Positions 1-64,000 of a stretch of DNA of 64,000 nucleotides are shown in pieces. The DNA lies in NCBI RefSeq assembly GCF_003144095.1, contig NZ_NSKH01000003.1, positions 320,086-384,085 of the forward strand, written 5' to 3'. Below the pieces are notes generated by a model. That model was not told the DNA's origin, ran no database searches, and was given only the letters and a program-made list of their open reading frames with translations. The translations under genes were made by a program, and so were the position numbers. Source of the stretch: Streptomyces sp. ICBB 8177. Lineage in GTDB: Bacteria; Actinomycetota; Actinomycetes; Streptomycetales; Streptomycetaceae. Every line of letters begins with the position of its first letter. The first letter of the stretch is position 1.

Positions 1-828
1 CGGCGGGCAGGTCGCTGACCTGGCCGTCGCCGACCTCCACCAGCCGCCAGACTGCGTCGGAGCGCAGGGCCAGGTCGGTCGTGACGAACCGGCAGCCGAG
101 AGCGTCCACCAGCGGCGCCATGCGGTCGAGTTCCTGACATGGGAGGGATGCCGCGGCGTCTCCGAGTCCGTGTCCGGGTGCGCGGTGGTGAGGACGGGGG
201 CCGCGTCGATCCACCACACCCGCACCTCGTCGCCGGTGAAGTCCTCGAAAGCGCGCAGGACGATTCCCCCGGCCAGGGAGTCCTCCTGGAGCGCGACGAA
301 ACGGCCGACCACAGCCGCCAGCCGTTCCGTATCGGCGGCGTCGGGCACGAAACACGCCTCGTCCCACTCGTGCTTGCGGGACTTGACGTAGTCCTTGACG
401 ACGACCGGCCCGGGGCTCAGTGGTGCGGCCAACTCGGCCAGGCGGGCGGCGTCGGCTTTGAGCCCTGGGAGCCAGACGCTGCGGGGTGTCACCGCCGCGA
501 ACGTCTCGTACCAGCCGGGCAGTTCATGAGCCCTGCGGTACTGACCGGCATCCGTGACCAGGGTGCTGCCTCGCTCGGCCAGTGCCTGTGCCAGTTCGGC
601 GTAACGGCTGCTCGGCAGCATCCAGCCCCGGTACCACAGCGGTCCGAGGCCGCGCGGCACCCTGGACACGGCCTCTTCGGGCCGTCCGCGCACGAGTGCT
701 TCGTGATCGAGGAACGCGACGTCAACGCCCAGGACTCGGGCCGCCTCGGCCGCGCCCGAGAAGTGCGGGTCCGCACGACGCGGCCGCAGAGGGTCGCAAC
801 ACGTCAACAGGACGGCAGCAGCTGTCAT
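1..828 (-). pseudogene. ATP-grasp domain protein, frameshifted, cut by left edge
   Basis: Reading leftward from the ATG at 828 gives about 225 residues of coherent protein (start MTAAAVLLTCCDPLRPRR, later VVVKDYVKSRKHEW and VRVWWIDAAPVLTTAHPDT). This resembles the actinobacterial ATP-grasp family, whose members ligate carboxylates to amines. Near 135-165 the frame breaks. The expected C-terminal strand (RFVTTDLALRSDAVWRLVEV, then GDGQVSDLP) continues in another frame, as expected from loss of one base. The original frame stays open but becomes meaningless Arg/Trp/Ser-rich sequence. The gene lies 158 bp downstream of a glycosyltransferase on the same strand. A sequencing error would look identical, so the gene may be intact in the organism. 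The substrate is unknown. Confidence 0.72.
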
Positions 829-986
829 GGACGCAGAGCCTAACCCCGGAGGCAGATGCCGACCTGGGCAGACCGTCCACGAGACCGGCACCGGGCTCCT
901 AGCCCAACTCGCCGCCCAGTACGTCACAACGCGACGGAGGCCCCGACCGCGCGCCGGGGCCCCGTCGCTGCGCCGGAGAAGCCGGC

Positions 987-2153
987 TCAGGCCGCCGCCA
1001 GTTCCTCCAAATCCTGGACCACCCGTGCCGGGGACGGCATCGACTCCATCGAGCGGCGCAGGGACTGTGCCGCGGTCGTGTAGGACGGCTCCGTCAACAG
1101 GGCGCGGATCGAGTCGCGCAGCAGCGGGACGTCCGCCTGGGCCTGAGCCGTGTCCAGCGTGATGCCCGCCCCGGCCGCCGCCAGGCGGTCGCCCGTGGTG
1201 AACATGTCCAGCAGCTCGGGCAGCGCCAGTTGCGGCACGCCGGCCGCGGTCGACGTCATCGCCGTACCCGCGCCGCCGTGGTGGACGATCGCGTCGCAGG
1301 TCGGCAGCAGCAGGTGCAGCGGCACCGGCTCGATCAGCCGCACGTTGCCGGGCAACCCCTCCAGCGCACCGTGGTCCGCCGCCGGCACCGTCGCCAGCAC
1401 CTCCACGTCGTCCATGCCCTCGAACGCCGACAGCACCGTGGCGACGTGCCGCGGGCCGTTGAGCAGGATCGCCCGCGAGCCCAGCGAGACCACCACCCGG
1501 CGGCCCTCCGGCTTCTCCAGCCGCAGCCACTCCGGCATCAACCCCGGCCCGTTGAACGGCACATAGCGGATGGGGACGCCCGGGGTCGCGTCGGCCAGCC
1601 GCAACTCCTCCGGCACCGGGTCGAGCAGCACCGTGGGGTCGGGCAGGCCGGGCAGGCCGAGGCGCTCGCACGTGCCCTTCAGACCGAGCCTGGCGTGCGG
1701 CCGCGCCGGGGTGGATATCGGGTCCAGGCCCCAGCGGTGGTGCACCACCGGCACGCCGAGCACCCCGCCCACGATGAGCGAGGTGAACTCCAGCATGTCG
1801 GACAGGATCAGGTCGGGCCGGTAGGCCCGCGCGAAGTCCAGGTACTCCGGCAGCAGGTACTTGGCGTGCACCACCCACGCTCTGGCACCGCTCGCCATCT
1901 CCTCCGGCTTGGTCCGGCCGCGCACCTCGATCATGCGCTTCGTGGTGCCCGTCATACCGCCGGTGAGCATGTCACCGGCCCGGTACGGGTCGCCCAGGGC
2001 GACGGCGTTCAGGCCCGCGGACTCGACGGTCGGCACGACGTCGGGCTGGACCGCGGCCAGCACCTCGTGCCCGGCCGCCCGCAACGCCCAGGCCAGCGGC
2101 ACCTGCGGGGTGAAGTGGGTGGATACGGGGGTGTTGAACATCAGGACGCGCAT
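987..2153 (-). CDS. NDP-deoxysugar glycosyltransferase (GT-B, UrdGT/LanGT type)
   Basis: This 388-residue protein has the GT-B architecture of macrolide and angucycline glycosyltransferases. The N-terminus (MRVLMFNTPVSTHFTPQVPL, then AGHEVL) is the acceptor-binding half. The C-terminal nucleotide-sugar loop is IVHHGGAGTAMTSTAAGVPQ near residues 290-310. It should transfer a dTDP-deoxysugar to an aglycone or to an earlier sugar. It is closely related to the glycosyltransferase at 3933-5120, so the two may add successive sugars. A strong hairpin at 2220-2264 separates it from the exporter gene, so it may have its own promoter or receive reduced read-through. A GGAG-type ribosome site precedes the ATG. 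Acceptor and donor cannot be read from sequence. Confidence 0.93.
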   Translation of the reverse strand: MRVLMFNTPVSTHFTPQVPLAWALRAAGHEVLAAVQPDVVPTVESAGLNAVALGDPYRAGDMLTGGMTGTTKRMIEVRGRTKPEEMASGARAWVVHAKYLLPEYLDFARAYRPDLILSDMLEFTSLIVGGVLGVPVVHHRWGLDPISTPARPHARLGLKGTCERLGLPGLPDPTVLLDPVPEELRLADATPGVPIRYVPFNGPGLMPEWLRLEKPEGRRVVVSLGSRAILLNGPRHVATVLSAFEGMDDVEVLATVPAADHGALEGLPGNVRLIEPVPLHLLLPTCDAIVHHGGAGTAMTSTAAGVPQLALPELLDMFTTGDRLAAAGAGITLDTAQAQADVPLLRDSIRALLTEPSYTTAAQSLRRSMESMPSPARVVQDLEELAAA

Positions 2154-2219
2154 CGGGATCTCCCTCGGGGGATGCGGGGTTCACGGTTGCTCGAGTTCGA
2201 TTACGGGGGCCGCAACGGC

Positions 2220-2264
2220 GAAGGCGCCCCGCCCCGGGGTGCTTCCTGGGTGCGGGGCGCCTTC
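2220..2264. terminator. Strong GC hairpin between exporter and glycosyltransferase genes
   Basis: A perfect 13-bp inverted repeat (GAAGGCGCCCCGC at 2220-2232 and its complement at 2252-2264) has a 19-nt loop. It sits just after the exporter stop and 66 bp before the glycosyltransferase start. No T-run follows, as is usual for Streptomyces terminators. It probably terminates or attenuates transcription leaving the exporter gene. Confidence 0.7.
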
Positions 2265-2274
2265 GACAGCGGGG

Positions 2275-3831
2275 TCAGGCCGCCTGGATCGCCTCCGTGT
2301 CGGTGGACGCCAGCGGCGCGGCCGACTGCTGCGGCGCCTGCTCCTCCTCCTCGCCGACGGGGTCCAGCCGTACGTCGGGGATGAGGAACGCCAGGCCCAG
2401 CGCCACCACCATCAGCCCGGCCGCCACCAGGAACGTCAGCGACGTCGCGGAGGCGTAGGCGGGGGCCACCTTGTCGTGCGGGGCGCCGGTCAGGCCGCCG
2501 GGCAGCAGGTGGCCCAGGCGGTGGTTGAGGATCTCGCCCAGCACGGTCGTGCCGAACGCGCTGCCCAGCGTCATGAAGAACCGGGTGCCCGACGTGGTGA
2601 CGCCCAGCCGCTCCGGAGCCGCCGCCGCCTGCACGGTCTGGAGCACCACCTGCACCACGCCGCCGAGCCCGAAGCCCAGCAGCACCAGCAGCCCGCTCAC
2701 CTCAAGCGTCGAGGTGTGCGCGTTCACCGTGCCGAACAGCGCCAGCGCGGCCACCGCCACCACGCTGTTGACCAGCAGCACCGGCTTGAAGCGCTCCAGC
2801 CGCGTGATGATCTTGCCGGAGGTGAACATGACCGCGATGACGCCGGCCGCCATCGGCACCAGCCGCACGCCCGCGCCCTCCGCGGTGACGCCGCGGGTGA
2901 TCTGGAGGTAGGTGACCACGTAGACCGGGACCGCCAGCACCGCGAAGCCGCCGATGAACTGGAGCGGCGCGCCGACCCGGAAGACCGGCTCACGGAAGAG
3001 CGACAGCGGCAGGATCGGCTCGGCGACCCGGGTCTCCCACCAGCCGAAGACCACCAGCAGCGCGACGCTCGCCGCCGCGTAGCCGATCAGCTGCGGCGAG
3101 GTCCAGCCGTACGTGCTGCCGCCCCAGCGGGCGACCAGCAGCAGGCCGGTGGCGCCCGCGGTGACCAGCGCGGCGCCCAGCAGGTCGACGCGGTGCTCGG
3201 TGCGCCGGGCCGGGATGCGCAGGGTGGCGAGGGTGATGGCGATGGTCAGGATGCCCAGCGGCAGGTTGACGTAGAAGATCCAGCGCCACGACAGGTGCTG
3301 GCACAGGAATCCGCCGAGCAGCGGGCCCACCACGATGCCGAGGGCGACCACCCCACCGCCCATGCCGGAGCCGCCGGCCCGTTCGCGCGGCGGCATCAGC
3401 GTGGCCAGGATGATCAGCGTCAGGCTCATCAGCCCGCCGCCGCCGAGGCCCTGCACCGCGCGGAAGGCGATCAGCTCGCCCATGTTCTGCGCGAATCCGC
3501 ACAGCGCGCTGCCGCCGAGGAAGGCGGTGATGGCGAACAGGTAGACCCGCTTGGGGCCGAACATGTCGCTGAGCTTGCCGTACAGCGGCTGGGTGGCGGT
3601 CGCCGACAGCACGTACGCGGCGATCAGCCACGGCAGCCTGCTCAGGCCGTGCGCCGGGTCGAGGTCCTTGGCGATCGGCCAGGCGGCGGTGGAGACGATG
3701 TTCTCGTCCAGGAGCGACAGCAGCATGGCCGCGAGCGCCCCGAGCGAGAAGATCTGGATCTGTGATTCGGTCATCCCATGGGCGGGTGCGGCATCGTCTG
3801 CCGCGGCGACCTGCTTGCTGCCGTCGCTCAT
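2275..3831 (-). CDS. MFS drug exporter, DHA2 family (14 TM)
   Basis: This 518-residue integral membrane protein of the major facilitator superfamily is the DHA2 (EmrB/QacA) type with about 14 predicted helices. The motif YGKLSDMFGPKRVYLFA matches the loop 2-3 signature GxLaDrxGrkxxl, and VVGPLLGGFL matches antiporter motif C. The C-terminal 35 residues are acidic and Gln/Ala-rich. It lies between two glycosyltransferases of a sugar-bearing natural-product cluster, so it most likely exports the product and gives self-resistance by proton antiport. The ATG at 3831 starts the cytoplasmic N-tail before the first helix (FSLGALAAMLLSLL). Confidence 0.95.
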   Translation of the reverse strand: MSDGSKQVAAADDAAPAHGMTESQIQIFSLGALAAMLLSLLDENIVSTAAWPIAKDLDPAHGLSRLPWLIAAYVLSATATQPLYGKLSDMFGPKRVYLFAITAFLGGSALCGFAQNMGELIAFRAVQGLGGGGLMSLTLIILATLMPPRERAGGSGMGGGVVALGIVVGPLLGGFLCQHLSWRWIFYVNLPLGILTIAITLATLRIPARRTEHRVDLLGAALVTAGATGLLLVARWGGSTYGWTSPQLIGYAAASVALLVVFGWWETRVAEPILPLSLFREPVFRVGAPLQFIGGFAVLAVPVYVVTYLQITRGVTAEGAGVRLVPMAAGVIAVMFTSGKIITRLERFKPVLLVNSVVAVAALALFGTVNAHTSTLEVSGLLVLLGFGLGGVVQVVLQTVQAAAAPERLGVTTSGTRFFMTLGSAFGTTVLGEILNHRLGHLLPGGLTGAPHDKVAPAYASATSLTFLVAAGLMVVALGLAFLIPDVRLDPVGEEEEQAPQQSAAPLASTDTEAIQAA

Positions 3832-3932
3832 GCTGGCGGTCCTCCGTGGGTGGGTCGGTGCGTGTGTCGCACGCGGCCGGGGACGTGGCCGGGTGCGGGG
3901 GGCGGGGCCGGGCGCGCGACGCCGGCGTCCCG

Positions 3933-5120
3933 TCAGGCGGCGACGTCGGTACGGGCGGCGCGCGCCCCCACCAGCCGCTCCAGGTCGGTGACCACCTCCG
4001 CCGGGGTCGGCATGGCGGCCATGGTGTCGCCCAGTCCGCGCGCCGAGGCGCCGAAGTCGGGCTCGTCCAGCAGGCGTTCGACGGCCGCCCGCACGGTCGC
4101 GGGGTCGTCCTGCTCGGCCGCGGTGTCAAGACCGAGCCCGGCGCCCGCCGCGGACACCCCGTCGGCGAACGCGAACTGGTCCATGATCTGCGGCAGTACG
4201 AGCTGCGGCAGCCCGTACGCGGTCGCCGTCATCGCCGTGCCGCAGCCGCCGTGGTGGACCACCGCGTCACAGGAGTCGAGGAAGAGGGTGAGCGGCGTCG
4301 GCTCGACGACGCGGACGTTGCGCGGCAGCGTCCCCAACTCGCCCTGGTGCGCGGCGTCCACGGTGAAGACCACCTCGGTGTCCGCCAGGCCGTCCACCGC
4401 CTCCAGCAGGTGCCGCAGCAGCGTCATACCGCCCAGCACCAGCGTCTGGCCGCCCAGCGTCACGCACACCCGGCGCGCGGTCTCCTTGCGCGCCGCCCAG
4501 TCCGGCCGGGTGCCGCCCCCGTTGAACGGCACGAAGCGGATCGGCGAGCCGGGCTCGGCGGTCTCGTGCTGAACGGCCGGCGGGCACGGGTCGAGGATCA
4601 GGTCGGGCCGCGGCACCCCGTCCATTCCATTGCGCCTCGCCAGGCCGCCGAGCATGAACTCCGCGGCGGCGCGCACGGTGTGCGACAACGGGTCGACGCC
4701 CCACCGGTGCCGTACCGCGGGGACGCCCAGCGCGCCCGCGACGACCAGCCCGGCGAACTCCAGCTCCTCACCGACGACCAGGTCGGGCCGCCACTGCCGG
4801 GCGATCTCCAGGTAGCGCGGGACCATGTAGCGGGCGTGCCCGGCGAAGACCTTGCAGCCCATCGCGAGGTCCTGCTCCTTGGGCCGGCCGAGCAGCTCCA
4901 ACGGGCGTCTGCCGGGCGGCAGATAGGGCAGCAGGTGGTCGTTGGTGTGGAACCACGGGCCGACGATCGCGGTGCCGAGGCCGGCGGCCCTCGCCGTCGC
5001 CTCCACGTCCGGCTGCCCGACCACCAGCACCTCGTGCCCGGCGGCCCGCAGTGCCCAGGCCAGCGGCACCATGGGGACCATGTGGGTCGCCACGGGCGTC
5101 GTCGTCATCAGTACGCGCAT
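3933..5120 (-). CDS. NDP-deoxysugar glycosyltransferase (GT-B, UrdGT/LanGT type)
   Basis: This 395-residue protein is the second GT-B glycosyltransferase of the cluster. The start (MRVLMTTTPVATHMVPMVPL) aligns closely with the protein at 987-2153. The nucleotide-sugar loop is VVHHGGCGTAMTATAYGLPQ near residues 300-320. It belongs to the family that glycosylates aromatic polyketides and macrolides. The ATG at 5120 follows a GAGGAG-type ribosome site. The stop is 101 bp before the exporter start, so the two genes are probably cotranscribed. The nearly 300 bp upstream hold a terminator-like hairpin and probably this unit's promoter. The two enzymes probably differ in acceptor, as in multi-sugar angucyclines, but this is inferred. 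Confidence 0.93.
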   Translation of the reverse strand: MRVLMTTTPVATHMVPMVPLAWALRAAGHEVLVVGQPDVEATARAAGLGTAIVGPWFHTNDHLLPYLPPGRRPLELLGRPKEQDLAMGCKVFAGHARYMVPRYLEIARQWRPDLVVGEELEFAGLVVAGALGVPAVRHRWGVDPLSHTVRAAAEFMLGGLARRNGMDGVPRPDLILDPCPPAVQHETAEPGSPIRFVPFNGGGTRPDWAARKETARRVCVTLGGQTLVLGGMTLLRHLLEAVDGLADTEVVFTVDAAHQGELGTLPRNVRVVEPTPLTLFLDSCDAVVHHGGCGTAMTATAYGLPQLVLPQIMDQFAFADGVSAAGAGLGLDTAAEQDDPATVRAAVERLLDEPDFGASARGLGDTMAAMPTPAEVVTDLERLVGARAARTDVAA

Positions 5121-5291
5121 CCGATGCTCCTCGAGACTGTCGGGGACGGGAACGGCAGTCGGGCCGGGCCCGGGGGTCGTGGGTCTCGGGCCACGAGGGT
5201 GACGGGCCCTCGTCGAGCGCCCCTCGCGCTTGCCTGGAGCGCCCGCGCACGCCCCCCGAGCCCGCGCGCCCCTGAGCCCGGCGCGCCCCCT

Positions 5292-5321
5292 GAGCCCACG
5301 CCTCCCGAGCCCACGCCTCCC
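5292..5321. repeat. Tandem 15-bp repeat, two copies
   Basis: The 15-mer GAGCCCACGCCTCCC occurs twice head to tail (5292-5306 and 5307-5321) and is followed by a third partial copy. It lies in the 295-bp gap between the glycosyltransferase start and the microprotein stop. Apart from this repeat and the hairpin at 5356-5387, I see no gene in that gap, which should hold the promoter for the glycosyltransferase unit. Confidence 0.8.
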
Positions 5322-5355
5322 AGAGCCCACGCGATCGCCGCTCCCGCACGCGGAA

Positions 5356-5387
5356 GGCGGGGCCCACGCCTGCGCGTGGACCCCGCC
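5356..5387 (-). terminator. Hairpin terminator after the acyl-module operon
   Basis: The arms GGCGGGG+CCACGC (5356-5369) and GCGTGG+CCCCGCC (5374-5387) pair as a 13-bp stem with one C/A mismatch and a 4-nt CTGC loop. It lies 28 bp beyond the microprotein stop codon. It would end the leftward transcript KASIII-like, ligase, carrier protein, microprotein, separating that unit from the glycosyltransferase unit. Confidence 0.65.
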
Positions 5388-5415
5388 CGTGGTGTCCGGC
5401 CGATGGCGGGCCGGC

Positions 5416-5502
5416 TCAGCCCTTGCCGCGCTTCACGACCTTCAGCACACCGGCGATGATCGCGACGGCCACGAGGGCGATGATGATGTGGGTGATGTTC
5501 AT
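5416..5502 (-). CDS. 28-residue hydrophobic microprotein
   Basis: A short reading frame encodes MNITHIIIALVAVAIIAGVL followed by KVVKRGKG: one hydrophobic stretch of about 17 residues, then a basic tail (K, K, R, K). This fits a single-pass membrane peptide with its C-terminus in the cytoplasm by the positive-inside rule. A good ribosome site (AGGAGT, 5509-5514) lies 6 nt before the ATG at 5502, and no other gene occupies this DNA. It is the last gene of the leftward unit after the carrier protein (76-bp gap), and a hairpin follows. I do not recognise a family. It might tether the acyl-transfer proteins to the membrane, assist export, or be a toxic or signalling peptide. None of these roles is shown by the sequence. 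Confidence 0.68.
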   Translation of the reverse strand: MNITHIIIALVAVAIIAGVLKVVKRGKG

Positions 5503-5578
5503 GGGATGACTCCTGTCGGTGCGGTGGTGGTCGGCCAACTGCTGCTTGCAGTACGGGAGTTGCAGAGCTTCGGCGAGG

Positions 5579-5857
5579 TCAGGCGGCCAGCGGGCCGGCC
5601 TCGGCCTGGCCGGCGCCCTGCGCGCTCAGCACCCGCCACAGGGCGGCGGGCGTCGCGAAGGTCGCGCCGGTCAGGACCTCCTCGGGGAACTCCACCCCGT
5701 ACTCACCCTCCAGCGAGACCAGCAGCTCGATGGTGGCGAGGGAGTCGAGTCCCGCCTTCTTCAGATCCAGGTCGGGGGTGAGCCCGGCGTCGCGGGCGGA
5801 CGGCGGAAGGACCGCGGTCAGCAGGCGCGCGAACCGCTCGTCCCACTCGTGTGCCAT
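5579..5857 (-). CDS. Acyl carrier protein
   Basis: This discrete 92-residue carrier protein has the phosphopantetheine attachment motif GLDSL, with the modified Ser at about residue 39 and helix II continuing ATIELLVSLE. It holds acyl groups as thioesters for partner enzymes. An AAGGAGA ribosome site precedes the ATG at 5857. It lies 52 bp downstream of the acyl-activating ligase and is followed by a microprotein. The adjacent ligase and KASIII-like protein suggest it carries a starter or decorating acyl group for transfer rather than serving as the main chain-building ACP. It could also be the only ACP of a PKS beyond the window. Confidence 0.92.
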   Translation of the reverse strand: MAHEWDERFARLLTAVLPPSARDAGLTPDLDLKKAGLDSLATIELLVSLEGEYGVEFPEEVLTGATFATPAALWRVLSAQGAGQAEAGPLAA

Positions 5858-5909
5858 GGGGGTTCTCCTTACGCGATGGTGGCGAATGGGTGGGTCACGG
5901 ACGCCGTGG

Positions 5910-7448
5910 TCAGGCGGCCTGGGCGGTCAGCCGTCCGCGCAGGGTCTGCCGGTCGGTCTTGCCGTTGGGGGTCAGCGGGAGGGCGCCCAGCACCCGGCAC
6001 TCGGCCGGCACCTTCGCGTCCTCCAGGCGGTCCTTGAGGCGTTCGATCACCTCGTTCGGGTCCAGCGAGGTCACCGCGAACAGGGTCAGGTCGAACCCGT
6101 CGCCCGGCGGTATCGCGGCGGCCGCCTCGACGCCCTCGATGTCCAGCGCGGCGCTCTCGATCTCCAGGGAGCTCATCCGCACCCCGCGCCGCTTGAACAG
6201 GTCGTCGCGCCGGCCCTGGAAGTAGACGTGGCCGTCGGCGTCCATGTGCCCGTAGTCACCGGTGTGCAAGGTGACCTCGCCGGTGACCGGGTCGGGCCGG
6301 AAGCGCTGCGCGGTGATCTGAGGCGCCCGCCAGTAGCCCGCCATGACGTGCGGCCCGCGCACCGCGATCTCGCCGATCTCGCCGGGCGGCAGGGCGCGCC
6401 CGTCCTCGTCGAGGATCAGCACCTCGGTGCCGGGCAGCGCCGGGCCGACCGAGCCGGGCTTGGCCAGGTCGCCGTCCGGGGTCAGCACGGTGATCCGCTT
6501 GCACTCGGTGGTGCCGAACATCGGGGAGACCTGGGCCGCGGGGAAGGTGCGCCGCAACGCCTCGATGACCGGCGCGGTCAGCGCGGCACCGGTGTTGGTG
6601 AACAGCCGTACCGCGGCGGTGCGCCTGTCACGGCCCGCGAGCCGCAGCAGCATCTCGGCGAGCGACGGCACCACGGGCACGATCGTCACGCCGTGGTCGT
6701 GCAGCGTGCTCAGCAGCCGCAGGTGGCGGTCCGGCTCGGTCAGCACCACCTGGGCGCCGGCGATCACCGACAGGAAGACCTGGTAGAGCCCGTAGTCGAA
6801 GGACAGGGGGATGGCGACCAGCACCACGTCGTCGGAGCGGTAGCCCAGCACGGCCTGGATGGCGCGGGCCGCGAAGACGATCGGGCGGTGCGGGCTGACC
6901 ACGGCCTTCGGCGCCGAGGTGGAGCCGGAGGTGTAGATCAGCAGGCCCAGGTCGTCGGGGGTGACGACGGCCTCGGCCGCGTCCCGTCCTGCGCCGAGCA
7001 GCGTCTCCACCTCGGCCCACAGCGCGCCCAGTTCGCGCACCGGGCGGTCGGTGAGGCCGGCGAGCAGCGCGGTGTCCTCGCCCTGGCCGATGACGAGCGC
7101 CGGGTCGCTGTCGGCGGTCACCGACTTCAGGTGGAAGGACTTCATGGCCGGGTTGACCGGCACGAAGACGGCGCCGTGCCGCAGGGTGCCGAAGAGCATC
7201 GCCACGAACTGCCGGGTGTTGCCGACCCGGGCCAGCACGCGCTCGCCGCGCCCGACGCCGCGCGCGTCCAGCCAGGCGGCGAACGCCCTTGAGTACGCGT
7301 CGAGTTCGGCGTACGTCCAGGTGCCGGCGCGGTCGCTGACGGCCGGGGCGTCCGGGCGGGCGGCGACGGCGGCGGCGAGCAGGTCGCCGACCGTGACGTC
7401 GGCGGCGTCGCTGCCGGAGGGGGTCGGGGTCTCGATCGCGGTCACCAT
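5910..7448 (-). CDS. Acyl-activating (AMP-forming) ligase, class I adenylate-forming
   Basis: This 512-residue enzyme of the ANL superfamily activates a carboxylic acid as acyl-AMP and passes it to CoA or a carrier-protein thiol. Visible motifs are the P-loop LLIYTSGSTSAPK (residues 169-181), the adenine-binding FGTTE (MFGTTECKR), LHTGDYG and the C-terminal catalytic Lys in TPNGKTDR. The open frame extends further upstream, but the ATG at 7448 begins the recognisable protein and overlaps the KASIII-like stop (7442) by seven bases, so the two are translationally coupled. The carrier-protein gene follows 52 bp downstream and is the likely acceptor. Substrate is unknown: an aryl, pyrrole-carboxylic or short alkyl acid are all possible. 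Confidence 0.92.
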   Translation of the reverse strand: MVTAIETPTPSGSDAADVTVGDLLAAAVAARPDAPAVSDRAGTWTYAELDAYSRAFAAWLDARGVGRGERVLARVGNTRQFVAMLFGTLRHGAVFVPVNPAMKSFHLKSVTADSDPALVIGQGEDTALLAGLTDRPVRELGALWAEVETLLGAGRDAAEAVVTPDDLGLLIYTSGSTSAPKAVVSPHRPIVFAARAIQAVLGYRSDDVVLVAIPLSFDYGLYQVFLSVIAGAQVVLTEPDRHLRLLSTLHDHGVTIVPVVPSLAEMLLRLAGRDRRTAAVRLFTNTGAALTAPVIEALRRTFPAAQVSPMFGTTECKRITVLTPDGDLAKPGSVGPALPGTEVLILDEDGRALPPGEIGEIAVRGPHVMAGYWRAPQITAQRFRPDPVTGEVTLHTGDYGHMDADGHVYFQGRRDDLFKRRGVRMSSLEIESAALDIEGVEAAAAIPPGDGFDLTLFAVTSLDPNEVIERLKDRLEDAKVPAECRVLGALPLTPNGKTDRQTLRGRLTAQAA

Positions 7449-8470
7449 TGGGGCACCTCGTTGATCTCCAGAACGGCGACGGTGCAGGTGTACCCGGCGC
7501 CACCGCCGAAGAGCATCACCTTGTCGCCCGGCTCGACGGCGCGGGTGTCGATCAGGTGGGCCAGGCCCGCCGCCCAGTCGCCTGCCCCGATGTGGCCGGT
7601 GGTGCGGCCGTAGTCCCAGGTGGTCTGCTCCTCGGTGACACCGATCAGGTGGTGCACCTGGTGGTCGCCCTTGCGGCGGCCGGTGTTGGGGGTGACGACC
7701 CGGGCCAGGTCGGCGGTCTCGATCCCGGCGTCGGCCAGCGCCTCCTTCTTCGCCTGGAGCATGACCCGGGCGATGCGCAGCACGATCTCCTTCTCGTCGC
7801 CCGCCTCCATGTACTCGTGGCTGCGCCTCGTCAGGTCGATACCCTCGGCGGCGGCCGGCGAAGCGGACAGGAACGGCTGGTCTCCACGGGCCAGCCCCTC
7901 CAGGGAGTTGTCGGCGACGGTCGCGGTGGACAGCAGCCGGGCGAAGCCGCCCTGGCTGGAGACGACCACGGCGGTGCCGCCGTCCCCGTAGGTGCTCATG
8001 TCGTGCAGCTCCCAGCGGTTGACGCCCGGCGCGGCCCAGCGGTCGGCCGTGGTCAGCATGACCGCGCTGCCGCCGCGCAGGCCCGACTTCAGGTGCGCGG
8101 CGGCCAGTTCGACGCCGCTGACGCCGACGTTGCAGCGCTGCTGCACGTCGAGCGCGGCCACCGAGCGGCCCACCGTGCGGGCGGCCACGTAGGAGGCGGT
8201 CGGGTAGATGTCGAGGCCCTGGAACCACAGGCTGCCGTGGATCAGCAGGCTGAACTCCTCGGGTGCCACGCCGGAGCGCTTGAGCGCCGACTCGGCTGCG
8301 TACACGGCCATGTCCGGCGGCGCGACATCTTCCGCCTGGAGCACCGACTGGTAACCGAAGGTCTCGTACCGCTCGGCCGTGTACTTGCCCTCGCGCACGG
8401 CATCGGCGGCGGAGACAGGCTCCGGCAGCCAGGTGCCCACCGCGGCGACGTGGATGTCGTCCCAGCGCAT
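7442..8470 (-). CDS. KASIII-like acyltransferase with altered catalytic residues
   Basis: This 342-residue thiolase-fold protein of the ketoacyl-ACP synthase III group has its nucleophile Cys at about 113 (LDVQQRCNVGVSGVE). The position of the usual His is occupied by Asn in VTPNTGRR (about 262), and the usual Asn-Thr-Ser region reads GRTTGHIGAGD (residues 288-298), with a His and an Asp. Altered active sites are known in KASIII-like enzymes such as CerJ, ChlB3 and ChlB6, which transfer acyl groups to sugars or between carriers instead of condensing. It is first in a unit with a ligase and a carrier protein, so it probably moves the activated acyl group from carrier to a hydroxyl or another carrier. 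The start is the ATG at 8470, preceded by a GGGAGGAG ribosome site. Confidence 0.88.
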   Translation of the reverse strand: MRWDDIHVAAVGTWLPEPVSAADAVREGKYTAERYETFGYQSVLQAEDVAPPDMAVYAAESALKRSGVAPEEFSLLIHGSLWFQGLDIYPTASYVAARTVGRSVAALDVQQRCNVGVSGVELAAAHLKSGLRGGSAVMLTTADRWAAPGVNRWELHDMSTYGDGGTAVVVSSQGGFARLLSTATVADNSLEGLARGDQPFLSASPAAAEGIDLTRRSHEYMEAGDEKEIVLRIARVMLQAKKEALADAGIETADLARVVTPNTGRRKGDHQVHHLIGVTEEQTTWDYGRTTGHIGAGDWAAGLAHLIDTRAVEPGDKVMLFGGGAGYTCTVAVLEINEVPQW

Positions 8471-8652
8471 GACTCTCCTCCCGTTAGGGCCCGTGGGTCC
8501 GGTGAGCCGATCGTGACGGCCGCACCTGGAGGGGTCCTGGAGCCCGGCTACAGCGCGGGCGGCGCCCGCCTGACCGCCGGTCCAGCGGGCGTCGAGCCAG
8601 GCCCCCCAAGGTGTGCCGACCACACGCGAGACCGGTGTCCAGGAGGAGTCAG
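8471..8652. promoter_or_regulatory. Divergent promoter region of the cluster
   Basis: This 182-bp region separates the leftward acyl-transfer unit from the rightward monooxygenase unit, so promoters for both must lie here. It contains a GGCGGGCGCC-like inverted stretch near 8556-8573 and good ribosome sites at both ends (AGGAGG at 8641-8646 on the right). I cannot point to convincing -35/-10 pairs. Confidence 0.5.
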
Positions 8653-9771
8653 ATGAACGCGAGCCAGCGGCGACAGGGCGGCGGACCGCTCGACTTCGGC
8701 GTCTTCTTCTTCGCCGCGGTCGGCGACCAGGCGGGGGAGACCTACCGGCTGATGCTCGACTGCGCGCGCCGCGCCGACGAGCTGGGCCTGGCCTTCGTCT
8801 CCACCCCGGAGCGCCACTTCCACCGCTTCGGCGGCGCCTTCCCCAACCCCGCGGTCTCCTCGGCCGCGATCGCCGCGGTCACCAGCCGCGTGCAGATCCG
8901 GGCCGGCAGCGTCGTCACCCCGCTGCACCCGACCGCCCGCGTGGTCGAGGACTTCGCGATGGTCGACGGCATCTCCGGCGGCCGCACCGCCATCTCGGTG
9001 GGCTCGGGGTGGAACGTCAACGACTTCGTACTCGCCCCCGAACAGTACGAGGGCCGCCGCGAGCGCATGGTCGCCGACGTGGACGCGATCCGCGAGGCGT
9101 GGCGCACCGGCAGCTGGACCGGGCCGGACCCGCTCGGCAAGGAGGTCACCCTGAGCGTCTTCCCGCGTCCGGTCCAGCGCGAGCTGGAGATCTGGGTGAC
9201 CGCCTCGCGCAGCGAGGGCACCTTCCGTGAGGCGGGCCGCCTGGGCTGCAACATCCTCACCCACCTGGAGAACCAGGACCCCGAGTCGCTGGCGGAGAAG
9301 GCCGCGATCTACCGCGCGGCGCGCGCCGAGCACGGTTGGCAGGGCCCGGGGAAGATCACCGTGATGATGCACACCTACCTCGCCGAGGACTCCGGCGAGG
9401 CGCGGGCGACCGGCGGCGGCTGGCTGCGCGACTACCTGCTGACCGCCATCGACCTGGAGTCCAAGGCGGTCACCGCCGGCGGCCGGATGAGCGGCGGCAA
9501 GCAGGGCCGCGACGTGCTGGCCGCCCAGGCCGCGCAGCGCAAGCTCGCCGAACTCGGCGTCAACCGCTACCTGTCCGGCAACTCGCTGATCGGCTCGCTG
9601 GACGAGGCGACCGCCACCGCCGAGCGGGTGCGCGCGGCCGGCGCCGACGAGATCGCCTGCCTGGTCGACTTCGTGGGCGACTCCTCGCAGGTGCTCTCCT
9701 CGCTCGACCTGGTCGGCGAACTGCGGCAGCGCTTCACCGGCGACGCGCCCGCCGCCCCCGCCGCGGCCTGA
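8653..9771 (+). CDS. Natural-product luciferase-like monooxygenase (MupA/Atu3640 type)
   Basis: This 372-residue TIM-barrel flavin monooxygenase of the bacterial luciferase superfamily begins DFGVFFFAAV and includes STPERHFHRFGGAFPNPAV, the family GS-rich segments (VGSGWNVNDF) and ITHLENQD. It resembles the subgroup found in biosynthetic clusters, where FMNH2 and O2 hydroxylate carrier-bound or free intermediates. An FMN reductase gene follows 63 bp downstream, forming a typical two-component system. The start (ATG 8653) has AGGAGG 6 nt upstream. It diverges from the KASIII-like/ligase/ACP unit, so the acyl group on that carrier is a reasonable candidate substrate, though this is inference. 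Confidence 0.9.
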   Translation: MNASQRRQGGGPLDFGVFFFAAVGDQAGETYRLMLDCARRADELGLAFVSTPERHFHRFGGAFPNPAVSSAAIAAVTSRVQIRAGSVVTPLHPTARVVEDFAMVDGISGGRTAISVGSGWNVNDFVLAPEQYEGRRERMVADVDAIREAWRTGSWTGPDPLGKEVTLSVFPRPVQRELEIWVTASRSEGTFREAGRLGCNILTHLENQDPESLAEKAAIYRAARAEHGWQGPGKITVMMHTYLAEDSGEARATGGGWLRDYLLTAIDLESKAVTAGGRMSGGKQGRDVLAAQAAQRKLAELGVNRYLSGNSLIGSLDEATATAERVRAAGADEIACLVDFVGDSSQVLSSLDLVGELRQRFTGDAPAAPAAA

Positions 9772-9834
9772 TCCCCGACGACCCCGCCACGTACGACGTC
9801 ACGAAAGACACCGACCGACGACAAGGACCCACCC

Positions 9835-10416
9835 ATGCCGACGATCCTGGCCGTCTCCGGCAGCCCGTCCCCGTCCTCGTTCACCCAGGAGGTGCTGGGC
9901 CTGGCCGCGCGGCGGCTGCGGGGCCGCGGGCACCCGGTGGACACCCTGCGGTTGCGCGAACTGCCCCCGGCGGAGCTGCTGGCCGCCGACACCGAAGAAC
10001 CCGCGGTGCGCGACGCCGTCGACCGGCTGCTCGCCGCCGACGCCGTGCTGCTCGCCAGTCCCGTCTACAAGGCCGCCTACTCCGGGCTGCTCAAGGCCTT
10101 CCTCGACCTGCTGCCGCAGTACGCGCTGGAGGGCAAGGTCGTCATGCCGCTCGCCTCCGGCGGCTCGATGGCGCACGCCCTCGCCGTGGACTACGGGCTG
10201 CGGCCGGTGCTGGCGTCCATGCGGCCGGTCGCCATCACCGACGCCGTCTTCGTGCCCTCCGACGCGGCCGTGCGCGGCCCCGACGGGCGCCGCGAACCCG
10301 ACCCCCTGACCCGCGCCCGGCTGGACGACGTGACCGACCGGTTCGAGGAGCTGCTGACCGCGGTCACCTCGGCCGAGCGGGACGCCCAACCCGCCGCACC
10401 CCGCGCCGCCGCCTGA
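9835..10416 (+). CDS. NAD(P)H-dependent FMN reductase (SsuE-like flavodoxin fold)
   Basis: This 193-residue protein has the flavodoxin-fold reductase pattern: ILAVSGSPSPSS binds the FMN phosphate at the N-terminus, and LASPVYKAAYSGLLKAFLDL is the typical SsuE-family motif near residues 67-90. It would supply FMNH2 to the luciferase-like monooxygenase encoded just upstream, and the two genes are evidently cotranscribed. The last 20 residues are Ala/Pro-rich and probably disordered. A 147-bp gap follows before the sugar genes. Confidence 0.9.
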   Translation: MPTILAVSGSPSPSSFTQEVLGLAARRLRGRGHPVDTLRLRELPPAELLAADTEEPAVRDAVDRLLAADAVLLASPVYKAAYSGLLKAFLDLLPQYALEGKVVMPLASGGSMAHALAVDYGLRPVLASMRPVAITDAVFVPSDAAVRGPDGRREPDPLTRARLDDVTDRFEELLTAVTSAERDAQPAAPRAAA

Positions 10417-10530
10417 ACGGCCGCGCCCGGCACGGCGGTTCGAGGGTTTCTCCACCGCCTGCCCTCATGGTCCGACCGCGACCGGCACGGACCGGGACAT
10501 CCGGCCCCTGTCGTCCACGAACCGTACTGA

Positions 10531-10550
10531 ACATGGTGAGACATGGTGAG
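10531..10550. repeat. Tandem decamer before the sugar operon
   Basis: ACATGGTGAG occurs twice head to tail, directly before the AGAGGAG ribosome site of the nucleotidylyltransferase gene. The decamer contains in-frame-looking ATG and GTG codons, but the protein family starts at 10564. It may be a recent slippage duplication in the leader. Confidence 0.75.
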
Positions 10551-10563
10551 AGAGGAGTTTCCG

Positions 10564-11631
10564 ATGAAGGCTCTGGTGCTGTCCGGCGGCACGGGTACCC
10601 GGCTGCGGCCGTTCAGCTATTCGATGCCCAAGCAGCTCATCCCGATAGCCAACAAGCCCGTGCTGGAACACGTGCTGGAGAACATCCGCGACATCGGCGT
10701 CACCGACATCGGCATCATCGTCGGCGACCGGGAGCCCGAGATCGCGGCCGTCCTCGGCGACGGCGAGGAGCTGGGCCTGCGCCTGACCTACCTGCGCCAG
10801 GACGCCCCGCGCGGCCTCGCGCACTGCGTGCAGATCGCCAAGGACTTCCTGGGCGACGACGACTTCGTGATGTACCTGGGCGACAACATGCTCCCGGACG
10901 GCATCACCGGCGCCGCGGAGCGCTTCCGCGAAGTGGGCCCGGCCGCGCAGGTCGTGGTGCAGCGGGTCGAGGACCCCCGGGCGTTCGGCGTCGCCGAGGT
11001 CGGGGACGAGGGCGTCGTGAAGCGTCTCGTCGAGAAGCCGCAGCAGCCGAAGAGCGACCTGGCGCTGATCGGCGTCTACTTCTTCACCTCCGCCATCCAC
11101 GAGGCCACCGACGCCATCGAGCCCAGCGCCCGCGGTGAGCTGGAGATCACCGACGCCGTGCAGTGGCTGGTGTCCTCCGGCGCCGACGTGCGCGCCCAGG
11201 AGTACACCGGGTACTGGAAGGACACCGGCAAGGTCGAGGACGTCCTGGAGTGCAACCGGGAACTCCTCGACCACCTCGTGCGCGACGTCGAGGGCCAGGT
11301 GGACGACGAGAGCGTGCTGATCGGCCCGGTCGTCGTCGCCCCCGGCGCCCGCATCGTGCGGTCCTTCATCGAGGGCCCGGCGATCATCGGCCCCGACAGC
11401 CTCGTCGAGGACTCCAGGATCGGCCCGCACACCTCCATCGGCGCGCAGGTCTCCCTGGTCGGCACCCACATCGACTACTCCATCGCCCTGGACGGCGCCT
11501 CGGTCAGCGGCGTGCACGCGGTGCACGGCTCCGTCATCGGCCGCTCGGCCGCCGTCAGCAGCGGCGACAACTCCACCCGCAAGCACCGGCTGGTCGTCGG
11601 TGACCACACCCGGATCGAGGTCGCGGCATGA
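10564..11631 (+). CDS. Glucose-1-phosphate thymidylyltransferase, long form
   Basis: This 355-residue nucleotidylyltransferase makes dTDP-glucose from glucose-1-phosphate and dTTP, the first step to deoxysugars. It opens MKALVLSGGTGTRLRPFSYS with the pyrophosphorylase motif, and EKPQQPKSDLALIGVYFF and GYWKDTGK are catalytic-domain signatures. Beyond about residue 240 a left-handed beta-helix tail (IGPVVVAPGARI, IGPDSLVEDSRIG) marks the long StrD/UrdG/LanG-type form seen in antibiotic clusters rather than the short RmlA. The start follows AGAGGAG. The stop overlaps the 4,6-dehydratase start by ATGA, so the two are translationally coupled. Confidence 0.95.
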   Translation: MKALVLSGGTGTRLRPFSYSMPKQLIPIANKPVLEHVLENIRDIGVTDIGIIVGDREPEIAAVLGDGEELGLRLTYLRQDAPRGLAHCVQIAKDFLGDDDFVMYLGDNMLPDGITGAAERFREVGPAAQVVVQRVEDPRAFGVAEVGDEGVVKRLVEKPQQPKSDLALIGVYFFTSAIHEATDAIEPSARGELEITDAVQWLVSSGADVRAQEYTGYWKDTGKVEDVLECNRELLDHLVRDVEGQVDDESVLIGPVVVAPGARIVRSFIEGPAIIGPDSLVEDSRIGPHTSIGAQVSLVGTHIDYSIALDGASVSGVHAVHGSVIGRSAAVSSGDNSTRKHRLVVGDHTRIEVAA

Positions 11632-12608
11632 GGCTTCTCGTCACCGGCGCCGCCGGATTCATCGGTTCGCACTACGTGCGCACCCTGCTCCAGGACGGCT
11701 ACGCCGGCTCCGAGGGCACCCGCGTCACCGTGCTGGACAAGCTCACCTACGCGGGCAACCGGGAGAACCTGCCGGCCTCGCACCCGAGGCTGGAGTTCGT
11801 CCAGGGCGACATCTGCGACGCCGACCTGGTCGACGAACTGCTGCCCGGCCACGACGCGGTGGTGCACTTCGCCGCCGAGTCGCACGTCGACCGCTCGGTG
11901 GAGTCGGCCGCCGAGTTCGTGCGCACCAACGTCGGCGGCACCCAGACGCTGCTGGACGGCTGCCTGAGGACCGGGGTCAGCCGCTTCCTGCACGTGTCCA
12001 CCGACGAGGTCTACGGCTCCATCGAGGACGGCTCGTGGACCGAGGAGTGGCCGCTTCAGCCCAACTCCCCTTACGCGGCCTCCAAGGCGGGCTCCGACCT
12101 GATCGCCCGCGCCTACTGGCGCACCCACAAGCTGGACGTGTCGATCACCCGCTGCTCCAACAACTACGGCCCGTACCAGCACCCGGAGAAGCTCATCCCG
12201 CGCTTCGTCACCAACCTGCTGGAAGGCAGCCAGGTGCCGCTGTACGGCGAGGGCGCCAACATCCGCGAGTGGCTGCACGTGGCCGACCACTGCCGGGCGA
12301 TCCACCTGGTCCTCACCAAGGGCCGCTCCGGCGAGGTCTACAACGTCGGCGGCGGCAACGAGCAGACCAACCGCCAGATCACCGAGCGGCTGCTGGAGCT
12401 GACCGGCAACGACTGGTCCTCCGTGGTGCGGGTCGCCGACCGCAAGGGCCACGACCTGCGCTACTCGCTGGACGAGACCAAGATCCGCGAGGAGCTGGGC
12501 TACGCGCCCGAGGTCACCTTCGAGCAGGGCCTCGCCGAGACCGTCGCCTGGTACCAGGACAACCCCGGCTGGTGGAAGCCGGTCAAGAACGAAGGAGAGC
12601 AGGGATGA
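11628..12608 (+). CDS. dTDP-glucose 4,6-dehydratase
   Basis: This 326-residue extended SDR converts dTDP-glucose to dTDP-4-keto-6-deoxyglucose, the common precursor of the cluster sugars. The NAD-binding motif is GAAGFIGSHY at residues 7-16. The catalytic signatures are STDEVYG and YAASKAG (Tyr-x3-Lys), and DE of TDE supplies the acid/base pair typical of RmlB. CSNNYGPYQHPEKLIP is diagnostic of the family. It overlaps the gene on each side by four bases (ATGA), so nucleotidylyltransferase, dehydratase and flavin hydroxylase are made from one coupled transcript. Confidence 0.97.
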   Translation: MRLLVTGAAGFIGSHYVRTLLQDGYAGSEGTRVTVLDKLTYAGNRENLPASHPRLEFVQGDICDADLVDELLPGHDAVVHFAAESHVDRSVESAAEFVRTNVGGTQTLLDGCLRTGVSRFLHVSTDEVYGSIEDGSWTEEWPLQPNSPYAASKAGSDLIARAYWRTHKLDVSITRCSNNYGPYQHPEKLIPRFVTNLLEGSQVPLYGEGANIREWLHVADHCRAIHLVLTKGRSGEVYNVGGGNEQTNRQITERLLELTGNDWSSVVRVADRKGHDLRYSLDETKIREELGYAPEVTFEQGLAETVAWYQDNPGWWKPVKNEGEQG

Positions 12609-14278
12609 CCGGCGCGCGACGCGAGCGGCCGCAGGTGCTGGTGGTCGGCGCGGGACCGGTCGGGCTGACCGCGGCCCACGAACTGACCCGGCACGGCGTG
12701 CGGGTCAGGCTGGTCGACGCCGCCGAGGGGCCCGCGGTCACCAGCCGGGCGCTGGCCACCCACGCCCGCACCCTGGAAACCTACGACCAGATGGGCGTCG
12801 TCGACGACCTGCTGCCGCGCGGGCAGCGCGTCGAGCACTTCACGCTGCACCAGAACGGCCGCCGCCTGATCCGCTTCGACACCGATTACAGCGAGCTGCC
12901 CACCCGCTTCCCGTACACCCTCATGGTCGACCAGGTCGTCACCGAGGAGGTGCTGCGCACCGCGACCGCGCGGCGCGGCGTGGAGGTCGAGTGGAAGACC
13001 AGGCTGACGGCCTTCCACGACACCGGAGACGGTGTGAGCGCCGAACTCACCCACGTCGACGGCACGGTGGAGACCGTCACCGCCGACTGGCTGGTCGGCA
13101 CCGACGGCGGCCACTCCACCGTCCGCAAGACCCTCGGGCTGCCGCTGCACGGCGACAGCAGCGAGACCTGGCTGATCGCCGACGCGGTCGTGGAGTGCGA
13201 ACTGCCGCGCGACTCCATCCACTGGATGCGCACACCCGAGGGCACCGTGATGCTGGTGCCGTTCCCCGACCCGGGCAAGTGGCGGCTGCTGGACACCCGC
13301 GACGCGAGCTACGACGGCGACGACGAGGCGGTCGCGGCGCGCTTCGCCCGCAAGATCAAGGCGGGCATCGGCGTCGAGGTCACGGTCGAGCCGCCTACCT
13401 GGGTGTCGGTCTTCACCATCCAGCAGCGCATGATCCCGACCATGCGCTCCGGCCGCTGCTTCGTCGCCGGCGACGCCGCCCACGTGCACAGCCCCGCCTC
13501 CGGACAGGGCATGAACACCGGTGTCCAGGACGCCTACAACCTCTCCTGGAAGCTGGCCTCGGTCATCCACGGGCAGGCCGACGGCACGATCCTCGACACC
13601 TACAGCGCCGAGCGGGTGCCCGTCGGCGCGAGCCTGCTGGCCTCCACCCGGTTCGCCACGATCCTGGTGCAGTTGAAGAACCGGTACGCGGCCGCCGCGC
13701 TGCGGGCGCTGTTCACCTTCGTGCGCTCGGTGCCGCCGCTGAAGTCGAAGATCGAGCGCAAGATCATGGGCGGCATGTCGGCGCTCGACCTGCGCTACGA
13801 GGCGAGCCCGCTGTCCCTGAGCGACGGCGTGCCCGAGGACGCGGTCGTGCCGCCGGGCTCGCGCGCCAGCCGGGTCACCACCGCGGGGGCCGTGCGCTCC
13901 AGCGGCTGGCGGGAGTTGCTGGCCGAGTTGCGGGAGAGCGGCTGGACGCTGCTGGCCTGCGGCCGCGAGCGGGACCGGGTGGCGCTGCGCGAGATCGCCG
14001 AGGGGTACGAGGGCGTGGTGCGGGTGCGTGTGGTGGGCGACGAGCAGGTGCCCGGCGCGCTCGCCGACCCGGAGGGACGGCTGCGCGAGGAACTGGGGCT
14101 CGCACCGGGCAACTGGCTGCTGATCCGCCCCGACGGCTACGTCGCCGCGTCCGGCGCCGACCTGGCGACCGCAGGACCGCGGCCGGCGCTGGAGAAGCTG
14201 GGCCTGCGCCGCCCTTCCGCCGCGCGTCCCGAGGCGACGGACCGCGGTGACCGGCCGGTGACGGCCGGCGCCCGCTGA
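12605..14278 (+). CDS. FAD-dependent aromatic hydroxylase (PHBH fold)
   Basis: This 557-residue class A flavoprotein monooxygenase has the dinucleotide motif VVGAGPVGLTAA near residue 14, the DG motif (GTDGGHSTVRK) and the FAD-ribityl motif GRCFVAGDAAHVHSPASGQG. The C-terminal 130 residues fit the thioredoxin-like tail of this family. Such enzymes hydroxylate aromatic polyketides (PgaE, UrdE, RdmE) or phenols. Its coupling to the dehydratase gene by an ATGA overlap places it in the cluster. With the flavoprotein at 24008-25627 the pathway has two hydroxylases of this class, as angucycline pathways often do. The exact substrate is not readable. Confidence 0.92.
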   Translation: MTGARRERPQVLVVGAGPVGLTAAHELTRHGVRVRLVDAAEGPAVTSRALATHARTLETYDQMGVVDDLLPRGQRVEHFTLHQNGRRLIRFDTDYSELPTRFPYTLMVDQVVTEEVLRTATARRGVEVEWKTRLTAFHDTGDGVSAELTHVDGTVETVTADWLVGTDGGHSTVRKTLGLPLHGDSSETWLIADAVVECELPRDSIHWMRTPEGTVMLVPFPDPGKWRLLDTRDASYDGDDEAVAARFARKIKAGIGVEVTVEPPTWVSVFTIQQRMIPTMRSGRCFVAGDAAHVHSPASGQGMNTGVQDAYNLSWKLASVIHGQADGTILDTYSAERVPVGASLLASTRFATILVQLKNRYAAAALRALFTFVRSVPPLKSKIERKIMGGMSALDLRYEASPLSLSDGVPEDAVVPPGSRASRVTTAGAVRSSGWRELLAELRESGWTLLACGRERDRVALREIAEGYEGVVRVRVVGDEQVPGALADPEGRLREELGLAPGNWLLIRPDGYVAASGADLATAGPRPALEKLGLRRPSAARPEATDRGDRPVTAGAR

Positions 14279-14303
14279 CCGTTCCCCACCATCCGAGAAC
14301 AGT

Positions 14304-14329
14304 CCCCGAGATCAGTCCCCCGAGATCAG
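14304..14329. repeat. Duplicated leader dodecamer
   Basis: CCCCGAGATCAG is present at 14304-14315 and again at 14318-14329, immediately before the reductase gene at 14338. It overlaps the region where the ribosome site must lie; only a weak CAGGA is visible. It looks like a short duplication, similar in kind to the decamer at 10531-10550. Confidence 0.7.
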
Positions 14330-14337
14330 GACACCGC

Positions 14338-15120
14338 ATGGACATCGTGGGAAACGGCTTCCTCGCCCGGAGTCTCGCGCCCCTATCCGACCGGCACCAC
14401 GACACCGTCGTCCTCGCGGCGGGAGTGTCCTGGGCGAGCGGCACCTCGGCCGCCGACTTCCAGCGGGAGTCGGACCTGCTGGCCGAGGTGGCCGCCCGCT
14501 GCGTGGCGACCGGCCGCCGCCTGCTGTTCTTCTCCACCTCCTCCAGCGGCATGTACGGCCGGGTGACCGGCCCCGCGACGGAGGACGCCCCGGTCGTGCC
14601 CTGCACCCCGTACGGCCACCACAAGCTGGCGATGGAGCGGCAGTTGGCCGCCTCAGGAGCCGATCACCTGGTGCTGCGGCTCGGCCACCTGGTCGGCCCC
14701 GGCCAGCCGCCGCACCAGCTGCTGCCGATGCTGGTCAGCCAGATCCGGGCCGGCCGGGTGGAGATCCACCGCGGCGCCGCCCGCGACCTGATCGCCGTCG
14801 ACGACACCGTGACCGTCATCGACCACCTGCTCGCCCGGGCCCCGCACGGCGAGGTGGTCAACGTCGCCTCCGGCAACGCGGTCCCGGTCGAACGCATCGT
14901 CGATCGGCTGGAGCGCCGGCTCGGGACGCGGGCGCGGCGCGAGTACCGGGACGCGGGCGCCCGGCACACCATCTCCACCCGCAAGCTGCGAACCCTGGTG
15001 CCGGAAGTGGCCGGCCTGGGCTTCGGACCCGACTACCACCTGCGGGCCATCGACGCCTTCCCACTGGATCCGGACCCGAGCGCGGCTCAGGCGCCGCTCG
15101 AGTCCCGGCTGTCAGCCTGA
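14338..15120 (+). CDS. NAD-dependent epimerase/dehydratase family sugar reductase
   Basis: This 260-residue extended SDR has a shortened N-terminal Rossmann motif (IVGNGFLARSLA instead of GxxGxxG). The catalytic Ser lies in FFSTSSSGMYG and the Tyr-Lys pair in YGHHK. The position among deoxysugar genes suggests a dTDP-4-keto-hexose reductase or related step. It differs from the reductase at 16053-17009, so the pathway may reduce C-4 in two ways or make two different sugars. It is not an RmlC-type 3,5-epimerase. The last 20 residues are not conserved-looking. The role is assigned by family and context only. Confidence 0.82.
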   Translation: MDIVGNGFLARSLAPLSDRHHDTVVLAAGVSWASGTSAADFQRESDLLAEVAARCVATGRRLLFFSTSSSGMYGRVTGPATEDAPVVPCTPYGHHKLAMERQLAASGADHLVLRLGHLVGPGQPPHQLLPMLVSQIRAGRVEIHRGAARDLIAVDDTVTVIDHLLARAPHGEVVNVASGNAVPVERIVDRLERRLGTRARREYRDAGARHTISTRKLRTLVPEVAGLGFGPDYHLRAIDAFPLDPDPSAAQAPLESRLSA

Positions 15121-15182
15121 GGCGCGCGAGGCCCGTGCCGCGTGCCGAGACCGCGCCACGTGCCCGATACTAGGAGACCCCC

Positions 15183-15965
15183 ATGACGAACCCCGCGACG
15201 GCAGGCGGCCCGGCGCGCCCGGATCCTTCGCCGTCGAGCCAACTGGTCACCGCGCTGCGCCCGTTGGTCATCGACGTGGCCGTTCCGACCGCCCTCTACT
15301 ACGTCCTGCACGACGGAGCGAAGTTCAGCTCGGTCGACTCCTTGATCCTCAGCGGCGTCGTCCCCATGGTCCGCACCGTCTTCGGCCTGCTCAGGGAGCG
15401 CAAGGTCAACGGCCTGGCGCTGCTGATGCTCGTGGTGACCGTCGCGGGCGCCGGGATCAGCGCGATGACCGGCAGCGCGCGGCTGATGCTGGCCAAGGAG
15501 TCGCTGGGCACCGGCGTGATCGGGCTGGCCATCGCCTGGTCGGCGTTCACCCGCCAGCCGCTGATGACCAACGCGATGCGGCCGATGATGACCAAGGGGG
15601 AGGCCCGCAAGGAAGCCGCCTGGGAGCATCTGCGCGCCACCTGCCCGGCGTTCCGCCGCGGCATCTCCAACGTCAGCCTGCTGTGGGGGCTCGGGCTGCT
15701 CGGCGACTGCGTGCTGCGGGTGATCGGCGCGTACACCCTGCCGGTGGACACCATGGTGTGGATGTCCACGGTGATCCTGGTCGGCGCGGTGCTGGTCCTG
15801 ATGGTCGGCACCGGCAAGGTCTCCGACCACGCCGAGCGTCTGCTGCTCGCCCACGTCGAGGACGACGCACGGCGCGAGGCCGGTCGGGAGCGGGACGGCG
15901 GGCCCGCCGTCCACGCGCACCCGGCGCCCTGGCCGTCCCGTCACCAGGACGGCGCGGCGGCCTAG
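15183..15965 (+). CDS. VC0807-like multi-pass membrane protein
   Basis: This 260-residue protein has about five to six hydrophobic segments (for example VIDVAVPTALYYVL, LILSGVVPMVRTVFGLL, LLMLVVTVAGAGI and STVILVGAVLVLMVG). It resembles the VC0807/septation-protein-A-like family of unknown function that is common in actinobacteria. An AGGAGA ribosome site precedes the ATG at 15183. It lies between two sugar-reductase genes on the same strand and is probably cotranscribed. It might help transport or resistance, but it has no transporter signature that I recognise. The C-terminal 50 residues are charged and cytoplasmic-looking. Confidence 0.75.
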   Translation: MTNPATAGGPARPDPSPSSQLVTALRPLVIDVAVPTALYYVLHDGAKFSSVDSLILSGVVPMVRTVFGLLRERKVNGLALLMLVVTVAGAGISAMTGSARLMLAKESLGTGVIGLAIAWSAFTRQPLMTNAMRPMMTKGEARKEAAWEHLRATCPAFRRGISNVSLLWGLGLLGDCVLRVIGAYTLPVDTMVWMSTVILVGAVLVLMVGTGKVSDHAERLLLAHVEDDARREAGRERDGGPAVHAHPAPWPSRHQDGAAA

Positions 15966-16052
15966 CCGAGGGACGGATCGCCGACCGGCGCCGCACCCCC
16001 GCTGCGGTCCCGGCCGGCGCTCACGTCTGCGGACGAGACGAGAGAGGTACGT

Positions 16053-17009
16053 GTGGCCGTGACTGAAACGACAGTGAGAGCGGTGGTGGTGTTCGGGAGT
16101 ACCGGCTTCGCCGGGCGCCACCTGTGTGCGGCCTTCGAGGCCACCGGCCACCGGGTCGTGCGGGTATCCCGCCGGGAGACCGGCCGCGACGGGATCGCGC
16201 TGGACCTGGCGGCCGCGTCGCCCGCCGCGATCGCCGGCCTGCTGGCCGCCACGAAGCCGGACGTCGTGATCAACTCGGTGGGTGCCGTCTGGGGGGTGAC
16301 GGAGGATCAGATGACGTTGCTGAACGCCGAGTTGCCCGCGAAGCTGGCCGAGGTTGCGGCCTCGTTGCCGCGCCCGCCCCGGGTGGTGCACCTCGGCTCG
16401 GTGCACGAGTACGGGCCGGTGGCGCCCGGCGTGACCGCCTCGGAACAGCTCGCGCCGCGACCCGACAGCGGCTACGGCCGCACCAAGCTCGCCGGCACCC
16501 GGGCCCTGCTGGCCGCCGCCCGCGACGGCCTGCCGGAGGTGGTCGTGCTGCGGGTCTCCAACATCCTGGGTCGCGGCGCCCCGCCGGACAGCCTGCCCGG
16601 CACGGTCGCCCACCACCTGGCCGCCGCCCGGGCCGAGGTCGCCGCGGGCCGCCCCGCGCCCGCCCTGCGGCTGTCCCCGCTGATGTCGTTCCGCGACTTC
16701 GTGGACGTGCGCGACGTGTGCGACGCGGTGCTGCACTCGGCCAGGGGCGTCCCCGGCGGCGCCCCCGGCACCGTGCTCAACGTGGCGCGGGGCGAGGCGG
16801 TCGCCGTGCGCGAGCTGGTGCACCGGATGGTGGAGCTGTCCGGCATCCCGGTCGAGGTCGTCGAGGAACGCGCCTGCGACAGCGTGCGCGGCACCATCAG
16901 CGGCCAGCGCTACGACATCAGCGCGGCGCACCGCGCGCTCGGCTGGCGTCCACGCCGCCCGCTGGACGTCACCCTGCGCGACATGCTGCGCCGGCCGGTG
17001 GCCCGGTGA
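16053..17009 (+). CDS. NDP-4-keto-hexose reductase (UrdR/LanR-like)
   Basis: This 318-residue extended SDR has the NAD(P) motif VVFGSTGFAGRHL near residue 12 and YGRTK as the Tyr-x3-Lys pair. VSNILGRG and SFRDFVDVRDVCDA are hallmarks of NDP-sugar epimerase/reductase proteins. It resembles the 4-ketoreductases that set C-4 stereochemistry in olivose, rhodinose and related deoxysugars. The GTG at 16053 is chosen because it begins just before the first beta strand and follows GAGAGAGG. The next gene starts 96 bp downstream behind an ACGGAGG ribosome site. Confidence 0.88.
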   Translation: MAVTETTVRAVVVFGSTGFAGRHLCAAFEATGHRVVRVSRRETGRDGIALDLAAASPAAIAGLLAATKPDVVINSVGAVWGVTEDQMTLLNAELPAKLAEVAASLPRPPRVVHLGSVHEYGPVAPGVTASEQLAPRPDSGYGRTKLAGTRALLAAARDGLPEVVVLRVSNILGRGAPPDSLPGTVAHHLAAARAEVAAGRPAPALRLSPLMSFRDFVDVRDVCDAVLHSARGVPGGAPGTVLNVARGEAVAVRELVHRMVELSGIPVEVVEERACDSVRGTISGQRYDISAAHRALGWRPRRPLDVTLRDMLRRPVAR

Positions 17010-17105
17010 GCGCGATCCGGTGTCGAGGGGCGTTCGAGCCCCGGGGTGCAGGGTCTGGCGTGACGGGCGCGGGCACCGTGCCGAACCGATCACGGAGGTA
17101 GTTCG

Positions 17106-18425
17106 ATGAGCGACCACAGGGCGCTTGTGCTCGACGAGGTGCGCAAGTACCACCAGGAGCAGCGCGACACCCGGCCGTTCGAGCCCGGTGTCACCGAGAT
17201 CTGGCCGTCCGGCGCGGTGCTGGAGGAGGAGGACCGGGTCGCGCTCGTGGAAGCCGCGCTCGACATGCGGATCGCGGCGGGCGTCAGCTCCCGTCGTTTC
17301 GAGTCGCAGTTCGCCCGCCGCCTCAAGCGCCGCAAGGCCCATCTGACCAACTCCGGCTCGTCCGCCAACCTGCTGGCGATGTCGGCGCTCACCTCGCACC
17401 AGTTGGAGGACCGCCGGCTGCGCCCCGGCGACGAGGTGATCACCGTCGCGGCGGGCTTCCCCACCACCGTCAATCCCATCCTGCAGAACGGCCTGGTGCC
17501 GGTCTTCGTCGACGTCGAGCTGGGCACCTACAACACCACCGTCGAGCGGGTGCAGGCGGCGATCGGGCCGAAGACCCGGGCCATCATGATCGCCCACGCG
17601 CTCGGCAACCCGTTCCCGGTCGCGGAGATCGCCGAACTCGCCGTCGAACACGAGCTGTTCCTCATCGAGGACAACTGCGACGCGGTCGGCTCGCTCTACG
17701 ACGGGCAGCTCACCGGCACCTTCGGCGACATGACCACGGTCAGCTTCTACCCCGCGCACCACCTGACGATGGGCGAGGGCGGCTGCGTGCTCACCTCGAA
17801 CCTGGCGCTGGCCCGCATCGTGGAGAGCCTGCGCGACTGGGGCCGGGACTGCTGGTGCGAGCCGGGCGAGAGCAACAAGTGCCTCAAGCGCTTCAACTAC
17901 CAGATGGGCACGCTCCCGCAGGGCTACGACCACAAGTACATCTTCAGCCACGTCGGCTACAACCTGAAGGCCACCGACCTTCAGGCCGCCCTGGGCCTGA
18001 CCCAGCTGGCCAAGCTCGACTCGTTCATCGAGGCCCGCAAGGCCAACTTCCGCAGGCTGCGCGAGGGCCTGGAAGGCACCCCGTACCTGCTGCTGCCCGA
18101 GGCGACGCCGAAGAGCGACCCGAGCTGGTTCGGCTTCGTGCTCACCGTCGAGCCGAACGCGCCCTTCTCCCGGGCCGAGCTGGTGGACTTCCTGGAGGAC
18201 CGCAAGATCGGCACCCGCCGCCTGTTCGCCGGCAACCTCACCCGCCACCCGGCCTACGTCGACCAGCCGCACCGCGTCGTCGGCGACCTGACCAACAGCG
18301 ACATCATCACCGACCAGACCTTCTGGGTGGGCATCTACCCCGGTCTGACCGAGGAGATGATCGACTACATCGCCTCCTCCGTCCGGGAGTTCGTCGCCTC
18401 CGCGGGTCTGGCCCGCACCGCATGA
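17106..18425 (+). CDS. NDP-hexose 3,4-dehydratase type, PMP/[2Fe-2S] (UrdQ/LanQ/SpnQ-like)
   Basis: This 439-residue aspartate-aminotransferase-fold enzyme removes the C-3 hydroxyl of NDP-4-keto-deoxyhexoses. The residue that would be the PLP Lys in aminotransferases is His here (FYPAHHLTMGEGG), the hallmark of the PMP-dependent E1/RfbH/SpnQ group. Cysteines in DCWCEPGESNKCLKRF fit the [2Fe-2S] ligands. DNCDAVGS contains the cofactor-binding Asp. Its presence implies that at least one sugar is 3-deoxy (2,3,6-trideoxy when combined with the 2,3-dehydratase). No dedicated ferredoxin reductase is visible in the window, so a housekeeping reductant may serve it. Confidence 0.95.
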   Translation: MSDHRALVLDEVRKYHQEQRDTRPFEPGVTEIWPSGAVLEEEDRVALVEAALDMRIAAGVSSRRFESQFARRLKRRKAHLTNSGSSANLLAMSALTSHQLEDRRLRPGDEVITVAAGFPTTVNPILQNGLVPVFVDVELGTYNTTVERVQAAIGPKTRAIMIAHALGNPFPVAEIAELAVEHELFLIEDNCDAVGSLYDGQLTGTFGDMTTVSFYPAHHLTMGEGGCVLTSNLALARIVESLRDWGRDCWCEPGESNKCLKRFNYQMGTLPQGYDHKYIFSHVGYNLKATDLQAALGLTQLAKLDSFIEARKANFRRLREGLEGTPYLLLPEATPKSDPSWFGFVLTVEPNAPFSRAELVDFLEDRKIGTRRLFAGNLTRHPAYVDQPHRVVGDLTNSDIITDQTFWVGIYPGLTEEMIDYIASSVREFVASAGLARTA

Positions 18426-18501
18426 GCGCGCCGCGCCCGAGCGCGCGCCGCACCCCGGTGTACCGCACGCCCCACCACCCCCGCACGGAAGGACGCCGTC
18501 C

Positions 18502-19263
18502 ATGGATCTCGGCCTGACCGGACGCGCCGTCCTGGTCACCGGCGCCACCGGAGGCATCGGCCGCGAGATCGCCCGCGCCTTCCATGCCGAGGGCGCGAAG
18601 GTCGCCGTCGCCTACCGCAGCGACACCGAGGCCGCCCAGAAGCTCTCGACCGAACTCGGGGCGGCCGACGACCGCGCCTTCCCGGTGCCGTACGCGCTGG
18701 ACGAGGCCGGCTCGCCGGAGCGGGCGGTGGCGGCGGTCGAGGAGCGCTGGGGCGGCCTCGACGTCCTCGTCGTGGGCGCGGTGCGCTACGGCAAGCGGCG
18801 CGAGCGCGGCACCCGCTTCGAGGACGTGCCGGAGTCCGAGTGGCGCCCGGTGCTCGACGACAACCTCGCCCCGGCGATCCGCACCGTGCAGTGCGCGGTG
18901 CCGGGGATGCGCCGGCGCGGCTGGGGGCGGATCGTGCTGATGTCCTCGCACAACGCGCTCGACGGCAACCTCGGCCAGGAGTTCTACGGCGCCGCGAAGG
19001 CCGGACTGCACGGGCTGGCCCGCAGCCTGATGTGGGACCTGGGCGACAGCGGCGTGCTGGTCAACGTGGTCTGCCCCGGGCTGACCGCGACACCGGCGGT
19101 GCTGTCCCGGCTGCCCGCGGCCGTGCGCGACCGCGAGTCCGGGGCGACCCCCACGGCCCGGCTGAGCACCCCCGAAGAAGTCGCCCGCTCGGTGGTGTTC
19201 CTGGGCTCGGGGGCCAACGGCAACATCACCGGCGAAGCGCTGACGGTTGCGGGCGGCAGATGA
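18502..19263 (+). CDS. SDR-family ketoreductase (possibly angucycline LanV-like)
   Basis: This 253-residue classical short-chain dehydrogenase has the NADP motif TGATGGIGREI at residues 14-24 and the catalytic Ser in LMSSHNALDG. Tyr and Lys lie in EFYGAAKAGLHG. The C-terminus ends NGNITGEALTVAGGR as in FabG-like enzymes. It lies between the 3,4- and 2,3-dehydratase genes. In angucycline clusters a reductase of this type (LanV, UrdMred) reduces the C-6 ketone after flavin-mediated oxidation, and two flavin hydroxylases are present here, so such a role is plausible. A sugar-modifying role cannot be excluded. Confidence 0.85.
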   Translation: MDLGLTGRAVLVTGATGGIGREIARAFHAEGAKVAVAYRSDTEAAQKLSTELGAADDRAFPVPYALDEAGSPERAVAAVEERWGGLDVLVVGAVRYGKRRERGTRFEDVPESEWRPVLDDNLAPAIRTVQCAVPGMRRRGWGRIVLMSSHNALDGNLGQEFYGAAKAGLHGLARSLMWDLGDSGVLVNVVCPGLTATPAVLSRLPAAVRDRESGATPTARLSTPEEVARSVVFLGSGANGNITGEALTVAGGR

Positions 19264-19345
19264 CATCGCGGCGGACCGCGCCGCGCGTCACCAGGGCACC
19301 GGCCCGGCGCGCGGCGGGCCGCCGACCCACCAGGGAGGGACCACC

Positions 19346-20845
19346 ATGACCACTTTCGCCGCACCGCCGGCTTCCCCGCTGCTGACCGCCCGCGACGACG
19401 CCGGGCTGCCGGCCCGCTTCGCCCGCTCGGCGCAGACCACCCGCGGGGTGCACCTGAAGACCGAGGACTTCGCCGCGTGGCTCGCCGCCCGCGGCCGGGC
19501 CAACGTCTTCAAGGTCGAGAAGATCCCGTTCGACGAGCTGGACGGCTGGTCCTTCGAGGACGGCACCGGCAACCTGGTGCACCGCAGCGGACGGTTCTTC
19601 ACCGTCGAGGGCATGCGCGTCACCAGCGACAGCGGGCCGTACCGCGAGTGGCACCAGCCGATCATCAAGCAGCCCGAGGTCGGCATCCTGGGCATCCTGG
19701 TCAAGGAGTTCGACGGGGTGCTGCACTGCCTGATGCAGGCCAAGATGGAGCCGGGCAACCGCAACCTGCTCCAGCTGTCGCCCACCGTGCAGGCCACCCG
19801 CTCCAACTACACCAAGGTCCACCAGGGCGCCGACGTGAAGTACATCGAGTACTTCCTGCGCCCCGAACTCGGCCGGGTGCTCACCGACGTGCTCCAGTCC
19901 GAGCACGGCTCGTGGTTCTTCCACAAGTCCAACCGCAACATGATCGTCGAGGCGCACGGCGACGTGCCGCTGCACGACGACTTCTGCTGGCTCACCTTCG
20001 GCCAGATCAGCGAACTGCTGCACCAGGACAACGTGGTGAACATGGACTCGCGCACCGTGCTGTCCACCGTTCCCATGGGCCCCGAGGGGCCCCGGCACTT
20101 CGCCGCCGACGGCACCTTCGACTGGGCGGTGGACGGCTCGTTCGCCGCCGCGCTGGACCGCGCGCGCACCCCGGACGCGGGCGCGCTGCACTCCGACACC
20201 GAACTGCTGTCGTGGTTCACCGCCCAGCGCTCCGCCCCGGACGTGCACGCGGAGCGGATACCGCTGGCCGGCCTGCCGGACTGGACCCGAAACGAGCGGC
20301 GCATCAGCCACGACCAGGGCCGCTTCTTCGACGTGGTCGCGGTCAAGGTCGAGGCGGGCAGCCGCGAAGTCGCCCGCTGGACGCAGCCGTTGATCGAGCC
20401 GGTCGGCACCGGGGTGTGCGCGTTCCTCGCCCGCTCCATCGAGGGCGTGCTGCACGTGCTGGTCAACGCCCGCGTCGAGGGCGGCTTCCTCGACACCGTC
20501 GAGCTGAGCCCCACCGTGCAGTGCACCCCGGGCAACCACGACGGCCTGCCGGAGGCGGACCGCCCGCCCTTCCTGGACCTGGTGCTGGGCGCCGAGCCCG
20601 CCCGGGTCCGCTACGAGGCGGTGCACTCCGAGGAGGGCGGCCGCTTCCTCAACGCCGAGGCCCGCTACCTCGTCGTGGAGGTCCTCGACGGTGAGCCGGG
20701 CGCCGAACTCGACCCGCCGGAGGGCTTCCGCTGGGTCACCCCCGGTCAACTGGCGTCTTTGGTGCGTCACGGCCACTACGTCAACGTCCAAGCCCGTACG
20801 CTGCTTGCCTGCCTCAACGCGATGGGAGGGGGCAGGAATGCCTGA
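19346..20845 (+). CDS. NDP-hexose 2,3-dehydratase
   Basis: This 499-residue protein consists of two homologous halves (about 35-235 and 280-495), as in all NDP-hexose 2,3-dehydratases (UrdS, LanS, EvaA). Paired landmarks are EWHQPIIKQPEVGILG and RWTQPLIEPVGTGVCA, LQLSPTVQATRSNY and VELSPTVQCTPGNH, and WLTFGQISEL and WVTPGQLASL. It eliminates the C-2 hydroxyl of dTDP-4-keto-6-deoxyglucose, producing the 3,4-diketo intermediate that the next enzyme reduces. The ATG at 19346 follows AGGGAGGGA; earlier in-frame starts give Arg/Ala-rich sequence without similarity. The stop overlaps the 3-ketoreductase start by eight bases. Confidence 0.97.
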   Translation: MTTFAAPPASPLLTARDDAGLPARFARSAQTTRGVHLKTEDFAAWLAARGRANVFKVEKIPFDELDGWSFEDGTGNLVHRSGRFFTVEGMRVTSDSGPYREWHQPIIKQPEVGILGILVKEFDGVLHCLMQAKMEPGNRNLLQLSPTVQATRSNYTKVHQGADVKYIEYFLRPELGRVLTDVLQSEHGSWFFHKSNRNMIVEAHGDVPLHDDFCWLTFGQISELLHQDNVVNMDSRTVLSTVPMGPEGPRHFAADGTFDWAVDGSFAAALDRARTPDAGALHSDTELLSWFTAQRSAPDVHAERIPLAGLPDWTRNERRISHDQGRFFDVVAVKVEAGSREVARWTQPLIEPVGTGVCAFLARSIEGVLHVLVNARVEGGFLDTVELSPTVQCTPGNHDGLPEADRPPFLDLVLGAEPARVRYEAVHSEEGGRFLNAEARYLVVEVLDGEPGAELDPPEGFRWVTPGQLASLVRHGHYVNVQARTLLACLNAMGGGRNA

Positions 20846-21875
20846 GCTGATCGACGACGGGCCGGGGAACGGGACTCCCCGGCCCGTCCGGATCGGCGTG
20901 CTGGGGTGTGCGGACATCGCCCGGCGCCGGATGCTGCCCGCGTTCGCGGCGGCCTCCGGCGCCGAGCTGGCGGCGGTAGCCAGCCGCGACGGCGCCAAGT
21001 CGCGGGATACGGCGGCCCGTTACGGCTGCGCGGCGGTCACCGGCTACCCGGCGCTGCTGGAACGCGACGACGTCGAGGCGGTCTACGTGCCGCTGCCCAT
21101 CGCGCTGCACGCCGAGTGGGTCGAGGCGGCGCTGCGCGCGGGCAAGCACGTGCTGGCGGAGAAGCCGCTCACCGACGACCCGGCGGTCACCCGCGAGCTG
21201 CTGCGGCTCGCCTCCGAGCGCGGACTGGTGCTGGCGGAGAACGTGATGTTCGTGCACCACGCCCAGCACGCCGCCGTGCGCAAGATGGTGGCCGACGGCG
21301 AGATCGGCACGCTGCGCTCGTTCTCGGCCTCCTTCGCCATCCCCGAACTGCCGCCCGGCGACATCCGCTACCGGCGCGACCTGGGCGGCGGCGCGCTGCT
21401 CGACGTCGGCCTGTACCCGGTGCGCGCCGCACTGCACCTGCTGGGCCCCGGCCTTCGGCTGCTGGGGGCCGGGCTGTACGCGGAACCGGGCCGCGAGGTG
21501 GAGACCTCCGGTGCCGCGCTGCTGACGACGCCGGGCGGCGACGTGATGGCGCAACTGTCCTTCGGGATCGGCTACGCGTACCGCTCCGCCTACGAACTGT
21601 GGGGCAGCGAGGGCCGCATCCGCGTCGAGCGCGCCTTCACCCCGCCCGCCGACCACCACCCGGTGCTGCTGGTCGAGCGGCCCAGCGGCACCACCCCGGT
21701 CGTGCTCGACCCCGACGACCAGGCGGTGGCCACGGTCACCGCGTTCACCCGGGCCGTGCGCGACCCGCGGCGGAGCGCGCCGGACGCGGCCGTCTGCGCC
21801 GAGCAGGCCGAACTGCTCGCCGCGATCCAGGCGTACGCGGCGCGGGCCCCGCACGAGGCCGGGGCGCGCCGCTGA
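20838..21875 (+). CDS. NDP-hexose 3-ketoreductase (Gfo/Idh/MocA family)
   Basis: This 345-residue protein has the N-terminal Rossmann motif IGVLGCADIARR and the family signature VLAEKPLTDDP, containing the catalytic Lys. A substrate-side motif reads GGGALLDVGLYPVRA. Together with the preceding 2,3-dehydratase it completes C-2 deoxygenation, giving an NDP-4-keto-2,6-dideoxyhexose. The ATG at 20838 overlaps the end of the dehydratase gene, so both are coupled, matching the UrdS/UrdT-type pairing in aromatic polyketide clusters. Confidence 0.94.
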   Translation: MPELIDDGPGNGTPRPVRIGVLGCADIARRRMLPAFAAASGAELAAVASRDGAKSRDTAARYGCAAVTGYPALLERDDVEAVYVPLPIALHAEWVEAALRAGKHVLAEKPLTDDPAVTRELLRLASERGLVLAENVMFVHHAQHAAVRKMVADGEIGTLRSFSASFAIPELPPGDIRYRRDLGGGALLDVGLYPVRAALHLLGPGLRLLGAGLYAEPGREVETSGAALLTTPGGDVMAQLSFGIGYAYRSAYELWGSEGRIRVERAFTPPADHHPVLLVERPSGTTPVVLDPDDQAVATVTAFTRAVRDPRRSAPDAAVCAEQAELLAAIQAYAARAPHEAGARR

Positions 21876-22042
21876 GCCACCGAGGGCGCCACCTGGGCGG
21901 TTCAGCCACCGGGCGGGCGCCCTCGGGCATGCCCGCGCGCGGCTTGCGGCCGCCGACCCCCGCTCAAGCGGTCCGCGAGGGAGCGCGCCCAACCTGGCCC
22001 GGCCGCGCGGCAGACCACGACCGCCCGGAGGGAAGGAAGCAC

Positions 22043-23665
22043 ATGAGCATCACCGACGACCGCCCCCGTACGAGCGGTCAGACCGCAGCCGAGACCCCCG
22101 CCCCGGCCGCCCCCGCCGACGCCCGCGCCCGGGCCGCCGAGCTGGAGCTGATCCGGCGCGACGTCGAGCGCGGCCCCAGCGACCGCGCGACCGAGGCCCA
22201 GCACGCCAAGGGCAAGCTCACCGCCCGCGAGCGGCTGGCCCTGCTGTTCGACGAGGGCACCTTCACCGAGGTCGAACCCCTGCGCAGGCACCGGGCCACC
22301 GGTTTCGGCCTGGAGGCGAAGAAGCCGTACACCGACGGCGTCGTCATCGGCTGGGGCCAGGTCGACGGCCGCCCGGTCTTCGCCTACGCGCACGACTTCC
22401 GCATCTTCGGCGGCGCGCTCGGCGAGGCGCACGCCCAGAAGATCCACAAGATCATGGACATGGCCGAGGCGGCCGGCGCGCCCGTGGTGGGCCTGTGCGA
22501 CGGCGCCGGCGCCCGCATCCAGGAAGGCGTCACCGCGCTCGCCGGCTACGGCGGCATCTTCCAGCGCAACGTCCGCAACTCCGGTGTCATCCCGCAGATC
22601 AGCGTGATGCTCGGGCCCTGCGCGGGCGGCGCGGCGTACTCACCGGCGCTGACCGACTTCGTCTTCATGGTGCGCGGCACCTCGCAGATGTTCATCACAG
22701 GACCCGACGTCGTGCAGGCGGTCACCGGCGAGCAGATCAGCCAGGACGCGCTGGGCGGCGCCGACGTGCACGCCGAGACCACGGGCGTGGCCACGTTCGC
22801 CTACGACGACGAGGAGACCTGCTTCGCCGAGGTGCGCTTCCTGCTGTCGCTGCTGCCGTCCAACAACCGCGAACTCGCCCCGGCCGTCGCCACCGACGAC
22901 CCCGCCGACCGGCGCAACGACGTGCTGCTCGACCTGGTCCCGGCGGACGGCAACCGCTCCTACGACATCAAGAAGGTCATCGAGGAGATCGTCGACAACG
23001 GCGACTTCTTCGAGATCCACGAGCGGTGGGCGCCCAACCTGGTCTGCGCGCTCGCCCGGCTCGACGGCAAGGTCGTCGGCATCGTCGCCAACCAGCCCAG
23101 CTCGCTCGCCGGCGTGCTGGACATCGAGTCGTCGGAGAAGGGCGCCCGCTTCGTCCAGATGTGCGACGCCTTCAACATCCCGCTGGTGACCCTGGTCGAC
23201 GTGCCCGGCTTCCTGCCCGGCGTCTCCCAGGAGCACGGCGGCGTGATCCGGCACGGCGCCAAGCTGCTGTACGCGTACTGCAACGCCACCGTCCCGCGCA
23301 TCCAGCTCATCCTGCGCAAGGCGTACGGCGGCGCGTACATCGTGATGGACTCGCGCTCCATCGGCACCGACCTGTCGCTGGCCTGGCCGACCAACGAGAT
23401 TGCGGTCATGGGCGCGGAGGGCGCGGCGAACGTGGTCTTCCGCCGCGAGATCGCCGCCTCCGACGACCCCGAGGCCACCCGGGCGGCCCGCATCGAGGAG
23501 TACCGGCGCGAGCTGATGCACCCGTACTACGCCGCCGAACGCGGCCTGGTGGACGACGTGATCGACCCGGCCGAGACCCGCTCCCGCCTGATCGGCGCGC
23601 TCGCGGTGCTGCGCGCCAAGCACGCCCCCCTGCCCAGCCGCAAGCACGGCAACCAGCCGCAGTGA
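22043..23665 (+). CDS. Acyl-CoA carboxylase carboxyltransferase (beta) subunit
   Basis: This 540-residue AccB/PccB-type carboxyltransferase moves the carboxyl group from biotin to acyl-CoA. The two crotonase-fold oxyanion regions are visible: GARIQEGVTALAGYGGIF with GPCAGGAAYSPAL, and VPGFLPGVSQEHGGVIRHGA with RKAYGGAYIVMDS. The Ile in GAYIVMDS sits where Ile or Asp tunes acetyl- versus propionyl-CoA preference in S. coelicolor AccB and PccB; Ile matches AccB. Many type II PKS clusters carry such a gene to boost malonyl-CoA. No biotin-carrying alpha subunit lies nearby, so a shared genomic one is expected. A GGAGGGAAGGAAG ribosome site precedes the ATG. Confidence 0.95.
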   Translation: MSITDDRPRTSGQTAAETPAPAAPADARARAAELELIRRDVERGPSDRATEAQHAKGKLTARERLALLFDEGTFTEVEPLRRHRATGFGLEAKKPYTDGVVIGWGQVDGRPVFAYAHDFRIFGGALGEAHAQKIHKIMDMAEAAGAPVVGLCDGAGARIQEGVTALAGYGGIFQRNVRNSGVIPQISVMLGPCAGGAAYSPALTDFVFMVRGTSQMFITGPDVVQAVTGEQISQDALGGADVHAETTGVATFAYDDEETCFAEVRFLLSLLPSNNRELAPAVATDDPADRRNDVLLDLVPADGNRSYDIKKVIEEIVDNGDFFEIHERWAPNLVCALARLDGKVVGIVANQPSSLAGVLDIESSEKGARFVQMCDAFNIPLVTLVDVPGFLPGVSQEHGGVIRHGAKLLYAYCNATVPRIQLILRKAYGGAYIVMDSRSIGTDLSLAWPTNEIAVMGAEGAANVVFRREIAASDDPEATRAARIEEYRRELMHPYYAAERGLVDDVIDPAETRSRLIGALAVLRAKHAPLPSRKHGNQPQ

Positions 23666-23680
23666 GTGAGGAATCCACCG

Positions 23681-23902
23681 ATGGACGCTGACATCCGCAT
23701 CGTTCGAGGCAGCGCGAGCGCGGAGGAACTGGCCGCGGTGACCGCGGTCCTGCTCGCCGCGGCGAGAACCCGCGCCGCGGCCCCCGCGTTCCAGGAGCCG
23801 GCGGGCGCCACCATCCTGCGCTGGCCCGGCGCCGACCGCGCCCACCGCCCCGCGGGCACCTGGCTCACCACCCCGGCCCCGCACTGGCGCCACGCGGCCT
23901 GA
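23681..23902 (+). CDS. Acyl-CoA carboxylase epsilon subunit
   Basis: This 73-residue protein begins MDADIRIVRGSASAEELAAV, the typical N-terminus of the small AccE/PccE epsilon subunits of actinobacterial acyl-CoA carboxylases. It lies 15 bp after the beta-subunit stop with GTGAGGAA as its ribosome site. Epsilon subunits stabilise the beta hexamer and its assembly with the alpha subunit. The final Trp-rich stretch (GTWLTTPAPHWRHAA) replaces the usual WRxSGLP-like ending but is in the right place. Confidence 0.88.
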   Translation: MDADIRIVRGSASAEELAAVTAVLLAAARTRAAAPAFQEPAGATILRWPGADRAHRPAGTWLTTPAPHWRHAA

Positions 23903-23994
23903 CGCCCACCGCCGCCCGGCCCGCCCCCGCCCCGAACTCCGTTCTCCGCAGCGGGGGTTGGCCGGAAACCGTCGATTTGGCAGGCTCGTCCTCG

Positions 23995-24000
23995 TACAGT
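23995..24000 (+). promoter_or_regulatory. -10 box for a leaderless flavin hydroxylase transcript
   Basis: TACAGT ends seven bases before the ATG at 24008, and no purine-rich ribosome site lies between. This spacing predicts transcription starting at or one base before the ATG. A clear -35 is not seen; TTGGCA at 23977 is too close. Confidence 0.5.
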
Positions 24001-24007
24001 CGGCCTC

Positions 24008-25627
24008 ATGGATGCCGATGTGATCGTGGCCGGGGGCGGGCCGGTGGGGCTGATGCTCGCGTGCGAGCTGACGCTGGCCGGGGTGGACGTCATCGTCGTC
24101 GAGCGTCTCACCGAGCCCGATACGACCATCAAGGCCGGCGCCATCAACGCCCCGACCATCGAGGCGTTCTACCGCCGCGGTCTGCTGCCCGCGCTGCGCG
24201 AGGCGCAGGCGACGCAGCGCGAGCGGTTCGAACGGTTCATGCGGCAGCGGCCGGCCGGTGCGCCGGGCGGGCTGCCGCCCCGGCCGCTCGGCCATTACGC
24301 GGGCATCATGCTCGACGGCTCGCTGGTCGACGACCGCGACCCCGACTTCACCGACCGCGGCCCGATCGAGGGCATCGGCATGGTCCCGCAGCAGGACGTG
24401 GAACGGATCCTGGGGGAGTGGGCCGGACGCCTGGGTGTGGACGTGCGGCGCGGCATCGCGGTGGCCAACTTCGACTACGACGAGGAGGGCGTCACCGTCG
24501 CGGTGGAGGGCCCCGGCGGGACGGGCTCGCTGCGGGCCGGGTGGCTGGTCGGCTGCGACGGCGGACGCAGCACCGTGCGCAGGCTCGCCGCGTTCCCCTT
24601 CCCCGGCACCGAGGGGCAGATCACCGGCCACCAGGCGTTGGTCGAGATGACCGGCGACGAGGAACTGCGCCCCGGCTGGAACCGCACCGACACCGGCGTC
24701 TACGTCAACGGCCCGCTGCCCGGACGCATCCTCACCGTCGAGTTCGACGGCCCGCCCGCCGACCGCGAGGCGCCGGTCACCGCGCAGGAGTTGCAGACCA
24801 GCCTGCGCAGGGTCTCCGGCGTGCCGGTGAAGATCACCGCGGTGCGCAGCGCCACCCGCTTCACCGACAACGCCCGCCAGGTGTCCACCTACCGGCTCGG
24901 CCGGGTCCTGCTCGCGGGCGACGCGGCCCACGTCCACTCGCCGTTCGGTGCCCAGGGACTCAACCTCGGCATCGGCGACGCGGTCAACCTCGGCTGGAAG
25001 CTCGCCGCGACGGTACGCGGCCGGGCGCCCAAGGGCCTGCTCGACACCTACACCGCCGAGCGCCACCCCATCGGAGCCTGGGTGCTGGACTGGACCCGCT
25101 CCCAGGTGCTGCTGATGCGGCCGGACGCGCACTCCCGGGCGCTGCGCTCGGTGGTCGCCGACCTGATGGCGACGCCGTCGGGGACCACGTACTTCGTCAA
25201 GCGGATCTCGGGCGTCTGGCACCACTACGACGTCGCCCCGCGCGAGCGGGAGGAGCCGGGAGGGCGGGACGGGCGCGAGGAGCGCGGGGAGCAGGTGACC
25301 CCGGGCGGACCCGCGGAGCCCGCCGTCTGCGCCGGGGCCGGCGCGTTGCTCGGCCGCAGCGCGCCCGACCTCGTCCTCGCGGACGGCACCCGGCTCGCCG
25401 ACCACTGCCACGACGGCCGGGCCCTGCTGCTCGACCTGGCCGACGACCCCGCGGTGCGCGAGGCCGCCGCCGCTCACGCGGACCGTGTGAACCTCGTCAC
25501 GACGACCTGCGAGGCGCGGCCATGGCTGAACGGCCTGCTGGTCAGGCCGGACGGCGTGGTCGCCTGGGCGGGCGGGCCCGCGCTGGGCGACGCGCTGGAG
25601 AGGTGGCTCGGTCCCGCGCTCGTGTGA
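24008..25627 (+). CDS. FAD-dependent aromatic hydroxylase (PHBH fold), second copy
   Basis: This 539-residue class A flavin monooxygenase has the motifs VAGGGPVGLMLACEL at residue 6, GCDGGRSTVRRLAAFPFPGT, and GRVLLAGDAAHVHSPFGAQG. A C-terminal thioredoxin-like region contains LADHCHDGRALLLDL. An Arg/Glu/Gly-rich insert (about residues 415-440) joins the two parts. It would hydroxylate or oxidatively rearrange an aromatic substrate. Apparently leaderless, it is transcribed apart from the carboxylase genes. It is the last plausible cluster gene before the tRNA-Lys gene, and it could instead be an unrelated oxidative-resistance enzyme of the RIFMO type. Confidence 0.88.
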   Translation: MDADVIVAGGGPVGLMLACELTLAGVDVIVVERLTEPDTTIKAGAINAPTIEAFYRRGLLPALREAQATQRERFERFMRQRPAGAPGGLPPRPLGHYAGIMLDGSLVDDRDPDFTDRGPIEGIGMVPQQDVERILGEWAGRLGVDVRRGIAVANFDYDEEGVTVAVEGPGGTGSLRAGWLVGCDGGRSTVRRLAAFPFPGTEGQITGHQALVEMTGDEELRPGWNRTDTGVYVNGPLPGRILTVEFDGPPADREAPVTAQELQTSLRRVSGVPVKITAVRSATRFTDNARQVSTYRLGRVLLAGDAAHVHSPFGAQGLNLGIGDAVNLGWKLAATVRGRAPKGLLDTYTAERHPIGAWVLDWTRSQVLLMRPDAHSRALRSVVADLMATPSGTTYFVKRISGVWHHYDVAPREREEPGGRDGREERGEQVTPGGPAEPAVCAGAGALLGRSAPDLVLADGTRLADHCHDGRALLLDLADDPAVREAAAAHADRVNLVTTTCEARPWLNGLLVRPDGVVAWAGGPALGDALERWLGPALV

Positions 25628-25652
25628 CCCGCCGCCGCCGGGTCCCGTGGTC

Positions 25653-25680
25653 CTGACCACCCGCTGGCATCGGGTAGAGT
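25653..25680 (+). promoter_or_regulatory. Promoter of tRNA-Lys
   Basis: CTGACC (25653-25658) and TAGAGT (25675-25680) form a -35/-10 pair with a 16-bp spacer, about 37 bp before the mature tRNA 5' end. The -10 fits the actinobacterial TAGnnT consensus well; the -35 matches moderately. Confidence 0.55.
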
Positions 25681-25716
25681 CTTCCTCGCAAGCAGGCGGC
25701 GCCGAGGCGCCGGCTC

Positions 25717-25789
<73 letters not shown>

Positions 25790-25798
25790 CATCGCGGA

Positions 25799-25829
25799 AA
25801 AGGGCGTCCTCCTCAGGAGGGCGCCCTTT
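25799..25829 (+). terminator. Terminator of tRNA-Lys
   Basis: The arms AAGGGCGTCCTCC (25800-25812) and GGAGGGCGCCCTT (25816-25828) form a 13-bp stem with one G-U pair and a TCA loop, followed by a short T stretch. It lies 10 bp after the tRNA. Confidence 0.85.
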
Positions 25830-25857
25830 CCATGTTTCCTGGGACGCGTTCCCGTCA

Positions 25858-25882
25858 ACTGGTCCAGACCAAAGTATTGACG
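25858..25882 (+). promoter_or_regulatory. DasR-type box and -35 of the chitinase promoter
   Basis: ACTGGTCCAGACCAAA (25858-25873) matches the dre consensus ACTGGTCTAGACCAGT closely, with a near-perfect palindrome TGGTCCAGACCA at 25860-25871. It abuts a -35 hexamer TTGACG (25877-25882). DasR is the GntR-family GlcNAc regulator of Streptomyces and binds such boxes at chitinase promoters. Binding here should be relieved by aminosugar phosphates. Confidence 0.78.
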
Positions 25883-25960
25883 TGCACCCATCAGCGCCCC
25901 CACGCTGTCCGGTATTGGTCTGTACCAGCCTCCGCCCCCACCCCTGGAGGAACCGAACCC

Positions 25961-27208
25961 GTGTCACGTACGCGCAGAGGCCGCAGCCTCCGAACCCTGA
26001 TGGGCGCCGCCACCGCCGGTGCCCTCGCCGTAGCCGGACTCACCACGATGGCCGCCACCAGTCACGCGGCCACCACCGACGCCACCGCGACCGCCGCCAC
26101 CGCGCTGGGCAGCAACTGGTACGCGGCGGCTCCGTACTTGATGCCGCTGGACAACGATCCGCCGGACCCCGGCGCGGTGATGGACGCCACCGGCCTGAAG
26201 GCGTTCCAGCTCGCGTTCATCCTCGCGCCCAGCGGCGGCGGCTGTACGCCGACCTGGGACGGCACCGACCCGGTCTCCTCCGACACCTCGGTCGCAGGCG
26301 TCATTTCCGAGATCCGCGCCAAGGGCGGAGACGTGTCCGCCTCGGTCGGCGGTTACGCGGGCACCAAGCTCGGCCAGGCCTGCGGCACGCCCGCCGCGAC
26401 CGCCGCCGCCTACCAGCAGGTGATCGACAAGTACCAGCTCAAGGCGATGGACTTCGACCTCGAAGAGCCGGAGTACGAGAACACCACGGCCGTGGCCAAC
26501 GAGATCGGCGCCGCCAAGATCCTCCAGCAGGACAACCCCGGCATCTACATCTCGGTCACCACCCCCGGCACCTCGGCCGGTACCGGATGGTTCGGCCAGC
26601 AGATGCTCGACCAGGCGAAGGCGGACGGCTTCACGCCCAACGCGTTCTCCATCATGCCGTTCGACGGCGGCTTCAACGGCGCCGCCTCGCAGACCGCCGC
26701 GCTGACCGCGTTCAACCAGATGCTCCAGTCCACGTTCGGCTGGGACCAGGCGACCGCGTACGCGCACGAGGGCTACTCCGGCATGAACGGCCGCAGCGAC
26801 AGCGGCGAGTACTTCTACCAGTCGGACTTCCAGACGGTGCTGAACTACGCCGAGAGCAACCACATGGCGCGGTTCACCTTCTGGTCGGTCAACCGCGACC
26901 GCCAGTGCAGCCCGCCGGACAACAACGGCCAGACCTCCGGCTCGTGCAGCAGCGTGCCGCAGGGCGCCTACGACTTCACCAAGTACTCGGTGGAGTTCGC
27001 CGGCGCGACCCCGCCCACCACGCCGCCCACCAGCCCCCCGCCCACCTCAGGCACCTGCACCGCCGCGCCCTACAGCGCCACCGCGGTCTACACCGGCGGC
27101 GACGAGGTCTCCTACCAGGGCCACACCTGGAAGGCCAAGTGGTGGACCCAGGGCGAGGCCCCCTCGGACGGCGGCTCCGGAGTCTGGGAGGACGAGGGAC
27201 CCTGCTGA
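25961..27208 (+). CDS. Secreted GH18 chitinase (PF-ChiA-like) with C-terminal chitin-binding module
   Basis: This 415-residue secreted enzyme hydrolyses beta-1,4-GlcNAc polymers. The GTG at 25961 follows GGAGG and starts a signal peptide (RRGRSLRT, then a hydrophobic stretch ending SHAAT). The GH18 core spans about residues 45-345, with the catalytic segment MDFDLEEPE. Only the DxDxE part of the usual DxxDxDxE is present, as in Pyrococcus ChiA-like members; the first Asp is Lys. A Pro/Thr linker (TPPTTPPTSPPPTS) leads to a CBM5/12-type module of about 50 residues (YSATAVYTGGDEVSYQGHTW, KAKWWTQGE). A DasR-type box upstream indicates GlcNAc control. A perfect hairpin at 27228 ends the transcript. 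Confidence 0.93.
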   Translation: MSRTRRGRSLRTLMGAATAGALAVAGLTTMAATSHAATTDATATAATALGSNWYAAAPYLMPLDNDPPDPGAVMDATGLKAFQLAFILAPSGGGCTPTWDGTDPVSSDTSVAGVISEIRAKGGDVSASVGGYAGTKLGQACGTPAATAAAYQQVIDKYQLKAMDFDLEEPEYENTTAVANEIGAAKILQQDNPGIYISVTTPGTSAGTGWFGQQMLDQAKADGFTPNAFSIMPFDGGFNGAASQTAALTAFNQMLQSTFGWDQATAYAHEGYSGMNGRSDSGEYFYQSDFQTVLNYAESNHMARFTFWSVNRDRQCSPPDNNGQTSGSCSSVPQGAYDFTKYSVEFAGATPPTTPPTSPPPTSGTCTAAPYSATAVYTGGDEVSYQGHTWKAKWWTQGEAPSDGGSGVWEDEGPC

Positions 27209-27227
27209 GGCGCCTCGGCCAGGAGAA

Positions 27228-27267
27228 GTGAAGGGGGCCGGCCCCGAACGGGGCCGGCCCCCTTCAC
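27228..27267. terminator. Bidirectional terminator between chitinase and iclR-type gene
   Basis: Perfect 18-bp arms (GTGAAGGGGGCCGGCCCC and its complement) flank a GAAC tetraloop. It lies between two convergent genes, the chitinase ending at 27208 and the IclR regulator ending at 27291, and should terminate both. Confidence 0.93.
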
Positions 27268-27290
27268 CGCCTGATCCCCGTGCCGCGGCG

Positions 27291-27968
27291 TCAGATCGCC
27301 AGCGACAGCAGGACCGGGGCCGAGCGTTTGTTGAGGGTGTCGGCTGCCTTCTTCAGGCGGTGGGCTCGGTCCAGGGGCATCGAGACCGCGAGGCAGCCGA
27401 CCGTGCTGCCCACGGTCACCGGGACCGCGGCGCACACCGTGCCGACCGCGTACTCCTGGAGGTCCAGCGTGGGGACCGTGGGCGGCTGGCTGTCGAGGGT
27501 GTTGAGCAGGACGTCCTCGTTGGTGATCGTCTTCGACGTCAGCCGGGCCACCTTGTGCCGTGAGACGTGCTCACGCCGTCCGTCCGCGTCGAGCTGGGTC
27601 AGCAGGCACTTGCCGACCGCGCTGGCGTGCGCCGCGTAACGGAAGTCGACCCACTCGTTGACCTTGGGGGCGGCCGGGCCGTCCGCGTAGTCGACGATGC
27701 GGACCTCGCCCTCGTCGTAACGGCTGAAGTAGACGGCGGCGCCGACCTCGTCGCGCAGCCGGGTCAGGACCGTCCTGATCTTGTCGGTCAGGGCCTGCTG
27801 CCGGGTGCCGCTGCCGAGCAGCTGGGCCAACTGGCCCGCGGGCACGTCGATCTCCCGGGCCAGCTGCGCGGCCGTCACGCCGTGGCCGTGGCGGTCCACG
27901 GTCTCCAGCACCCGGATCGCGTACTGGATGGCGTAGACAGGCGTCATCTGCCGGTGCTCCAGTGCCAC
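27291..27968 (-). CDS. IclR-family transcriptional regulator
   Basis: This 225-residue protein has an N-terminal winged-helix part (YAIQYAIRVLETVDRHGHGV, then TAAQLAREIDVPAGQLAQLL) and a C-terminal effector domain with IclR signatures (HASAVGKCLLTQLD, YAVGTVCAAVPV, VGCLAVSMP). The GTG at 27968 is chosen for its GAGGGGGA ribosome site; a Met seven codons on is possible. A perfect 15-bp palindrome 40 bp upstream (28008-28022) may be its operator. The C-terminal end (ADTLNKRSAPVLLSLAI) is normal. Its target is not evident: convergent to a chitinase, upstream of an otherwise empty 400-bp gap. Confidence 0.9.
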   Translation of the reverse strand: MALEHRQMTPVYAIQYAIRVLETVDRHGHGVTAAQLAREIDVPAGQLAQLLGSGTRQQALTDKIRTVLTRLRDEVGAAVYFSRYDEGEVRIVDYADGPAAPKVNEWVDFRYAAHASAVGKCLLTQLDADGRREHVSRHKVARLTSKTITNEDVLLNTLDSQPPTVPTLDLQEYAVGTVCAAVPVTVGSTVGCLAVSMPLDRAHRLKKAADTLNKRSAPVLLSLAI

Positions 27969-28379
27969 GGGGTCCCCCTCGCAGGTGTGACCGTTTGTCT
28001 TGTCAGGGTGACCGCCGGTCACGACCCGTCGGCTCGACGAAGCCGCGACCGACACCTGAACCGGAATCCACGATAGCTCCAACGGGCCGGTTATGGACCC
28101 TGATTGACCACTTGACGGCCCTGCGACCCCGGCACGAGCAGGGGTGGCCCACTTTGGCATATGCCCTTGTCACGGGCCGCCGGAAAAAGGGAACCGCTGT
28201 GCGCCGCACGGGTACTCGACGCGGCGCACGGGTTCCTTCGGGGCGAGCGGAGACAATTCGGCGCACCGCGCTCAGGAATTCCCGGGTGCGTTCATGGCGG
28301 GGCGAATTGAACAATGCCTCCGGCGGCCCGGATTCCGCCACCCTCCCGCCACCGAACATCACGGTGACCGTCGGGAGGG
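27969..28379. promoter_or_regulatory. 411-bp gap with a perfect 15-bp palindrome
   Basis: No convincing gene lies here; the open frames have non-coding composition. At 28008-28022 GTGACCGcCGGTCAC is a perfect 7+1+7 palindrome about 40 bp from the IclR start, well placed for autoregulation. The AT-rich stretch near 28140-28300 may include the IclR promoter. Confidence 0.5.
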
Positions 28380-29405
28380 CTACGGCGTGGGGCGGGGGTC
28401 CACCGGCACGTAGCCCAGACGCTTGTCGACGACGTTGAGCAGGGGGGTGCCGGTGGTCCAGCGGCTGTAGTTGGCGAGGAACTGTTCGGCCAGTTCGTCC
28501 TGCCAGCCGAAGGTGTCGGCGCTCATGTGCGGGGAGACGAACAGGCCGGGGATGTCCCACAACTGGTGGTCCTGGTCGAGCGGTTCGTCCTCGAAGACGT
28601 CCAGCGCCGCGCCCGCGATGCGCCCGGTCAGCAGTGCCTCGGCCAGGTCGTCGGCGACCACCAGCGGGCCGCGGCCGACGTTGACGAAACGCGCCGAGGA
28701 CTTCATGCGGGCGAAGGCCGCCGCGTCGAACATCCCCCGGGTCGCCCGGGTCAGCGGTGCCGCGCACACCACCCAGTCCGCCGCGGGCAGCAGCCGCCAC
28801 AGCGCCCCGGCCTGGTGGACCACCCCGAACTCGGGGTCGGCGTCGCGCCGGGTGCGGCCGACGAGTTCGACCCGTACCCCCAGCGCGGCCAGCGTCCTCG
28901 CGATCGCCCGGCCGATCGGGCCCGCCCCGACCACCACCGCACGAGTGCCCGCCACCCGCATCGTCTCGCGGTGCCGCCAGCGACGCTGGCGTTGCAGCTC
29001 CCAGGTGCCCCGGAAGTCCTTGGCCATCGCCACCACCAGCCCGGCGACGTACTCCGCCACCGGCTGCTCGAAGATCCCGCGGGCGTTGGTGAGCACGGTC
29101 GGCGCGGCGACCAGTCCGGGGAAGACCAGCCGGTCGACGCCCGCGCTCGCGGTGTGCACCCACGCCGGCACCCGGGCGCCCGCCGCGGGCCACGCGTCGC
29201 GCACCGCGTCGGACCCGAAGTCCCACACCAGCAGCGCGTCGGCGAGCGGCAGCCGCGCCCGCAGCGCGCGGTGGTCCGCCGACCCGGCGCGCAGCACCCG
29301 GGCCCGGCGGTTCAGCCGGGCCAGCTGGCGCGGCGGGTCGTCACCGACGACGAGCACGGTGGGGAAGTCGGGAGCGGCCCGGGGAGCCGTCTCGGGACCA
29401 GTCAT
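28380..29405 (-). CDS. D-2-hydroxyacid dehydrogenase
   Basis: This 341-residue protein of the NAD-dependent D-2-hydroxyacid dehydrogenase family reduces 2-keto acids. The NAD motif is VVGAGPIGRAIA near residue 170. The catalytic residues are Arg in VNVGRGPLV, Glu in VFEDEPL and His in SPHMSADT. NARGIFEQPVAEYV is the substrate-side signature. The ATG at 29405 begins a normal N-terminus; the longer open frame upstream is not coding-like. It stands alone on this strand, with a 280-bp gap to the divergent luciferase-family gene. The substrate is unknown. Confidence 0.93.
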   Translation of the reverse strand: MTGPETAPRAAPDFPTVLVVGDDPPRQLARLNRRARVLRAGSADHRALRARLPLADALLVWDFGSDAVRDAWPAAGARVPAWVHTASAGVDRLVFPGLVAAPTVLTNARGIFEQPVAEYVAGLVVAMAKDFRGTWELQRQRRWRHRETMRVAGTRAVVVGAGPIGRAIARTLAALGVRVELVGRTRRDADPEFGVVHQAGALWRLLPAADWVVCAAPLTRATRGMFDAAAFARMKSSARFVNVGRGPLVVADDLAEALLTGRIAGAALDVFEDEPLDQDHQLWDIPGLFVSPHMSADTFGWQDELAEQFLANYSRWTTGTPLLNVVDKRLGYVPVDPRPTP

Positions 29406-29685
29406 GACGTGAAACCGCTTCCGGAACGTGAGCCTGGTGACGCTGGACGAGGCGCTCGCGGACGGGCTCCGGCTGTGCGGACGGGGGTGAGAGCTGCGCG
29501 GACGAGGTGAGAGCTGCGCGGACGGGCGAAGGAGCTGTGCTTCGGCTGTGTGGACTGGCCACGCTAGGGACGCCCGGCGAACGTTGTCAACAATCGGTGG
29601 AAGCGCCCGGGCGCCGGGAATAAGCCGAGGCCGGGACCGGCTGGCTGTGGAGGAAACGTTCCCGTACCGCAGGAGGCGAGAGCAG

Positions 29686-30789
29686 GTGGCCGACGAGACC
29701 ATCGCCGCCGACGAGATCAGGGGCCCCGCGCGGGGCACCGCTCCCGTGCCGTTGTCCGTGCTCGACCTGGCCACCGTGGGCAGTGGCCGGACGGCGACCG
29801 AGGCGCTGCGCACCTCCGCCGAGCTGGCCCGGCGGGCCGAGGCCCGCGGCTTCCACCGCTTCTGGGTGGCCGAGCACCACTCCATGCCCGGTGTCGCCAG
29901 CTCCTCGCCCGCGGTCATCCTCGCCCACCTAGCCGCCCACACCACCACCATCCGGCTGGGATCCGGCGGCGTGATGCTTCCCAACCACGCGCCGCTGGTG
30001 ATAGCCGAGCAGTTCGGCACCCTCGAAGCGCTCGCCCCCGGCCGGGTCGACCTGGGCCTGGGCCGCGCCCCGGGGACGGACGGCGCCACCGCCGCCGCGC
30101 TGCGCCGCAGCGACCAGTTGCACGAGGGTGCGGACGAGTTCCCCCGGCAGCTCGCCGAGCTGGTCCGCTTCCTCGACGACGACTTCCCGCAGGGCCACCC
30201 TTATGCGCGCATCCACGCGGTGCCCGGGCCCGTGCAGGGCGGCGTGCCAGGCGGTGTCCAGTCGCCCGCCCGGCCGCCGGTGTGGCTGCTGGGGTCCAGC
30301 GGGTTCAGCGCCCGGCTCGCCGGTGAGCTGGGACTGCCGTTCGCCTTCGCCCACCACTTCTCCGCGCACAACACGGTCCCGGCGCTGGAGCTGTACCGCG
30401 AGGCGTTCCGGCCGTCCGCCGTGCTGGACCGGCCCTACGCGCTCATCGGCGTCCAGGCCTTCGCCGCCGACGACGACCGCGCGGCGCGCCGCCAGGTGCT
30501 CACCGGCGCCCTCGCCATGCTGCGGCTGCGGACCGGCCGCCCCGGCCTGGTGCCGACGCCGGAGGAGGCCGAGGCGCACCCGTTCGGTGAGATCGAGCGG
30601 GACTTCGTGGACTCCTGGCTCGCCAACGTCGAGTACGGGACCCCGGACGCGGTCCGCGAGGGCCTGAACGCGCTCGCCAAGCGCACCGGGGCCGACGAGC
30701 TGATGATCACCTCCAACGCCCACGGAGCGCAGGAACGGCTGCACTCGTACGAACTGATCGCGGACGCATACGAGTTGCCCAAGGGCTGA
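29686..30789 (+). CDS. LLM-class flavin-dependent oxidoreductase
   Basis: This 367-residue bacterial-luciferase-family TIM barrel has the subgroup motifs VPLSVLDLATVG, GFHRFWVAEHHSMPGVASSS, PLVIAEQFGTLEALAPGR and VWLLGSSGFSARLAGELGLP. It belongs to the MsnO8-like group of uncharacterised monooxygenases common in Streptomyces, and differs from the cluster luciferase-like enzyme at 8653. The GTG at 29686 is chosen because AGGAGG lies 9 nt upstream; earlier in-frame starts give Arg-rich sequence. No flavin reductase is adjacent and the substrate is unknown. Confidence 0.9.
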   Translation: MADETIAADEIRGPARGTAPVPLSVLDLATVGSGRTATEALRTSAELARRAEARGFHRFWVAEHHSMPGVASSSPAVILAHLAAHTTTIRLGSGGVMLPNHAPLVIAEQFGTLEALAPGRVDLGLGRAPGTDGATAAALRRSDQLHEGADEFPRQLAELVRFLDDDFPQGHPYARIHAVPGPVQGGVPGGVQSPARPPVWLLGSSGFSARLAGELGLPFAFAHHFSAHNTVPALELYREAFRPSAVLDRPYALIGVQAFAADDDRAARRQVLTGALAMLRLRTGRPGLVPTPEEAEAHPFGEIERDFVDSWLANVEYGTPDAVREGLNALAKRTGADELMITSNAHGAQERLHSYELIADAYELPKG

Positions 30790-30928
30790 TGACCTCGGCT
30801 CCGGTCACCTCAGGGACTCGACGGCCTCGGAGCCCGATCCCGCGGCCGCCCGATCCCGCGGCCGCCCCCGGAACCGCCGCCGCCGCACGGTCGTTGGAGG
30901 GGGCAGGGCGTGACGAAGGGGGCCGGGC

Positions 30929-31903
30929 GTGGTGGTGCCGTCCTGGGAGGCGTGGTGGCGTACGGCGGCCACCCGGCCGGTTCCCGCGATGACCGGGACG
31001 TACCGGGTGCGCAGACCGCGCCGCGACCCCGGCAACGGGATGACGCCGGGCCGGGTCGGCGTCGTCGAGACCTTCGCGCACCGACCGCCCGGCTGGTGGC
31101 GCGGCGTCCGCCGGGACCCGCTGGGCGCGGCGGGGGACGCGCTGTGGATCACCGCCCCGGCCGCGCCCGACCGCCACGGACGCGGGTTCTCCTGGGACTT
31201 CGCCGGATCGCCGCGCCGACTGGCGCCGGCCGGGGGCGCGGGAGCGTTCGCGGGAGCCGTGCCCCGGGGCGGTCCGCGCCCGTACACGCGGGCCGGGCGG
31301 GAGGCCGCGGAGTGGCTGCTGGACGTGCCGCACGCGGGACGGCTGCGCGTCGTGCTGGACGCCGAGCACCCGCTGGTCCTGCTGGCCGAGACCCCGGACG
31401 GTGAGTACCGCGAGGAGCTGACGGACCTGGCGTTCCCCGGATCGCTCCCGGAGGAGCTGTTCGACCCCGGTCACGCGGAGGCGGCGCGGGCCGCCTGGGA
31501 GGTGCGGCTGCGCGCGGCCCAGGCCGCCTGGCGGGAACGGCCGTTGCCGGCGCCGGGCCACTGGCCGGGCCCGCGCCCCGCCCCCCGCGTGATCGACGGG
31601 GACCTGGCGACGGGGTTGCTCGTGCTGGACCTCGGCCTCGGCGGCGGCGCCCCCGCCCCGGGTGCCCGCCCCGTCCGTGCCTCCGCGGCCGGCCGCTCGC
31701 GGGGCCCGGTCGCCGCCCGGCTGGCCCGGCGCCGGCGCGGTGAACCCCCGTACCTCGGCGGCATCTTCGCCGACCCGAAGGTCTTCGTGCACACCTGGTC
31801 CGACGGCGTGTGGCAGTGGTCGCTGGCCACCGAGGGCCCGGCCCTGTCACCCGAGGACCTGAGCGCGGTCATCGCCTCCATGCCCGCGCCGGACACGGAC
31901 TGA
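30929..31903 (+). CDS. Conserved actinobacterial hypothetical protein
   Basis: This 324-residue protein without signal peptide or membrane segments has actinobacterial codon bias throughout. Recognisable stretches are VRRPRRDPGNGMTPGRVGVV, AWQERPLPAPGHWPGP-like RERPLPAPGHWPGPRP, and DGVWQWSLATEGPALSPEDL near the C-terminus. I recall similar uncharacterised Streptomyces proteins but no function. The start is uncertain: a run of GTG codons at 30929 precedes SWEAWWR, and a Met 20 codons later is the alternative. No operon partner is visible; the next gene downstream has its own DasR-type promoter. Confidence 0.68.
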   Translation: MVVPSWEAWWRTAATRPVPAMTGTYRVRRPRRDPGNGMTPGRVGVVETFAHRPPGWWRGVRRDPLGAAGDALWITAPAAPDRHGRGFSWDFAGSPRRLAPAGGAGAFAGAVPRGGPRPYTRAGREAAEWLLDVPHAGRLRVVLDAEHPLVLLAETPDGEYREELTDLAFPGSLPEELFDPGHAEAARAAWEVRLRAAQAAWRERPLPAPGHWPGPRPAPRVIDGDLATGLLVLDLGLGGGAPAPGARPVRASAAGRSRGPVAARLARRRRGEPPYLGGIFADPKVFVHTWSDGVWQWSLATEGPALSPEDLSAVIASMPAPDTD

Positions 31904-32015
31904 ACTCCCCGCACACACCCGGGTTACCGGCCACGCGGCCGGGAGAACTCGCCTCCAGGCGGTCCACCAGCCGGTGGACCGCCCCATCAGGCTGATCATT
32001 CACAAGGGCGCGAAT

Positions 32016-32060
32016 TGGTCTAGTCCACGATTAGTCCAGACCATTGACGTGTACTTGACG
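32016..32060 (+). promoter_or_regulatory. Tandem DasR-type boxes and promoter of the second chitinase
   Basis: TGGTCTAGTCCA (32016-32027) and TAGTCCAGACCA (32032-32043) are imperfect copies of the dre core TGGTCTAGACCA, spaced 16 bp start to start like the direct repeats long known upstream of Streptomyces chitinases. Two TTGACG hexamers follow (32044-32049 and 32055-32060). GTATCC near 32066-32071 is a possible -10. Confidence 0.75.
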
Positions 32061-32105
32061 TGTCGGTATCCCAGAGACAATCACCCCCACCAGGAGGTTG
32101 TCCCT

Positions 32106-34271
32106 GTGCGCACACCTCGCAAAGGCCGAAGGGCCGTCAGGCCGTGGACCGCGGCCCTGGCCGCCGCGGCACTCGGCATCGGCGCGTTCGGCGCGCTGCT
32201 CGCCGCGGGAACCGCCGATGCCTCGTCAGCCCCGAGGACCTCGGCCGTCTCCGCGGCCAACACCACCGGCGCCGCCACCACCAGTGGCGGCCTGAAGGTC
32301 GCGTACTACGACCAGTGGTCGGTCTACCAGAACGCCTTCTACCTCAAGAACGTCCAGGACGAGGGCGAGGCCGGCAAACTCAACTACCTCATCTACGACT
32401 TCGAGAACATCGACCCGACCAACCTGACCTGCTTCGAGAACACCAAGGCGTCGGACCCCGACCCGGGCGGCGAGTCCGACCCCAACGCCGGTGACGGCGC
32501 CGAGGACGCGTTCGCCGACTACCAGAAGTCGTTCGGCAGCGACATCAGCGTCGACGGCACGGCCGACGTCTACAACCAGCCGATCGCGGGCAACTTCCAC
32601 CAGCTCCAGGAGCTGAAGGCGAAGAACCCCAACCTCAAGGTGCTGCTGTCGATCGGCGGCTGGACGTACTCCAAGTACTTCTCGGACGTGGCGGCCACCG
32701 ACGCCTCGCGCAAGAAGTTCGTCTCGTCCTGCATCGACATGTTCATCAAGGGCAACCTGCCCTCGCAGGGCGGCTACGGCGGCACCGGCAGCGCCGCGGG
32801 CATCTTCGACGGCTTCGACATCGACTGGGAGTACCCGGGCGGCGGCGGACACGTCGGCAACCACTCCAGCCCCAGCGACAAGCAGGACTTCACCGCTCTG
32901 CTGGCCGAGTTCCGCTCCGAACTCGACGCCCAGGGCAAGGCGGACGGCAAGAGCTACGCCCTGTCCGCGGCCCTGCCGGCCGGCCAGGACAAGATCGCCG
33001 ACATCGAGACCGACAAGATCGGCCAGTACCTCACCTTCGGCGACCCGATGACGTACGACATGCACGGCGGGTTCGAGCCGACCGGCCCGACCAACCACGC
33101 CTCGCCGATCTACGACAACCCCAACGACCCCAGCTCGCCCATCGCGCCCGGCAACGAGAAGTACTCGGACGACGAGGCGATCAAGGCGTACACGGTCGGC
33201 GACTCTCAGTACGGCATCCCGGGCGGCTTCCCCGCGAGCAAACTCAACTTCGGGGTGCCGTTCTACTACCGGGGCTGGACGGGCGTGCCCGCGGGCAACG
33301 ACCACGGCCTGTTCCAGACCGCGACGGGACCGGCGGCGGGCTCGGCCGACTCCGGAAGCGTGCCGGGCGTACGGATGTACAAGGAGCTGACCGGCGTCGT
33401 GGACAACCCCAGCGACACCTTCTGGGACCCCGTGGCGCAGGCGGCCTACTTCTACGACGGCACCAACTTCTGGACCGGTGAGGACGCGCAGTCGTTGCAG
33501 GCCAAGGCGGACTACGTCCACTGCAACGGCCTCGGCGGCGAGTTCATGTTCTCGCTGTACGACCTCGACCAGGCGGCGACGCTCTTCAACGACACCGTGA
33601 ACGACGTCAACGGCAGCGCGGGCACGTGCACTCCGGGCGGCTCCACGACCGGGGGTACGACCACCGGCGGTTCCACGACCGGGGGTTCGACCACGGGCGG
33701 CTCCACGACGGGTGGCTCCACGACCGGAGGCACGACCACCGGCGGCTCGACGACGGGCGGTTCCACGACCGGGGGCTCGACCACCGGGGGGAGCACGACC
33801 GGCGGCTCGACCACCGGAGGGTCCACCACCGGGGGTTCGACCACCGGCGGTTCGACCGGGGGGACCACCGGCTCCGGCGGAGTCGTCAACGGCGGCTTCG
33901 AGAGTGGCGCGCTGACCCCGTGGACCTGCTCCGGCGGTACGGGCAGCGTGCAGAAGACCACCGTGCACGGCGGCACGTACGCCCTGGCGGGCGCGGCTTC
34001 CAGCAGCGACGACGCGCAGTGCCAGCAGACCATCAGCGTGAAGCCCAACACCAAGTACACGCTGAGCGGTTACGTGGACGGCTCCTACGTCTACCTCGGT
34101 GACTCCGGAACCGGCACCACGGACACCTCCACCTGGGCCAGCACCGGCGGGAGTTGGCAGAAGCTGTCCACCTCCTTCACCACCGGTGCGAACACCACCA
34201 GCGTGACGATCTACGTCCACGGGTGGTACGGCCAGGGCACGTACTACGCGGACGACATCGGCGTCGCCTGA
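32106..34271 (+). CDS. Secreted GH18 chitinase with Gly/Thr repeat linker and C-terminal carbohydrate-binding domain
   Basis: This 721-residue modular chitinase starts at GTG 32106 after AGGAGG. The signal peptide has an RTPRKGRR n-region and an Ala-rich core ending near ADASSA. The classical GH18 domain covers about residues 60-505, with VLLSIGGWTYSKYF and the complete catalytic motif FDGFDIDWEYPGG. A linker of GGSTTGG-type repeats (about 510-595) precedes a jelly-roll binding domain (VVNGGFESGALTPWTCSGG to YYADDIGVA) resembling CBM4/9/16-type modules. Two DasR-type boxes lie upstream. It should act in the cell envelope or medium with the chitinases at 25961 and 55982. Confidence 0.95.
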   Translation: MRTPRKGRRAVRPWTAALAAAALGIGAFGALLAAGTADASSAPRTSAVSAANTTGAATTSGGLKVAYYDQWSVYQNAFYLKNVQDEGEAGKLNYLIYDFENIDPTNLTCFENTKASDPDPGGESDPNAGDGAEDAFADYQKSFGSDISVDGTADVYNQPIAGNFHQLQELKAKNPNLKVLLSIGGWTYSKYFSDVAATDASRKKFVSSCIDMFIKGNLPSQGGYGGTGSAAGIFDGFDIDWEYPGGGGHVGNHSSPSDKQDFTALLAEFRSELDAQGKADGKSYALSAALPAGQDKIADIETDKIGQYLTFGDPMTYDMHGGFEPTGPTNHASPIYDNPNDPSSPIAPGNEKYSDDEAIKAYTVGDSQYGIPGGFPASKLNFGVPFYYRGWTGVPAGNDHGLFQTATGPAAGSADSGSVPGVRMYKELTGVVDNPSDTFWDPVAQAAYFYDGTNFWTGEDAQSLQAKADYVHCNGLGGEFMFSLYDLDQAATLFNDTVNDVNGSAGTCTPGGSTTGGTTTGGSTTGGSTTGGSTTGGSTTGGTTTGGSTTGGSTTGGSTTGGSTTGGSTTGGSTTGGSTTGGSTGGTTGSGGVVNGGFESGALTPWTCSGGTGSVQKTTVHGGTYALAGAASSSDDAQCQQTISVKPNTKYTLSGYVDGSYVYLGDSGTGTTDTSTWASTGGSWQKLSTSFTTGANTTSVTIYVHGWYGQGTYYADDIGVA
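33635..33880 (+). repeat. Degenerate tandem repeat encoding the chitinase linker
   Basis: About 80 codons encode a repeating Gly-Gly-Ser-Thr-Thr pattern. At DNA level the 15-bp unit varies by synonymous changes (GGCTCCACGACC, GGTTCGACCACC and similar), so the protein repeat is under selection while the DNA has diverged. It is a flexible interdomain linker, not a CRISPR array or a minisatellite outside coding DNA. Confidence 0.88.
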
Positions 34272-34297
34272 CGCGCCCGGCGGAGTCCGCCTTCCCG

Positions 34298-34346
34298 CGA
34301 TGCCCGGCGAGTGAGAAAGCCGCCCCTCACCACTCGCCGGGCATCG
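34298..34346. terminator. Bidirectional terminator after the second chitinase
   Basis: Perfect 16-bp arms (CGATGCCCGGCGAGTG at 34298-34313 and its complement at 34331-34346) with a 17-nt loop lie between the convergent chitinase and GGDEF/EAL genes. It probably serves both. Confidence 0.9.
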
Positions 34347-34368
34347 CCCCGTTCCGTCTCCCGACGTC

Positions 34369-36198
34369 TCACGCGTCGGCGGCCGGCGCGCCCAGCATCT
34401 CCGCGATGCGCTCCGGTGCCACCGGCCGCGAGTAGAACCACCCCTGACCGGTGTCGCAGCCGATGCGCCGCAGCCGTTCCGCCTGCTCCGCGCTCTCCAC
34501 GCACTCCGCCGTCACCGTCAGGCCCAGCCGGTGGGCGAGTTCGACCAGCGCGACCACGATCGTCTCGTCGGCCGGGTTGGGGTGCTCGGGGTCGCGGAAG
34601 CCGCGCACGAACGATCCGTCCAGCTTCAGCGCGGCCACCGGGAGCCGGCTCAGATAGGCCAGGTTGGAGTAGCCGGTGCCGAAGTCGTCGATGGCGATGC
34701 GCACGCCCATCTCGTGCAGGGCGTGCAGGGCCTGCAACGGGCGGCCCGCCGACCCCATCACCGCCGACTCCGTCAGCTCCAACTGGAGCAGTTCAGGCGG
34801 CAGTCCGGTGTCGTCCAGGATTCCGGCGACGTCCGCCACCAGGTCGGAGTCCCACACCTGACGCACCGCGACGTTCACGCTGACCGAGATCGGCTCGTCC
34901 GGGTGGTCCTTCTGCCAGACCCGGGCCCGGCGGCACGACTCCGCCAGCACCCAGCGGCCCAACTGCACGATGGCGCCGTTCTCCTCGGCCAGCCCGATGA
35001 AGCGGTTCGGCGCCAGCAGCCCGAACTGCGGGTGGTCCCAGCGCACCAGCGCCTCGACGCCGCGCAGCGCCCCGCCGTCCAGCGCCACCAGCGGCTGGTA
35101 CTCCAGCCTGAACTCCCCGCGTTCCACGGCCTGCCGCAGGGTGCTGGACAGCGCCTGGCGGGTCATCCGGTGCGCGTTGCGCTCGGGGTCGAACAGCGCC
35201 CAGCGCGCCTTGCCGTCCGCCTTGGCCCAGTACAGCGTGGTGTCCGCGGCCTGCATCAGGCCGGTCGGCGAGGTGCCCGCGGCCGGGCGCTCCACCACGC
35301 CGATGCTGGCGGAGACCGCGAGCCGGTGGCCGTCGAGGTCGAACGGCCTTTGCAGCGCGGCCAGTACGGCGTCGGCCAGCGCGGTCGTCTGCTCGGTGCC
35401 GTCCGACTCCTCGACCAGCAGCGCGAACTCGTCGCCGCCCAGCCGGGCCACCAGATGACCGCCCTCCGCCACGCAGGCCAGCAGCCGTCCGGCCACCGCG
35501 AACAGCAGCCGGTCGCCGATCGCGTGGCCCAGGGTGTCGTTGACCGCCTTGAAGCCGTCCAGGTCCAGGTAGCAGATGCCCACCCGCTCGGGCCCGGGGG
35601 AACGCAGGGCGGCGCCGAGCCGTTCGAAGAACAGGGCGCGATTCGGCAGCCGGGTCACCGGGTCGTGCATCTGCAAGTGCCGCAGCCGGGCGGCGAGTTC
35701 ACGCTGCTCGCTGACGTCCTCGACGGACAGCAGCGCGGCCCCGGCCTGGGTCGCCGCCTCGCCGGCGCCGGGGGAATCCTGCCGCAGCGCGTCGAGCGTC
35801 ACCTCGGCCCACAGGGCCTGGCCGCCGGGGTGCTTGAGCCGGCAGGTGCAGCGCAGCCGCTCCCGGCCGCCGCGCAACACGTCGTGGTAGGCGTCCCGGA
35901 CGCGCTCGTCCCCGCCGAGCCCCACCAGGTCGGCGGCGCGGCGGTCGGCGAGCCGGTCGGGGTCGGCGCCGAGCAGAGAGCCCAGCGCGGGATTGGCGGC
36001 CAGCAGCCGTCCGTCGCGGTCGACCAGGGCCATCGCGGTGCGCGCGGCGTTGAACGCGGCGTGGTAGTCGCGCAGTCGCGGCCCGGGCGGGCCGCCGCGA
36101 CCGGGAGGCCTGCCGTCACCGTCGGTCACCGGCGGGGGAGGCGCGGCGGGCTCGCCGGCTCGGCCGACCAAGGGCCCGCCGTCAGCTTGCTCCCGCAT
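34369..36198 (-). CDS. PAS-GGDEF-EAL cyclic-di-GMP enzyme
   Basis: This 609-residue protein has, in order, a disordered Pro/Gly-rich start (1-40), a PAS/PAC region (about 45-165), a GGDEF domain (about 175-335) and an EAL domain (about 345-600). The synthase motif is intact (VARLGGDEFALLVEE), as are substrate-side residues (LDLDGFKAVNDTLGH). The phosphodiesterase side keeps GVEALVRW, ELTESAVM, IDDFGTGYSNL and KLDGSFV. Both activities are therefore possible. In Streptomyces, cyclic-di-GMP controls development through BldD, and CdgA has the same domain order. No membrane segment precedes PAS, so it is cytoplasmic. An 8-bp inverted repeat lies upstream. Confidence 0.95.
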   Translation of the reverse strand: MREQADGGPLVGRAGEPAAPPPPVTDGDGRPPGRGGPPGPRLRDYHAAFNAARTAMALVDRDGRLLAANPALGSLLGADPDRLADRRAADLVGLGGDERVRDAYHDVLRGGRERLRCTCRLKHPGGQALWAEVTLDALRQDSPGAGEAATQAGAALLSVEDVSEQRELAARLRHLQMHDPVTRLPNRALFFERLGAALRSPGPERVGICYLDLDGFKAVNDTLGHAIGDRLLFAVAGRLLACVAEGGHLVARLGGDEFALLVEESDGTEQTTALADAVLAALQRPFDLDGHRLAVSASIGVVERPAAGTSPTGLMQAADTTLYWAKADGKARWALFDPERNAHRMTRQALSSTLRQAVERGEFRLEYQPLVALDGGALRGVEALVRWDHPQFGLLAPNRFIGLAEENGAIVQLGRWVLAESCRRARVWQKDHPDEPISVSVNVAVRQVWDSDLVADVAGILDDTGLPPELLQLELTESAVMGSAGRPLQALHALHEMGVRIAIDDFGTGYSNLAYLSRLPVAALKLDGSFVRGFRDPEHPNPADETIVVALVELAHRLGLTVTAECVESAEQAERLRRIGCDTGQGWFYSRPVAPERIAEMLGAPAADA

Positions 36199-36558
36199 CG
36201 CAGTCGTCTCACACAGTCGGTCGTACGGAGGTCCCGGGAAACCATGAGAGCGGTTTCCCGCGCGGAAATGTGGCGATCATAGAGGTTCGCGACGGCTCTG
36301 AGCCACCGTCATCGTGGTGATTCTCGGCACGCGGGAGCACCCGCGGGGCGCGTTGACCGATCTTGCGCCGATCCCGCACGCCTTGGCGCCCCGCTGATCC
36401 GATGTGACCGTTCCCGACCGGTGCTCACGGTACGTGATGTCCGGGCCTGGTGTTGTGCCGACGACACGAGCGGACTATCAGAACAGGGCATAAGAGGATG
36501 AACTGCCTCAGGGTGGGTCAGGTCAGCGAAGTGACCCGATCCCGTCCGGGGAGGTCGT
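36199..36558. promoter_or_regulatory. 360-bp divergent intergenic region with an inverted repeat
   Basis: The region separates the GGDEF/EAL gene from the metalloprotease pair and contains no gene I can support. GGGAAACC (36236-36243) and GGTTTCCC (36252-36259) form a perfect 8-bp inverted repeat 40-60 bp upstream of the GGDEF/EAL start, a plausible operator. Promoters for both directions must lie here. Confidence 0.55.
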
Positions 36559-37998
36559 GTGCGAGGCGGCGCGTACGGAGGTGCCTTCGGCGACGCCGCC
36601 GAACGGCACGCCGACGGGGTCGGCGGCGGCGAAGGCCTCGGGGAAGGGGGCAGCCACTTCGGAGAAGGAGGCGGGGGCCTCGGGGACGGAGGCAGCCACT
36701 TCGGGGATGGCGGCGCCGGCCCGGGGGACGGGGGCGGGAACGCCTTCGAGGGGTCCGGGCCGTACCCCCTGCGCAGGGTGGCGGCGCTCGCCGTGGGCTT
36801 CCTCGCGCTGGTCGCCTGGGGGCTGGCCGCCGGGCCCGCGCAGGCCGCGTCCGCCAACGGCCCGTGCGCGCTGGCGGCGACCGGCGCCCGGCACTCCGAG
36901 GGCCTGTCCGCCTGGAACGCCGCCTACCCGCGTCCGCTGGGCGAGGTGAACGCGGTGATGTTCTTCCTGTCCTTCCCCGACCACACCCCGGACGTCACCA
37001 CCGCCACCCTCGCCGCCGACCACTTCCCCGCCACCACCGAGTACTTCGACCGTGCTTCGTACGGCCGCTTCCGGCTGCGCCCCCGCATCACGCGCCGCTG
37101 GTACCGGATGCCGCGGCCCTCCACCGCGTACGGCATCGCCCGCGCCTGGAGCCCGGCCGCGCGCGCCCGCTACATCCGCGACGCGCTGGCGCTGGCCGGC
37201 CGGGGCGGCGACCTGCGCCGCGTCCCGGTGGTCTACCTGGTCGCCGACCCGGACGCGCCGGGCGTGGACTCGGACGCGACCAAGGTCGTCAGCTTCGACC
37301 AGCCGCTGCGGGCCGGCGGCACGTCGCTCAAGAGCGTCGTCACCGTCTTCGAGCGCCACCCGCCCGACCCCAACGTCCTCGCCCACGAGACCAACCACGT
37401 CTTCGACCTGCCCGACCTCTACCGCCAGCCACCCGCCGCGCCCGGGGGAGGCAGCGCGGGCGACGCGGCCGCCGACTCCTGGGACGCCCAGGTCGGCGAC
37501 TGGGACCTCATGGGCAGCCAGTTCGGCCTGGCGCCCGACCTGTTCGCCTGGCACCGCTGGAAGTACGGCTGGATCGACCGCTCCCAGGTCGCCTGCGTGG
37601 ACCACCCCGGCACGAGGACCACCCGCACGCTCACCCCGGTCGAGACGGCGGGCGGCACGAAGCTGGTTGTGGTGCGCACCAGCGCCACCTCCGCGCTGGC
37701 CGTCGAGGCCAGGGCGCAGCGCGGCAACGACGTCACCGCCTGCCGCGAGGGCGTCCTGCTCTACGAGGTGCGCAGCGACGTGGACACCGGCGAGGGCCCG
37801 ATCCGGGTCCTGGACGGCCATCCGCGCACCGGCGCGTGCTACGGCGCCTCGGTGCGCCCCCAGCTGGCGGACGCCCCGCTGGCCGCGGGGGAGTCGTACG
37901 CGTACCGCTTCGGCCCGTCGGCGCACGAGACGGTGGACGTGCGGGTGGACGCGCGCACCGCGGCCGGCGACTGGCGGGTGACGGTGGTGGAGCCGTGA
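36559..37998 (+). CDS. Secreted M6-like zinc metalloprotease, glycine-rich N-terminus
   Basis: This 479-residue protein begins at GTG 36559 behind GGGGAGG. Residues 1-67 are strikingly Gly-rich (repeats such as GDGGSHFGDGG). A hydrophobic segment (VAALAVGFLALVAWGLAAGP) follows, ending in AQAAS as a signal or anchor. The mature part contains VLAHETNHVFDLPDLY, a HExxH zinc motif with the downstream Asp typical of the M6 (immune inhibitor A) family, and a Met-turn-like WDLMGSQFG. It is a close paralogue of the next gene, which overlaps it by GTGA. A long cytoplasmic Gly-rich tail before the signal is unusual. The protease is probably extracellular or surface-attached; substrate unknown. Confidence 0.85.
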   Translation: MRGGAYGGAFGDAAERHADGVGGGEGLGEGGSHFGEGGGGLGDGGSHFGDGGAGPGDGGGNAFEGSGPYPLRRVAALAVGFLALVAWGLAAGPAQAASANGPCALAATGARHSEGLSAWNAAYPRPLGEVNAVMFFLSFPDHTPDVTTATLAADHFPATTEYFDRASYGRFRLRPRITRRWYRMPRPSTAYGIARAWSPAARARYIRDALALAGRGGDLRRVPVVYLVADPDAPGVDSDATKVVSFDQPLRAGGTSLKSVVTVFERHPPDPNVLAHETNHVFDLPDLYRQPPAAPGGGSAGDAAADSWDAQVGDWDLMGSQFGLAPDLFAWHRWKYGWIDRSQVACVDHPGTRTTRTLTPVETAGGTKLVVVRTSATSALAVEARAQRGNDVTACREGVLLYEVRSDVDTGEGPIRVLDGHPRTGACYGASVRPQLADAPLAAGESYAYRFGPSAHETVDVRVDARTAAGDWRVTVVEP

Positions 37999-39263
37999 TA
38001 CTTGGGGGCGGGGGCGGGGGCGGGGGCGGGGGCGGTGCGGGCGGCGCGTGGCGCCGGGTGCGCACGAGGGTGGTGCTGCTGGTCGGCGTGCTCGCGGTGG
38101 TGGCGGCCTGCGCGGTGGGGGTGGAGACGGTGGCGTCCGGGGCACCGGCGGCCGCGCCGCCCGGCCGGCCCTGCGCGTTGCGGGCGGTGCCGGGCGTGGA
38201 GATGTCCGAGGGCTTCCCGGCCACCCGGAGCAGCCAGTACGCGCGCTCCACGGGCGTGCTGCGGGCGCTGACGCTGTTCATCGACTTCCCCGACGCGCCG
38301 GCCCAGGAGTCGGCGAAGGCGCGGTACGACGAGTTCTTCCCGTTCGTCCAGCAGTGGTACGCCCGCGCCTCGTACGGCAGGCTGCGCTACGAACCGGTGC
38401 CGGTGCTGCGGTGGTTCAGGATGCCGCGCCCGTTCTCCGCGTACGGGATCACCCGCGGCTACGGGTGGCCGGTGCACCGGGCGATGATGCGGGACCTGGC
38501 GGCGGTCGTGGGGCGGACGGTGGACTTCCGGGGCTACGACCTCGTCAACGTCATAGCGGCCCCCAACGCGGGCCCGCCCGCCGACCGCACGGTGCTGTCG
38601 GTCACCTGGACCGGCGGCAACGCGGCCACCACGGAGAACGGCACGCACCTGGACCGCGTCTCGGTGATCTACGGTCGCGACCAGGCAGGCCCCCGGGTCC
38701 TGGCGCACGAGAACGGTCACATCCTGGGCCTGCCCGACCTGTACGCGGTCGACGACTTCGCCCGTACGGACACGCTGGCCGGGCAGTGGGACACGATGTC
38801 GCTGGACTGGGGCCTACAGGGCGAGCCGCTGGCCTGGCACAAGTGGCGCATGGGCTGGCTGACCGACGCGCAGGTGGCCTGCGTCAGCCGTCCCGGCACC
38901 CGGGAGGTGGCGCTGTCCCCGCTGGAAGTGCCCGGGGGACGCAAGGCGGTGGTCGTGCCGTTCGGCAGGACGACGGCGTACGTGGTGGAGGCCCGCAGGG
39001 CCCTGGGCAACGACGCGCAGGCCTGCACGGAAGGCGTCCTGATCTACCGAGTCCGCACGGACGTCCCCTCGGGCGGAGGCCCCGTCCACCTGATGGACGC
39101 CCACCCGAGGACGGCAGCGTGCGCGTACAGCAGCAGTGCGTTCAATTCCCTGAACGACGCGCCGTACGGGGTGGGTTCGACGTTCACAACGAAGGGTTTG
39201 GCGGTGAGGGTGCTGGCGCGTAACGCGGAGGGAGGGTGGACGGTGAGGGTGGGGAGGGGGTGA
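37995..39263 (+). CDS. Secreted M6-like zinc metalloprotease, second of tandem pair
   Basis: This 422-residue protein starts at GTG 37995, overlapping the previous stop by GTGA, so translation is coupled. An 11-Gly run opens the protein, followed by RRVRTRVV and a hydrophobic signal-like stretch (LLVGVLAVVAACAVGV). The catalytic region reads VLAHENGHILGLPDLY (HExxH and downstream Asp), and the Met-turn candidate is WDTMSLDWG. Order and spacing of motifs match its upstream neighbour (RMPRP.SAYGI, WHKWRMGW versus WHRWKYGW), indicating gene duplication. The Cys of AVAACAV might be a lipobox variant, but the signal is not a clear lipoprotein type. Confidence 0.85.
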   Translation: MILGGGGGGGGGGGAGGAWRRVRTRVVLLVGVLAVVAACAVGVETVASGAPAAAPPGRPCALRAVPGVEMSEGFPATRSSQYARSTGVLRALTLFIDFPDAPAQESAKARYDEFFPFVQQWYARASYGRLRYEPVPVLRWFRMPRPFSAYGITRGYGWPVHRAMMRDLAAVVGRTVDFRGYDLVNVIAAPNAGPPADRTVLSVTWTGGNAATTENGTHLDRVSVIYGRDQAGPRVLAHENGHILGLPDLYAVDDFARTDTLAGQWDTMSLDWGLQGEPLAWHKWRMGWLTDAQVACVSRPGTREVALSPLEVPGGRKAVVVPFGRTTAYVVEARRALGNDAQACTEGVLIYRVRTDVPSGGGPVHLMDAHPRTAACAYSSSAFNSLNDAPYGVGSTFTTKGLAVRVLARNAEGGWTVRVGRG

Positions 39264-39505
39264 GGTTGTTCTTTGCGGGGGTGGGCGTGCGTGCGGGAGG
39301 GGCGAGGGCGGGTCGCGGGTTCGGGCGCAGGGGGCTGGGTTTGCGTGCGGGAGGGAGCGATGGCGGGGGCCTCAGGCGCGGGGGTGCAGGGGCGGAGCCC
39401 CCGCTTTCGGGGGGAGAGGTGGAGCCCCGCGGGGCCACTGGCAGGACCTGTGGGCGGGTGGGTGGGCAGCGAAACCCCAACCACACCCACCCCCGAACGC
39501 AAGAA
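39264..39505. other. Intergenic stretch without a supported gene
   Basis: The 242 bp between the second metalloprotease and the tRNA-Lys terminator are G-rich, with simple repeats of GTGCGGGAGG type. Open frames pass through but have no start context or coding signature. I see no promoter or hairpin here. Confidence 0.5.
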
Positions 39506-39530
39506 GGCCACCCCCGCCGAGGGGGTGGCC
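39506..39530 (-). terminator. Terminator of the second tRNA-Lys
   Basis: GGCCACCCCC and its complement GGGGGTGGCC form a perfect 10-bp stem with a GCCGA loop, six bases beyond the tRNA 3' end in its direction of transcription. Confidence 0.85.
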
Positions 39531-39536
39531 GTAACG

Positions 39537-39609
<73 letters not shown>

Positions 39610-39625
39610 TCACCAACGTCGTAGA

Positions 39626-40309
39626 TCATACCCGATCCGCCCCGGCCCCCCGCGCCGCGTCGTCGTGGCCCTCCGTGCCGCGGCTCCCCGCGTCAACTCG
39701 CCCCCGGAGCCCGTCCACGATCAGCCTGACCCCGGAGGCGAACGCCGCGTCCCTGTCCGGCGGCGTCCCCTCCCGCGCCCAGCGGCTGAGCAGCGGGTAC
39801 GCCGCCAGGTCGGCCGTGGGGTCCCCGACGCCGCCGACCGCCTGCTCCTGCATCACGAACCCCGTGACGTAGCTGGTGACCGTGTCCCCGAAGTGCGCCG
39901 CCAGCGCCAGCGGCACGCCCGCCGCCGTGAGCAGCGCCAGCCCGTCCTCCGCCGCCCGCAGCGCGGACCGCCCGAGGGGGGTGTACGTGGCGACCAGCCG
40001 AGCACCGTCCCGGTGCGCGAGCAGCGCCCGCCGCATCCCGTGAGCGAACGCGGTCACGTCCTCGGCCCAGTCGCCCGAGGCCGAGGGCGCGGGCGAGACC
40101 GACGCCGGTGTGGGCGCTGCGAACGCCTCGTCCATCACGCGTTCGGCCATCGCGCCCAGCAGTTCCCGCTTGTCCTTGACGTGCCAGTAGAGCGCGCCGG
40201 GCTGAACGCCGAGCCGGGCGGTCAGCGCCCGGGTGGTGAGCTTGTCGAGCCCGACCTCGTCGAGCAGAGCGAGCCCCGCGTCGATCACCGTCTCGCGCCG
40301 CAGTGGCAT
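39626..40309 (-). CDS. TetR-family regulator (TetR class C-terminal domain)
   Basis: This 227-residue regulator has an N-terminal HTH (ETVIDAGLALLDEVGLDKLT, then TRALTARLGVQPGALYWHVK, DKRELL), typical of TetR class regulators. The C-terminal effector domain contains FAHGMRRALLAHRDGARLVA and FGDTVTSYVTGFVMQE. It diverges from an alpha/beta hydrolase gene, and two adjacent near-palindromic 15-mers lie between them (40357-40386), the expected operators. It probably represses itself and the hydrolase until a small hydrophobic ligand binds. Confidence 0.94.
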   Translation of the reverse strand: MPLRRETVIDAGLALLDEVGLDKLTTRALTARLGVQPGALYWHVKDKRELLGAMAERVMDEAFAAPTPASVSPAPSASGDWAEDVTAFAHGMRRALLAHRDGARLVATYTPLGRSALRAAEDGLALLTAAGVPLALAAHFGDTVTSYVTGFVMQEQAVGGVGDPTADLAAYPLLSRWAREGTPPDRDAAFASGVRLIVDGLRGRVDAGSRGTEGHDDAARGAGADRV

Positions 40310-40356
40310 GCTCGCGCTCCCTTCCTTCTTGACGGGGCCCAGCGTACCGGCCTAAC

Positions 40357-40386
40357 TTGAGCAGTGTTCAATTGAGCGTTGTTCAA
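40357..40386. promoter_or_regulatory. Tandem TetR-type operators
   Basis: TTGAGCAGTGTTCAA (40357-40371) and TTGAGCGTTGTTCAA (40372-40386) are two abutting copies of a near-palindromic 15-mer (consensus TTGAgCAnTGTTCAA). They lie 48 bp from the TetR start and 52 bp from the hydrolase start, so one bound regulator array could control both promoters. Confidence 0.8.
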
Positions 40387-40437
40387 GTCGGGGTGCGACG
40401 GCGAGGCGCCGGAGCATCCGGAAACGGGGGAATCCGC

Positions 40438-41376
40438 ATGCGAGCGACCACACCGGTCCAGAAACCCGCAGGTCAAGAAGGCGGCGGCAAGCAGCCCGGC
40501 CCCGCCTTCCCGCCTCTGCCCGACGCCCCCGCCTGGCAGCCCCCGCCGCCCGGCGCAGCCCACCGCCTCCTCGCCGGTGCGCTCCCCACGTACTACGAAC
40601 GCTGGGGCGGCGACGGCCACAGCAGCGAGGAGCGGCCGCCCGTGCTGCTCCTGCACGGCGGCGGGACCGGCGCGTTCAGCTGGTGGGGCCAGGCGCCCGC
40701 GCTCGCCGAGCGGTACGACGTCTACGTGCCGGAGCGGCGCGGGCACGCGCGCACGCCGGACGCCGACGGCCCGATCTCGTACGAGGCGATGGCCGACGAC
40801 ACCGCCGCGTTCATGGTGGCGGCGGGTTTGCGGACCGCCCGTGTCGTCGGCTGGAGCGATGGCGCGACGGTGGCCCTCCACCTCGCGCTGCGCCACCCTG
40901 AGCTGGTCGAACGGCTGGTGGTGATCGGCGGCGGAGTGACCCGGGAGGGCGCCACGCCCGCCGCCGACGCGCTGATCCACGACGACGCCTCGCGCGAGTT
41001 GCTGGCCGGGATGTTCGCCCCGCAGTACGAGCCGCTGTCGCCGGACGGCCCCGCGCACTTCCCGGTGGTCTTCGCCAAACTGCTGCGGATGTGGCGGGCG
41101 GGCACCGGCATCGAGCTCGCCGACCTCGCCCGGATCACCGTGCCGGTGCTGGTGATGCAGGGGGACGACGACGGGGTGCGGGTCGAGCACAGCGCCGAGA
41201 TGGTGGCCGCGCTGCCGGACGCGCAGCTCGCGGTGGTCCCCGGCACGTCGCACGCGTTGCCCCTGGAGAAGCCCGCCCTGGTCGCCGGGCTGCTGCTGGA
41301 CTTCCTCGGCGAGGACCGCGAGGCGCGCCCGGCGAAGATGATGCCGCTCGGCGTGAAGTCGCCAGGACGCGGCTGA
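40438..41376 (+). CDS. Alpha/beta-fold hydrolase
   Basis: This 312-residue alpha/beta hydrolase opens the fold with VLLLHGGGTGAFSWWGQAPA (oxyanion HGG motif). The nucleophile is Ser in VVGWSDGATVA (GxSxG type), the acid probably the Asp of MQGDDDGV, and the base His in GTSHALPLEKP. The first 60 residues are Pro/Gly/Gln-rich and do not fit the fold, so a later start cannot be excluded, but the ATG at 40438 has a GGGGGAA ribosome site. It diverges from a TetR gene with shared operators and is probably its main target. Substrate unknown. Confidence 0.9.
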   Translation: MRATTPVQKPAGQEGGGKQPGPAFPPLPDAPAWQPPPPGAAHRLLAGALPTYYERWGGDGHSSEERPPVLLLHGGGTGAFSWWGQAPALAERYDVYVPERRGHARTPDADGPISYEAMADDTAAFMVAAGLRTARVVGWSDGATVALHLALRHPELVERLVVIGGGVTREGATPAADALIHDDASRELLAGMFAPQYEPLSPDGPAHFPVVFAKLLRMWRAGTGIELADLARITVPVLVMQGDDDGVRVEHSAEMVAALPDAQLAVVPGTSHALPLEKPALVAGLLLDFLGEDREARPAKMMPLGVKSPGRG

Positions 41377-41435
41377 GGGCGGGGCGATCAAGGGACCACG
41401 GGGCCACGGGACCACGCAGGTCAGGAAATGACGGA

Positions 41436-41463
41436 GGCGCCTCACCCGAAGAGGTGAGACGCC
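41436..41463 (-). terminator. Terminator of the third tRNA-Lys
   Basis: GGCG-CCTCACC and GGTGAG-ACGCC pair with one bulge around a CGAAGA-type loop. The hairpin is 26 bp past the tRNA 3' end in its direction and may also end the hydrolase transcript from the other side. Confidence 0.65.
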
Positions 41464-41488
41464 CAGGTCAACGGCCTTGCCGTGATGG

Positions 41489-41561
<73 letters not shown>

Positions 41562-41640
41562 CCGGCCAACGTCGAAGACCTTAGCATCCTGTTCCGGCCC
41601 AGGAAAAATCGACAAGTGCGCAGGCCCGGGCAGGCGCGGC

Positions 41641-42282
41641 TCAGGCCGGAGCGGTCCCTTCCGCCCGGGCCGCGCGCAGGCACGCCCACAGCAGGACCGC
41701 GGCCCCCGGCAGCCACGGATCGCGCACCCCGGGCGCCACCAGCCAGCGTGACGCGCAGCGCGCCGAGCCGCCCTCACCGTCACCCTCGGCCGTGCCGGAG
41801 GCGGCCGGCGGGTCGGGGACCAGCGGCGGCACGGTCACCGCGTCGCCCGCGCCGTGGCACAGCGGCCGGGGCACCAGCTCGCCCCACTCCTCCCACGACA
41901 GCAGCGACGGCAGCCGGTCGGCGGTGCCGGGCTCGGCGAAGACCAGGACGCGGTTGTGGTGGAGGGCGACGGGACCGCAGCCCGGCCCGGCCGTCCACAG
42001 CCGCTCCAGCATCCGGCGGCCGAACAGCGCGGGCAGGTTGACCACGTCGAACGCCGTGCCGCACGGCAGCACGCTCGGCGCCGAGGGCCGGGCCGACCAC
42101 AGCGCCTTGACGCTGCGGGGGAAGGCGCTGGCGGAGGCGAGCCACTCGGCGCCGTCGACCGTGACGTACTCGGAGTGCAGCGCCGCGTCGGCCTGCCACA
42201 GGTCGAGCCCCGGTGCGCCGGGGCGGCGGGGATCGGTGGGCCGTACGTCACTGTTCCGGATGTCCCAGGTCATGTCGGTCAT
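41641..42282 (-). CDS. Primase-polymerase (prim-pol)-like N-terminal domain protein
   Basis: This 213-residue protein resembles Streptomyces proteins annotated as bifunctional DNA primase/polymerase, from features such as SASAFPRSVKALWSARP, PSVLPCGTAFDVVNLPALFG, VLVFAEPGTADRLPSLLSWE and CHGAGDAVTVPP. The family catalytic triad (DxD and His) is not clear, so it may be a degenerate, non-catalytic member. The ATG at 42282 is preferred over one 24 bp upstream because a TAGATGT -10-like box lies just before it, which would make a leaderless mRNA. It stands beside DNA-processing genes on the same strand but is separated from them by 215 bp. Confidence 0.65.
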   Translation of the reverse strand: MTDMTWDIRNSDVRPTDPRRPGAPGLDLWQADAALHSEYVTVDGAEWLASASAFPRSVKALWSARPSAPSVLPCGTAFDVVNLPALFGRRMLERLWTAGPGCGPVALHHNRVLVFAEPGTADRLPSLLSWEEWGELVPRPLCHGAGDAVTVPPLVPDPPAASGTAEGDGEGGSARCASRWLVAPGVRDPWLPGAAVLLWACLRAARAEGTAPA

Positions 42283-42497
42283 GGCAGATACATCTACCGG
42301 CGGCATGGTTCCGGTTGCCCGGATCGCCGGAAATCGGGACAGCCCGGGGCCTGCGGCGGTACCCTGCCCGCATATGCCACCGGCCCATGATGCCCGTGCA
42401 TTCGCGTGTGCGTCCGCCGGTGCGAAGGCCCGTGCCGCTGCACGTGCATCAGCGAAGCGACAGGCCTGACCCGCCGTGGCGTGAGAGGGCGCGGAGG

Positions 42498-42869
42498 TCA
42501 GTCGACCGCCGGGCGCTGCCGGAGGAGATCGGTGCCGAACTCGATCATGCGCTGCGCGTAGTCCTGCGACCAGTCCGCCCGCCGGGCGATCGACTCCACC
42601 GTCGCGCGGTCGAAGCGCTTGGGGTCGGCGAGCTGCGCGGCCGCCATCGCCTGGAACTCGGTGGCCCGGTCGGCCGCCGCCCGGAACGCGAGCGCCAGTT
42701 CGGTGGAACGCTCCAGCAGCTCACCCGGGTCGTCCATCGACTCCAGGTCGAAGAAGTGCTCCGGATCGTCCGCGGCGGCCTCGGGCTCGAAGAGCAGCGG
42801 CGCGGGCCGCATCCTGGGCCGGCCCGCCGCCGTGTCCGGCGTCTGCTGAGCCGAGTTCGGCTCGGACAT
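42498..42869 (-). CDS. Small conserved hypothetical protein
   Basis: This 123-residue acidic protein has a disordered N-terminal third (SEPNSAQQTPDTAAGRPRMR) and an alpha-helical remainder (DPGELLERSTELALAFRAAA, then ATVESIARRADWSQDYAQRM, IEFGTDLL). The helical part suggests a coiled or helical-bundle adaptor; it lacks membrane segments. It lies 166 bp downstream of the SF1 helicase gene on the same strand and may belong to the same functional group. I do not recognise a named family. Confidence 0.72.
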   Translation of the reverse strand: MSEPNSAQQTPDTAAGRPRMRPAPLLFEPEAAADDPEHFFDLESMDDPGELLERSTELALAFRAAADRATEFQAMAAAQLADPKRFDRATVESIARRADWSQDYAQRMIEFGTDLLRQRPAVD

Positions 42870-43035
42870 CTACCTACCTCCAGGTTGTGGACCGTCATCC
42901 ATTGTCCCGCACCCGCGCAAGCCCCCGAAGGCTCGCGGCCCCGGCGGCCCGCCGACTCATCCCGGCGGACCCGGTGCTCCCCCGGCCGGGCCGGCGCCGC
43001 ACGGGCCGCCTGCCGGGCAGACGGAGGTGTGGGGG

Positions 43036-44388
43036 TCAGGGACGCCAGACGACCCGGTGCTCCGCCAGCCGGGCCAGCACCGCGTGGTTCGCCTCCCAGC
43101 CGTCCGGGAACTTCACCGTCACCCCGAGCCGCACCGGCTCGGTGGAGGGGTGGTCGTCCAGCAGCCGCTCGACGCCCGCCCGGCAGACCACCACGCAGGC
43201 GTGCCGGTGCCGGGAGGCCAGCACGCACAGGCGGCCGGTCTCCAGGTGGAACGCGGTCGCGTCCGGCCGCCCGGACAGCGGGTGCAGCACCACCGTCACG
43301 TCGAACTCCCGCCCCTGCAAGCGGTTCGCCGTGTCCACCGCGACGCCGGTCACGCCGAGACCGGCCAGCGCGGAGCGCACCGCCGCCGCCTGGTCGCGGT
43401 GCGCGGTGCCGACCGCGATCCGGTCGGCGGTCAGCGGCGCCGGTTCTTCGGACCGCTCGCTGACCGTCACCCCGCCGCGCTCCAGCATCCGGCGCACCAC
43501 GAGCGCCACCGCCGCGACCGCCTCCGGGTCGGTGCGCGGGGTGTGCCGGGCGGGCAGCTCCAGCAGCCCCCAGCCGCTGACGGCGGCCTCGTCCAGCACG
43601 CGGTCGGCCGCGCCGCCGTCCGACGCCACGCCGAACGCCATCCGCCGGTCCCCGTGGTCCGTACCGCTGCGGAACGGCGTGTACGGGTAGAACGCGCCGG
43701 AGATCAGCGGCGCCGCCGACGCGGGCAGCCGCCAGGAGACCGGCAGCCGGTGCTGCGGCAGATCTGGGTTGTGCGCGAGCAGCGTGACGACCGCGCTGGC
43801 CGACGGGTCGTAGGACAGCCCCGCCCACTGCTCGGCGCCGACCACGCTGAACGGGTCGAGCTGCCCCGGGTCGCCAACGAACAGCGCCCGTTCGAAGAGC
43901 CCGGCCACCCGCAGCAGCGCGTCCGAGCGCATCTGGTACGCCTCGTCCACGATCGCGTGGCGCCACGGCTCGACGTTCTTGACATAGCCCCACTTGGCCG
44001 CGGTCGCGATCACCACCTGCCGTTCCAGCAGGTCCGCGACCTTCGCCGACTTGAGGACCGACGGGTGCCGGTCCAGCGCCGGGTCGGGCGGCGAGTCCGA
44101 GCCGTGCAAGCGGCCCACCGCCAGCTTCGGGTCGGCCGTCGCGAGCCGGTCGGCGAGGTCGTCCACCTGGGCGTTGGTCTGCGCGACGATCATCAACCGC
44201 TCACCGGACGCGGCCAGTTCGCGGGCCGCGCGCACCACGAGCGTCGACTTGCCCGCGCCGGGAGGGGAGTCCACCACGACGCCGCGCCGGGTGCCGTGCC
44301 GGGCGTCGCGCAGGATCGCCTCGGTGGCCCGGGCCGCGGCGGACGCCGGGTCGTCGCCGGGCACGAGGGCGGTCACGGTCTCGCTCAC
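43036..44388 (-). CDS. SF1 helicase, UPF1/Dna2-like (AAA_11/AAA_12)
   Basis: This 450-residue ATPase is SF1B-like. Motif I is VVVDSPPGAGKSTLVV (residues 37-52) and motif II HAIVDEAYQM. Motif III is ALFVGDPGQLDPF. Later motifs are HRLPVSWRLP (IV), VDTANRLQGREFDVTVVL (V) and LCVLASRHRHACVVV (VI). This is close to the Dna2/UPF1 group of 5'-3' nucleic-acid helicases, with a compact core and little insertion. The GTG at 44388 overlaps the upstream stop by GTGA. It is the third member of an overlapping operon with an unknown protein and a Cas4/RecB-type nuclease, suggesting a complex that unwinds and degrades DNA. Whether it acts in repair, recombination or phage defence is not known. Confidence 0.9.
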   Translation of the reverse strand: MSETVTALVPGDDPASAAARATEAILRDARHGTRRGVVVDSPPGAGKSTLVVRAARELAASGERLMIVAQTNAQVDDLADRLATADPKLAVGRLHGSDSPPDPALDRHPSVLKSAKVADLLERQVVIATAAKWGYVKNVEPWRHAIVDEAYQMRSDALLRVAGLFERALFVGDPGQLDPFSVVGAEQWAGLSYDPSASAVVTLLAHNPDLPQHRLPVSWRLPASAAPLISGAFYPYTPFRSGTDHGDRRMAFGVASDGGAADRVLDEAAVSGWGLLELPARHTPRTDPEAVAAVALVVRRMLERGGVTVSERSEEPAPLTADRIAVGTAHRDQAAAVRSALAGLGVTGVAVDTANRLQGREFDVTVVLHPLSGRPDATAFHLETGRLCVLASRHRHACVVVCRAGVERLLDDHPSTEPVRLGVTVKFPDGWEANHAVLARLAEHRVVWRP

Positions 44389-45941
44389 AGCAGGTCCTCC
44401 CCGGTCACCGGATCGGGCGGCGCGGCCACCGGCGCGGCGGACGGCGGACCGCCGTGCGTCCACGGGGTGGCCTCCGCGTCGGGCAGATCGGGGCCACCGC
44501 GCGCGGTGTGCTCGAACAGCGTCCAGCGCACCTCGTCACCGACCGCGGGAAGCGTGCCCGCGTCCGGCTCCTTGCCGCGCCCCATGCCGTTCAACAGCCG
44601 CACGGTGAGCGTCCGCTGGTCCACCCAGCCGGTGAACTCCGCCTCCTGCACACGCCCGTCCGGCAGCGCGCGGTACAGCCTGCCGCCCTCGTCCAGATGC
44701 GGCAGGTCCTCGGTGGCGAGCGTCACCAGCGGCCGGGGCCTGGGAACCTTCGCCGCCGAGTACGCCATCTCGACCGCGGTCACCTCGCCCGCCAGCGCCT
44801 CACCGGCCAGCCGTCGCCCGGCCATCACCAGCGGGTCGTCCAGCGCCTCGCCCGCGTCCAGCCGAGCCTGCGCGGTCTCGCGTCCGGCGAGCTTCTGCGC
44901 CGCGGCGACCGCGTCGTCCCGCCGGGGCTGCGGCGGCTCCCCGGCGCGCACCCGGTCCCGGTGGCCGGTGAACGACCAGCGGTCCCGCTTCCAGCGCTCC
45001 TCCACGTGACCGCCCGGCGGCAGCCCGCGCAGCAGGTCGACGCCGCGCCACACGTCGTCCCACGCGGGCCGCGCCTGGCTCTCCAGCAGCGCCGTGATCT
45101 CCGCCACGGCGGCGGACGGGTCGGCGCCCCGGGTGCGGGCCGCGTCGTAGCGCGCCATCGCGGGCGCCAGCGCCTTGTTGTCGAAGACCGGGTCGGTCGC
45201 TGGACCGGCCGGCGGGCTGACCAGCAGGCCGCGCTCGTTGCGCACCACCTGCGCGCGCGTGGCCGCCTCCCGTCCCGTCATGCCCGGCGGCGGGTCGATC
45301 CAGCCCAGCAGCGCGCCCAGGTGCTGGTCCTCCAGGCCGCTCTGACCGGTCGCCCAGTGCCGGGTCAGCAGGTCGGTCATCGCCACCAGCAGCGCGCTGC
45401 CCGGCACCCGGGCCCGTTCGCCGAAGTGTGTCAGCCAGCGGCCCAGCAGCGGGACGCGGGAGGGCGCCGGATAGGGTTCGTCGGGGTTCTCCTCGGCGGT
45501 GCGGCGGAAGCGGGTGGCCCGGCCGAGCAGCCGCACGTAGTCGATCCCGGCCGCGTTCGGCACGATCAACTGCGGGGCGTCGGCGCACAGTTCACGCTCG
45601 ACGGCCACCTTCTTGCCGGTCTCGGGATCGGTCTCCTTGCCGGGCTCGAACTCGACGCCGTCCTCGTATCCGGTGACGTACGGCAGGATCTCGTCGGCAA
45701 GCTCGGCCAGGAAGGCCGACCTCAGGTCGCGGTCGCGCGGCTGGGGCACGACGAGCAGCCTGGGCCGGTCGCGGTCGGTGCCGACCAGGGCGCCCAGCGG
45801 TGCCCCGACCTCGCCGGCGGTGGTCAGCGGCACGAAGACCAGCGGCCGGTCGGACAGCCACCGGTGCCGCACGGTCGCCAGCGGGCGGGCCCGCCCGGCG
45901 GCCACGGCCTCGGCCCGCGCCAGCGTCGTCATCAGGGACAT
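44385..45941 (-). CDS. 518-residue unknown protein between nuclease and helicase genes
   Basis: The protein has no recognisable motif or membrane segment but solid actinobacterial codon use. The N-terminal region (about 20-190) is beta/alpha-like (LATVRHRWLSDRPLVFVPLT, then RLLVVPQPRDRDLRSAFLAE). The middle is helical, Ala/Arg-rich with Trp (WDDVWRGVDLLRGLPP, WKRDRWSFTGHRDRV). The C-terminus has a strand-rich segment (ARPLVTLATEDL-like, RTLTVRLLNGMGRGKEP) followed by a Pro/Ala tail. It overlaps both neighbours (ten bases with the nuclease stop, four with the helicase start), so the three proteins are made together and probably form a complex. It may be an architectural subunit analogous to parts of Dna2 or AddB; this is inference. 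Confidence 0.85.
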   Translation of the reverse strand: MSLMTTLARAEAVAAGRARPLATVRHRWLSDRPLVFVPLTTAGEVGAPLGALVGTDRDRPRLLVVPQPRDRDLRSAFLAELADEILPYVTGYEDGVEFEPGKETDPETGKKVAVERELCADAPQLIVPNAAGIDYVRLLGRATRFRRTAEENPDEPYPAPSRVPLLGRWLTHFGERARVPGSALLVAMTDLLTRHWATGQSGLEDQHLGALLGWIDPPPGMTGREAATRAQVVRNERGLLVSPPAGPATDPVFDNKALAPAMARYDAARTRGADPSAAVAEITALLESQARPAWDDVWRGVDLLRGLPPGGHVEERWKRDRWSFTGHRDRVRAGEPPQPRRDDAVAAAQKLAGRETAQARLDAGEALDDPLVMAGRRLAGEALAGEVTAVEMAYSAAKVPRPRPLVTLATEDLPHLDEGGRLYRALPDGRVQEAEFTGWVDQRTLTVRLLNGMGRGKEPDAGTLPAVGDEVRWTLFEHTARGGPDLPDAEATPWTHGGPPSAAPVAAPPDPVTGEDLL

Positions 45942-47056
45942 GACGCCTCCCGACCCAGCGCCTCGGTCCGCAGCGCCGCCGCCCGGCGCAGGGCCACCGC
46001 CGCCGGATCGTCCTCGTGGCCGTCCCCGACCCGGCCGTCCCGGTCGCCGTACGCCGCCGCCAGCACCCGTTCCACCGTGGTCAACGTGCCCAGCTCACCC
46101 CGCACCGAGCGGCCCAGCGCCTCGACCGCGCCCCGCTCCCTCGCCCGGTCCCGGCAGTGGTAGGCGAGTTCGCAACTGGCCAGGCACTCCGGCGCGTACG
46201 TGGCGGGCACCGCCTCGACGGCCTCGGCCAGCTCGCCGGGCGGACGCTCCCGCGTGACGTCGAACGTCGTGCCCTCCGGCAGGGTCGCCGCGATCCGCTC
46301 CACCTTCGTCATCCGGGCCAACTGCCGCCTGGTGACCGCCAGTTGCCTGCGTACGTCGACCAGCTCCGCGGTCGGCGCGTTGGAGAAGTCCTTCGGGCAC
46401 ACCAGCAGCACGTCCGGCCGGGGCGCCGTCGCGTCGAGCCGCTCCAGGGCCAGCACGTAGACCGCGGCCTGCCGGGCCGCCGCGCCGACCTTCACCGGGT
46501 CCGCCGCGCCGTCCAGGATCGGGAAGGACTTGACCTCGATCACCGTCCAGCCACCGTCCGGGCGCACGGCCACCGCGTCGGGCTCCAGGTAGACGGGGGC
46601 GCCCGCCACGTCGAGCACCAGCAGCGGATGGTCGAGCAGTGTCCAGCGCTTGGCCGCCGTCGCCTCCCGCAACGCCAGCCCGGTGCGGGCCGCTCGGCCC
46701 TCGGGGCCCGCCGCTGTCAGGTCCGGCACCTCGGCGGTCTCGCTCTCCGCCGCGCCCAGCAGTCGCAGCAACTCGGCGCAGCCGTCCGCCTTGACGCGGG
46801 CCTCGAACGCGTTGCCCCGGGCGAACGCGAACTGCGACTGGCCGAACCGCTCCGGCGAGCCCAGCGCCCGCGCCACCGCGCCCTTGTCGACCCCGGCCGC
46901 GTCCAGCACCGCGCGCCGCCCGCACCCCGGGTTGGCCGCGAGCGCCGCCAGCGCCCGGGCGTCCAGCGGACGCGGCGGCACCCCGGGCCCGCGCAGCCCG
47001 GCCCACCGGGCGCGCTGGTCCACGGCCGCGGACCGGCTGTCGCTGAAGTCGTTCAC
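45932..47056 (-). CDS. PD-(D/E)xK nuclease of Cas4/RecB type with candidate Fe-S cysteines
   Basis: This 374-residue nuclease shows the catalytic signature YLEPDAVAVRPDGGWTVIEVKSF-like split as LEPDAVAV and WTVIEVKSF (Asp then Glu-x-Lys). A lone N-terminal Cys in NPGCGRR (about residue 45) and a C-terminal set in ECLASCELAYHCRDRA (Cys-x3-Cys-x5-Cys) resemble the four-Cys [4Fe-4S] arrangement of Cas4, AddB and Dna2 (usually CxxCx5C). The GTG at 47056 is chosen; in-frame starts up to 47107 exist, but no clear ribosome site decides. It is first of three overlapping genes ending with an SF1 helicase, so together they look like a split Dna2-type nuclease-helicase. Confidence 0.82.
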   Translation of the reverse strand: MNDFSDSRSAAVDQRARWAGLRGPGVPPRPLDARALAALAANPGCGRRAVLDAAGVDKGAVARALGSPERFGQSQFAFARGNAFEARVKADGCAELLRLLGAAESETAEVPDLTAAGPEGRAARTGLALREATAAKRWTLLDHPLLVLDVAGAPVYLEPDAVAVRPDGGWTVIEVKSFPILDGAADPVKVGAAARQAAVYVLALERLDATAPRPDVLLVCPKDFSNAPTAELVDVRRQLAVTRRQLARMTKVERIAATLPEGTTFDVTRERPPGELAEAVEAVPATYAPECLASCELAYHCRDRARERGAVEALGRSVRGELGTLTTVERVLAAAYGDRDGRVGDGHEDDPAAVALRRAAALRTEALGREASCP

Positions 47057-47156
47057 GCCCGGCAGTCTGGCATCCGCCACTGACAGCGCGCCGTCCGCCA
47101 CCGGCAACGCGCCGTCCGCGCCGGGCGAACGGGGTCCGGCGCGGCGGGCGGAAGGC

Positions 47157-48188
47157 CTAGCGCCGTACGGGACGAATCGTTTCGGTGGAGTGCCGTTGCG
47201 CAGGGAGCGGGTGGCCGGTCCGCACGGCGGTCCCGGGCCCGGCCACCTCGACCGCCCGGCCGCCGGCCCCGGCCACCGCGACGTCCCCGGCGGCTGCCGC
47301 TGCGGCCCCGGCGTCGGACACCGGCGCCCTCACCGCGCCCAAGGGAGTCCCCGTCCCGGCCGTGCTCACGGGAGCCCCCGTCCCGGCCGCGGAAGCCCCC
47401 GCGTCCTGGACGGCGGCCCCCGCGAAGGCGGTCCGCACCCGTGCCACCAGCCGCCGGGCGGGCCGGGTCAGCAGCAGCCCGACGCCCATCACCAGCGCCC
47501 CGGCGAGCGTGTCGAGCAGGTAGTGGTTGGCGGTGCCGAGCACCACCAGCGTGATCAAGAGCGGATACGCCACGCCCAGCGCCCGCGCCAGCGGATTGCG
47601 CGCGTAGCGCCACAGCATGATCCCGCACCACAGCGCCCACCCGACGTGCAGACTGGGCATCGCCGCGTACTGGTTGGTCAGCCCGCCCATGCCCTGCGGC
47701 GCGCTGGCGTCCGCGCCCCACCAGCCGAACGACGCGTACTGCGCCAGCGTGTCGTGGAACCCGGACCCGCCGGGCAGCAGCCGCGGCGGCGCGGTGGGGA
47801 AGAGGGTGAAGCCGACCAGCCCGATCAGGGTGGAGATCATCAGCCAGGTGCGCATGAACAGGTAGTGGCCGCTGTGCCGGCGCCACAGCCATATGAGCAC
47901 ACCGGGGGTGATGACGTAGTGCAGCGTCGCGTACGCGAAGCAGGCCGGGACGCCCAGCCACGCGGCCTGCGTGAAGGCGGAGTTGAGCAGGTGCTCGGGG
48001 TCGATGTGCAGCAGGCGTTCGGCGCGCAGGATCGCGTGCGCGTGCCGGACGGCGGACGTGGTGTCACCGGCGACCAGCAGCCGGCCGGCCGAGTAGGCGG
48101 CGTAGACGGCGGCGATCAGCGGCAGCTCCGCCCACCAGCGGGGCCTGCTCCTCGACGCGTCCCGGGCGCGGGCTGCGGTGCTGGACAT
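47157..48188 (-). CDS. PAP2-superfamily integral membrane protein (AUR1-like)
   Basis: This 343-residue membrane protein has about six TM segments in residues 15-235. Active-site motifs of the phosphatidic-acid phosphatase type 2 fold are present: NQYAAMPSLHVGWALW (PSxH) and TANHYLLDTLAGAL (xxxHxxxD). The FPTAPPRLLP element is typical of inositolphosphotransferase/AUR1-like actinobacterial members. The last 100 residues are Ala/Gly/Pro-rich, low-complexity and probably cytoplasmic. It should hydrolyse or transfer a lipid phosphate. It diverges from a TetR gene with a double CGTACG operator between them, so the TetR protein probably controls it. Confidence 0.88.
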   Translation of the reverse strand: MSSTAARARDASRSRPRWWAELPLIAAVYAAYSAGRLLVAGDTTSAVRHAHAILRAERLLHIDPEHLLNSAFTQAAWLGVPACFAYATLHYVITPGVLIWLWRRHSGHYLFMRTWLMISTLIGLVGFTLFPTAPPRLLPGGSGFHDTLAQYASFGWWGADASAPQGMGGLTNQYAAMPSLHVGWALWCGIMLWRYARNPLARALGVAYPLLITLVVLGTANHYLLDTLAGALVMGVGLLLTRPARRLVARVRTAFAGAAVQDAGASAAGTGAPVSTAGTGTPLGAVRAPVSDAGAAAAAAGDVAVAGAGGRAVEVAGPGTAVRTGHPLPAQRHSTETIRPVRR

Positions 48189-48255
48189 CCGTCTCCGTCT
48201 CCTCCGTCGGCCCCGCGGGCCGAACCCCCGCGCGGCGGTTTCGCGCGAGCGCTCT

Positions 48256-48273
48256 ACCGTACGCCGTACGTTA
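48256..48273. promoter_or_regulatory. TetR-type operator with two CGTACG elements
   Basis: CGTACG occurs at 48258-48263 and 48265-48270 separated by one base, giving ACCGTACGCCGTACGTTA. Each element is a palindrome and the whole is nearly one. It lies 68 bp from the PAP2 start and 198 bp from the TetR start, a typical position for repressing the PAP2 promoter and perhaps tetR. Confidence 0.65.
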
Positions 48274-48470
48274 GGGCGACGGGTGGGCGGGTACGCGGTA
48301 GGACGCCGGGCGGTGGGCGGGGGTTGCCTCATCAGTGGCATGCTTCACGGCGGCAACGGCAATGCACCGCGGCCCCACCCGCCCCGTCCCCGGCCCACTC
48401 GACACCGCACGCCGCCGCCCGTCCGCCGCCCACGTCCCCGCCCGCCCGTCATCCCCGGACCGTGCCGCCC

Positions 48471-49163
48471 ATGACCGACCGCTCGTCACGCCGTCCCCGT
48501 GCCCCGCGGGGCACCCTCAACCGCGAACGCGTCCTGGCCGCCGCCGTCGACCTGCTCGACCACGCGGGCCCGGACGCCTTCACCATGCGCGCGCTCGCCC
48601 AGCGGCTCGGGGTCGGCACGATGGCCGTCTACAGCCACTTCCAGGGCAAGGACGAGATCATCGACGCGGTGCGCGACCTGCTGTTCTCCGAGGTCGAACT
48701 GCCCGCCGAGGACACCGGCCGGCCCCCGCACGCCGAACTGCGCGAACTGTGCCGCGCGGTCTACCGGCTGCTGTCCGAGCACCCGTCCGTGCTGCACCTG
48801 CTGGCCACCCGCCCGGTCCAGGGCGACGAGGGCACGCTGTTCGCCGAGCGCGCCCTCGGGCTGCTGCGGCGCGCCGGGCTCGACGGCCCGGCCGCGGCCC
48901 GCGCGTACACCGCGGTGATGCAGTACACGGTGGGCGCCGCGCTGTGGACCGCGCGAGGGCGCAGGGCGCGCGCCGCGAAGGGCTGCGACGACGTGGCCGA
49001 ACGGCTGCGTTCGCGCTTCGCGGGCCTGCCGCCCGACCGCTACCCCTGCCTGACCGGACTCGCGCCCGAGCTCGCGGCGGCGCAGGACGGCATGCCGCAG
49101 TACGAGCACGGGCTGAACGCCCTGTTGGCGGGGCTGCTCGGCGGATCGGACGGTGAGGGATGA
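48471..49163 (+). CDS. TetR-family regulator
   Basis: This 230-residue regulator has an HTH (RERVLAAAVDLLDHAGPDAF, then TMRALAQRLGVGTMAVYSHF) and an effector domain of the TetR C-terminal class (LRELCRAVYRLLSEHPSVLH, ARAYTAVMQYTVGAALW). The ATG at 48471 is chosen; earlier frames give Pro/Arg-rich sequence. It diverges from the PAP2-family gene with a strong double-palindrome operator between them. A histidine phosphatase gene follows 83 bp downstream. Confidence 0.93.
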   Translation: MTDRSSRRPRAPRGTLNRERVLAAAVDLLDHAGPDAFTMRALAQRLGVGTMAVYSHFQGKDEIIDAVRDLLFSEVELPAEDTGRPPHAELRELCRAVYRLLSEHPSVLHLLATRPVQGDEGTLFAERALGLLRRAGLDGPAAARAYTAVMQYTVGAALWTARGRRARAAKGCDDVAERLRSRFAGLPPDRYPCLTGLAPELAAAQDGMPQYEHGLNALLAGLLGGSDGEG

Positions 49164-49246
49164 TGGAACGGAAGTCCCCGGTCCGCATCCTGTCGGGACC
49201 GTGTCCCGTCAGACCGTGACGCCCGTCCGTCGAAAGGCCCCCGCGC

Positions 49247-49852
49247 ATGTCCCCGGCCCCGCGCCTCCTCCTGGTCCGGCACGGCCAGACCGACTGGTCG
49301 CGCACCGGCCGTCACACCGGCCGCACCGACGTCCCGCTCACCGAGGAGGGTCGCCGCACCGCGCGCCTGCTGGGAACCCGGCTGCACGGCGCGCCGTGGC
49401 ACGGCCTGCCCGACGTCGAGGTCCGCACCAGCCCGCTGGCCCGCGCCGCCGAGACCTGCGCGTTGACCGGCTTCGGCGACCGGGCCAAGGAGTGGGACAC
49501 GCTGATGGAGTGGGACTACGGCGCCCACGAGGGACTGACCCCGGAGCAGATCCGGTCCGCCCGGCCCGGCTGGCTGGTGTGGCGGGACGGCGCGCCGCGG
49601 GGCGAGTCCGTGGCCGCGATGACCGCGCGCGCCGACGAGGTCGTCGAGTGGGCGCGCGGCAGCGACCGCGACGCGCTGGTCTTCGCGCACGGCCACTTCC
49701 TGCGCGCCCTAGGCGCCCGCTGGCTCGGCCACGACCTGTCCTTCGGCGCCGCGCTGCGGCTCGACCCGGTCTCGCTGTCCGTCCTCGGCTGGGCCTACGG
49801 CGCCCCGGCGATCGAGCGCTGGAACGACACCGGCCACCTCGACGGCAGCTGA
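49247..49852 (+). CDS. Histidine phosphatase (phosphoglycerate mutase-like)
   Basis: This 201-residue enzyme of the histidine phosphatase superfamily has the catalytic RHG motif in [22 protein letters not shown] (about residues 11-12) and the second His in [11 protein letters not shown]. Supporting residues are Arg in [11 protein letters not shown] and Glu in EWDYGAHEG. It acts on small phosphorylated metabolites or cofactors; several Streptomyces members are annotated as acid phosphatases. The gene is 48 bp convergent with the HTH/TPR regulator. Confidence 0.93.
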
Positions 49853-49900
49853 ACTCCCGGGCGGGCGGGGCGAGATGACGCCGCCGCGCCCGGCCCGCCG

Positions 49901-51244
49901 CTACGCCGATGACGCCTCCAGGCCCTCGTGCCGGGCGAGGAAGTCGGCGACCGCGGTGCGCCGCCGGTACGGACGCAGGCTCGCGGCGGCGCCGTCCAGC
50001 ATGCTCTGGATGCGCGAGGAGCGCACCCGGCGGCCCAGCAGGCTCAGCGCCCGGTGCCCGGCCTGCGCCGCCTCGTCCGGCTCGCCCAGCGCCGCCAGGT
50101 CGGAGGCCAGCTCGGCGCTGTACAGGGCGATGTTGCGGGTGAAGTGCGGATCCTGGAGCGCCACCCCGCGCCGCGCGTGGGCGGCGGCCCTGCGGTAGTC
50201 GCCCAGCCGGGACCAGCACTGCGCCTCCAGGCCCTCCAGTTCCGCCTCGCCGTAGAACGTCATCCACTCCGGGTCCGCGTCGCACGGCCCCTTGCCGTAC
50301 AGCCGCTGCGCCCGCGACAGCGCGCGTTCGCAGGCCGGGCGGTCGCCGAGCCCGGCCCAGCCGCCCGCCTCGCGCAGCGCGAGCAGCGACAGCAGCCGCG
50401 ACGACCCCAGGCGGCTCGCGGCCTGCTGGGCGGCCTGCGCGGCCCGCACCGCCTCGCGCGGCCGGTCGTCGTCGCGGGCCAGGAACGAGGTGTTGCAGAA
50501 GGCGTGCGCCTCCAGTGCCGGGTCCCCGGCCATCCGCGCGGTGGCCAGCGCCTCCGCGTAGTACGAGCGGGCGTCGGCGTGCCGTCCGGAGTCGTGCGCC
50601 AACCAGCCCACCGAGATGGCCAGTTCCCCGGAGCCCGTGTGCAGCCGGTCGGCGACCGCCTGGTGGTGGGCGCCCTGGTCGAGGAGGGCGTAGGCGTTGC
50701 GCAGCGACTGCCCGGCCCGCTGGTAGAGGGTGTCGGCGCCGTGCCGGTCGTCCAGCAGCCTGATCCGCCGCACCGCCTCCTCGACGGCGCGCACCTCCCC
50801 GTCGCCGACCCTGCGCGGCGACGGGATGGCGCCCTGGCTCAGCGGCAGGGTCGCGCCGAGCGCGGCGGCCGGGCCGCTGGTGATGAATGCGCGACGCAGC
50901 ACGTCGCTCTCCTCGTCGTTCCTCGGTGGTTCTCGGTCGGCGCCGCGCTGCGGCCCGGCCCGGCGCCCGCGGACCGCCTCGCGCGGCGCGAACCCCAGTT
51001 CCTCCAGCGTGCGGCCGGGGAACATGTGCTTGAAGACCCGCTCGTAGGCGTAGTTGGGACACCGGATCTCGCCGGCCTCCACGCGTCCGACGTACCGCGC
51101 GTCGCAGCTGACGCGTTCGCCGATCTCGCGCGCGGCACGCCGCACCGCGGCTGAGAACTCGCCCGGCGACAGGTCGCCGCGCAGCCTGCGGAAGGCGGCG
51201 TTGGGAACGGGTCTCGGCCTGGGGAATGACGGTGAGGGTGCCAC
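49901..51244 (-). CDS. XRE-type HTH regulator with TPR-like helical repeats
   Basis: This 447-residue protein combines an N-terminal DNA-binding part (about 20-80: FSAAVRRAAREIGERVSCDA, then RYVGRVEAGEIRCPNYAYER) with a long helical region of tetratricopeptide-like repeats (about 150-420). Repeats include ADTLYQRAGQSLRNAYALLD, SYYAEALATARMAGD and ECQ-type EAQCWSRLGDYRRAAAHARR. A hydrophobic patch (RRAFITSGPAAALGATLPL) after residue 115 resembles a twin-arginine-like leader seen in this family but is internal. The GTG at 51244 follows GGGGAGGCC. A near-palindrome TGTTCGGAACA lies about 80 bp upstream. The target is unknown, possibly the divergent conserved hypothetical gene. Confidence 0.85.
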   Translation of the reverse strand: MAPSPSFPRPRPVPNAAFRRLRGDLSPGEFSAAVRRAAREIGERVSCDARYVGRVEAGEIRCPNYAYERVFKHMFPGRTLEELGFAPREAVRGRRAGPQRGADREPPRNDEESDVLRRAFITSGPAAALGATLPLSQGAIPSPRRVGDGEVRAVEEAVRRIRLLDDRHGADTLYQRAGQSLRNAYALLDQGAHHQAVADRLHTGSGELAISVGWLAHDSGRHADARSYYAEALATARMAGDPALEAHAFCNTSFLARDDDRPREAVRAAQAAQQAASRLGSSRLLSLLALREAGGWAGLGDRPACERALSRAQRLYGKGPCDADPEWMTFYGEAELEGLEAQCWSRLGDYRRAAAHARRGVALQDPHFTRNIALYSAELASDLAALGEPDEAAQAGHRALSLLGRRVRSSRIQSMLDGAAASLRPYRRRTAVADFLARHEGLEASSA

Positions 51245-51321
51245 GGGAGGCCTCCCCTTGGTCGTGCTGAGGGCTGGATCGGCGGGACGACGGTACCGGC
51301 TGTGACCGGGTCGGCACGGGC

Positions 51322-51332
51322 TGTTCGGAACA
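51322..51332. promoter_or_regulatory. Candidate operator TGTTCGGAACA
   Basis: An 11-bp palindrome (TGTTC G GAACA) lies in the 248-bp divergent region between the HTH/TPR regulator and the conserved hypothetical gene, about 80 bp from the regulator start. It overlaps AT-rich sequence likely to hold promoters. Confidence 0.45.
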
Positions 51333-51492
51333 AGATTGGCTACAAACGGGATATCTCACCCCGGATTCGCCATGAACTGCCATCCTTTGCGGCGGTCCGC
51401 ACACGTAGCGTTGACGCCACTCGCGCGTTGTGCACGGTGTACGGGCAGTGTCGTGTGCGGCAGCACTGACAGCGAGGCGAGGAGGGTTTCCC

Positions 51493-51906
51493 TTGTTGGA
51501 CACCGGTGAGGCGCACGGGCCGGCCGCGACGGCCCGGCAGGAGCCGCTCGCGCGTCCCATGCCTCCCGCGCCGGACTGGGACCTGGTGACGGTCCCGTCC
51601 CGGCAGGGCCTGGAGGCCGTCGACATCCTGCGGCTGCGCACCGGCGTGGGCCCGGTGCTGCACGACACCAGCGGCGACACCCTGGGCTTCCTCGTCCCGG
51701 CCGGCACCGCGGGCTGCTGGGACCTGCCCGGCAGCGCCTGCACCCGCACCGACGGCCGGGGTACGCGGTTCGCCGACGAGCCACCGGTCGCGGGCACCGG
51801 CTGGCTGGTCCCGCCGCGCGGCAGCCACCCGGTGACCGACCCGGTGCTGCTGCGCATGGCGCTCGGCGAGGCGGCCCGCACCATCGAGGCGGCGGACGGC
51901 CTGTAG
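51493..51906 (+). CDS. Conserved Streptomyces hypothetical protein
   Basis: This 137-residue soluble protein starts at TTG 51493 (or the next TTG), chosen for the GGAGGG ribosome site six bases upstream. It contains PLARPMPPAPDWDLVTVPSR, GLEAVDILRLRTGVGPVLHD and TLGFLVPAGTAGCWDLPGSA. It resembles the primase-polymerase-associated protein type seen at 41641-42282 only in its Trp/Leu/Pro pattern (a regulatory domain of bifunctional primase-like families is possible). I recall close Streptomyces homologues of unknown function. It is divergent from the HTH/TPR regulator. Confidence 0.75.
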   Translation: MLDTGEAHGPAATARQEPLARPMPPAPDWDLVTVPSRQGLEAVDILRLRTGVGPVLHDTSGDTLGFLVPAGTAGCWDLPGSACTRTDGRGTRFADEPPVAGTGWLVPPRGSHPVTDPVLLRMALGEAARTIEAADGL

Positions 51907-51950
51907 CCCCGGCCCCCAGGACCGACCCGACGCCGAACCCGGCGGGGGCC

Positions 51951-51956
51951 GATACT
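51951..51956 (+). promoter_or_regulatory. -10 box for a leaderless spermidine-synthase-like gene
   Basis: GATACT ends six bases before the GTG start at 51963. The GGGGGA between them is too close to the GTG to serve as a normal ribosome site, so a leaderless transcript starting at or next to the GTG is likely. Confidence 0.5.
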
Positions 51957-51962
51957 GGGGGA

Positions 51963-52829
51963 GTGGCAGGCACGAAGCGACGCGGCAGAGCACGGGACCC
52001 CGAGGTCCTGCGGGAGGCGGTGGACGGCGGGACCGCCGAACTGGTCCCGGACCGCGACCGGCCCCGCGCGTTCTCGCTGCTGATCGACGGCGCCCCGCAG
52101 TCGCACGTCGACCTCGACGATCCGGCCCGCCTCGACTTCGCCTACCAGCGCCGCATGGGCCACGTGGCCGACCTGGTCGCCCCGCCGGGCAGGCCGGTGC
52201 ACGTCGTCCACCTGGGGGGCGGCGCGCTGACCCTGCCGCGCTACGTCGCCGCGACCCGGCCGCGCTCCACCCAGCAGGTCGTCGAGGTGGACGCCGCCCT
52301 GGTCGACCTGGTGCGCCGGGAACTGCCGCTGGACCGCGCCTGGCGGATCAGGGTGCGCGGCGGCGACGCCCGCGAGGGACTGGCGAAACTGCCGGAGGGC
52401 TGGGCGGACCTGGTGATCGCCGACGTCTTCCACGGCGCCCGCACCCCCGCGCACCTCACGACCGTCGAGTTCCTCGACGAGGTCGCCCGGGTGCTGCGCC
52501 CCGGCGGCTGGTACGCGGCGAACCTCACCGACGGCGGTCCGCTCGCCTTCCTGCGCGGGCAGGTCGCCACCGCGCACAGCCGATTCGAGGAGGTCGTGCT
52601 CGCCGCCGACCCGGCGGTGCTGCGCGGACGCCGTTTCGGCAACGCGCTGCTGCTCGCCGCCAACCGCGAGCTTCCGGTCGCCGACCTCACCCGCCGCACC
52701 GCCACCGATCCGCACCCCGGCAGGGTCGAACACGGGCGCCCGCTGCGGGACTTCACCGGCGGCGCGGTCCCGGTCACCGACGCGACCGCGCAGGCGTCAC
52801 CCGCTCCTCCGGAGTCGGTCTTCCGGTAA
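51963..52829 (+). CDS. Spermidine synthase-like class I methyltransferase-fold protein
   Basis: This 288-residue protein has the spermidine/spermine synthase fold: HVDLDDPARLDFAYQRRMGH, the nucleotide-binding VVHLGGGALTLPRYVAATRP, the acidic VEVDAALVDLVRR, and VIADVFHGARTPAHLTTVEF. It may transfer aminopropyl groups or be a methyltransferase-like relative; actinobacterial members of this kind are mostly uncharacterised. The C-terminal 50 residues are disordered. The start is GTG, apparently leaderless. Confidence 0.85.
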   Translation: MAGTKRRGRARDPEVLREAVDGGTAELVPDRDRPRAFSLLIDGAPQSHVDLDDPARLDFAYQRRMGHVADLVAPPGRPVHVVHLGGGALTLPRYVAATRPRSTQQVVEVDAALVDLVRRELPLDRAWRIRVRGGDAREGLAKLPEGWADLVIADVFHGARTPAHLTTVEFLDEVARVLRPGGWYAANLTDGGPLAFLRGQVATAHSRFEEVVLAADPAVLRGRRFGNALLLAANRELPVADLTRRTATDPHPGRVEHGRPLRDFTGGAVPVTDATAQASPAPPESVFR

Positions 52830-52954
52830 ACGTGGACGCACGTCACGCCTTCGGGTGATTTCCGGCGGCTTCTGGAAGGACCGCGGGCGGACCGGCTCGC
52901 GCGGTCGGTTCCCAGCCGGGCTCGCGCGGTCGGTTCGCCGTCAGCTCGCGGCGG

Positions 52955-53485
52955 TCAGCTCCCGTAGGTCTGCACGGTCGGCGGATGCCCGTTCCAGGTG
53001 CAGAAGATGGACGAGGTGTGCACGCCGGAGGTGAAGTCCACCCGGATCCAGCCCGGCTCCTTCCACACCTTCGTCGACCAGCCGCTGTCCGGGGTCGCCG
53101 ACACCAGCGTCGCCGAGGACGGCCCCAGCACCAGCGCCACCCGGCCGCCGGTCACCTCGTAGCTGTGCACGTCACCGGTGGTCGACCCGCCGGACGCGGT
53201 GGAACCGGCCCGGCCGGGCGGGCGCTCGGGCGTGGTGGACGCCGAGGACGAGGGGGCCGCGGAAGACGACCGGGCGGCCGCCGGCCTTCGCGGTCCGGTC
53301 GTGGGGGGTGACGGCGCGAGCGACCCGTTCACGCCGGCCGAGGGCAGGCCGCCGGAGATCGGCAGCGCGCGCGGCGGATCGTAGACGGTGCCGGCCAGCA
53401 CGGTGTGGACGCCGAACCACGACAGCGCGATCGCCGCGCCGGTCGCCAGCGTCCACGCCCCGGCGTGCACCAAACCTCGTCGCAT
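52955..53485 (-). CDS. Membrane-anchored or secreted hypothetical protein
   Basis: This 176-residue protein has an RR-containing n-region (MRRGLVHAG) and one hydrophobic segment (AWTLATGAAIALSWFGVHTV). A low-complexity Ser/Pro/Ala stretch (about 50-105) is followed by a compact C-terminal domain (VHSYEVTGGRVALVLGPSSA, then WKEPGWIRVDF, FCTWNGHPPTVQTY). The domain faces outside the cell if the segment is a signal anchor. I do not recognise a family beyond frequent occurrence in Streptomyces. It is divergent from the two-component system. Confidence 0.75.
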   Translation of the reverse strand: MRRGLVHAGAWTLATGAAIALSWFGVHTVLAGTVYDPPRALPISGGLPSAGVNGSLAPSPPTTGPRRPAAARSSSAAPSSSASTTPERPPGRAGSTASGGSTTGDVHSYEVTGGRVALVLGPSSATLVSATPDSGWSTKVWKEPGWIRVDFTSGVHTSSIFCTWNGHPPTVQTYGS

Positions 53486-53652
53486 GGCGGCCCATCCTGC
53501 CGCACCGCGCCCGTCCGTCAAGCGCCGCCCGCCCCACCCGGCGTACGCCGGTCCGATTCCGCCCGCGACATGGGCGTTCGCGGTAGAGTACGCCGCCCGC
53601 ACGGGCGCTCACCGCCGGTTCGGCGCCGGGGACCGAGGGCCACCGCATGGCG

Positions 53653-53658
53653 TACGGT
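53653..53658 (+). promoter_or_regulatory. -10 box for a leaderless response-regulator transcript
   Basis: TACGGT ends seven bases before the ATG at 53666, with no purine-rich ribosome site between. The geometry predicts initiation at or one base before the ATG. Confidence 0.5.
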
Positions 53659-53665
53659 GCCGGGC

Positions 53666-54388
53666 ATGGCAAGTGTGCTCGTCGTCGAGGACGACCAGTT
53701 CGTGCGCTCCGCGCTGATCCGGCATCTCACCGAGGCGGGCCACACGGTGCGCAGCGTCGGCACCGCGCTGGAGGCCCTGCGCGAGGTCGCCCAGGTCGGG
53801 TTCGACGTCGTCGTGCTCGACCTCGGGCTGCCCGACCTCGACGGATCCGAGGCGCTGAAGATGCTGCGCGGCATCACCGACGTGCCCGTCATCATCGCCA
53901 CCGCGCGTGACGACGAGACCGAGATCGTCCGGCTGCTGAACGACGGCGCCGACGACTACCTGGTCAAGCCGTTCTCCGTGGAACACCTGTCGGCGCGGAT
54001 GGCGGCCGTGCTGCGCCGCACCCGCGGCACGCAGGCGTCGCAGGTGCTGCGGGTCGGGCAGTTGAGCATCGACACCCAGCGCCGCGAGGCCGAGCTGGAC
54101 GGGGTCCGGCTCGACCTGACCCGGCGGGAGTTCGACCTGCTGGCGTTCCTCGCCGCCCGCCCCGGCGTCGTCGTGCCGCGCCGCGAACTGCTGACCGAGG
54201 TGTGGCGGCAGTCCTACGGCGACGACCAGACCATCGACGTCCACCTGTCCTGGCTGCGCCGCAAGCTCGGCGAGACCGCGGCCAGCCCGCGCTACCTGCA
54301 CACGCTGCGCGGCGTCGGCGTCAAGATCGAGGCGCCCCAGCCGCCCCATGCCCCCCGGCCACCGCACGCCGCGGAGCCTTCGCGATGA
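53666..54388 (+). CDS. OmpR/PhoB-family response regulator
   Basis: This 240-residue regulator has a receiver domain (residues 1-115) with acidic Asp9/Asp10, phosphoacceptor Asp52 (VVVLDLGLPDLDG), Thr in IATARDD and Lys in LVKPFS. The winged-helix output (about 130-225) contains LDLTRREFDLLAFLAARPGV and DDQTIDVHLSWLRRKLGE. The ATG overlaps no earlier gene, and translation appears leaderless. The stop overlaps the kinase start (ATGA). The pair lies next to the chitinase at 55982, and 11-nt direct repeats upstream of that chitinase fit a binding site for an OmpR-type regulator. Regulation of chitin use is possible but not shown. Confidence 0.94.
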   Translation: MASVLVVEDDQFVRSALIRHLTEAGHTVRSVGTALEALREVAQVGFDVVVLDLGLPDLDGSEALKMLRGITDVPVIIATARDDETEIVRLLNDGADDYLVKPFSVEHLSARMAAVLRRTRGTQASQVLRVGQLSIDTQRREAELDGVRLDLTRREFDLLAFLAARPGVVVPRRELLTEVWRQSYGDDQTIDVHLSWLRRKLGETAASPRYLHTLRGVGVKIEAPQPPHAPRPPHAAEPSR

Positions 54389-55839
54389 GATGGGCGCTGG
54401 TCAAGGTGGTGGTCGCGGTCACCGTCATGGTCGTGCTGGCGTTCGCCGTGCCGCTGGGCCTGGTGGTACGGGAGATGGCCCGCGACCGCGCGCTGACCAA
54501 CGCCGAGCGCCAGGCCGCCGCCATCGACCCGGCGCTCGCCATCACCACCGACCGCACCCAGCTGGAACGCGCGGTCGCCTCCACCCAGGCGGGCGCGGAC
54601 GGCCGCATCGCGGTGCACGTCCCCGGCGACGGCGGCGCCGGCGGCGCGGGGGCGAGCACGGGCGTCGAGATCGGCAGCGGTCACGCGCCGGCCGCCGACG
54701 TGGCCGCCGCCGCCCGCCTCGGCAAGGCCTTCACCCTCACCGTCCCCGGCGGCTACGCGCTGCTGCAACCGACCGCCGTGGACTCGGGGTTCGCCGTCGT
54801 CGAGGTCTACGTGCCGGAAGCCGACGTCACCCGGGGCGTGACCACCGCGTGGCTGGTGCTCGCACTGGTCGGCGCCGGGCTGGTGGTCGGCTCGGTGGCG
54901 ATCGCCGACCGGCTCGGCACCCGGCTGGTGCGCCCCGCCCGCAGACTCGCCACCGCCGCCCGCGACCTGGGCCGCGGCGACCTGGGCGTACGGGTCCAGG
55001 AGGGCGGGCCCAGCGAACTGCGCTCGGCCGCAGCAGCGTTCAACTCGATGGCCGACCAGGTCAGTCAACTGCTCGCAAACGAACGCGAGTTGGCGGCCGA
55101 CCTGTCGCACCGCCTGCGCACCCCGCTGACCGTGCTGCGCCTGAACGCCGCCTCCCTCGGCGAGGGCCCGGCCGCCGAGCAGACCCGGGAGGCGGTCGCC
55201 CAACTGGAGCGCGAGGTCGACCAGATCATCCGGACCGCCCGCGCCCAGCGCACCGCCGCGCCCACCGCCTCCGGATGCGACGCGGCCGAGGTGATACGCG
55301 AACGCATGGCGTTCTGGGCGGCGCTCGCCGAGGACCAGGGCCGCAGCGCCCGCACCGCCGGGGTGGACCGCCCGGTACGGGTGCCGGTGCCGCGCGCCGA
55401 ACTGGCCGCCGCCCTCGACGCGTTGCTCGGCAACGTCTTCCGCCACACCGCCGAGGGCACCGCCTTCGCGGTCGACGTTCACAACGGCGACGACGCGGTC
55501 ATCGTGCTGGTCTCCGACGCGGGCGGCGGCATCGGGGACCCGGCGACCGCGCTGCGCCGGGGCCAGGGCGCCGGCGGTCCCGGCTCCACCGGCCTCGGCC
55601 TGGACATCGTGCGCCGGGTCGCCGAAACCACCGGCGGCGACGTGGCGTTGGGACGCTCGGTGCTGGGCGGCACCGAGGTGCGGCTGCGGCTCGGGCTGCG
55701 TCCGCGCGACGGCCGCGGCGGGCGCGGTCATCGGGTGAGCCGACGCGGTGCGGGATGGGCGGCGGGCTGGCGCGGGGCCGCACGGCACGGCTTCCGCCCG
55801 CAGGCCCCCCGCACGGGCGAACGGCCGTCGAAGGTCTGA
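54385..55839 (+). CDS. Sensor histidine kinase
   Basis: This 484-residue membrane kinase has TM1 at residues 5-28, an extracellular sensor region of about 120 residues with no known domain, TM2 at about 153-175, HAMP (178-230), a DHp domain with His242 (ADLSHRLRTPLTVLRL), and an ATPase domain with N-box LLGNVFRHTAEG, G1 VSDAGGGIGD and G2 GSTGLGLDIVRRVAE. It phosphorylates the response regulator it overlaps by four bases. The last 40 residues are basic and Gly/Arg-rich, an unusual tail. Its signal is unknown; the neighbouring chitinase suggests a chitin-derived cue. Confidence 0.94.
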   Translation: MRWALVKVVVAVTVMVVLAFAVPLGLVVREMARDRALTNAERQAAAIDPALAITTDRTQLERAVASTQAGADGRIAVHVPGDGGAGGAGASTGVEIGSGHAPAADVAAAARLGKAFTLTVPGGYALLQPTAVDSGFAVVEVYVPEADVTRGVTTAWLVLALVGAGLVVGSVAIADRLGTRLVRPARRLATAARDLGRGDLGVRVQEGGPSELRSAAAAFNSMADQVSQLLANERELAADLSHRLRTPLTVLRLNAASLGEGPAAEQTREAVAQLEREVDQIIRTARAQRTAAPTASGCDAAEVIRERMAFWAALAEDQGRSARTAGVDRPVRVPVPRAELAAALDALLGNVFRHTAEGTAFAVDVHNGDDAVIVLVSDAGGGIGDPATALRRGQGAGGPGSTGLGLDIVRRVAETTGGDVALGRSVLGGTEVRLRLGLRPRDGRGGRGHRVSRRGAGWAAGWRGAARHGFRPQAPRTGERPSKV

Positions 55840-55863
55840 ACCATAATCGTCGCCGATCACTGC

Positions 55864-55885
55864 CTTAAGCCCGCCATAAGAACCC
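55864..55885 (+). promoter_or_regulatory. 11-nt direct repeats upstream of the third chitinase
   Basis: CTTAAGCCCGC (55864-55874) is followed directly by CATAAGAACCC (55875-55885): T/A-AAG in the same position of two consecutive 11-mers. OmpR/PhoP-type regulators bind direct repeats with this period. A TAGCGT -10-like box lies at 55929-55934. The site is about 97 bp before the chitinase ATG and just after the two-component system. Confidence 0.5.
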
Positions 55886-55981
55886 CAACCCCCGCCCTGA
55901 ACTGGCCTTTTGTCCGATTCCCTGCCGCTAGCGTGCTGCCGCCCCCACATCGACGCACCCCCGTGAGGCAGGTCTTCCCCC

Positions 55982-57442
55982 ATGAGTTCTTCGCACCGCC
56001 GCCGTCCCAGCCGCAAGGTCAAGGCCATCGGCGCCGTCGCCGTGGCAGCGGCGATGGCCGGCACCGCCTTCGCCCTGGCCGGCTCGGCGCAGGCCGCGAC
56101 GCTCGGCGCCGCGTACACCGCGACCAGCACCTGGGACGGCGGCTACACCGGCCAGTACGTCGTCACCAACTCCTCCGGCCAGGCGCTCGACAACTGGACG
56201 CTCACCTTCGACCTGCCCTCCGGCACGTCGATCAGCTCGCTGTGGAACGGCAAGTACACCGTGAGCGGCGGCAAGGTCACCGTCACCGGTGAGGACTGGG
56301 ACAGTTCGATCCCGGCGGGCAAGTCGGTCACCGTGGGCTTCGTCGCCACCGCCTCCGGCGGCAGCGCGGCGGCACCCACCGGCTGCCTGATCGACGGCGC
56401 CAAGTGTTCGGTGGATGACGGCCCGACGCCCACCCCGACCGGGCGGCCGACCTCCACCCCCACGCCGACGCCCACCGCGACCCCGACGCCCACCTCCACC
56501 CCCACCGGGACGCCGACCGCCACGCCCACCAGCGGCGGCAGCTCCTCCGACGCGGGCTTCGCCCCGTACGTCGACACCTCGCTCTACCCGCCGTTCGACC
56601 TGACGGCGGCCGAGAAGGCCACCGGCGTCAAGCAGTACAACCTCGCCTTCGTCACCGACGGCGGCTCCTGCACCCCGAAGTGGGGCGGCGTGACCGCGGT
56701 CGGCGACGACAGCACGGCAGGCCAGATCGACGCGCTGCGCGCCGCCGGCGGCGACGTGCGGGTCTCCTTCGGCGGCGCCAACGGCAACGAGCTGGCCACC
56801 ACCTGCTCCTCCGCCTCCGCCCTGGCGACCGCGTACGGGCAGGTGATCGACGCGTACAAGCTCACCAAGGTGGACTTCGACGTCGAGGGCGCCGCGCTCG
56901 GCAACACCGCCGCCAACACCCGCCGCGACCAGGCGATCGCGCAGCTGCAGAAGAGCCACCCGAGCCTGAAGGTCTCCTTCACCCTGCCGGTGCTGCCCTC
57001 CGGCCTCACCCAGGACGGCGTCAACCTGCTGACCGACGCCAAGACCAACGGCGTGGACATCGACGCGGTCAACGTGATGGCGATGGACTACGGCGCCAAC
57101 TTCCCCAGCGACATGGGCCAGAACGCCATCGACGCGGCGACCGCCACCGAGGCGCAGGTCAAGAGCGTGCTGGGGATCTCCGACGCCGCGTCATGGAACA
57201 AGATCGCGGTCACCCCGATGATCGGCGTCAACGACACCAGCTCCGAGATCTTCACCCTGGACGACGCGAGCAAGCTGGTGGCGTTCGCCAAGTCCAAGGG
57301 CCTGGCCTGGCTGTCGATGTGGTCCGCCACCCGCGACAAGCAGTGCGACGGCGGCGCCCAGTCCTACGCGTCCCCGACCTGCTCGTCGATCACGCAGGCG
57401 CCGAACGCGTTCGCGAGCGCCTTGTCCGCGTACACGAAGTGA
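55982..57442 (+). CDS. Secreted GH18 chitinase (PF-ChiA-like) with N-terminal CBM2
   Basis: This 486-residue secreted enzyme has an RRRPSRK n-region and a hydrophobic core ending SAQAA as signal peptide. A CBM2 cellulose/chitin-binding domain (about 38-132: YTATSTWDGGYTGQYVVTNS, then LDNWTLTFDLPSGTSISSLW) follows. A Pro/Thr linker of PTPT repeats (about 143-180) leads to the GH18 core. The catalytic part is KVDFDVEGAAL, a DxDxE variant as in the enzyme at 25961. No DasR box is visible upstream, unlike the other two chitinases. Instead 11-nt direct repeats and an adjacent OmpR-type two-component system suggest different control. A perfect hairpin follows the stop. Confidence 0.93.
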   Translation: MSSSHRRRPSRKVKAIGAVAVAAAMAGTAFALAGSAQAATLGAAYTATSTWDGGYTGQYVVTNSSGQALDNWTLTFDLPSGTSISSLWNGKYTVSGGKVTVTGEDWDSSIPAGKSVTVGFVATASGGSAAAPTGCLIDGAKCSVDDGPTPTPTGRPTSTPTPTPTATPTPTSTPTGTPTATPTSGGSSSDAGFAPYVDTSLYPPFDLTAAEKATGVKQYNLAFVTDGGSCTPKWGGVTAVGDDSTAGQIDALRAAGGDVRVSFGGANGNELATTCSSASALATAYGQVIDAYKLTKVDFDVEGAALGNTAANTRRDQAIAQLQKSHPSLKVSFTLPVLPSGLTQDGVNLLTDAKTNGVDIDAVNVMAMDYGANFPSDMGQNAIDAATATEAQVKSVLGISDAASWNKIAVTPMIGVNDTSSEIFTLDDASKLVAFAKSKGLAWLSMWSATRDKQCDGGAQSYASPTCSSITQAPNAFASALSAYTK

Positions 57443-57474
57443 CGGCGCGCCAGTTTCCGCTGCTCCTTTGAGCC

Positions 57475-57519
57475 CGTACCGCCCCGGCCGGTCACCCCAC
57501 CGACGGCCGGGGCGGTACG
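57475..57519. terminator. Terminator between third chitinase and chorismate mutase
   Basis: Perfect 16-bp arms (CGTACCGCCCCGGCCG at 57475-57490 and its complement at 57504-57519) with a 13-nt loop lie between the convergent chitinase and chorismate mutase genes. It should terminate both. Confidence 0.9.
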
Positions 57520-57543
57520 ACCACGTCCTGCGCGGTGCGGGCG

Positions 57544-57942
57544 CTACCGGGCCCGGGAGCCGCCATCGCCGCCGCCGTTGCCGTTCTCGTCGGCGATCGC
57601 GCGGTGGTGGCGGACGACCTCCTCGATGATGAAGTTCAGGAACTTCTCGGCGAACGCCGGATCGAGGTGCGCGTCCTCCGCAAGCCGCCGCAGCCGGGCG
57701 ATCTGGGCGACCTCGCGGGCCGGGTCTGCGGGCGGCAGGTCGTGCGCCGCCTTGAGCCGCCCGACCTGCTGGGTGCACTTGAAGCGCTCCGCGAGCAGGT
57801 GCACCAGGGCCGCGTCGAGGTTGTCGATGCTGGAGCGCAGCCGCAGCAGCTCGGCGCGCGCGGAGTCGCCCACGCTCGCCGCCTGGCCGAGATCGCGCGG
57901 GTCCGCCTGCTCCCGGCCCGCGCCGCCGTCCCGCTCGCTCAT
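57544..57942 (-). CDS. Chorismate mutase, AroQ type
   Basis: This 132-residue all-helical protein converts chorismate to prephenate for Phe and Tyr synthesis. The fold-defining helices are ELLRLRSSIDNLDAALVHLL, then AERFKCTQQVGRLKAAHDLP and FAEKFLNFIIEEVVRHH, with the conserved Arg, Lys and Glu-rich positions of AroQ. It is a monofunctional short form without a regulatory domain. The ends are disordered (Ser/Gly-rich). It is not in an operon with aromatic amino acid genes. Confidence 0.93.
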   Translation of the reverse strand: MSERDGGAGREQADPRDLGQAASVGDSARAELLRLRSSIDNLDAALVHLLAERFKCTQQVGRLKAAHDLPPADPAREVAQIARLRRLAEDAHLDPAFAEKFLNFIIEEVVRHHRAIADENGNGGGDGGSRAR

Positions 57943-58132
57943 AGCTCGTACCCCTCCGTACGCACGTGCCCCTGCGTGCGCGGGCCCCTGGTCCGGACGC
58001 GCATCAGGGACACTCCCACCATTTCGCGCCGACCCTAGCCGATCCGCCCCCCACCCCGCCGGACCGTCTCGCGGCCCGGACGGGGTCGCGCCGCGGGCCC
58101 GGGCAATCCGGGCCCGCGCCGGGGAACACCTC

Positions 58133-58840
58133 CTAGGAGCAGGTGTCCAGCATCTGCCCCAGCGCCGTCTTCTCCGCGCTGGTCGCCGTCAGCTTCCACA
58201 CCCACTTCACCCGTGTGTAGTCCTCCGCGTACGTGCACCAGAAGGCGTGGTTCGCCGGCTTCCACTCGTCGGGACTGGAGTCGCCCTTGCTGGAGTTGGA
58301 TGACTCGGAGGCGATGATCAGCTGCGGGTCGGTGAGGTCGTTGCCGAAAGCTTTCCGCTGATCCGCGGTCCACTTGTCCGCCCCGGAACGCCAGGCGTCG
58401 GCGAGCGGCACCATGTGGTCGATGGTCGCCTGCGCGACCACGGTGACCGTCTTGCCGTCGTAGGCCGAGTACCACGAACCGCTCGACGGCTGACACCCGC
58501 CCGACTCCTCGACGACGTCCGACCCGTCCCTGGCCAGCACGTCCTGCCGGGTGGTGCAGTGGTCGGGCTGCTTGGCCCATATGTCGAACGCGGAGCGCGC
58601 GTACCCGGTCATGGGATCCGGGGCCGCGACGACGAGGGCGGCAAGCTCGGTGCGGGCGGTGGCGAGCGAAGGCGGCGCGGGCGGCGCGGCGGAGGCGGGC
58701 CCGGCGGCCACCGCGACGGCCACGAGCGCGGCGACCGCGCCGAGGGCGGCGGTGCGGCGGGTGCCCGTGGGGCGGGCGGTGGCGGCGCGTCGGGCGGTGG
58801 CGGGCTCGGCGGGGCGCGCGGGGGTGGGGGTTCGGCGCAT
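58133..58840 (-). CDS. Secreted HNH endonuclease (DUF1524 family)
   Basis: This 235-residue protein has an Arg/Pro-rich n-region, a hydrophobic stretch and Ala-x-Ala site (VAAGPASAAPP) as signal peptide. The nuclease region contains ATIDHMVPLADAWRSGADKW (His-Asp part of the HNH/beta-beta-alpha-metal motif), then SSKGDSSPDEWKP and NHAFWCTYAEDYTRVKW. Four Cys residues could form two disulphides, fitting an extracellular nuclease for nutrient scavenging or DNA degradation. A long A/T-rich gap without genes separates it from tRNA-His. Confidence 0.9.
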   Translation of the reverse strand: MRRTPTPARPAEPATARRAATARPTGTRRTAALGAVAALVAVAVAAGPASAAPPAPPSLATARTELAALVVAAPDPMTGYARSAFDIWAKQPDHCTTRQDVLARDGSDVVEESGGCQPSSGSWYSAYDGKTVTVVAQATIDHMVPLADAWRSGADKWTADQRKAFGNDLTDPQLIIASESSNSSKGDSSPDEWKPANHAFWCTYAEDYTRVKWVWKLTATSAEKTALGQMLDTCS

Positions 58841-59079
58841 GGGGGCTCCCTGGAGGCTGGGTGAACGGGAACGCCAATCTCCGCACGCCTACCCAGATTT
58901 AACGTGAACATGACAAGAATGGGAGCGGTTCGGGGGCCAACAGCACGGTATGAGGCGGGAGTTGGCGGTGTCTGTGGTCCGACGGATGCCGAACCTGCGA
59001 CGGCCGTCACGGGTGCGCTGAGGTGCTGGTGGCCCTGCGGTACGGGAGGCGTACGTGAAGGGGGCCGTACGCAAAAGAC

Positions 59080-59112
59080 CAGGGTCCGACCCGCCGTGCG
59101 GATCGGACCCTG
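59080..59112 (-). terminator. Terminator of tRNA-His
   Basis: CAGGGTCCGA (59080-59089) and TCGGACCCTG (59103-59112) form a 10-bp stem with a 13-nt loop, eight bases past the tRNA 3' end in its direction. A second hairpin (GCGTAC...GTACGC) lies just beyond near 59049-59072. Confidence 0.8.
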
Positions 59113-59119
59113 TCGTCAG

Positions 59120-59192
59120 GGTGAGTGACGGGACTTGAACCCGCGACATCCTGGACCACAACCAGGTGCTCTACCAGCTGAGCTACACCCAC
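59120..59192 (-). tRNA. tRNA-His(GTG)
   Basis: The cloverleaf has anticodon stem CCTGG/CCAGG and loop TTGTGGT, anticodon GTG reading CAC/CAU. The acceptor GTGGGTG pairs with CACTCAC, one G-T pair included. An extra G at 59193 on the tRNA strand opposes the terminal C73, the G-1:C73 pair diagnostic of tRNA-His. No CCA is encoded. It sits just downstream of orn, as in other Streptomyces. Confidence 0.96.
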
Positions 59193-59312
59193 CATCACCG
59201 GCGCTTCTCGCACCGGCCGAGAAGAAGCATACAGGGTTTTCCAGGGTGCTCGCTGCCACCATTCCGTGCGGCGGGGCGTCGGCCGGGGCGGCCCCGCCGC
59301 ACGCGAAGGCGG

Positions 59313-59921
59313 CTAGCCCTCGCGTGCGGGCAGGACGTGTTTCGCGGCGATCGCGCGGGCCGTGTCGGTGTCGGGACCCGGCTGCGGCACGAAGACCGCC
59401 TCGCGGTAGTACCGCAGCTCGGCGATGCTCTCGCGGATGTCGGCGAGCGCCCGGTGGTTGCCGTTCTTGGGCGGACTGTTGAAGTACGCCCTCGGGTACC
59501 AGCGCCGGGACAGCTCCTTGATCGAGGAGACGTCCACGATGCGGTAGTGCAGGTGCTGCTCCAGCTCCGGCATGTCCCGGGCGAGGAAGCCGCGGTCGGT
59601 GCCGACCGAGTTGCCGCACAGCGGCGCCTTGCGCGGCTCCTTCACCCAGGACCTGACGTAGTCGAGCACCTGCCGCTCCGCCTCGGCGAGCGTGGTGCCG
59701 CCGGACAGCTCCTCCAGCAGGCCGGAGGCGGTGTGCATCTCCCGCACCACCTCCGGCATCGTCTCCAGCGCCTCGGCCGGCGGCTTGATCACGATGTCCA
59801 CCCCCTCGCCAAGGACGTTCAGCTCGGAGTCCGTGACGAGGGCGGCGACCTCGATCAGCGCGTCATGGCGCAGCGAGAGCCCGGTCATTTCGCAGTCGAT
59901 CCACACCATGCGGTCGTTCAT
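59313..59921 (-). CDS. orn: Oligoribonuclease (DEDDh 3'-5' exoribonuclease)
   Basis: This 202-residue enzyme degrades RNA dinucleotides and the c-di-GMP product pGpG. All DEDDh motifs are visible: [12 protein letters not shown] (DxE), [20 protein letters not shown] (Asp), and [19 protein letters not shown] (HxxxxxD). The ATG at 59921 is chosen ([15 protein letters not shown]); one more upstream GTG is possible. Only five bases separate it from the adpA stop. In Streptomyces ornA lies just downstream of adpA and is needed for normal aerial growth, and this order is conserved here. Confidence 0.97.
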
Positions 59922-59926
59922 GCGTC

Positions 59927-61366
59927 TCACCCTACGGGGCGATCGCGTTGACCCGGCATCGCCGTGCTGCGAGCGGCCTGCTGGCCCAGGACCTGCCCCG
60001 GTGCCGGGCGGCCCCCGGCACGCTCCGGGCGCAGCCTGGTCAGCCCCGCCGCCCTGGCCAGCCCGGCCAGCTCCGCGCCGTCCGCGCGCCCGTGCTGCTC
60101 GGGCAGGCGTATCGCGTGCGGATCGGGCTCCGTGCGGCCCGGGTCCATACCACCGCTCTCGGCACCGGGACCCCGGCGCTGGTGCGGCAGCGTCTCACCG
60201 CGTGACCCCTCGCCGCGCTCCAGGCGGTCCGGACGGTCGGGGCGCCCGTCGGCACCCCGGTCCGCCCGGTCCGCGGGATCCTGCGGACGGCGTGCGCGGA
60301 ACGCCGTCCGGTACGAGGCCGGGGAGGAGCCGAGCTGGCGGCGGAAGTGCCCGCGCAGCGCCACCGGCGACCGGAAGCCGCAGCGGCCCGCCACCTCGTC
60401 CACCGAGTAGTCCGACGTCTCCAGCAGCCGCTGCGCCTGGAGCACCCGCTGGGTGATCAGCCACTGCAACGGCGCGCTGCCGGTGAGCGAACGGAAACGG
60501 CGGTCGAAGGTGCGACGGCTCATGTACGCGCGGGCGGCCAGCGTCTCCACGTCGAACTGCTCGTGGAGGTGCTCCAGCGCCCACGCGACGACCTCGGCCA
60601 GCGGATCCCCGCCGATCTCCTCGGGTAAGGACCGGTCCAGGTAGCGCTCCTGGCCGCCGCTGCGGCGCGGTGGCACGACCAGCCGCCTGGCCAGCGCGTT
60701 GGCCGCGTCCGAGCCGTGGTCGGTGCGCACCACGTGCAGGCACAGGTCGATCCCGGCCGCGGTGCCCGCGGAGGTGAGGATGTCCCCGTCGTCCACGAAC
60801 AGCTCGCGCGGGTCGACGTGGACCGACGGGTACCGCTTGGCGAGCGTCGGCGCGTACATCCAGTGGGTGGTGGCCGGGCGGCCGTCCAGCAGGCCCGCGG
60901 CCGCCAGCACGAAGGCGCCGGTGCACAGGCCTATGATCCGTGCCCCCTCCTCGTGCGCCCTTCGCAGCGCGGCCAGCGCCGAGGCCGGCGGCGGCTGGGA
61001 GATGGAACGCCAGGCGGGCACCACGATGGTGCCGGCCCGGCCGAGCGCGTCGAGCCCGTAGGGCGCGGACAGCTCCAGGCCGCCGGTGGTGCGCAGCGGG
61101 CCGTCCTCGCCCGCGCAGACCAGCAACCGGTAGCGCGGGACCCCGGCGTCCTGGCGGTCCACCCCGAAGACCGACAGCGGGATCGAGCTTTCGAAGATCG
61201 GGCCGCCGCTGAACATCAGTACGGCGACGACCTCCTTACGGCGCCGTGCGGAGAGTTTGCGTCCCGGCACCGCCGTGGTGGTGCCGCTGCCCGCCTGGGA
61301 CGAGACACGGACTGACGGGGTGGTGATGACCTCCGTCGCCGCTCCGGTCCTGGAGTCCTGGGTCAT
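59927..61366 (-). CDS. adpA: AdpA, AraC-family master developmental regulator
   Basis: This 479-residue protein has an N-terminal DJ-1/PfpI-like dimerisation domain (about 40-220: [20 protein letters not shown], then [20 protein letters not shown]) and an AraC-type DNA-binding domain (about 250-350: [39 protein letters not shown]). It is near-identical to Streptomyces AdpA. Codon 247 is TTA (60626-60628), between the domains (RSL of DRSLPEE), as in other adpA genes, so translation needs the bldA tRNA. A long Arg/Pro/Gly-rich C-terminal tail makes it about 75 residues longer than S. coelicolor or S. griseus AdpA. The ATG at 61366 is chosen; orn follows after five bases. AdpA activates sporulation and secondary-metabolism genes. 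Confidence 0.97.
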
Positions 61367-62243
61367 GGCGGATGAGCCCCCCTCGGTAGAAGCAACGTCC
61401 TTTCGGTACTGCACGTTTCCCCCGCCGTGTTACCCAAGATCGAATCTACTGCGTTCGCTGCGGATGAGGTGACAAGTTCACCATCCGGTACTAAGTCGAC
61501 ATGACAACTTGGCGCGAAGCATTCGATCACGAAGCGTTCCACTGACCGGGCCCGGTGGGAAGTGCGCCTCGGGCCCGTCTGCCGGTAACCCCCTGGTGTG
61601 GCTGGCTTTGGGCATTCTGCGCCGTCACGTTCGCGCAGGTCGAGAGGGGGTGGGGAACTCTTGTTCCCGACCTCGTGGGCACGATGGGAAGTTGGCCGAA
61701 AAGAGCCGTCGAAGATGCCCGCACCACCCGTCAACGCGCCGTCGTGCGCCCTGTGTTGAGGCGTGCGCCGGAGCGCGCCCCGGAAGCCGGTCGTCCGGTC
61801 CTTCCGGTTACCGGCCGCCCGGTCGTTGAACGGGCAGGTCATCGATGGGAACACGGTCCGGGCGGCCGGTCCTGGGGACCGAGGGCCCAAGCCGGACGGG
61901 CGGTTCGCGGCCTTCCCCCGTGCGGTGAATCCAGCCTCCGGAGGTTGACGCGGGGAGGGTTACCGAAGGGGTGAAACGGGGTACGCAATACCCGCGTCCG
62001 GCGGCCATGGGCGTTGCGCTTCGCGCCCGGCTCCGGCATTCTCTCGGGAACTTCGGGTTACCGACATCGCGGCGGAATGCCTGGCCTGTCTGTGCAGCAG
62101 CATGTCGTCGCCGTACCCTGGAGGCAGTGGGAGGGCAATGCCCATACCGGCCATTGTCGGCCGGTCCCGCGGTCACCGGTGTGCACGCCAGACCTGTCCG
62201 CTCCAGCGACGCCGCAGGCGCCGCCTCTCCCGAAAACCCCATC
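61367..62243. promoter_or_regulatory. 877-bp adpA upstream region, no gene supported
   Basis: The region between adpA and the divergent universal stress gene has open frames but none with convincing start, composition or similarity. A GGGAAC-TCTT-GTTCCC hairpin lies at 61653-61668. TGGCGCGAAG at 61510-61519 resembles the AdpA consensus TGGCSNGWWY (one mismatch), so autoregulation is possible. A long upstream leader is known for adpA in other Streptomyces. Promoters for both directions must lie here, but I cannot place them. Confidence 0.55.
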
Positions 62244-62768
62244 ATGGCCGGTTACGAGTTCCCCGACCCCGCCGACGGCAAGCCGATCGCCGACTTCGGC
62301 ACGGCCCAGCCCGCGGCGGACGCAGAGACCCACCACCACTGCGATCCGGCGTTCCAGCACGGGGTGGTGGTCGGCTTCGACGGATCGGTCTCCAGCGAGC
62401 GGGCGCTCGCCTACGCGATCGGCATGGCTCGCAGGGCCGGCTCCGGGCTGATCATCGTGCACGTCGCCAACCGGCTGCCCGCGACGGTCTGGGCCGGCTG
62501 CGAGCCGCCCGTCTTCGTGGACGTCCCCGACCACCGCACGGAAGTCCTCGGCCTGGAGCTGGCCTGCGCGGACCACCTGGGCGACGTCTCGTGGGTCCTG
62601 GTCGAGCGCGGCGGCGACATCTGCCACGAACTGGAGGAGGTCGGCCGCGAGTACAGCGCCGACGCGATCGTCGTCGGCGGCACGCACGGGATCATCGGCA
62701 AGATCTTCGGCTCGGTGGCGGGCCGCTTGGCGCGGCGCGCGCAGCGCCCGGTGATCGTGATCCCGTGA
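62244..62768 (+). CDS. Universal stress protein family
   Basis: This 174-residue single-domain UspA-fold protein has an N-terminal tail of about 38 residues (His-rich ETHHHCDPAFQHG), then VVVGFDGSVSSERALAYAIG. The C-terminal ATP-binding pattern is VVGGTHGIIGKIFGSVAGRL (G-x2-G-x9-G-S type). It probably binds ATP and acts under stress or stasis. The ATG at 62244 has a weak ribosome site; a more upstream start is possible. The gene between adpA and glmS matches the order in other Streptomyces. Confidence 0.92.
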   Translation: MAGYEFPDPADGKPIADFGTAQPAADAETHHHCDPAFQHGVVVGFDGSVSSERALAYAIGMARRAGSGLIIVHVANRLPATVWAGCEPPVFVDVPDHRTEVLGLELACADHLGDVSWVLVERGGDICHELEEVGREYSADAIVVGGTHGIIGKIFGSVAGRLARRAQRPVIVIP

Positions 62769-62806
62769 GCCCGAACGCCTGAAGGGGCGCCGAGTCGTGA
62801 CGATGT

Positions 62807-62931
62807 GCGGCTCCGCCGCGGGGCGCGCTCAGCCAGTACGGGCCGGTGGCCGGGCCGCTACCGCAAGTGGCATGGCGAGTGGCCGACTGCGGATTCGTTG
62901 TGGCTGGTCGCGCCCCCCGCGGCGGAGCCGC
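62807..62931. repeat. 17-bp perfect inverted repeat between usp and glmS
   Basis: GCGGCTCCGCCGCGGGG (62807-62823) and its exact complement (62915-62931) flank a 91-nt spacer in the 199-bp gap between the convergent universal stress and glmS genes. It could form a large structured 3' end for either transcript. Confidence 0.75.
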
Positions 62932-62967
62932 GCAAGGTCACAGCCCCGCGCCCCTTCGTGGTGACCG

Positions 62968-64000
62968 CTATTCCACCGTCACGGACTTCGCAAGATTCCG
63001 CGGCTTGTCGATGTCGCGGCCCAGCGCCAACGCGGCGTGGTAGGCGAGGAGTTGAAGCGGGACGCCGAGCAGGATCGGGTCCAGTTCGGGCTCGTTGCGG
63101 GGGACGACGAGCGTGTCGTCGGCGATCTCGTGCACCCGGTGGCCCACCGCAAGGATCCGGCCACTGCGCGCCTTGATCTCCTCCAGCGTCGCCCGGTTCT
63201 TCTCCAGCAGCTCGTCGTCGGGGATGATCGCCACCGACGGCACCTCGGGCTCGATCAGCGCCAGCGGCCCGTGCTTCAGCTCGGAGGCGGGGTACGCCTC
63301 GGCGTGCACGTACGAGACCTCCTTGAGCTTCAGCGACGCCTCGCGGGCCACCGGATAGCCCCGCACCCGGCCGACGAACATCATGCTCTTCGCGTCCGCG
63401 TAGCGGGCCGCGAGCCGCTTGATCCCGTCCTCGCCGCGCAGGATCTCAGCGATCTGCTCCGGCAGCCTGCGCAGGCCCTCGATGATCCGGCGCCCGTCGG
63501 CGACCGACAGGTCCCGCACCCGGCCCAGGTGCAGGGCGAGCAGCGCGAAGGCGACCGCGGTGTTGGTGAAGCACTTGGTGGAGACCACGCACACCTCGGG
63601 ACCGGCGTGCACGTACACCCCGCCGTCCGTCTCCCGGGCGATCGCGGACCCCACCACGTTGACCACGCCGAGCACCCGCGCGCCCTTGCGCTTGAGCTCC
63701 TGCACCGCCGCCAGCGTGTCGTAGGTCTCGCCGGACTGGCTGACCGCGATGTAGAGGGTGTCGGGGTCCACCACCGGGTTGCGGTAGCGGAACTCGCTGG
63801 CGGGCTCGGCGTCGGCCGGGATGCGGGCCAGCTCCTCGATCATCTGGGCGCCGATCTGACCCGCGTGGTACGCCGAACCGCAGCCGAGGATCTTCACCCG
63901 GCGCACCGCACGCGCCTCGCGGGCGTCGATCCCCAGGCCGCCGAGGTGCACGGTGGCGAAGCGGTCGTCGATCCGGCCGCGCAGCACCCGGTCGACCGCG
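62968..64000 (-). CDS. glmS: Glutamine-fructose-6-phosphate aminotransferase (isomerising), C-terminal part
   Basis: About 344 residues of the C-terminal half are in the window, and the gene continues past the right edge. Two SIS sugar-isomerase domains are visible (ILGCGSAYHAGQIGAQMIEE, VSQSGETYDTLAAVQELK, and SYVHAEAYPASELKHGPLAL with the EAYPxxELKHGP signature). The C-terminus ends in NLAKSVTVE, the typical conserved Lys/Val-Thr-Val-Glu end with which the glutaminase domain interacts. It makes glucosamine-6-phosphate, the precursor of cell-wall GlcNAc. The glutaminase domain lies outside the window. Confidence 0.97.
   Translation of the reverse strand, partial: AVDRVLRGRIDDRFATVHLGGLGIDAREARAVRRVKILGCGSAYHAGQIGAQMIEELARIPADAEPASEFRYRNPVVDPDTLYIAVSQSGETYDTLAAVQELKRKGARVLGVVNVVGSAIARETDGGVYVHAGPEVCVVSTKCFTNTAVAFALLALHLGRVRDLSVADGRRIIEGLRRLPEQIAEILRGEDGIKRLAARYADAKSMMFVGRVRGYPVAREASLKLKEVSYVHAEAYPASELKHGPLALIEPEVPSVAIIPDDELLEKNRATLEEIKARSGRILAVGHRVHEIADDTLVVPRNEPELDPILLGVPLQLLAYHAALALGRDIDKPRNLAKSVTVE

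What the first reader, a model, noticed from the sequence alone, without database searches (positions are those of the whole stretch)
42498..47056. Split Dna2-like nuclease-helicase operon with an unknown middle subunit
Three genes overlap in one operon: a PD-(D/E)xK nuclease with a lone N-terminal Cys and a C-terminal Cys-x3-Cys-x5-Cys set, a 518-residue protein without recognisable domain, and an SF1 helicase of the UPF1/Dna2 type. In eukaryotic Dna2 the Fe-S nuclease and helicase lie in one chain; here they are separate and strictly coupled (10-base and 4-base overlaps). A small helical protein and a prim-pol-like protein lie downstream. Such a set could resect or degrade DNA in repair or defence. 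I do not recognise it as a named system.
Basis: partly seen in the sequence, partly recalled or inferred. Interest (0 to 1): 0.68.

Follow-up and report, generated by a model that had tools for sequence, protein, structure and literature searches.

The report
Three-part Dna2-like nuclease-helicase of actinobacteria
Three overlapping genes that nearly always stay together appear to encode a Dna2-type DNA-end-processing enzyme split over three proteins, with the helicase's barrel domain on a separate subunit; it is a core operon in Streptomyces relatives, and some accessory copies sit beside DNA-end nuclease and anti-plasmid defence genes.

Summary
On the minus strand nuc, mid and hel overlap by 10 and 4 bases; 166 of 166 loci carrying all three (151 distinct) keep the order, and nuc and mid share the same 70 of 394 class genomes. 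Nuc keeps PD-(D/E)xK residues and four cysteines; hel is a UPF1/Dna2-type motor. The 'unknown' mid is largely explained: its C-terminal ~100 residues match the UPF1/Dna2 barrel that hel lacks, and its N-terminal half resembles a DnaQ-type exonuclease without acidic motif I. So this looks like Dna2 split over three chains, in Dna2's order. Mid-hel pairs also occur without a detected nuclease on actinobacterial plasmids. The window's copy is core and syntenic. Of 22 other loci opened, 18 carry a fourth gene (u281), 7 SbcCD and 5 Wadjet genes; 80 core loci showed none. Best reading: an ATP-driven DNA-end-processing complex, housekeeping here, probably recruited against foreign DNA in some accessory copies. 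Complex, cluster, activity and role are inferred. The downstream helical and prim-pol-like genes are neighbours, not parts.

The parts
45932..47056 (-). nuc: PD-(D/E)xK nuclease with a predicted Fe-S cysteine quartet, 374 aa
   Evidence: ORF; residue conservation in 152 sequences; Pfam PDDEXK_1 E 0.0083, 16.5 bits, cut-off 22
46529..46579 (-). nuclease active-site stretch, D160 to K176 of nuc
   Evidence: D160 152/152, E174 149/152, K176 150/152
46154..46186 (-). C291-x3-C295-x5-C301 of nuc; with Cys45 (codon 46922-46924) the predicted [4Fe-4S] ligands
   Evidence: 152/152 each, C45 150/152 with 2 gaps
44385..45941 (-). mid: 518-aa subunit with a DnaQ-like domain, long helices and a UPF1/Dna2-type barrel
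   Evidence: ORF; AlphaFold2 model, mean pLDDT 88.6, pTM 0.85
45192..45851 (-). mid residues 31-250: probable DnaQ/RNase H-like domain, apparently without the acidic motif-I residues
   Evidence: VIA-align Z 5.7-6.4, listed rows all DNA polymerase entries; residues 37 and 39 are V/I/L and L/Y/V in 155 of 156 sequences, one gap
44514..44828 (-). mid residues 372-476: beta barrel like that of UPF1/Dna2-type helicases
   Evidence: VIA-align: IGHMBP2 4b3f Z 10.2, Sen1/Senataxin Z 7.9-8.4, Dna2 5eaw Z 8.0
43036..44388 (-). hel: SF1 UPF1/Dna2-like RecA1-RecA2 motor, 450 aa, without a barrel before the Walker A motif
   Evidence: AAA_11 E 3.1e-10, AAA_12 E 2.4e-7, both over cut-off; best solved match Dna2 E 5.7e-12; motif residues near-invariant in 148 sequences

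Best explanation
The three genes encode one ATP-driven nuclease-helicase of the Dna2 kind split over three chains. Hel is the RecA1-RecA2 motor of a UPF1/Dna2-type (SF1B, expected 5'-to-3') translocase. Mid completes it: its C-terminal barrel docks where the barrel of Dna2 or IGHMBP2 sits, and its N-terminal, probably inactive DnaQ-like domain is a scaffold or DNA guide. Nuc, a RecB/AddB-like PD-(D/E)xK nuclease with a predicted [4Fe-4S] cluster, is fed single strands by the motor. The complex would unwind and cut DNA from ends. The copy in the window, core and syntenic in its family, most likely serves genome maintenance (end processing beside the essential AdnAB); accessory copies with u281, SbcCD and Wadjet most likely digest foreign DNA, for example plasmid DNA linearised by Wadjet. 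Shown here by sequence and prediction: gene order, conserved active-site and cysteine residues, barrel fold, purifying selection, partner genes. Inferred: complex formation, Fe-S cluster, polarity, activity, biological role.
For: Order and overlaps; nuc and mid in the same 70 of 394 genomes, nuc elsewhere only as one marginal 45-residue match. Two family members without mid also lack hel, and two genomes in which mid and hel lie about 36 and 49 kb apart keep both. Hel's best solved matches are Dna2 (E 5.7e-12) and, almost tied, IGHMBP2 (8.6e-12); hel aligns to the helicase part of single-chain TM0106-type proteins, P 1.2e-22. Barrel of mid; DnaQ-like half. Active-site and Cys conservation. Purifying selection. 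Partners: u281 in 18, SbcCD in 7, Wadjet genes in 5 of 22 non-core loci opened, against 0 of 80 core loci. Domain order of Dna2 from PMC4716839 (passages).
Against: No profile-level similarity between mid and nine single-chain proteins (P 0.29), so descent of mid from such a chain is not shown. Nuc matches them only weakly (P 0.0029, probability 10.6%), misses Pfam's cut-off and has no credible solved relative by sequence (two engineered proteins only). The DnaQ-like match has Z about 6, a range that may mean only a common arrangement, and Foldseek gave no E <= 0.001 for either model. Ferredoxin-reductase and F1-ATPase barrels score Z 7-8 on the mid barrel too, and ATPase barrels lead Foldseek's list. 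13 of the 22 non-core loci showed none of the SbcCD, Wadjet or pPIWI-RE genes looked for, so defence is not general. No complex was modelled.
Confidence: 0.6

Rival explanations
1. A dedicated defence operon everywhere: the trio destroys invading DNA, and the Streptomycetaceae copy is a domesticated defence system that became core.
For: Wadjet genes in 5 of 22 non-core loci opened and in 0 of 80 core loci, all five also carrying SbcCD; pPIWI-RE-type genes and an HmaA-like helicase beside L198; two copies near the ends of linear replicons, where Wadjet and Lamassu are reported enriched in Streptomyces (PMC10482375, passages).
Against: 36 of 37 genomes of the window's family carry mid, in conserved synteny in the named loci, as expected of a housekeeping gene; loci of family f86 share neighbours with each other; no PADLOC model matches nuc or mid.
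Confidence: 0.25
2. An RNA or R-loop processing complex: the UPF1/IGHMBP2/Senataxin-type motor acts on RNA or RNA-DNA hybrids.
For: Barrel and motor resemble IGHMBP2, Sen1 and Senataxin as well as Dna2; UPF1-like helicases of CoCoNuT systems are predicted to act on RNA (PMC11090510, section 9 part 1).
Against: The partner nuclease carries RecB/Dna2-type residues and cysteines, and 7 of 22 non-core loci carry SbcCD-like genes, whose known relatives act on DNA ends (PMC10586767, passages).
Confidence: 0.1
3. Mid is an active exonuclease with a different catalytic set, so the complex carries two nucleases.
For: DnaQ-like fold; near-invariant E204 (155/156), D205 (153/156), E44 (152/156).
Against: Positions expected to hold the first acidic pair carry no acid in any of 156 sequences; the nine single-chain proteins aligned have an invariant D-x-E there.
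Confidence: 0.1

Closest known systems
Eukaryotic Dna2 nuclease-helicase
   Same: Order nuclease, barrel/stalk, SF1B motor; Cys quartet and PD-(D/E)xK in the nuclease; hel's best solved match; barrel match
   Different: Three chains instead of one; a DnaQ-like domain joined to the barrel chain; cysteine spacing x3-x5 (Dna2's x2-x5 is recalled, not from a call)
TM0106-type single-chain proteins: RecB-like nuclease, RNase_H_2, AAA_11/AAA_12 (TIGR03491, PF13482)
   Same: Nuclease, RNase H-like domain and UPF1-like motor in the same order (Pfam scan of 2 proteins); invariant Cys columns C30, C227, C230, C236 in nine aligned; motor homology P 1.2e-22
   Different: One chain of about 1,100-1,200 aa; intact D-x-E motif; C-x2-C-x5-C; no detectable sequence similarity to mid; no TIGR03491 match in the window's genome
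AddAB / AdnAB / RecBCD
   Same: Helicase-nuclease complex with a RecB-like nuclease, Fe-S in AddB (PMC4716839 passages) and AdnAB (recalled)
   Different: UvrD-type motors in chains fused to the nuclease (recalled); here a UPF1/Dna2-type motor on its own chain
CoCoNuT CnuH-CnuE and other bacterial UPF1-like helicase systems
   Same: UPF1-like motor with an OB/stalk domain and, in most types, a separate nuclease partner (PMC11090510, section 9 part 1)
   Different: OB/stalk domain in the motor chain; nucleases are HEPN, Vsr or PLD; McrBC-type partners

Membership tests
UPF1/Dna2-like SF1B helicases | SF1 motor motifs (Walker A, DEAx, motifs III, V and VI; motif names recalled) | tested here: met
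   AAA_11/AAA_12 over cut-off; GAGK, DEAYQ, GDPGQL, DTANxLQG and GRLCVLxSRHR 99-100% conserved in 148 sequences
UPF1/Dna2-like SF1B helicases | Beta barrel held by a helical stalk ahead of the RecA1 domain | tested here: met
   Barrel found, but on the partner chain mid (4b3f Z 10.2, rmsd 2.3 over 85 residues; 5eaw Z 8.0, rmsd 2.7 over 95); helices 344-378 precede it; the second stalk helix and docking on hel were not shown
UPF1/Dna2-like SF1B helicases | 5'-to-3' translocation | not testable with these tools
   needs biochemistry
Dna2 | Nuclease and helicase in one chain | tested here: not met
   Three ORFs; no mid-hel fusion among 166 loci
Dna2 | Four-cysteine nuclease with a PD-(D/E)xK site | tested here: met
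   Residues conserved; spacing x3-x5; the cluster and fold themselves were not tested
TM0106 family (TIGR03491) | Match to the family model | tested here: not met
   No TIGR03491 match for nuc, mid or hel up to E 1, none in the window's genome G000
TM0106 family (TIGR03491) | RNase_H_2 domain with D-x-E (defining status recalled) | tested here: not met
   No PF13482 match in mid up to E 1; V-P-L at the expected place, the place being found by residue counting from the ranges
DnaQ-like exonuclease fold (mid N-terminal half) | Fold | tested here: inconclusive
   All 50 listed rows are DNA polymerase entries, aligned mainly over the stretch that holds their 3'-5' exonuclease domain (domain limits recalled), but Z only 5.7-6.4 and mostly closely related B-family polymerases
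PLuB system helicase (NF040671) | Curated cut-off | tested here: not met
   51.1 bits, cut-off 999
Known defence systems (PADLOC 2.0.0) | A model for nuc or mid | tested here: not met
   0 families for nuc and mid up to E 1; for hel only partial matches to helicase-bearing models, best MkoA E 3.7e-8
AddAB/AdnAB | UvrD-type motor fused to the nuclease (recalled) | tested here: not met
   Separate ORFs; hel matches AAA_11/AAA_12 over cut-off and UvrD_C_2 only at E 0.15
CoCoNuT | McrBC-type GTPase partners | not tested
   no search for McrB or McrC was made

The most novel reading that the evidence does not exclude
There is a bipartite SF1B helicase family in Actinomycetota in which the motor (hel) and its DNA-guiding barrel with a dead exonuclease domain (mid) are separate subunits, and this pair has been plugged into different operons: with an Fe-S nuclease (this finding), with MoxR-like and VWA genes on Rhodococcus/Mycobacterium plasmids, and beside a DNA methyltransferase gene in Euzebya. 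In the SbcCD / u281-nuc-mid-hel / JetABCD version it would form an anti-plasmid super-system: Wadjet cuts circular DNA, SbcCD and the Dna2-like complex degrade the ends, and the linear, end-capped replicon that carries the genes is spared.
Probability: 0.3. Interest if true: 0.85.

Novelty: new variant of a known kind. Interest (0 to 1): 0.68.

Why it matters
DNA-end processing in Streptomyces is described as atypical: deleting the genes of a potential helicase-nuclease complex (adnAB) is not viable there (PMC5124664, passages). A second, core nuclease-helicase of Dna2 type, not found described by the searches (an open-access subset only; listings seen, and passages or one section of six papers), would be directly testable. 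It would show a UPF1/Dna2 motor whose barrel is supplied in trans. [quoted passage not shown]

Tried and rejected
Tried without result: profile search of mid against solved structures (0 hits up to E 10); nuc profile against solved structures (only two engineered proteins); mid and hel in phage records (no match); mid in IMG/VR (13 pattern matches, 0 confirmed); hhalign of mid against nine single-chain TM0106-type proteins (P 0.29). Foldseek on the whole mid model and on its N-terminal half gave no E <= 0.001.

Considered and rejected: (a) that the 123-aa and prim-pol-like genes are subunits: present in 76 and 73 of 80 close loci, in 0 of 22 others. (b) That the trio is a single TM0106 gene broken by sequencing errors: the overlaps recur in most of 151 distinct loci and all three frames are under purifying selection. 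(c) That the trio is only a mobile defence cassette: 36 of 37 genomes of the window's family carry mid, in synteny in the named loci.

Limits of counts: the 80 named core loci are the best 80 of 592 confirmed matches, close Streptomyces-type relatives, some cut by contig ends (nuc found in 78 of 80). The 22 non-core loci are those opened: 5 paralogous copies in the window's family, 15 of the 31 genomes of other families with mid, and 2 of 3 plasmid records; they are partly related to each other (L123 with L124; L205, L206, L211, L212, L216, L217 share neighbours). Searches use non-identical proteins with a complete ORF over 250 aa (152 nuc, 156 mid, 148 hel; 167, 173, 164 before removing identical ones), mostly Streptomycetaceae. 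Nine of 13 fetched single-chain regions went into alignment A2. In the tree hel of L198, L199, L203, L204 and L215 and of two of 18 chosen core loci was absent, and the tool warned of long branches for L202, L209, L224 and L225. In one search I only read the starts of neighbouring ORFs from a simple caller; those were not scanned against family libraries.
Full report
WHAT IS THERE. The window belongs to a genome close to Streptantibioticus: the named relative S. parmotrematis is 95% identical in mid, so the window's family (f1) is taken to be Streptomycetaceae. On the minus strand lie nuc (45932-47056, 374 aa), mid (44385-45941, 518 aa) and hel (43036-44388, 450 aa), overlapping by 10 and 4 bases. 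In 166 of 166 loci with the three genes order and strand are kept; 151 of them have distinct mid DNA, and of these the nuc/mid overlap is 10 bases in 92 and 4 in 31, a hel start codon lies 4 bases inside mid in 124, and three have a gap over 300 bases. No mid-hel fusion was seen. dN/dS is 0.09-0.39 in six pairs, so all three genes, mid included, are under purifying selection.

NUC. D160, E174, K176, Q196, Y200 and the cysteines 45, 291, 295 and 301 are kept in 149 to 152 of 152 non-identical sequences. Family libraries barely see it (PDDEXK_1 E 0.0083, below cut-off; no NCBIfam or PADLOC match) and no credible solved relative is found by sequence. The label 'Fe-S RecB/Dna2-like nuclease' therefore rests on conserved residues, not on a family match, and its fold was not modelled. 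Profile comparison with nine single-chain TM0106-type proteins is weak (P 0.0029, probability 10.6%). Those proteins have invariant cysteines at C30, C227, C230 and C236, that is C-x2-C-x5-C; nuc has C-x3-C-x5-C.

HEL. It is a compact UPF1/Dna2-type SF1 motor: AAA_11 and AAA_12 over cut-off; near-invariant motifs in 148 sequences; best solved match Dna2, E 5.7e-12, almost tied with IGHMBP2 at 8.6e-12, then UPF1. Its Walker A begins about 40 residues from the N-terminus, which leaves no room for the barrel and stalk that precede the motor in Dna2 and IGHMBP2 (PMC4716839, passages seen).

MID. The AlphaFold2 model from 13 sequences has mean pLDDT 88.6 and pTM 0.85. In VIA-align, seven of the top eight entries are UPF1-family helicases, aligned within residues 359-480: IGHMBP2 4b3f Z 10.2 (rmsd 2.3, 85 aligned) and 4b3g 9.2, Senataxin and Sen1 Z 7.9-8.4, Dna2 5eaw Z 8.0 (95 aligned). 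The matched part of Dna2 (460-567) lies between its nuclease domain and the motor stretch that hel matches, where the paper places the barrel. Against this, other barrels (ferredoxin reductases, F1-ATPase) reach Z 7-8, and Foldseek's list, led by ATPase barrels, has no E <= 0.001. The remaining entry of the top eight (rank 3), a B-family polymerase, aligned over residues 32-371 (Z 8.4). The N-terminal 253 residues folded alone (31 sequences, pLDDT 86.4) gave only DNA polymerase entries in the 50 rows listed, Z 5.7-6.4, led by a PolC exonuclease domain and otherwise B-family polymerases, matched mainly over the stretch of their 3'-5' exonuclease domain (domain limits recalled); Foldseek had nothing significant. 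This is suggestive, not proof. Counting from those ranges, the acidic motif-I pair would fall at residues 37-39, which are V-P-L here and carry no acid in any of 156 sequences, whereas the nine single-chain proteins have an invariant D-x-E. So mid is best read as a degenerate DnaQ/RNase H-like domain plus the helicase barrel. Profile comparison of mid with the single-chain proteins failed (P 0.29), so common descent is not shown.

A MOBILE MOTOR PAIR. Hel has relatives of about 35% identity on Rhodococcus, Mycobacterium, Mycolicibacterium and Xylanimonas plasmids. In the four such loci first opened the order is AAA ATPase (annotated MoxR in one; Pfam AAA_3/AAA_5 below cut-off in the one scanned), VWA-like protein (DUF2201 in the one scanned), about 60 aa, about 390 aa, hel; a fifth, pRHL2, has the same order with a shorter 'hypothetical' gene in the ATPase's place. 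The 390-aa protein, in 44 plasmid records, looks like a distant mid: hhalign P 5.8e-4, and 0.002 over 261 columns against 0.41 for a reversed control. A 448-aa Euzebya protein overlapping its hel by 4 bases bridges the two, P 4.9e-22 to the 390-aa family and 2e-7 (probability 93.6%) to mid over 294 columns; it follows a DNA cytosine methyltransferase gene and a 65-aa one. Micrococcaceae plasmids have a hel relative with no adjoining protein that matches mid convincingly. No nuc relative was found among the proteins tested from these loci. The recurring element is thus mid plus hel; the nuclease is one of several partners. The most distant relatives in the hel list include annotated TM0106-family proteins at 23-26%.

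WHERE IT OCCURS. Mid is in 36 of 37 genomes of the window's family and 43 of 61 relatives in all, in 12 of 296 genomes of a phylum sample, one of them marginal, and in 70 of 394 of a class sample. Nuc is in the same 70 plus one genome with a marginal 45-residue match. Two family members without mid also lack hel; in two genomes of one genus (f15 g35) mid and hel lie about 36 and 49 kb apart yet both persist. Among 80 named close loci the copy is syntenic: the 123-aa neighbour was found in 76, the prim-pol-like gene in 73, PAP2 in 67; in 22 non-core loci none of these was found.

PARTNERS OF THE OTHER COPIES. The 22 non-core loci opened are 5 paralogous copies in the window's family, 15 of 31 other-family genomes and 2 of 3 plasmid records. 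Of them 18 have a gene u281 (no Pfam family over cut-off and no PADLOC match; conserved SLRRDE core) just upstream of nuc; 7 also have a divergent SbcC-SbcD pair (L123, L124, L199, L200, L201, L208, L209); 5 carry Wadjet genes: JetABCD in L123 and L124, JetABC plus JetD in the adjoining stretch for L200, JetA2-JetB2 in L208 and L209. All five are among the seven with SbcCD; in L199 and L201 no Wadjet gene was found even in the wider stretches fetched. None of these proteins matches in the 80 core loci. In L123, L124 and L208 the Wadjet genes follow hel on the same strand after about 70-155 bases. L198 carries pPIWI-RE-type genes on one side and an HmaA-like helicase on the other; L202 has relatives of the former by clustering only. 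L123 lies within 16 kb of the end of a linear plasmid record, L200 within 20 kb of the end of a single 8.87-Mb contig. Thirteen of the 22, including the f86 loci that share neighbours with each other, showed none of the SbcCD, Wadjet or pPIWI-RE genes. In the class sample u281 is in 22 genomes and beside a trio in 20; one of the other two has no mid match. In the hel tree (39 rows) the 16 core copies form one clade (99/100), and the labels fit one gain and two losses of u281, with long-branch warnings.

HOW IT PROBABLY WORKS. In Dna2, single-stranded DNA threads through a tunnel made by nuclease, barrel and motor (PMC4716839, passages). I infer that nuc, mid and hel build the same tunnel from three chains: hel pulls, mid's barrel and dead exonuclease domain hold the strand and bind the nuclease, nuc cuts. 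In the core copy this would serve end processing in cells whose helicase-nuclease AdnAB is reported essential (PMC5124664, passages). In the accessory copies SbcCD would open ends and the complex would degrade DNA; Wadjet cuts circular but not linear DNA (PMC10586767, passages), so a linear, protein-capped replicon could carry Wadjet and an end-degrading enzyme without harming itself. That last step is a hypothesis.

WHAT IS NEW. Each module is known; I know of no described system with a UPF1/Dna2 motor whose barrel is on a separate chain, and the open-access searches listed none that I recognised; that is not proof of absence. I file it as a new variant of a known kind, not as Dna2 and not as a TM0106 protein, because a defining feature of each was tested and not met.

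Noticed in passing
L218:3032-8134, L219:2680-8140, L220:2991-8131, L221:2793-8137: Conserved plasmid gene order AAA (MoxR-like) ATPase, VWA-like protein, ~60 aa, ~390-aa mid-like protein and split helicase on Rhodococcus/Mycobacterium/Xylanimonas/Mycolicibacterium plasmids; the 390-aa protein is in 44 plasmid records. No named system recognised.
   Followed up: partly
L222:8546-12551 and L223:8572-12509: u281-like gene without the trio in the stretch shown on two Streptomyces linear plasmids, in a cluster HU protein, u281-like, ~700 aa, ~200 aa.
   Followed up: no
G259:C1:3131937-3170634 and G514:C4:1331213-1382667: mid and hel separated by about 36 and 49 kb in one genus, with a partial hel-like match between them in each.
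   Followed up: partly
L225 and L226: Micrococcaceae plasmids: hel relative next to divergent VWA-like genes and a 368-aa protein with only a weak C-terminal match to the 390-aa family.
   Followed up: partly
window 39536-39609 and 41486-41561: Two tRNA-Lys(CTT) genes on the minus strand flank a TetR regulator and an alpha/beta hydrolase gene that were rarely found in the syntenic loci (tetR1 in 3, hydrolase in 1 of 80); possibly a small insertion between repeated tRNA genes.
   Followed up: no
L198:12738-18974 and L198:3980-7516: pPIWI-RE-type genes (PprPDDEXK, pPIWI_RE_Z) on one side of an accessory trio copy and an HmaA-like helicase on the other.
   Followed up: partly
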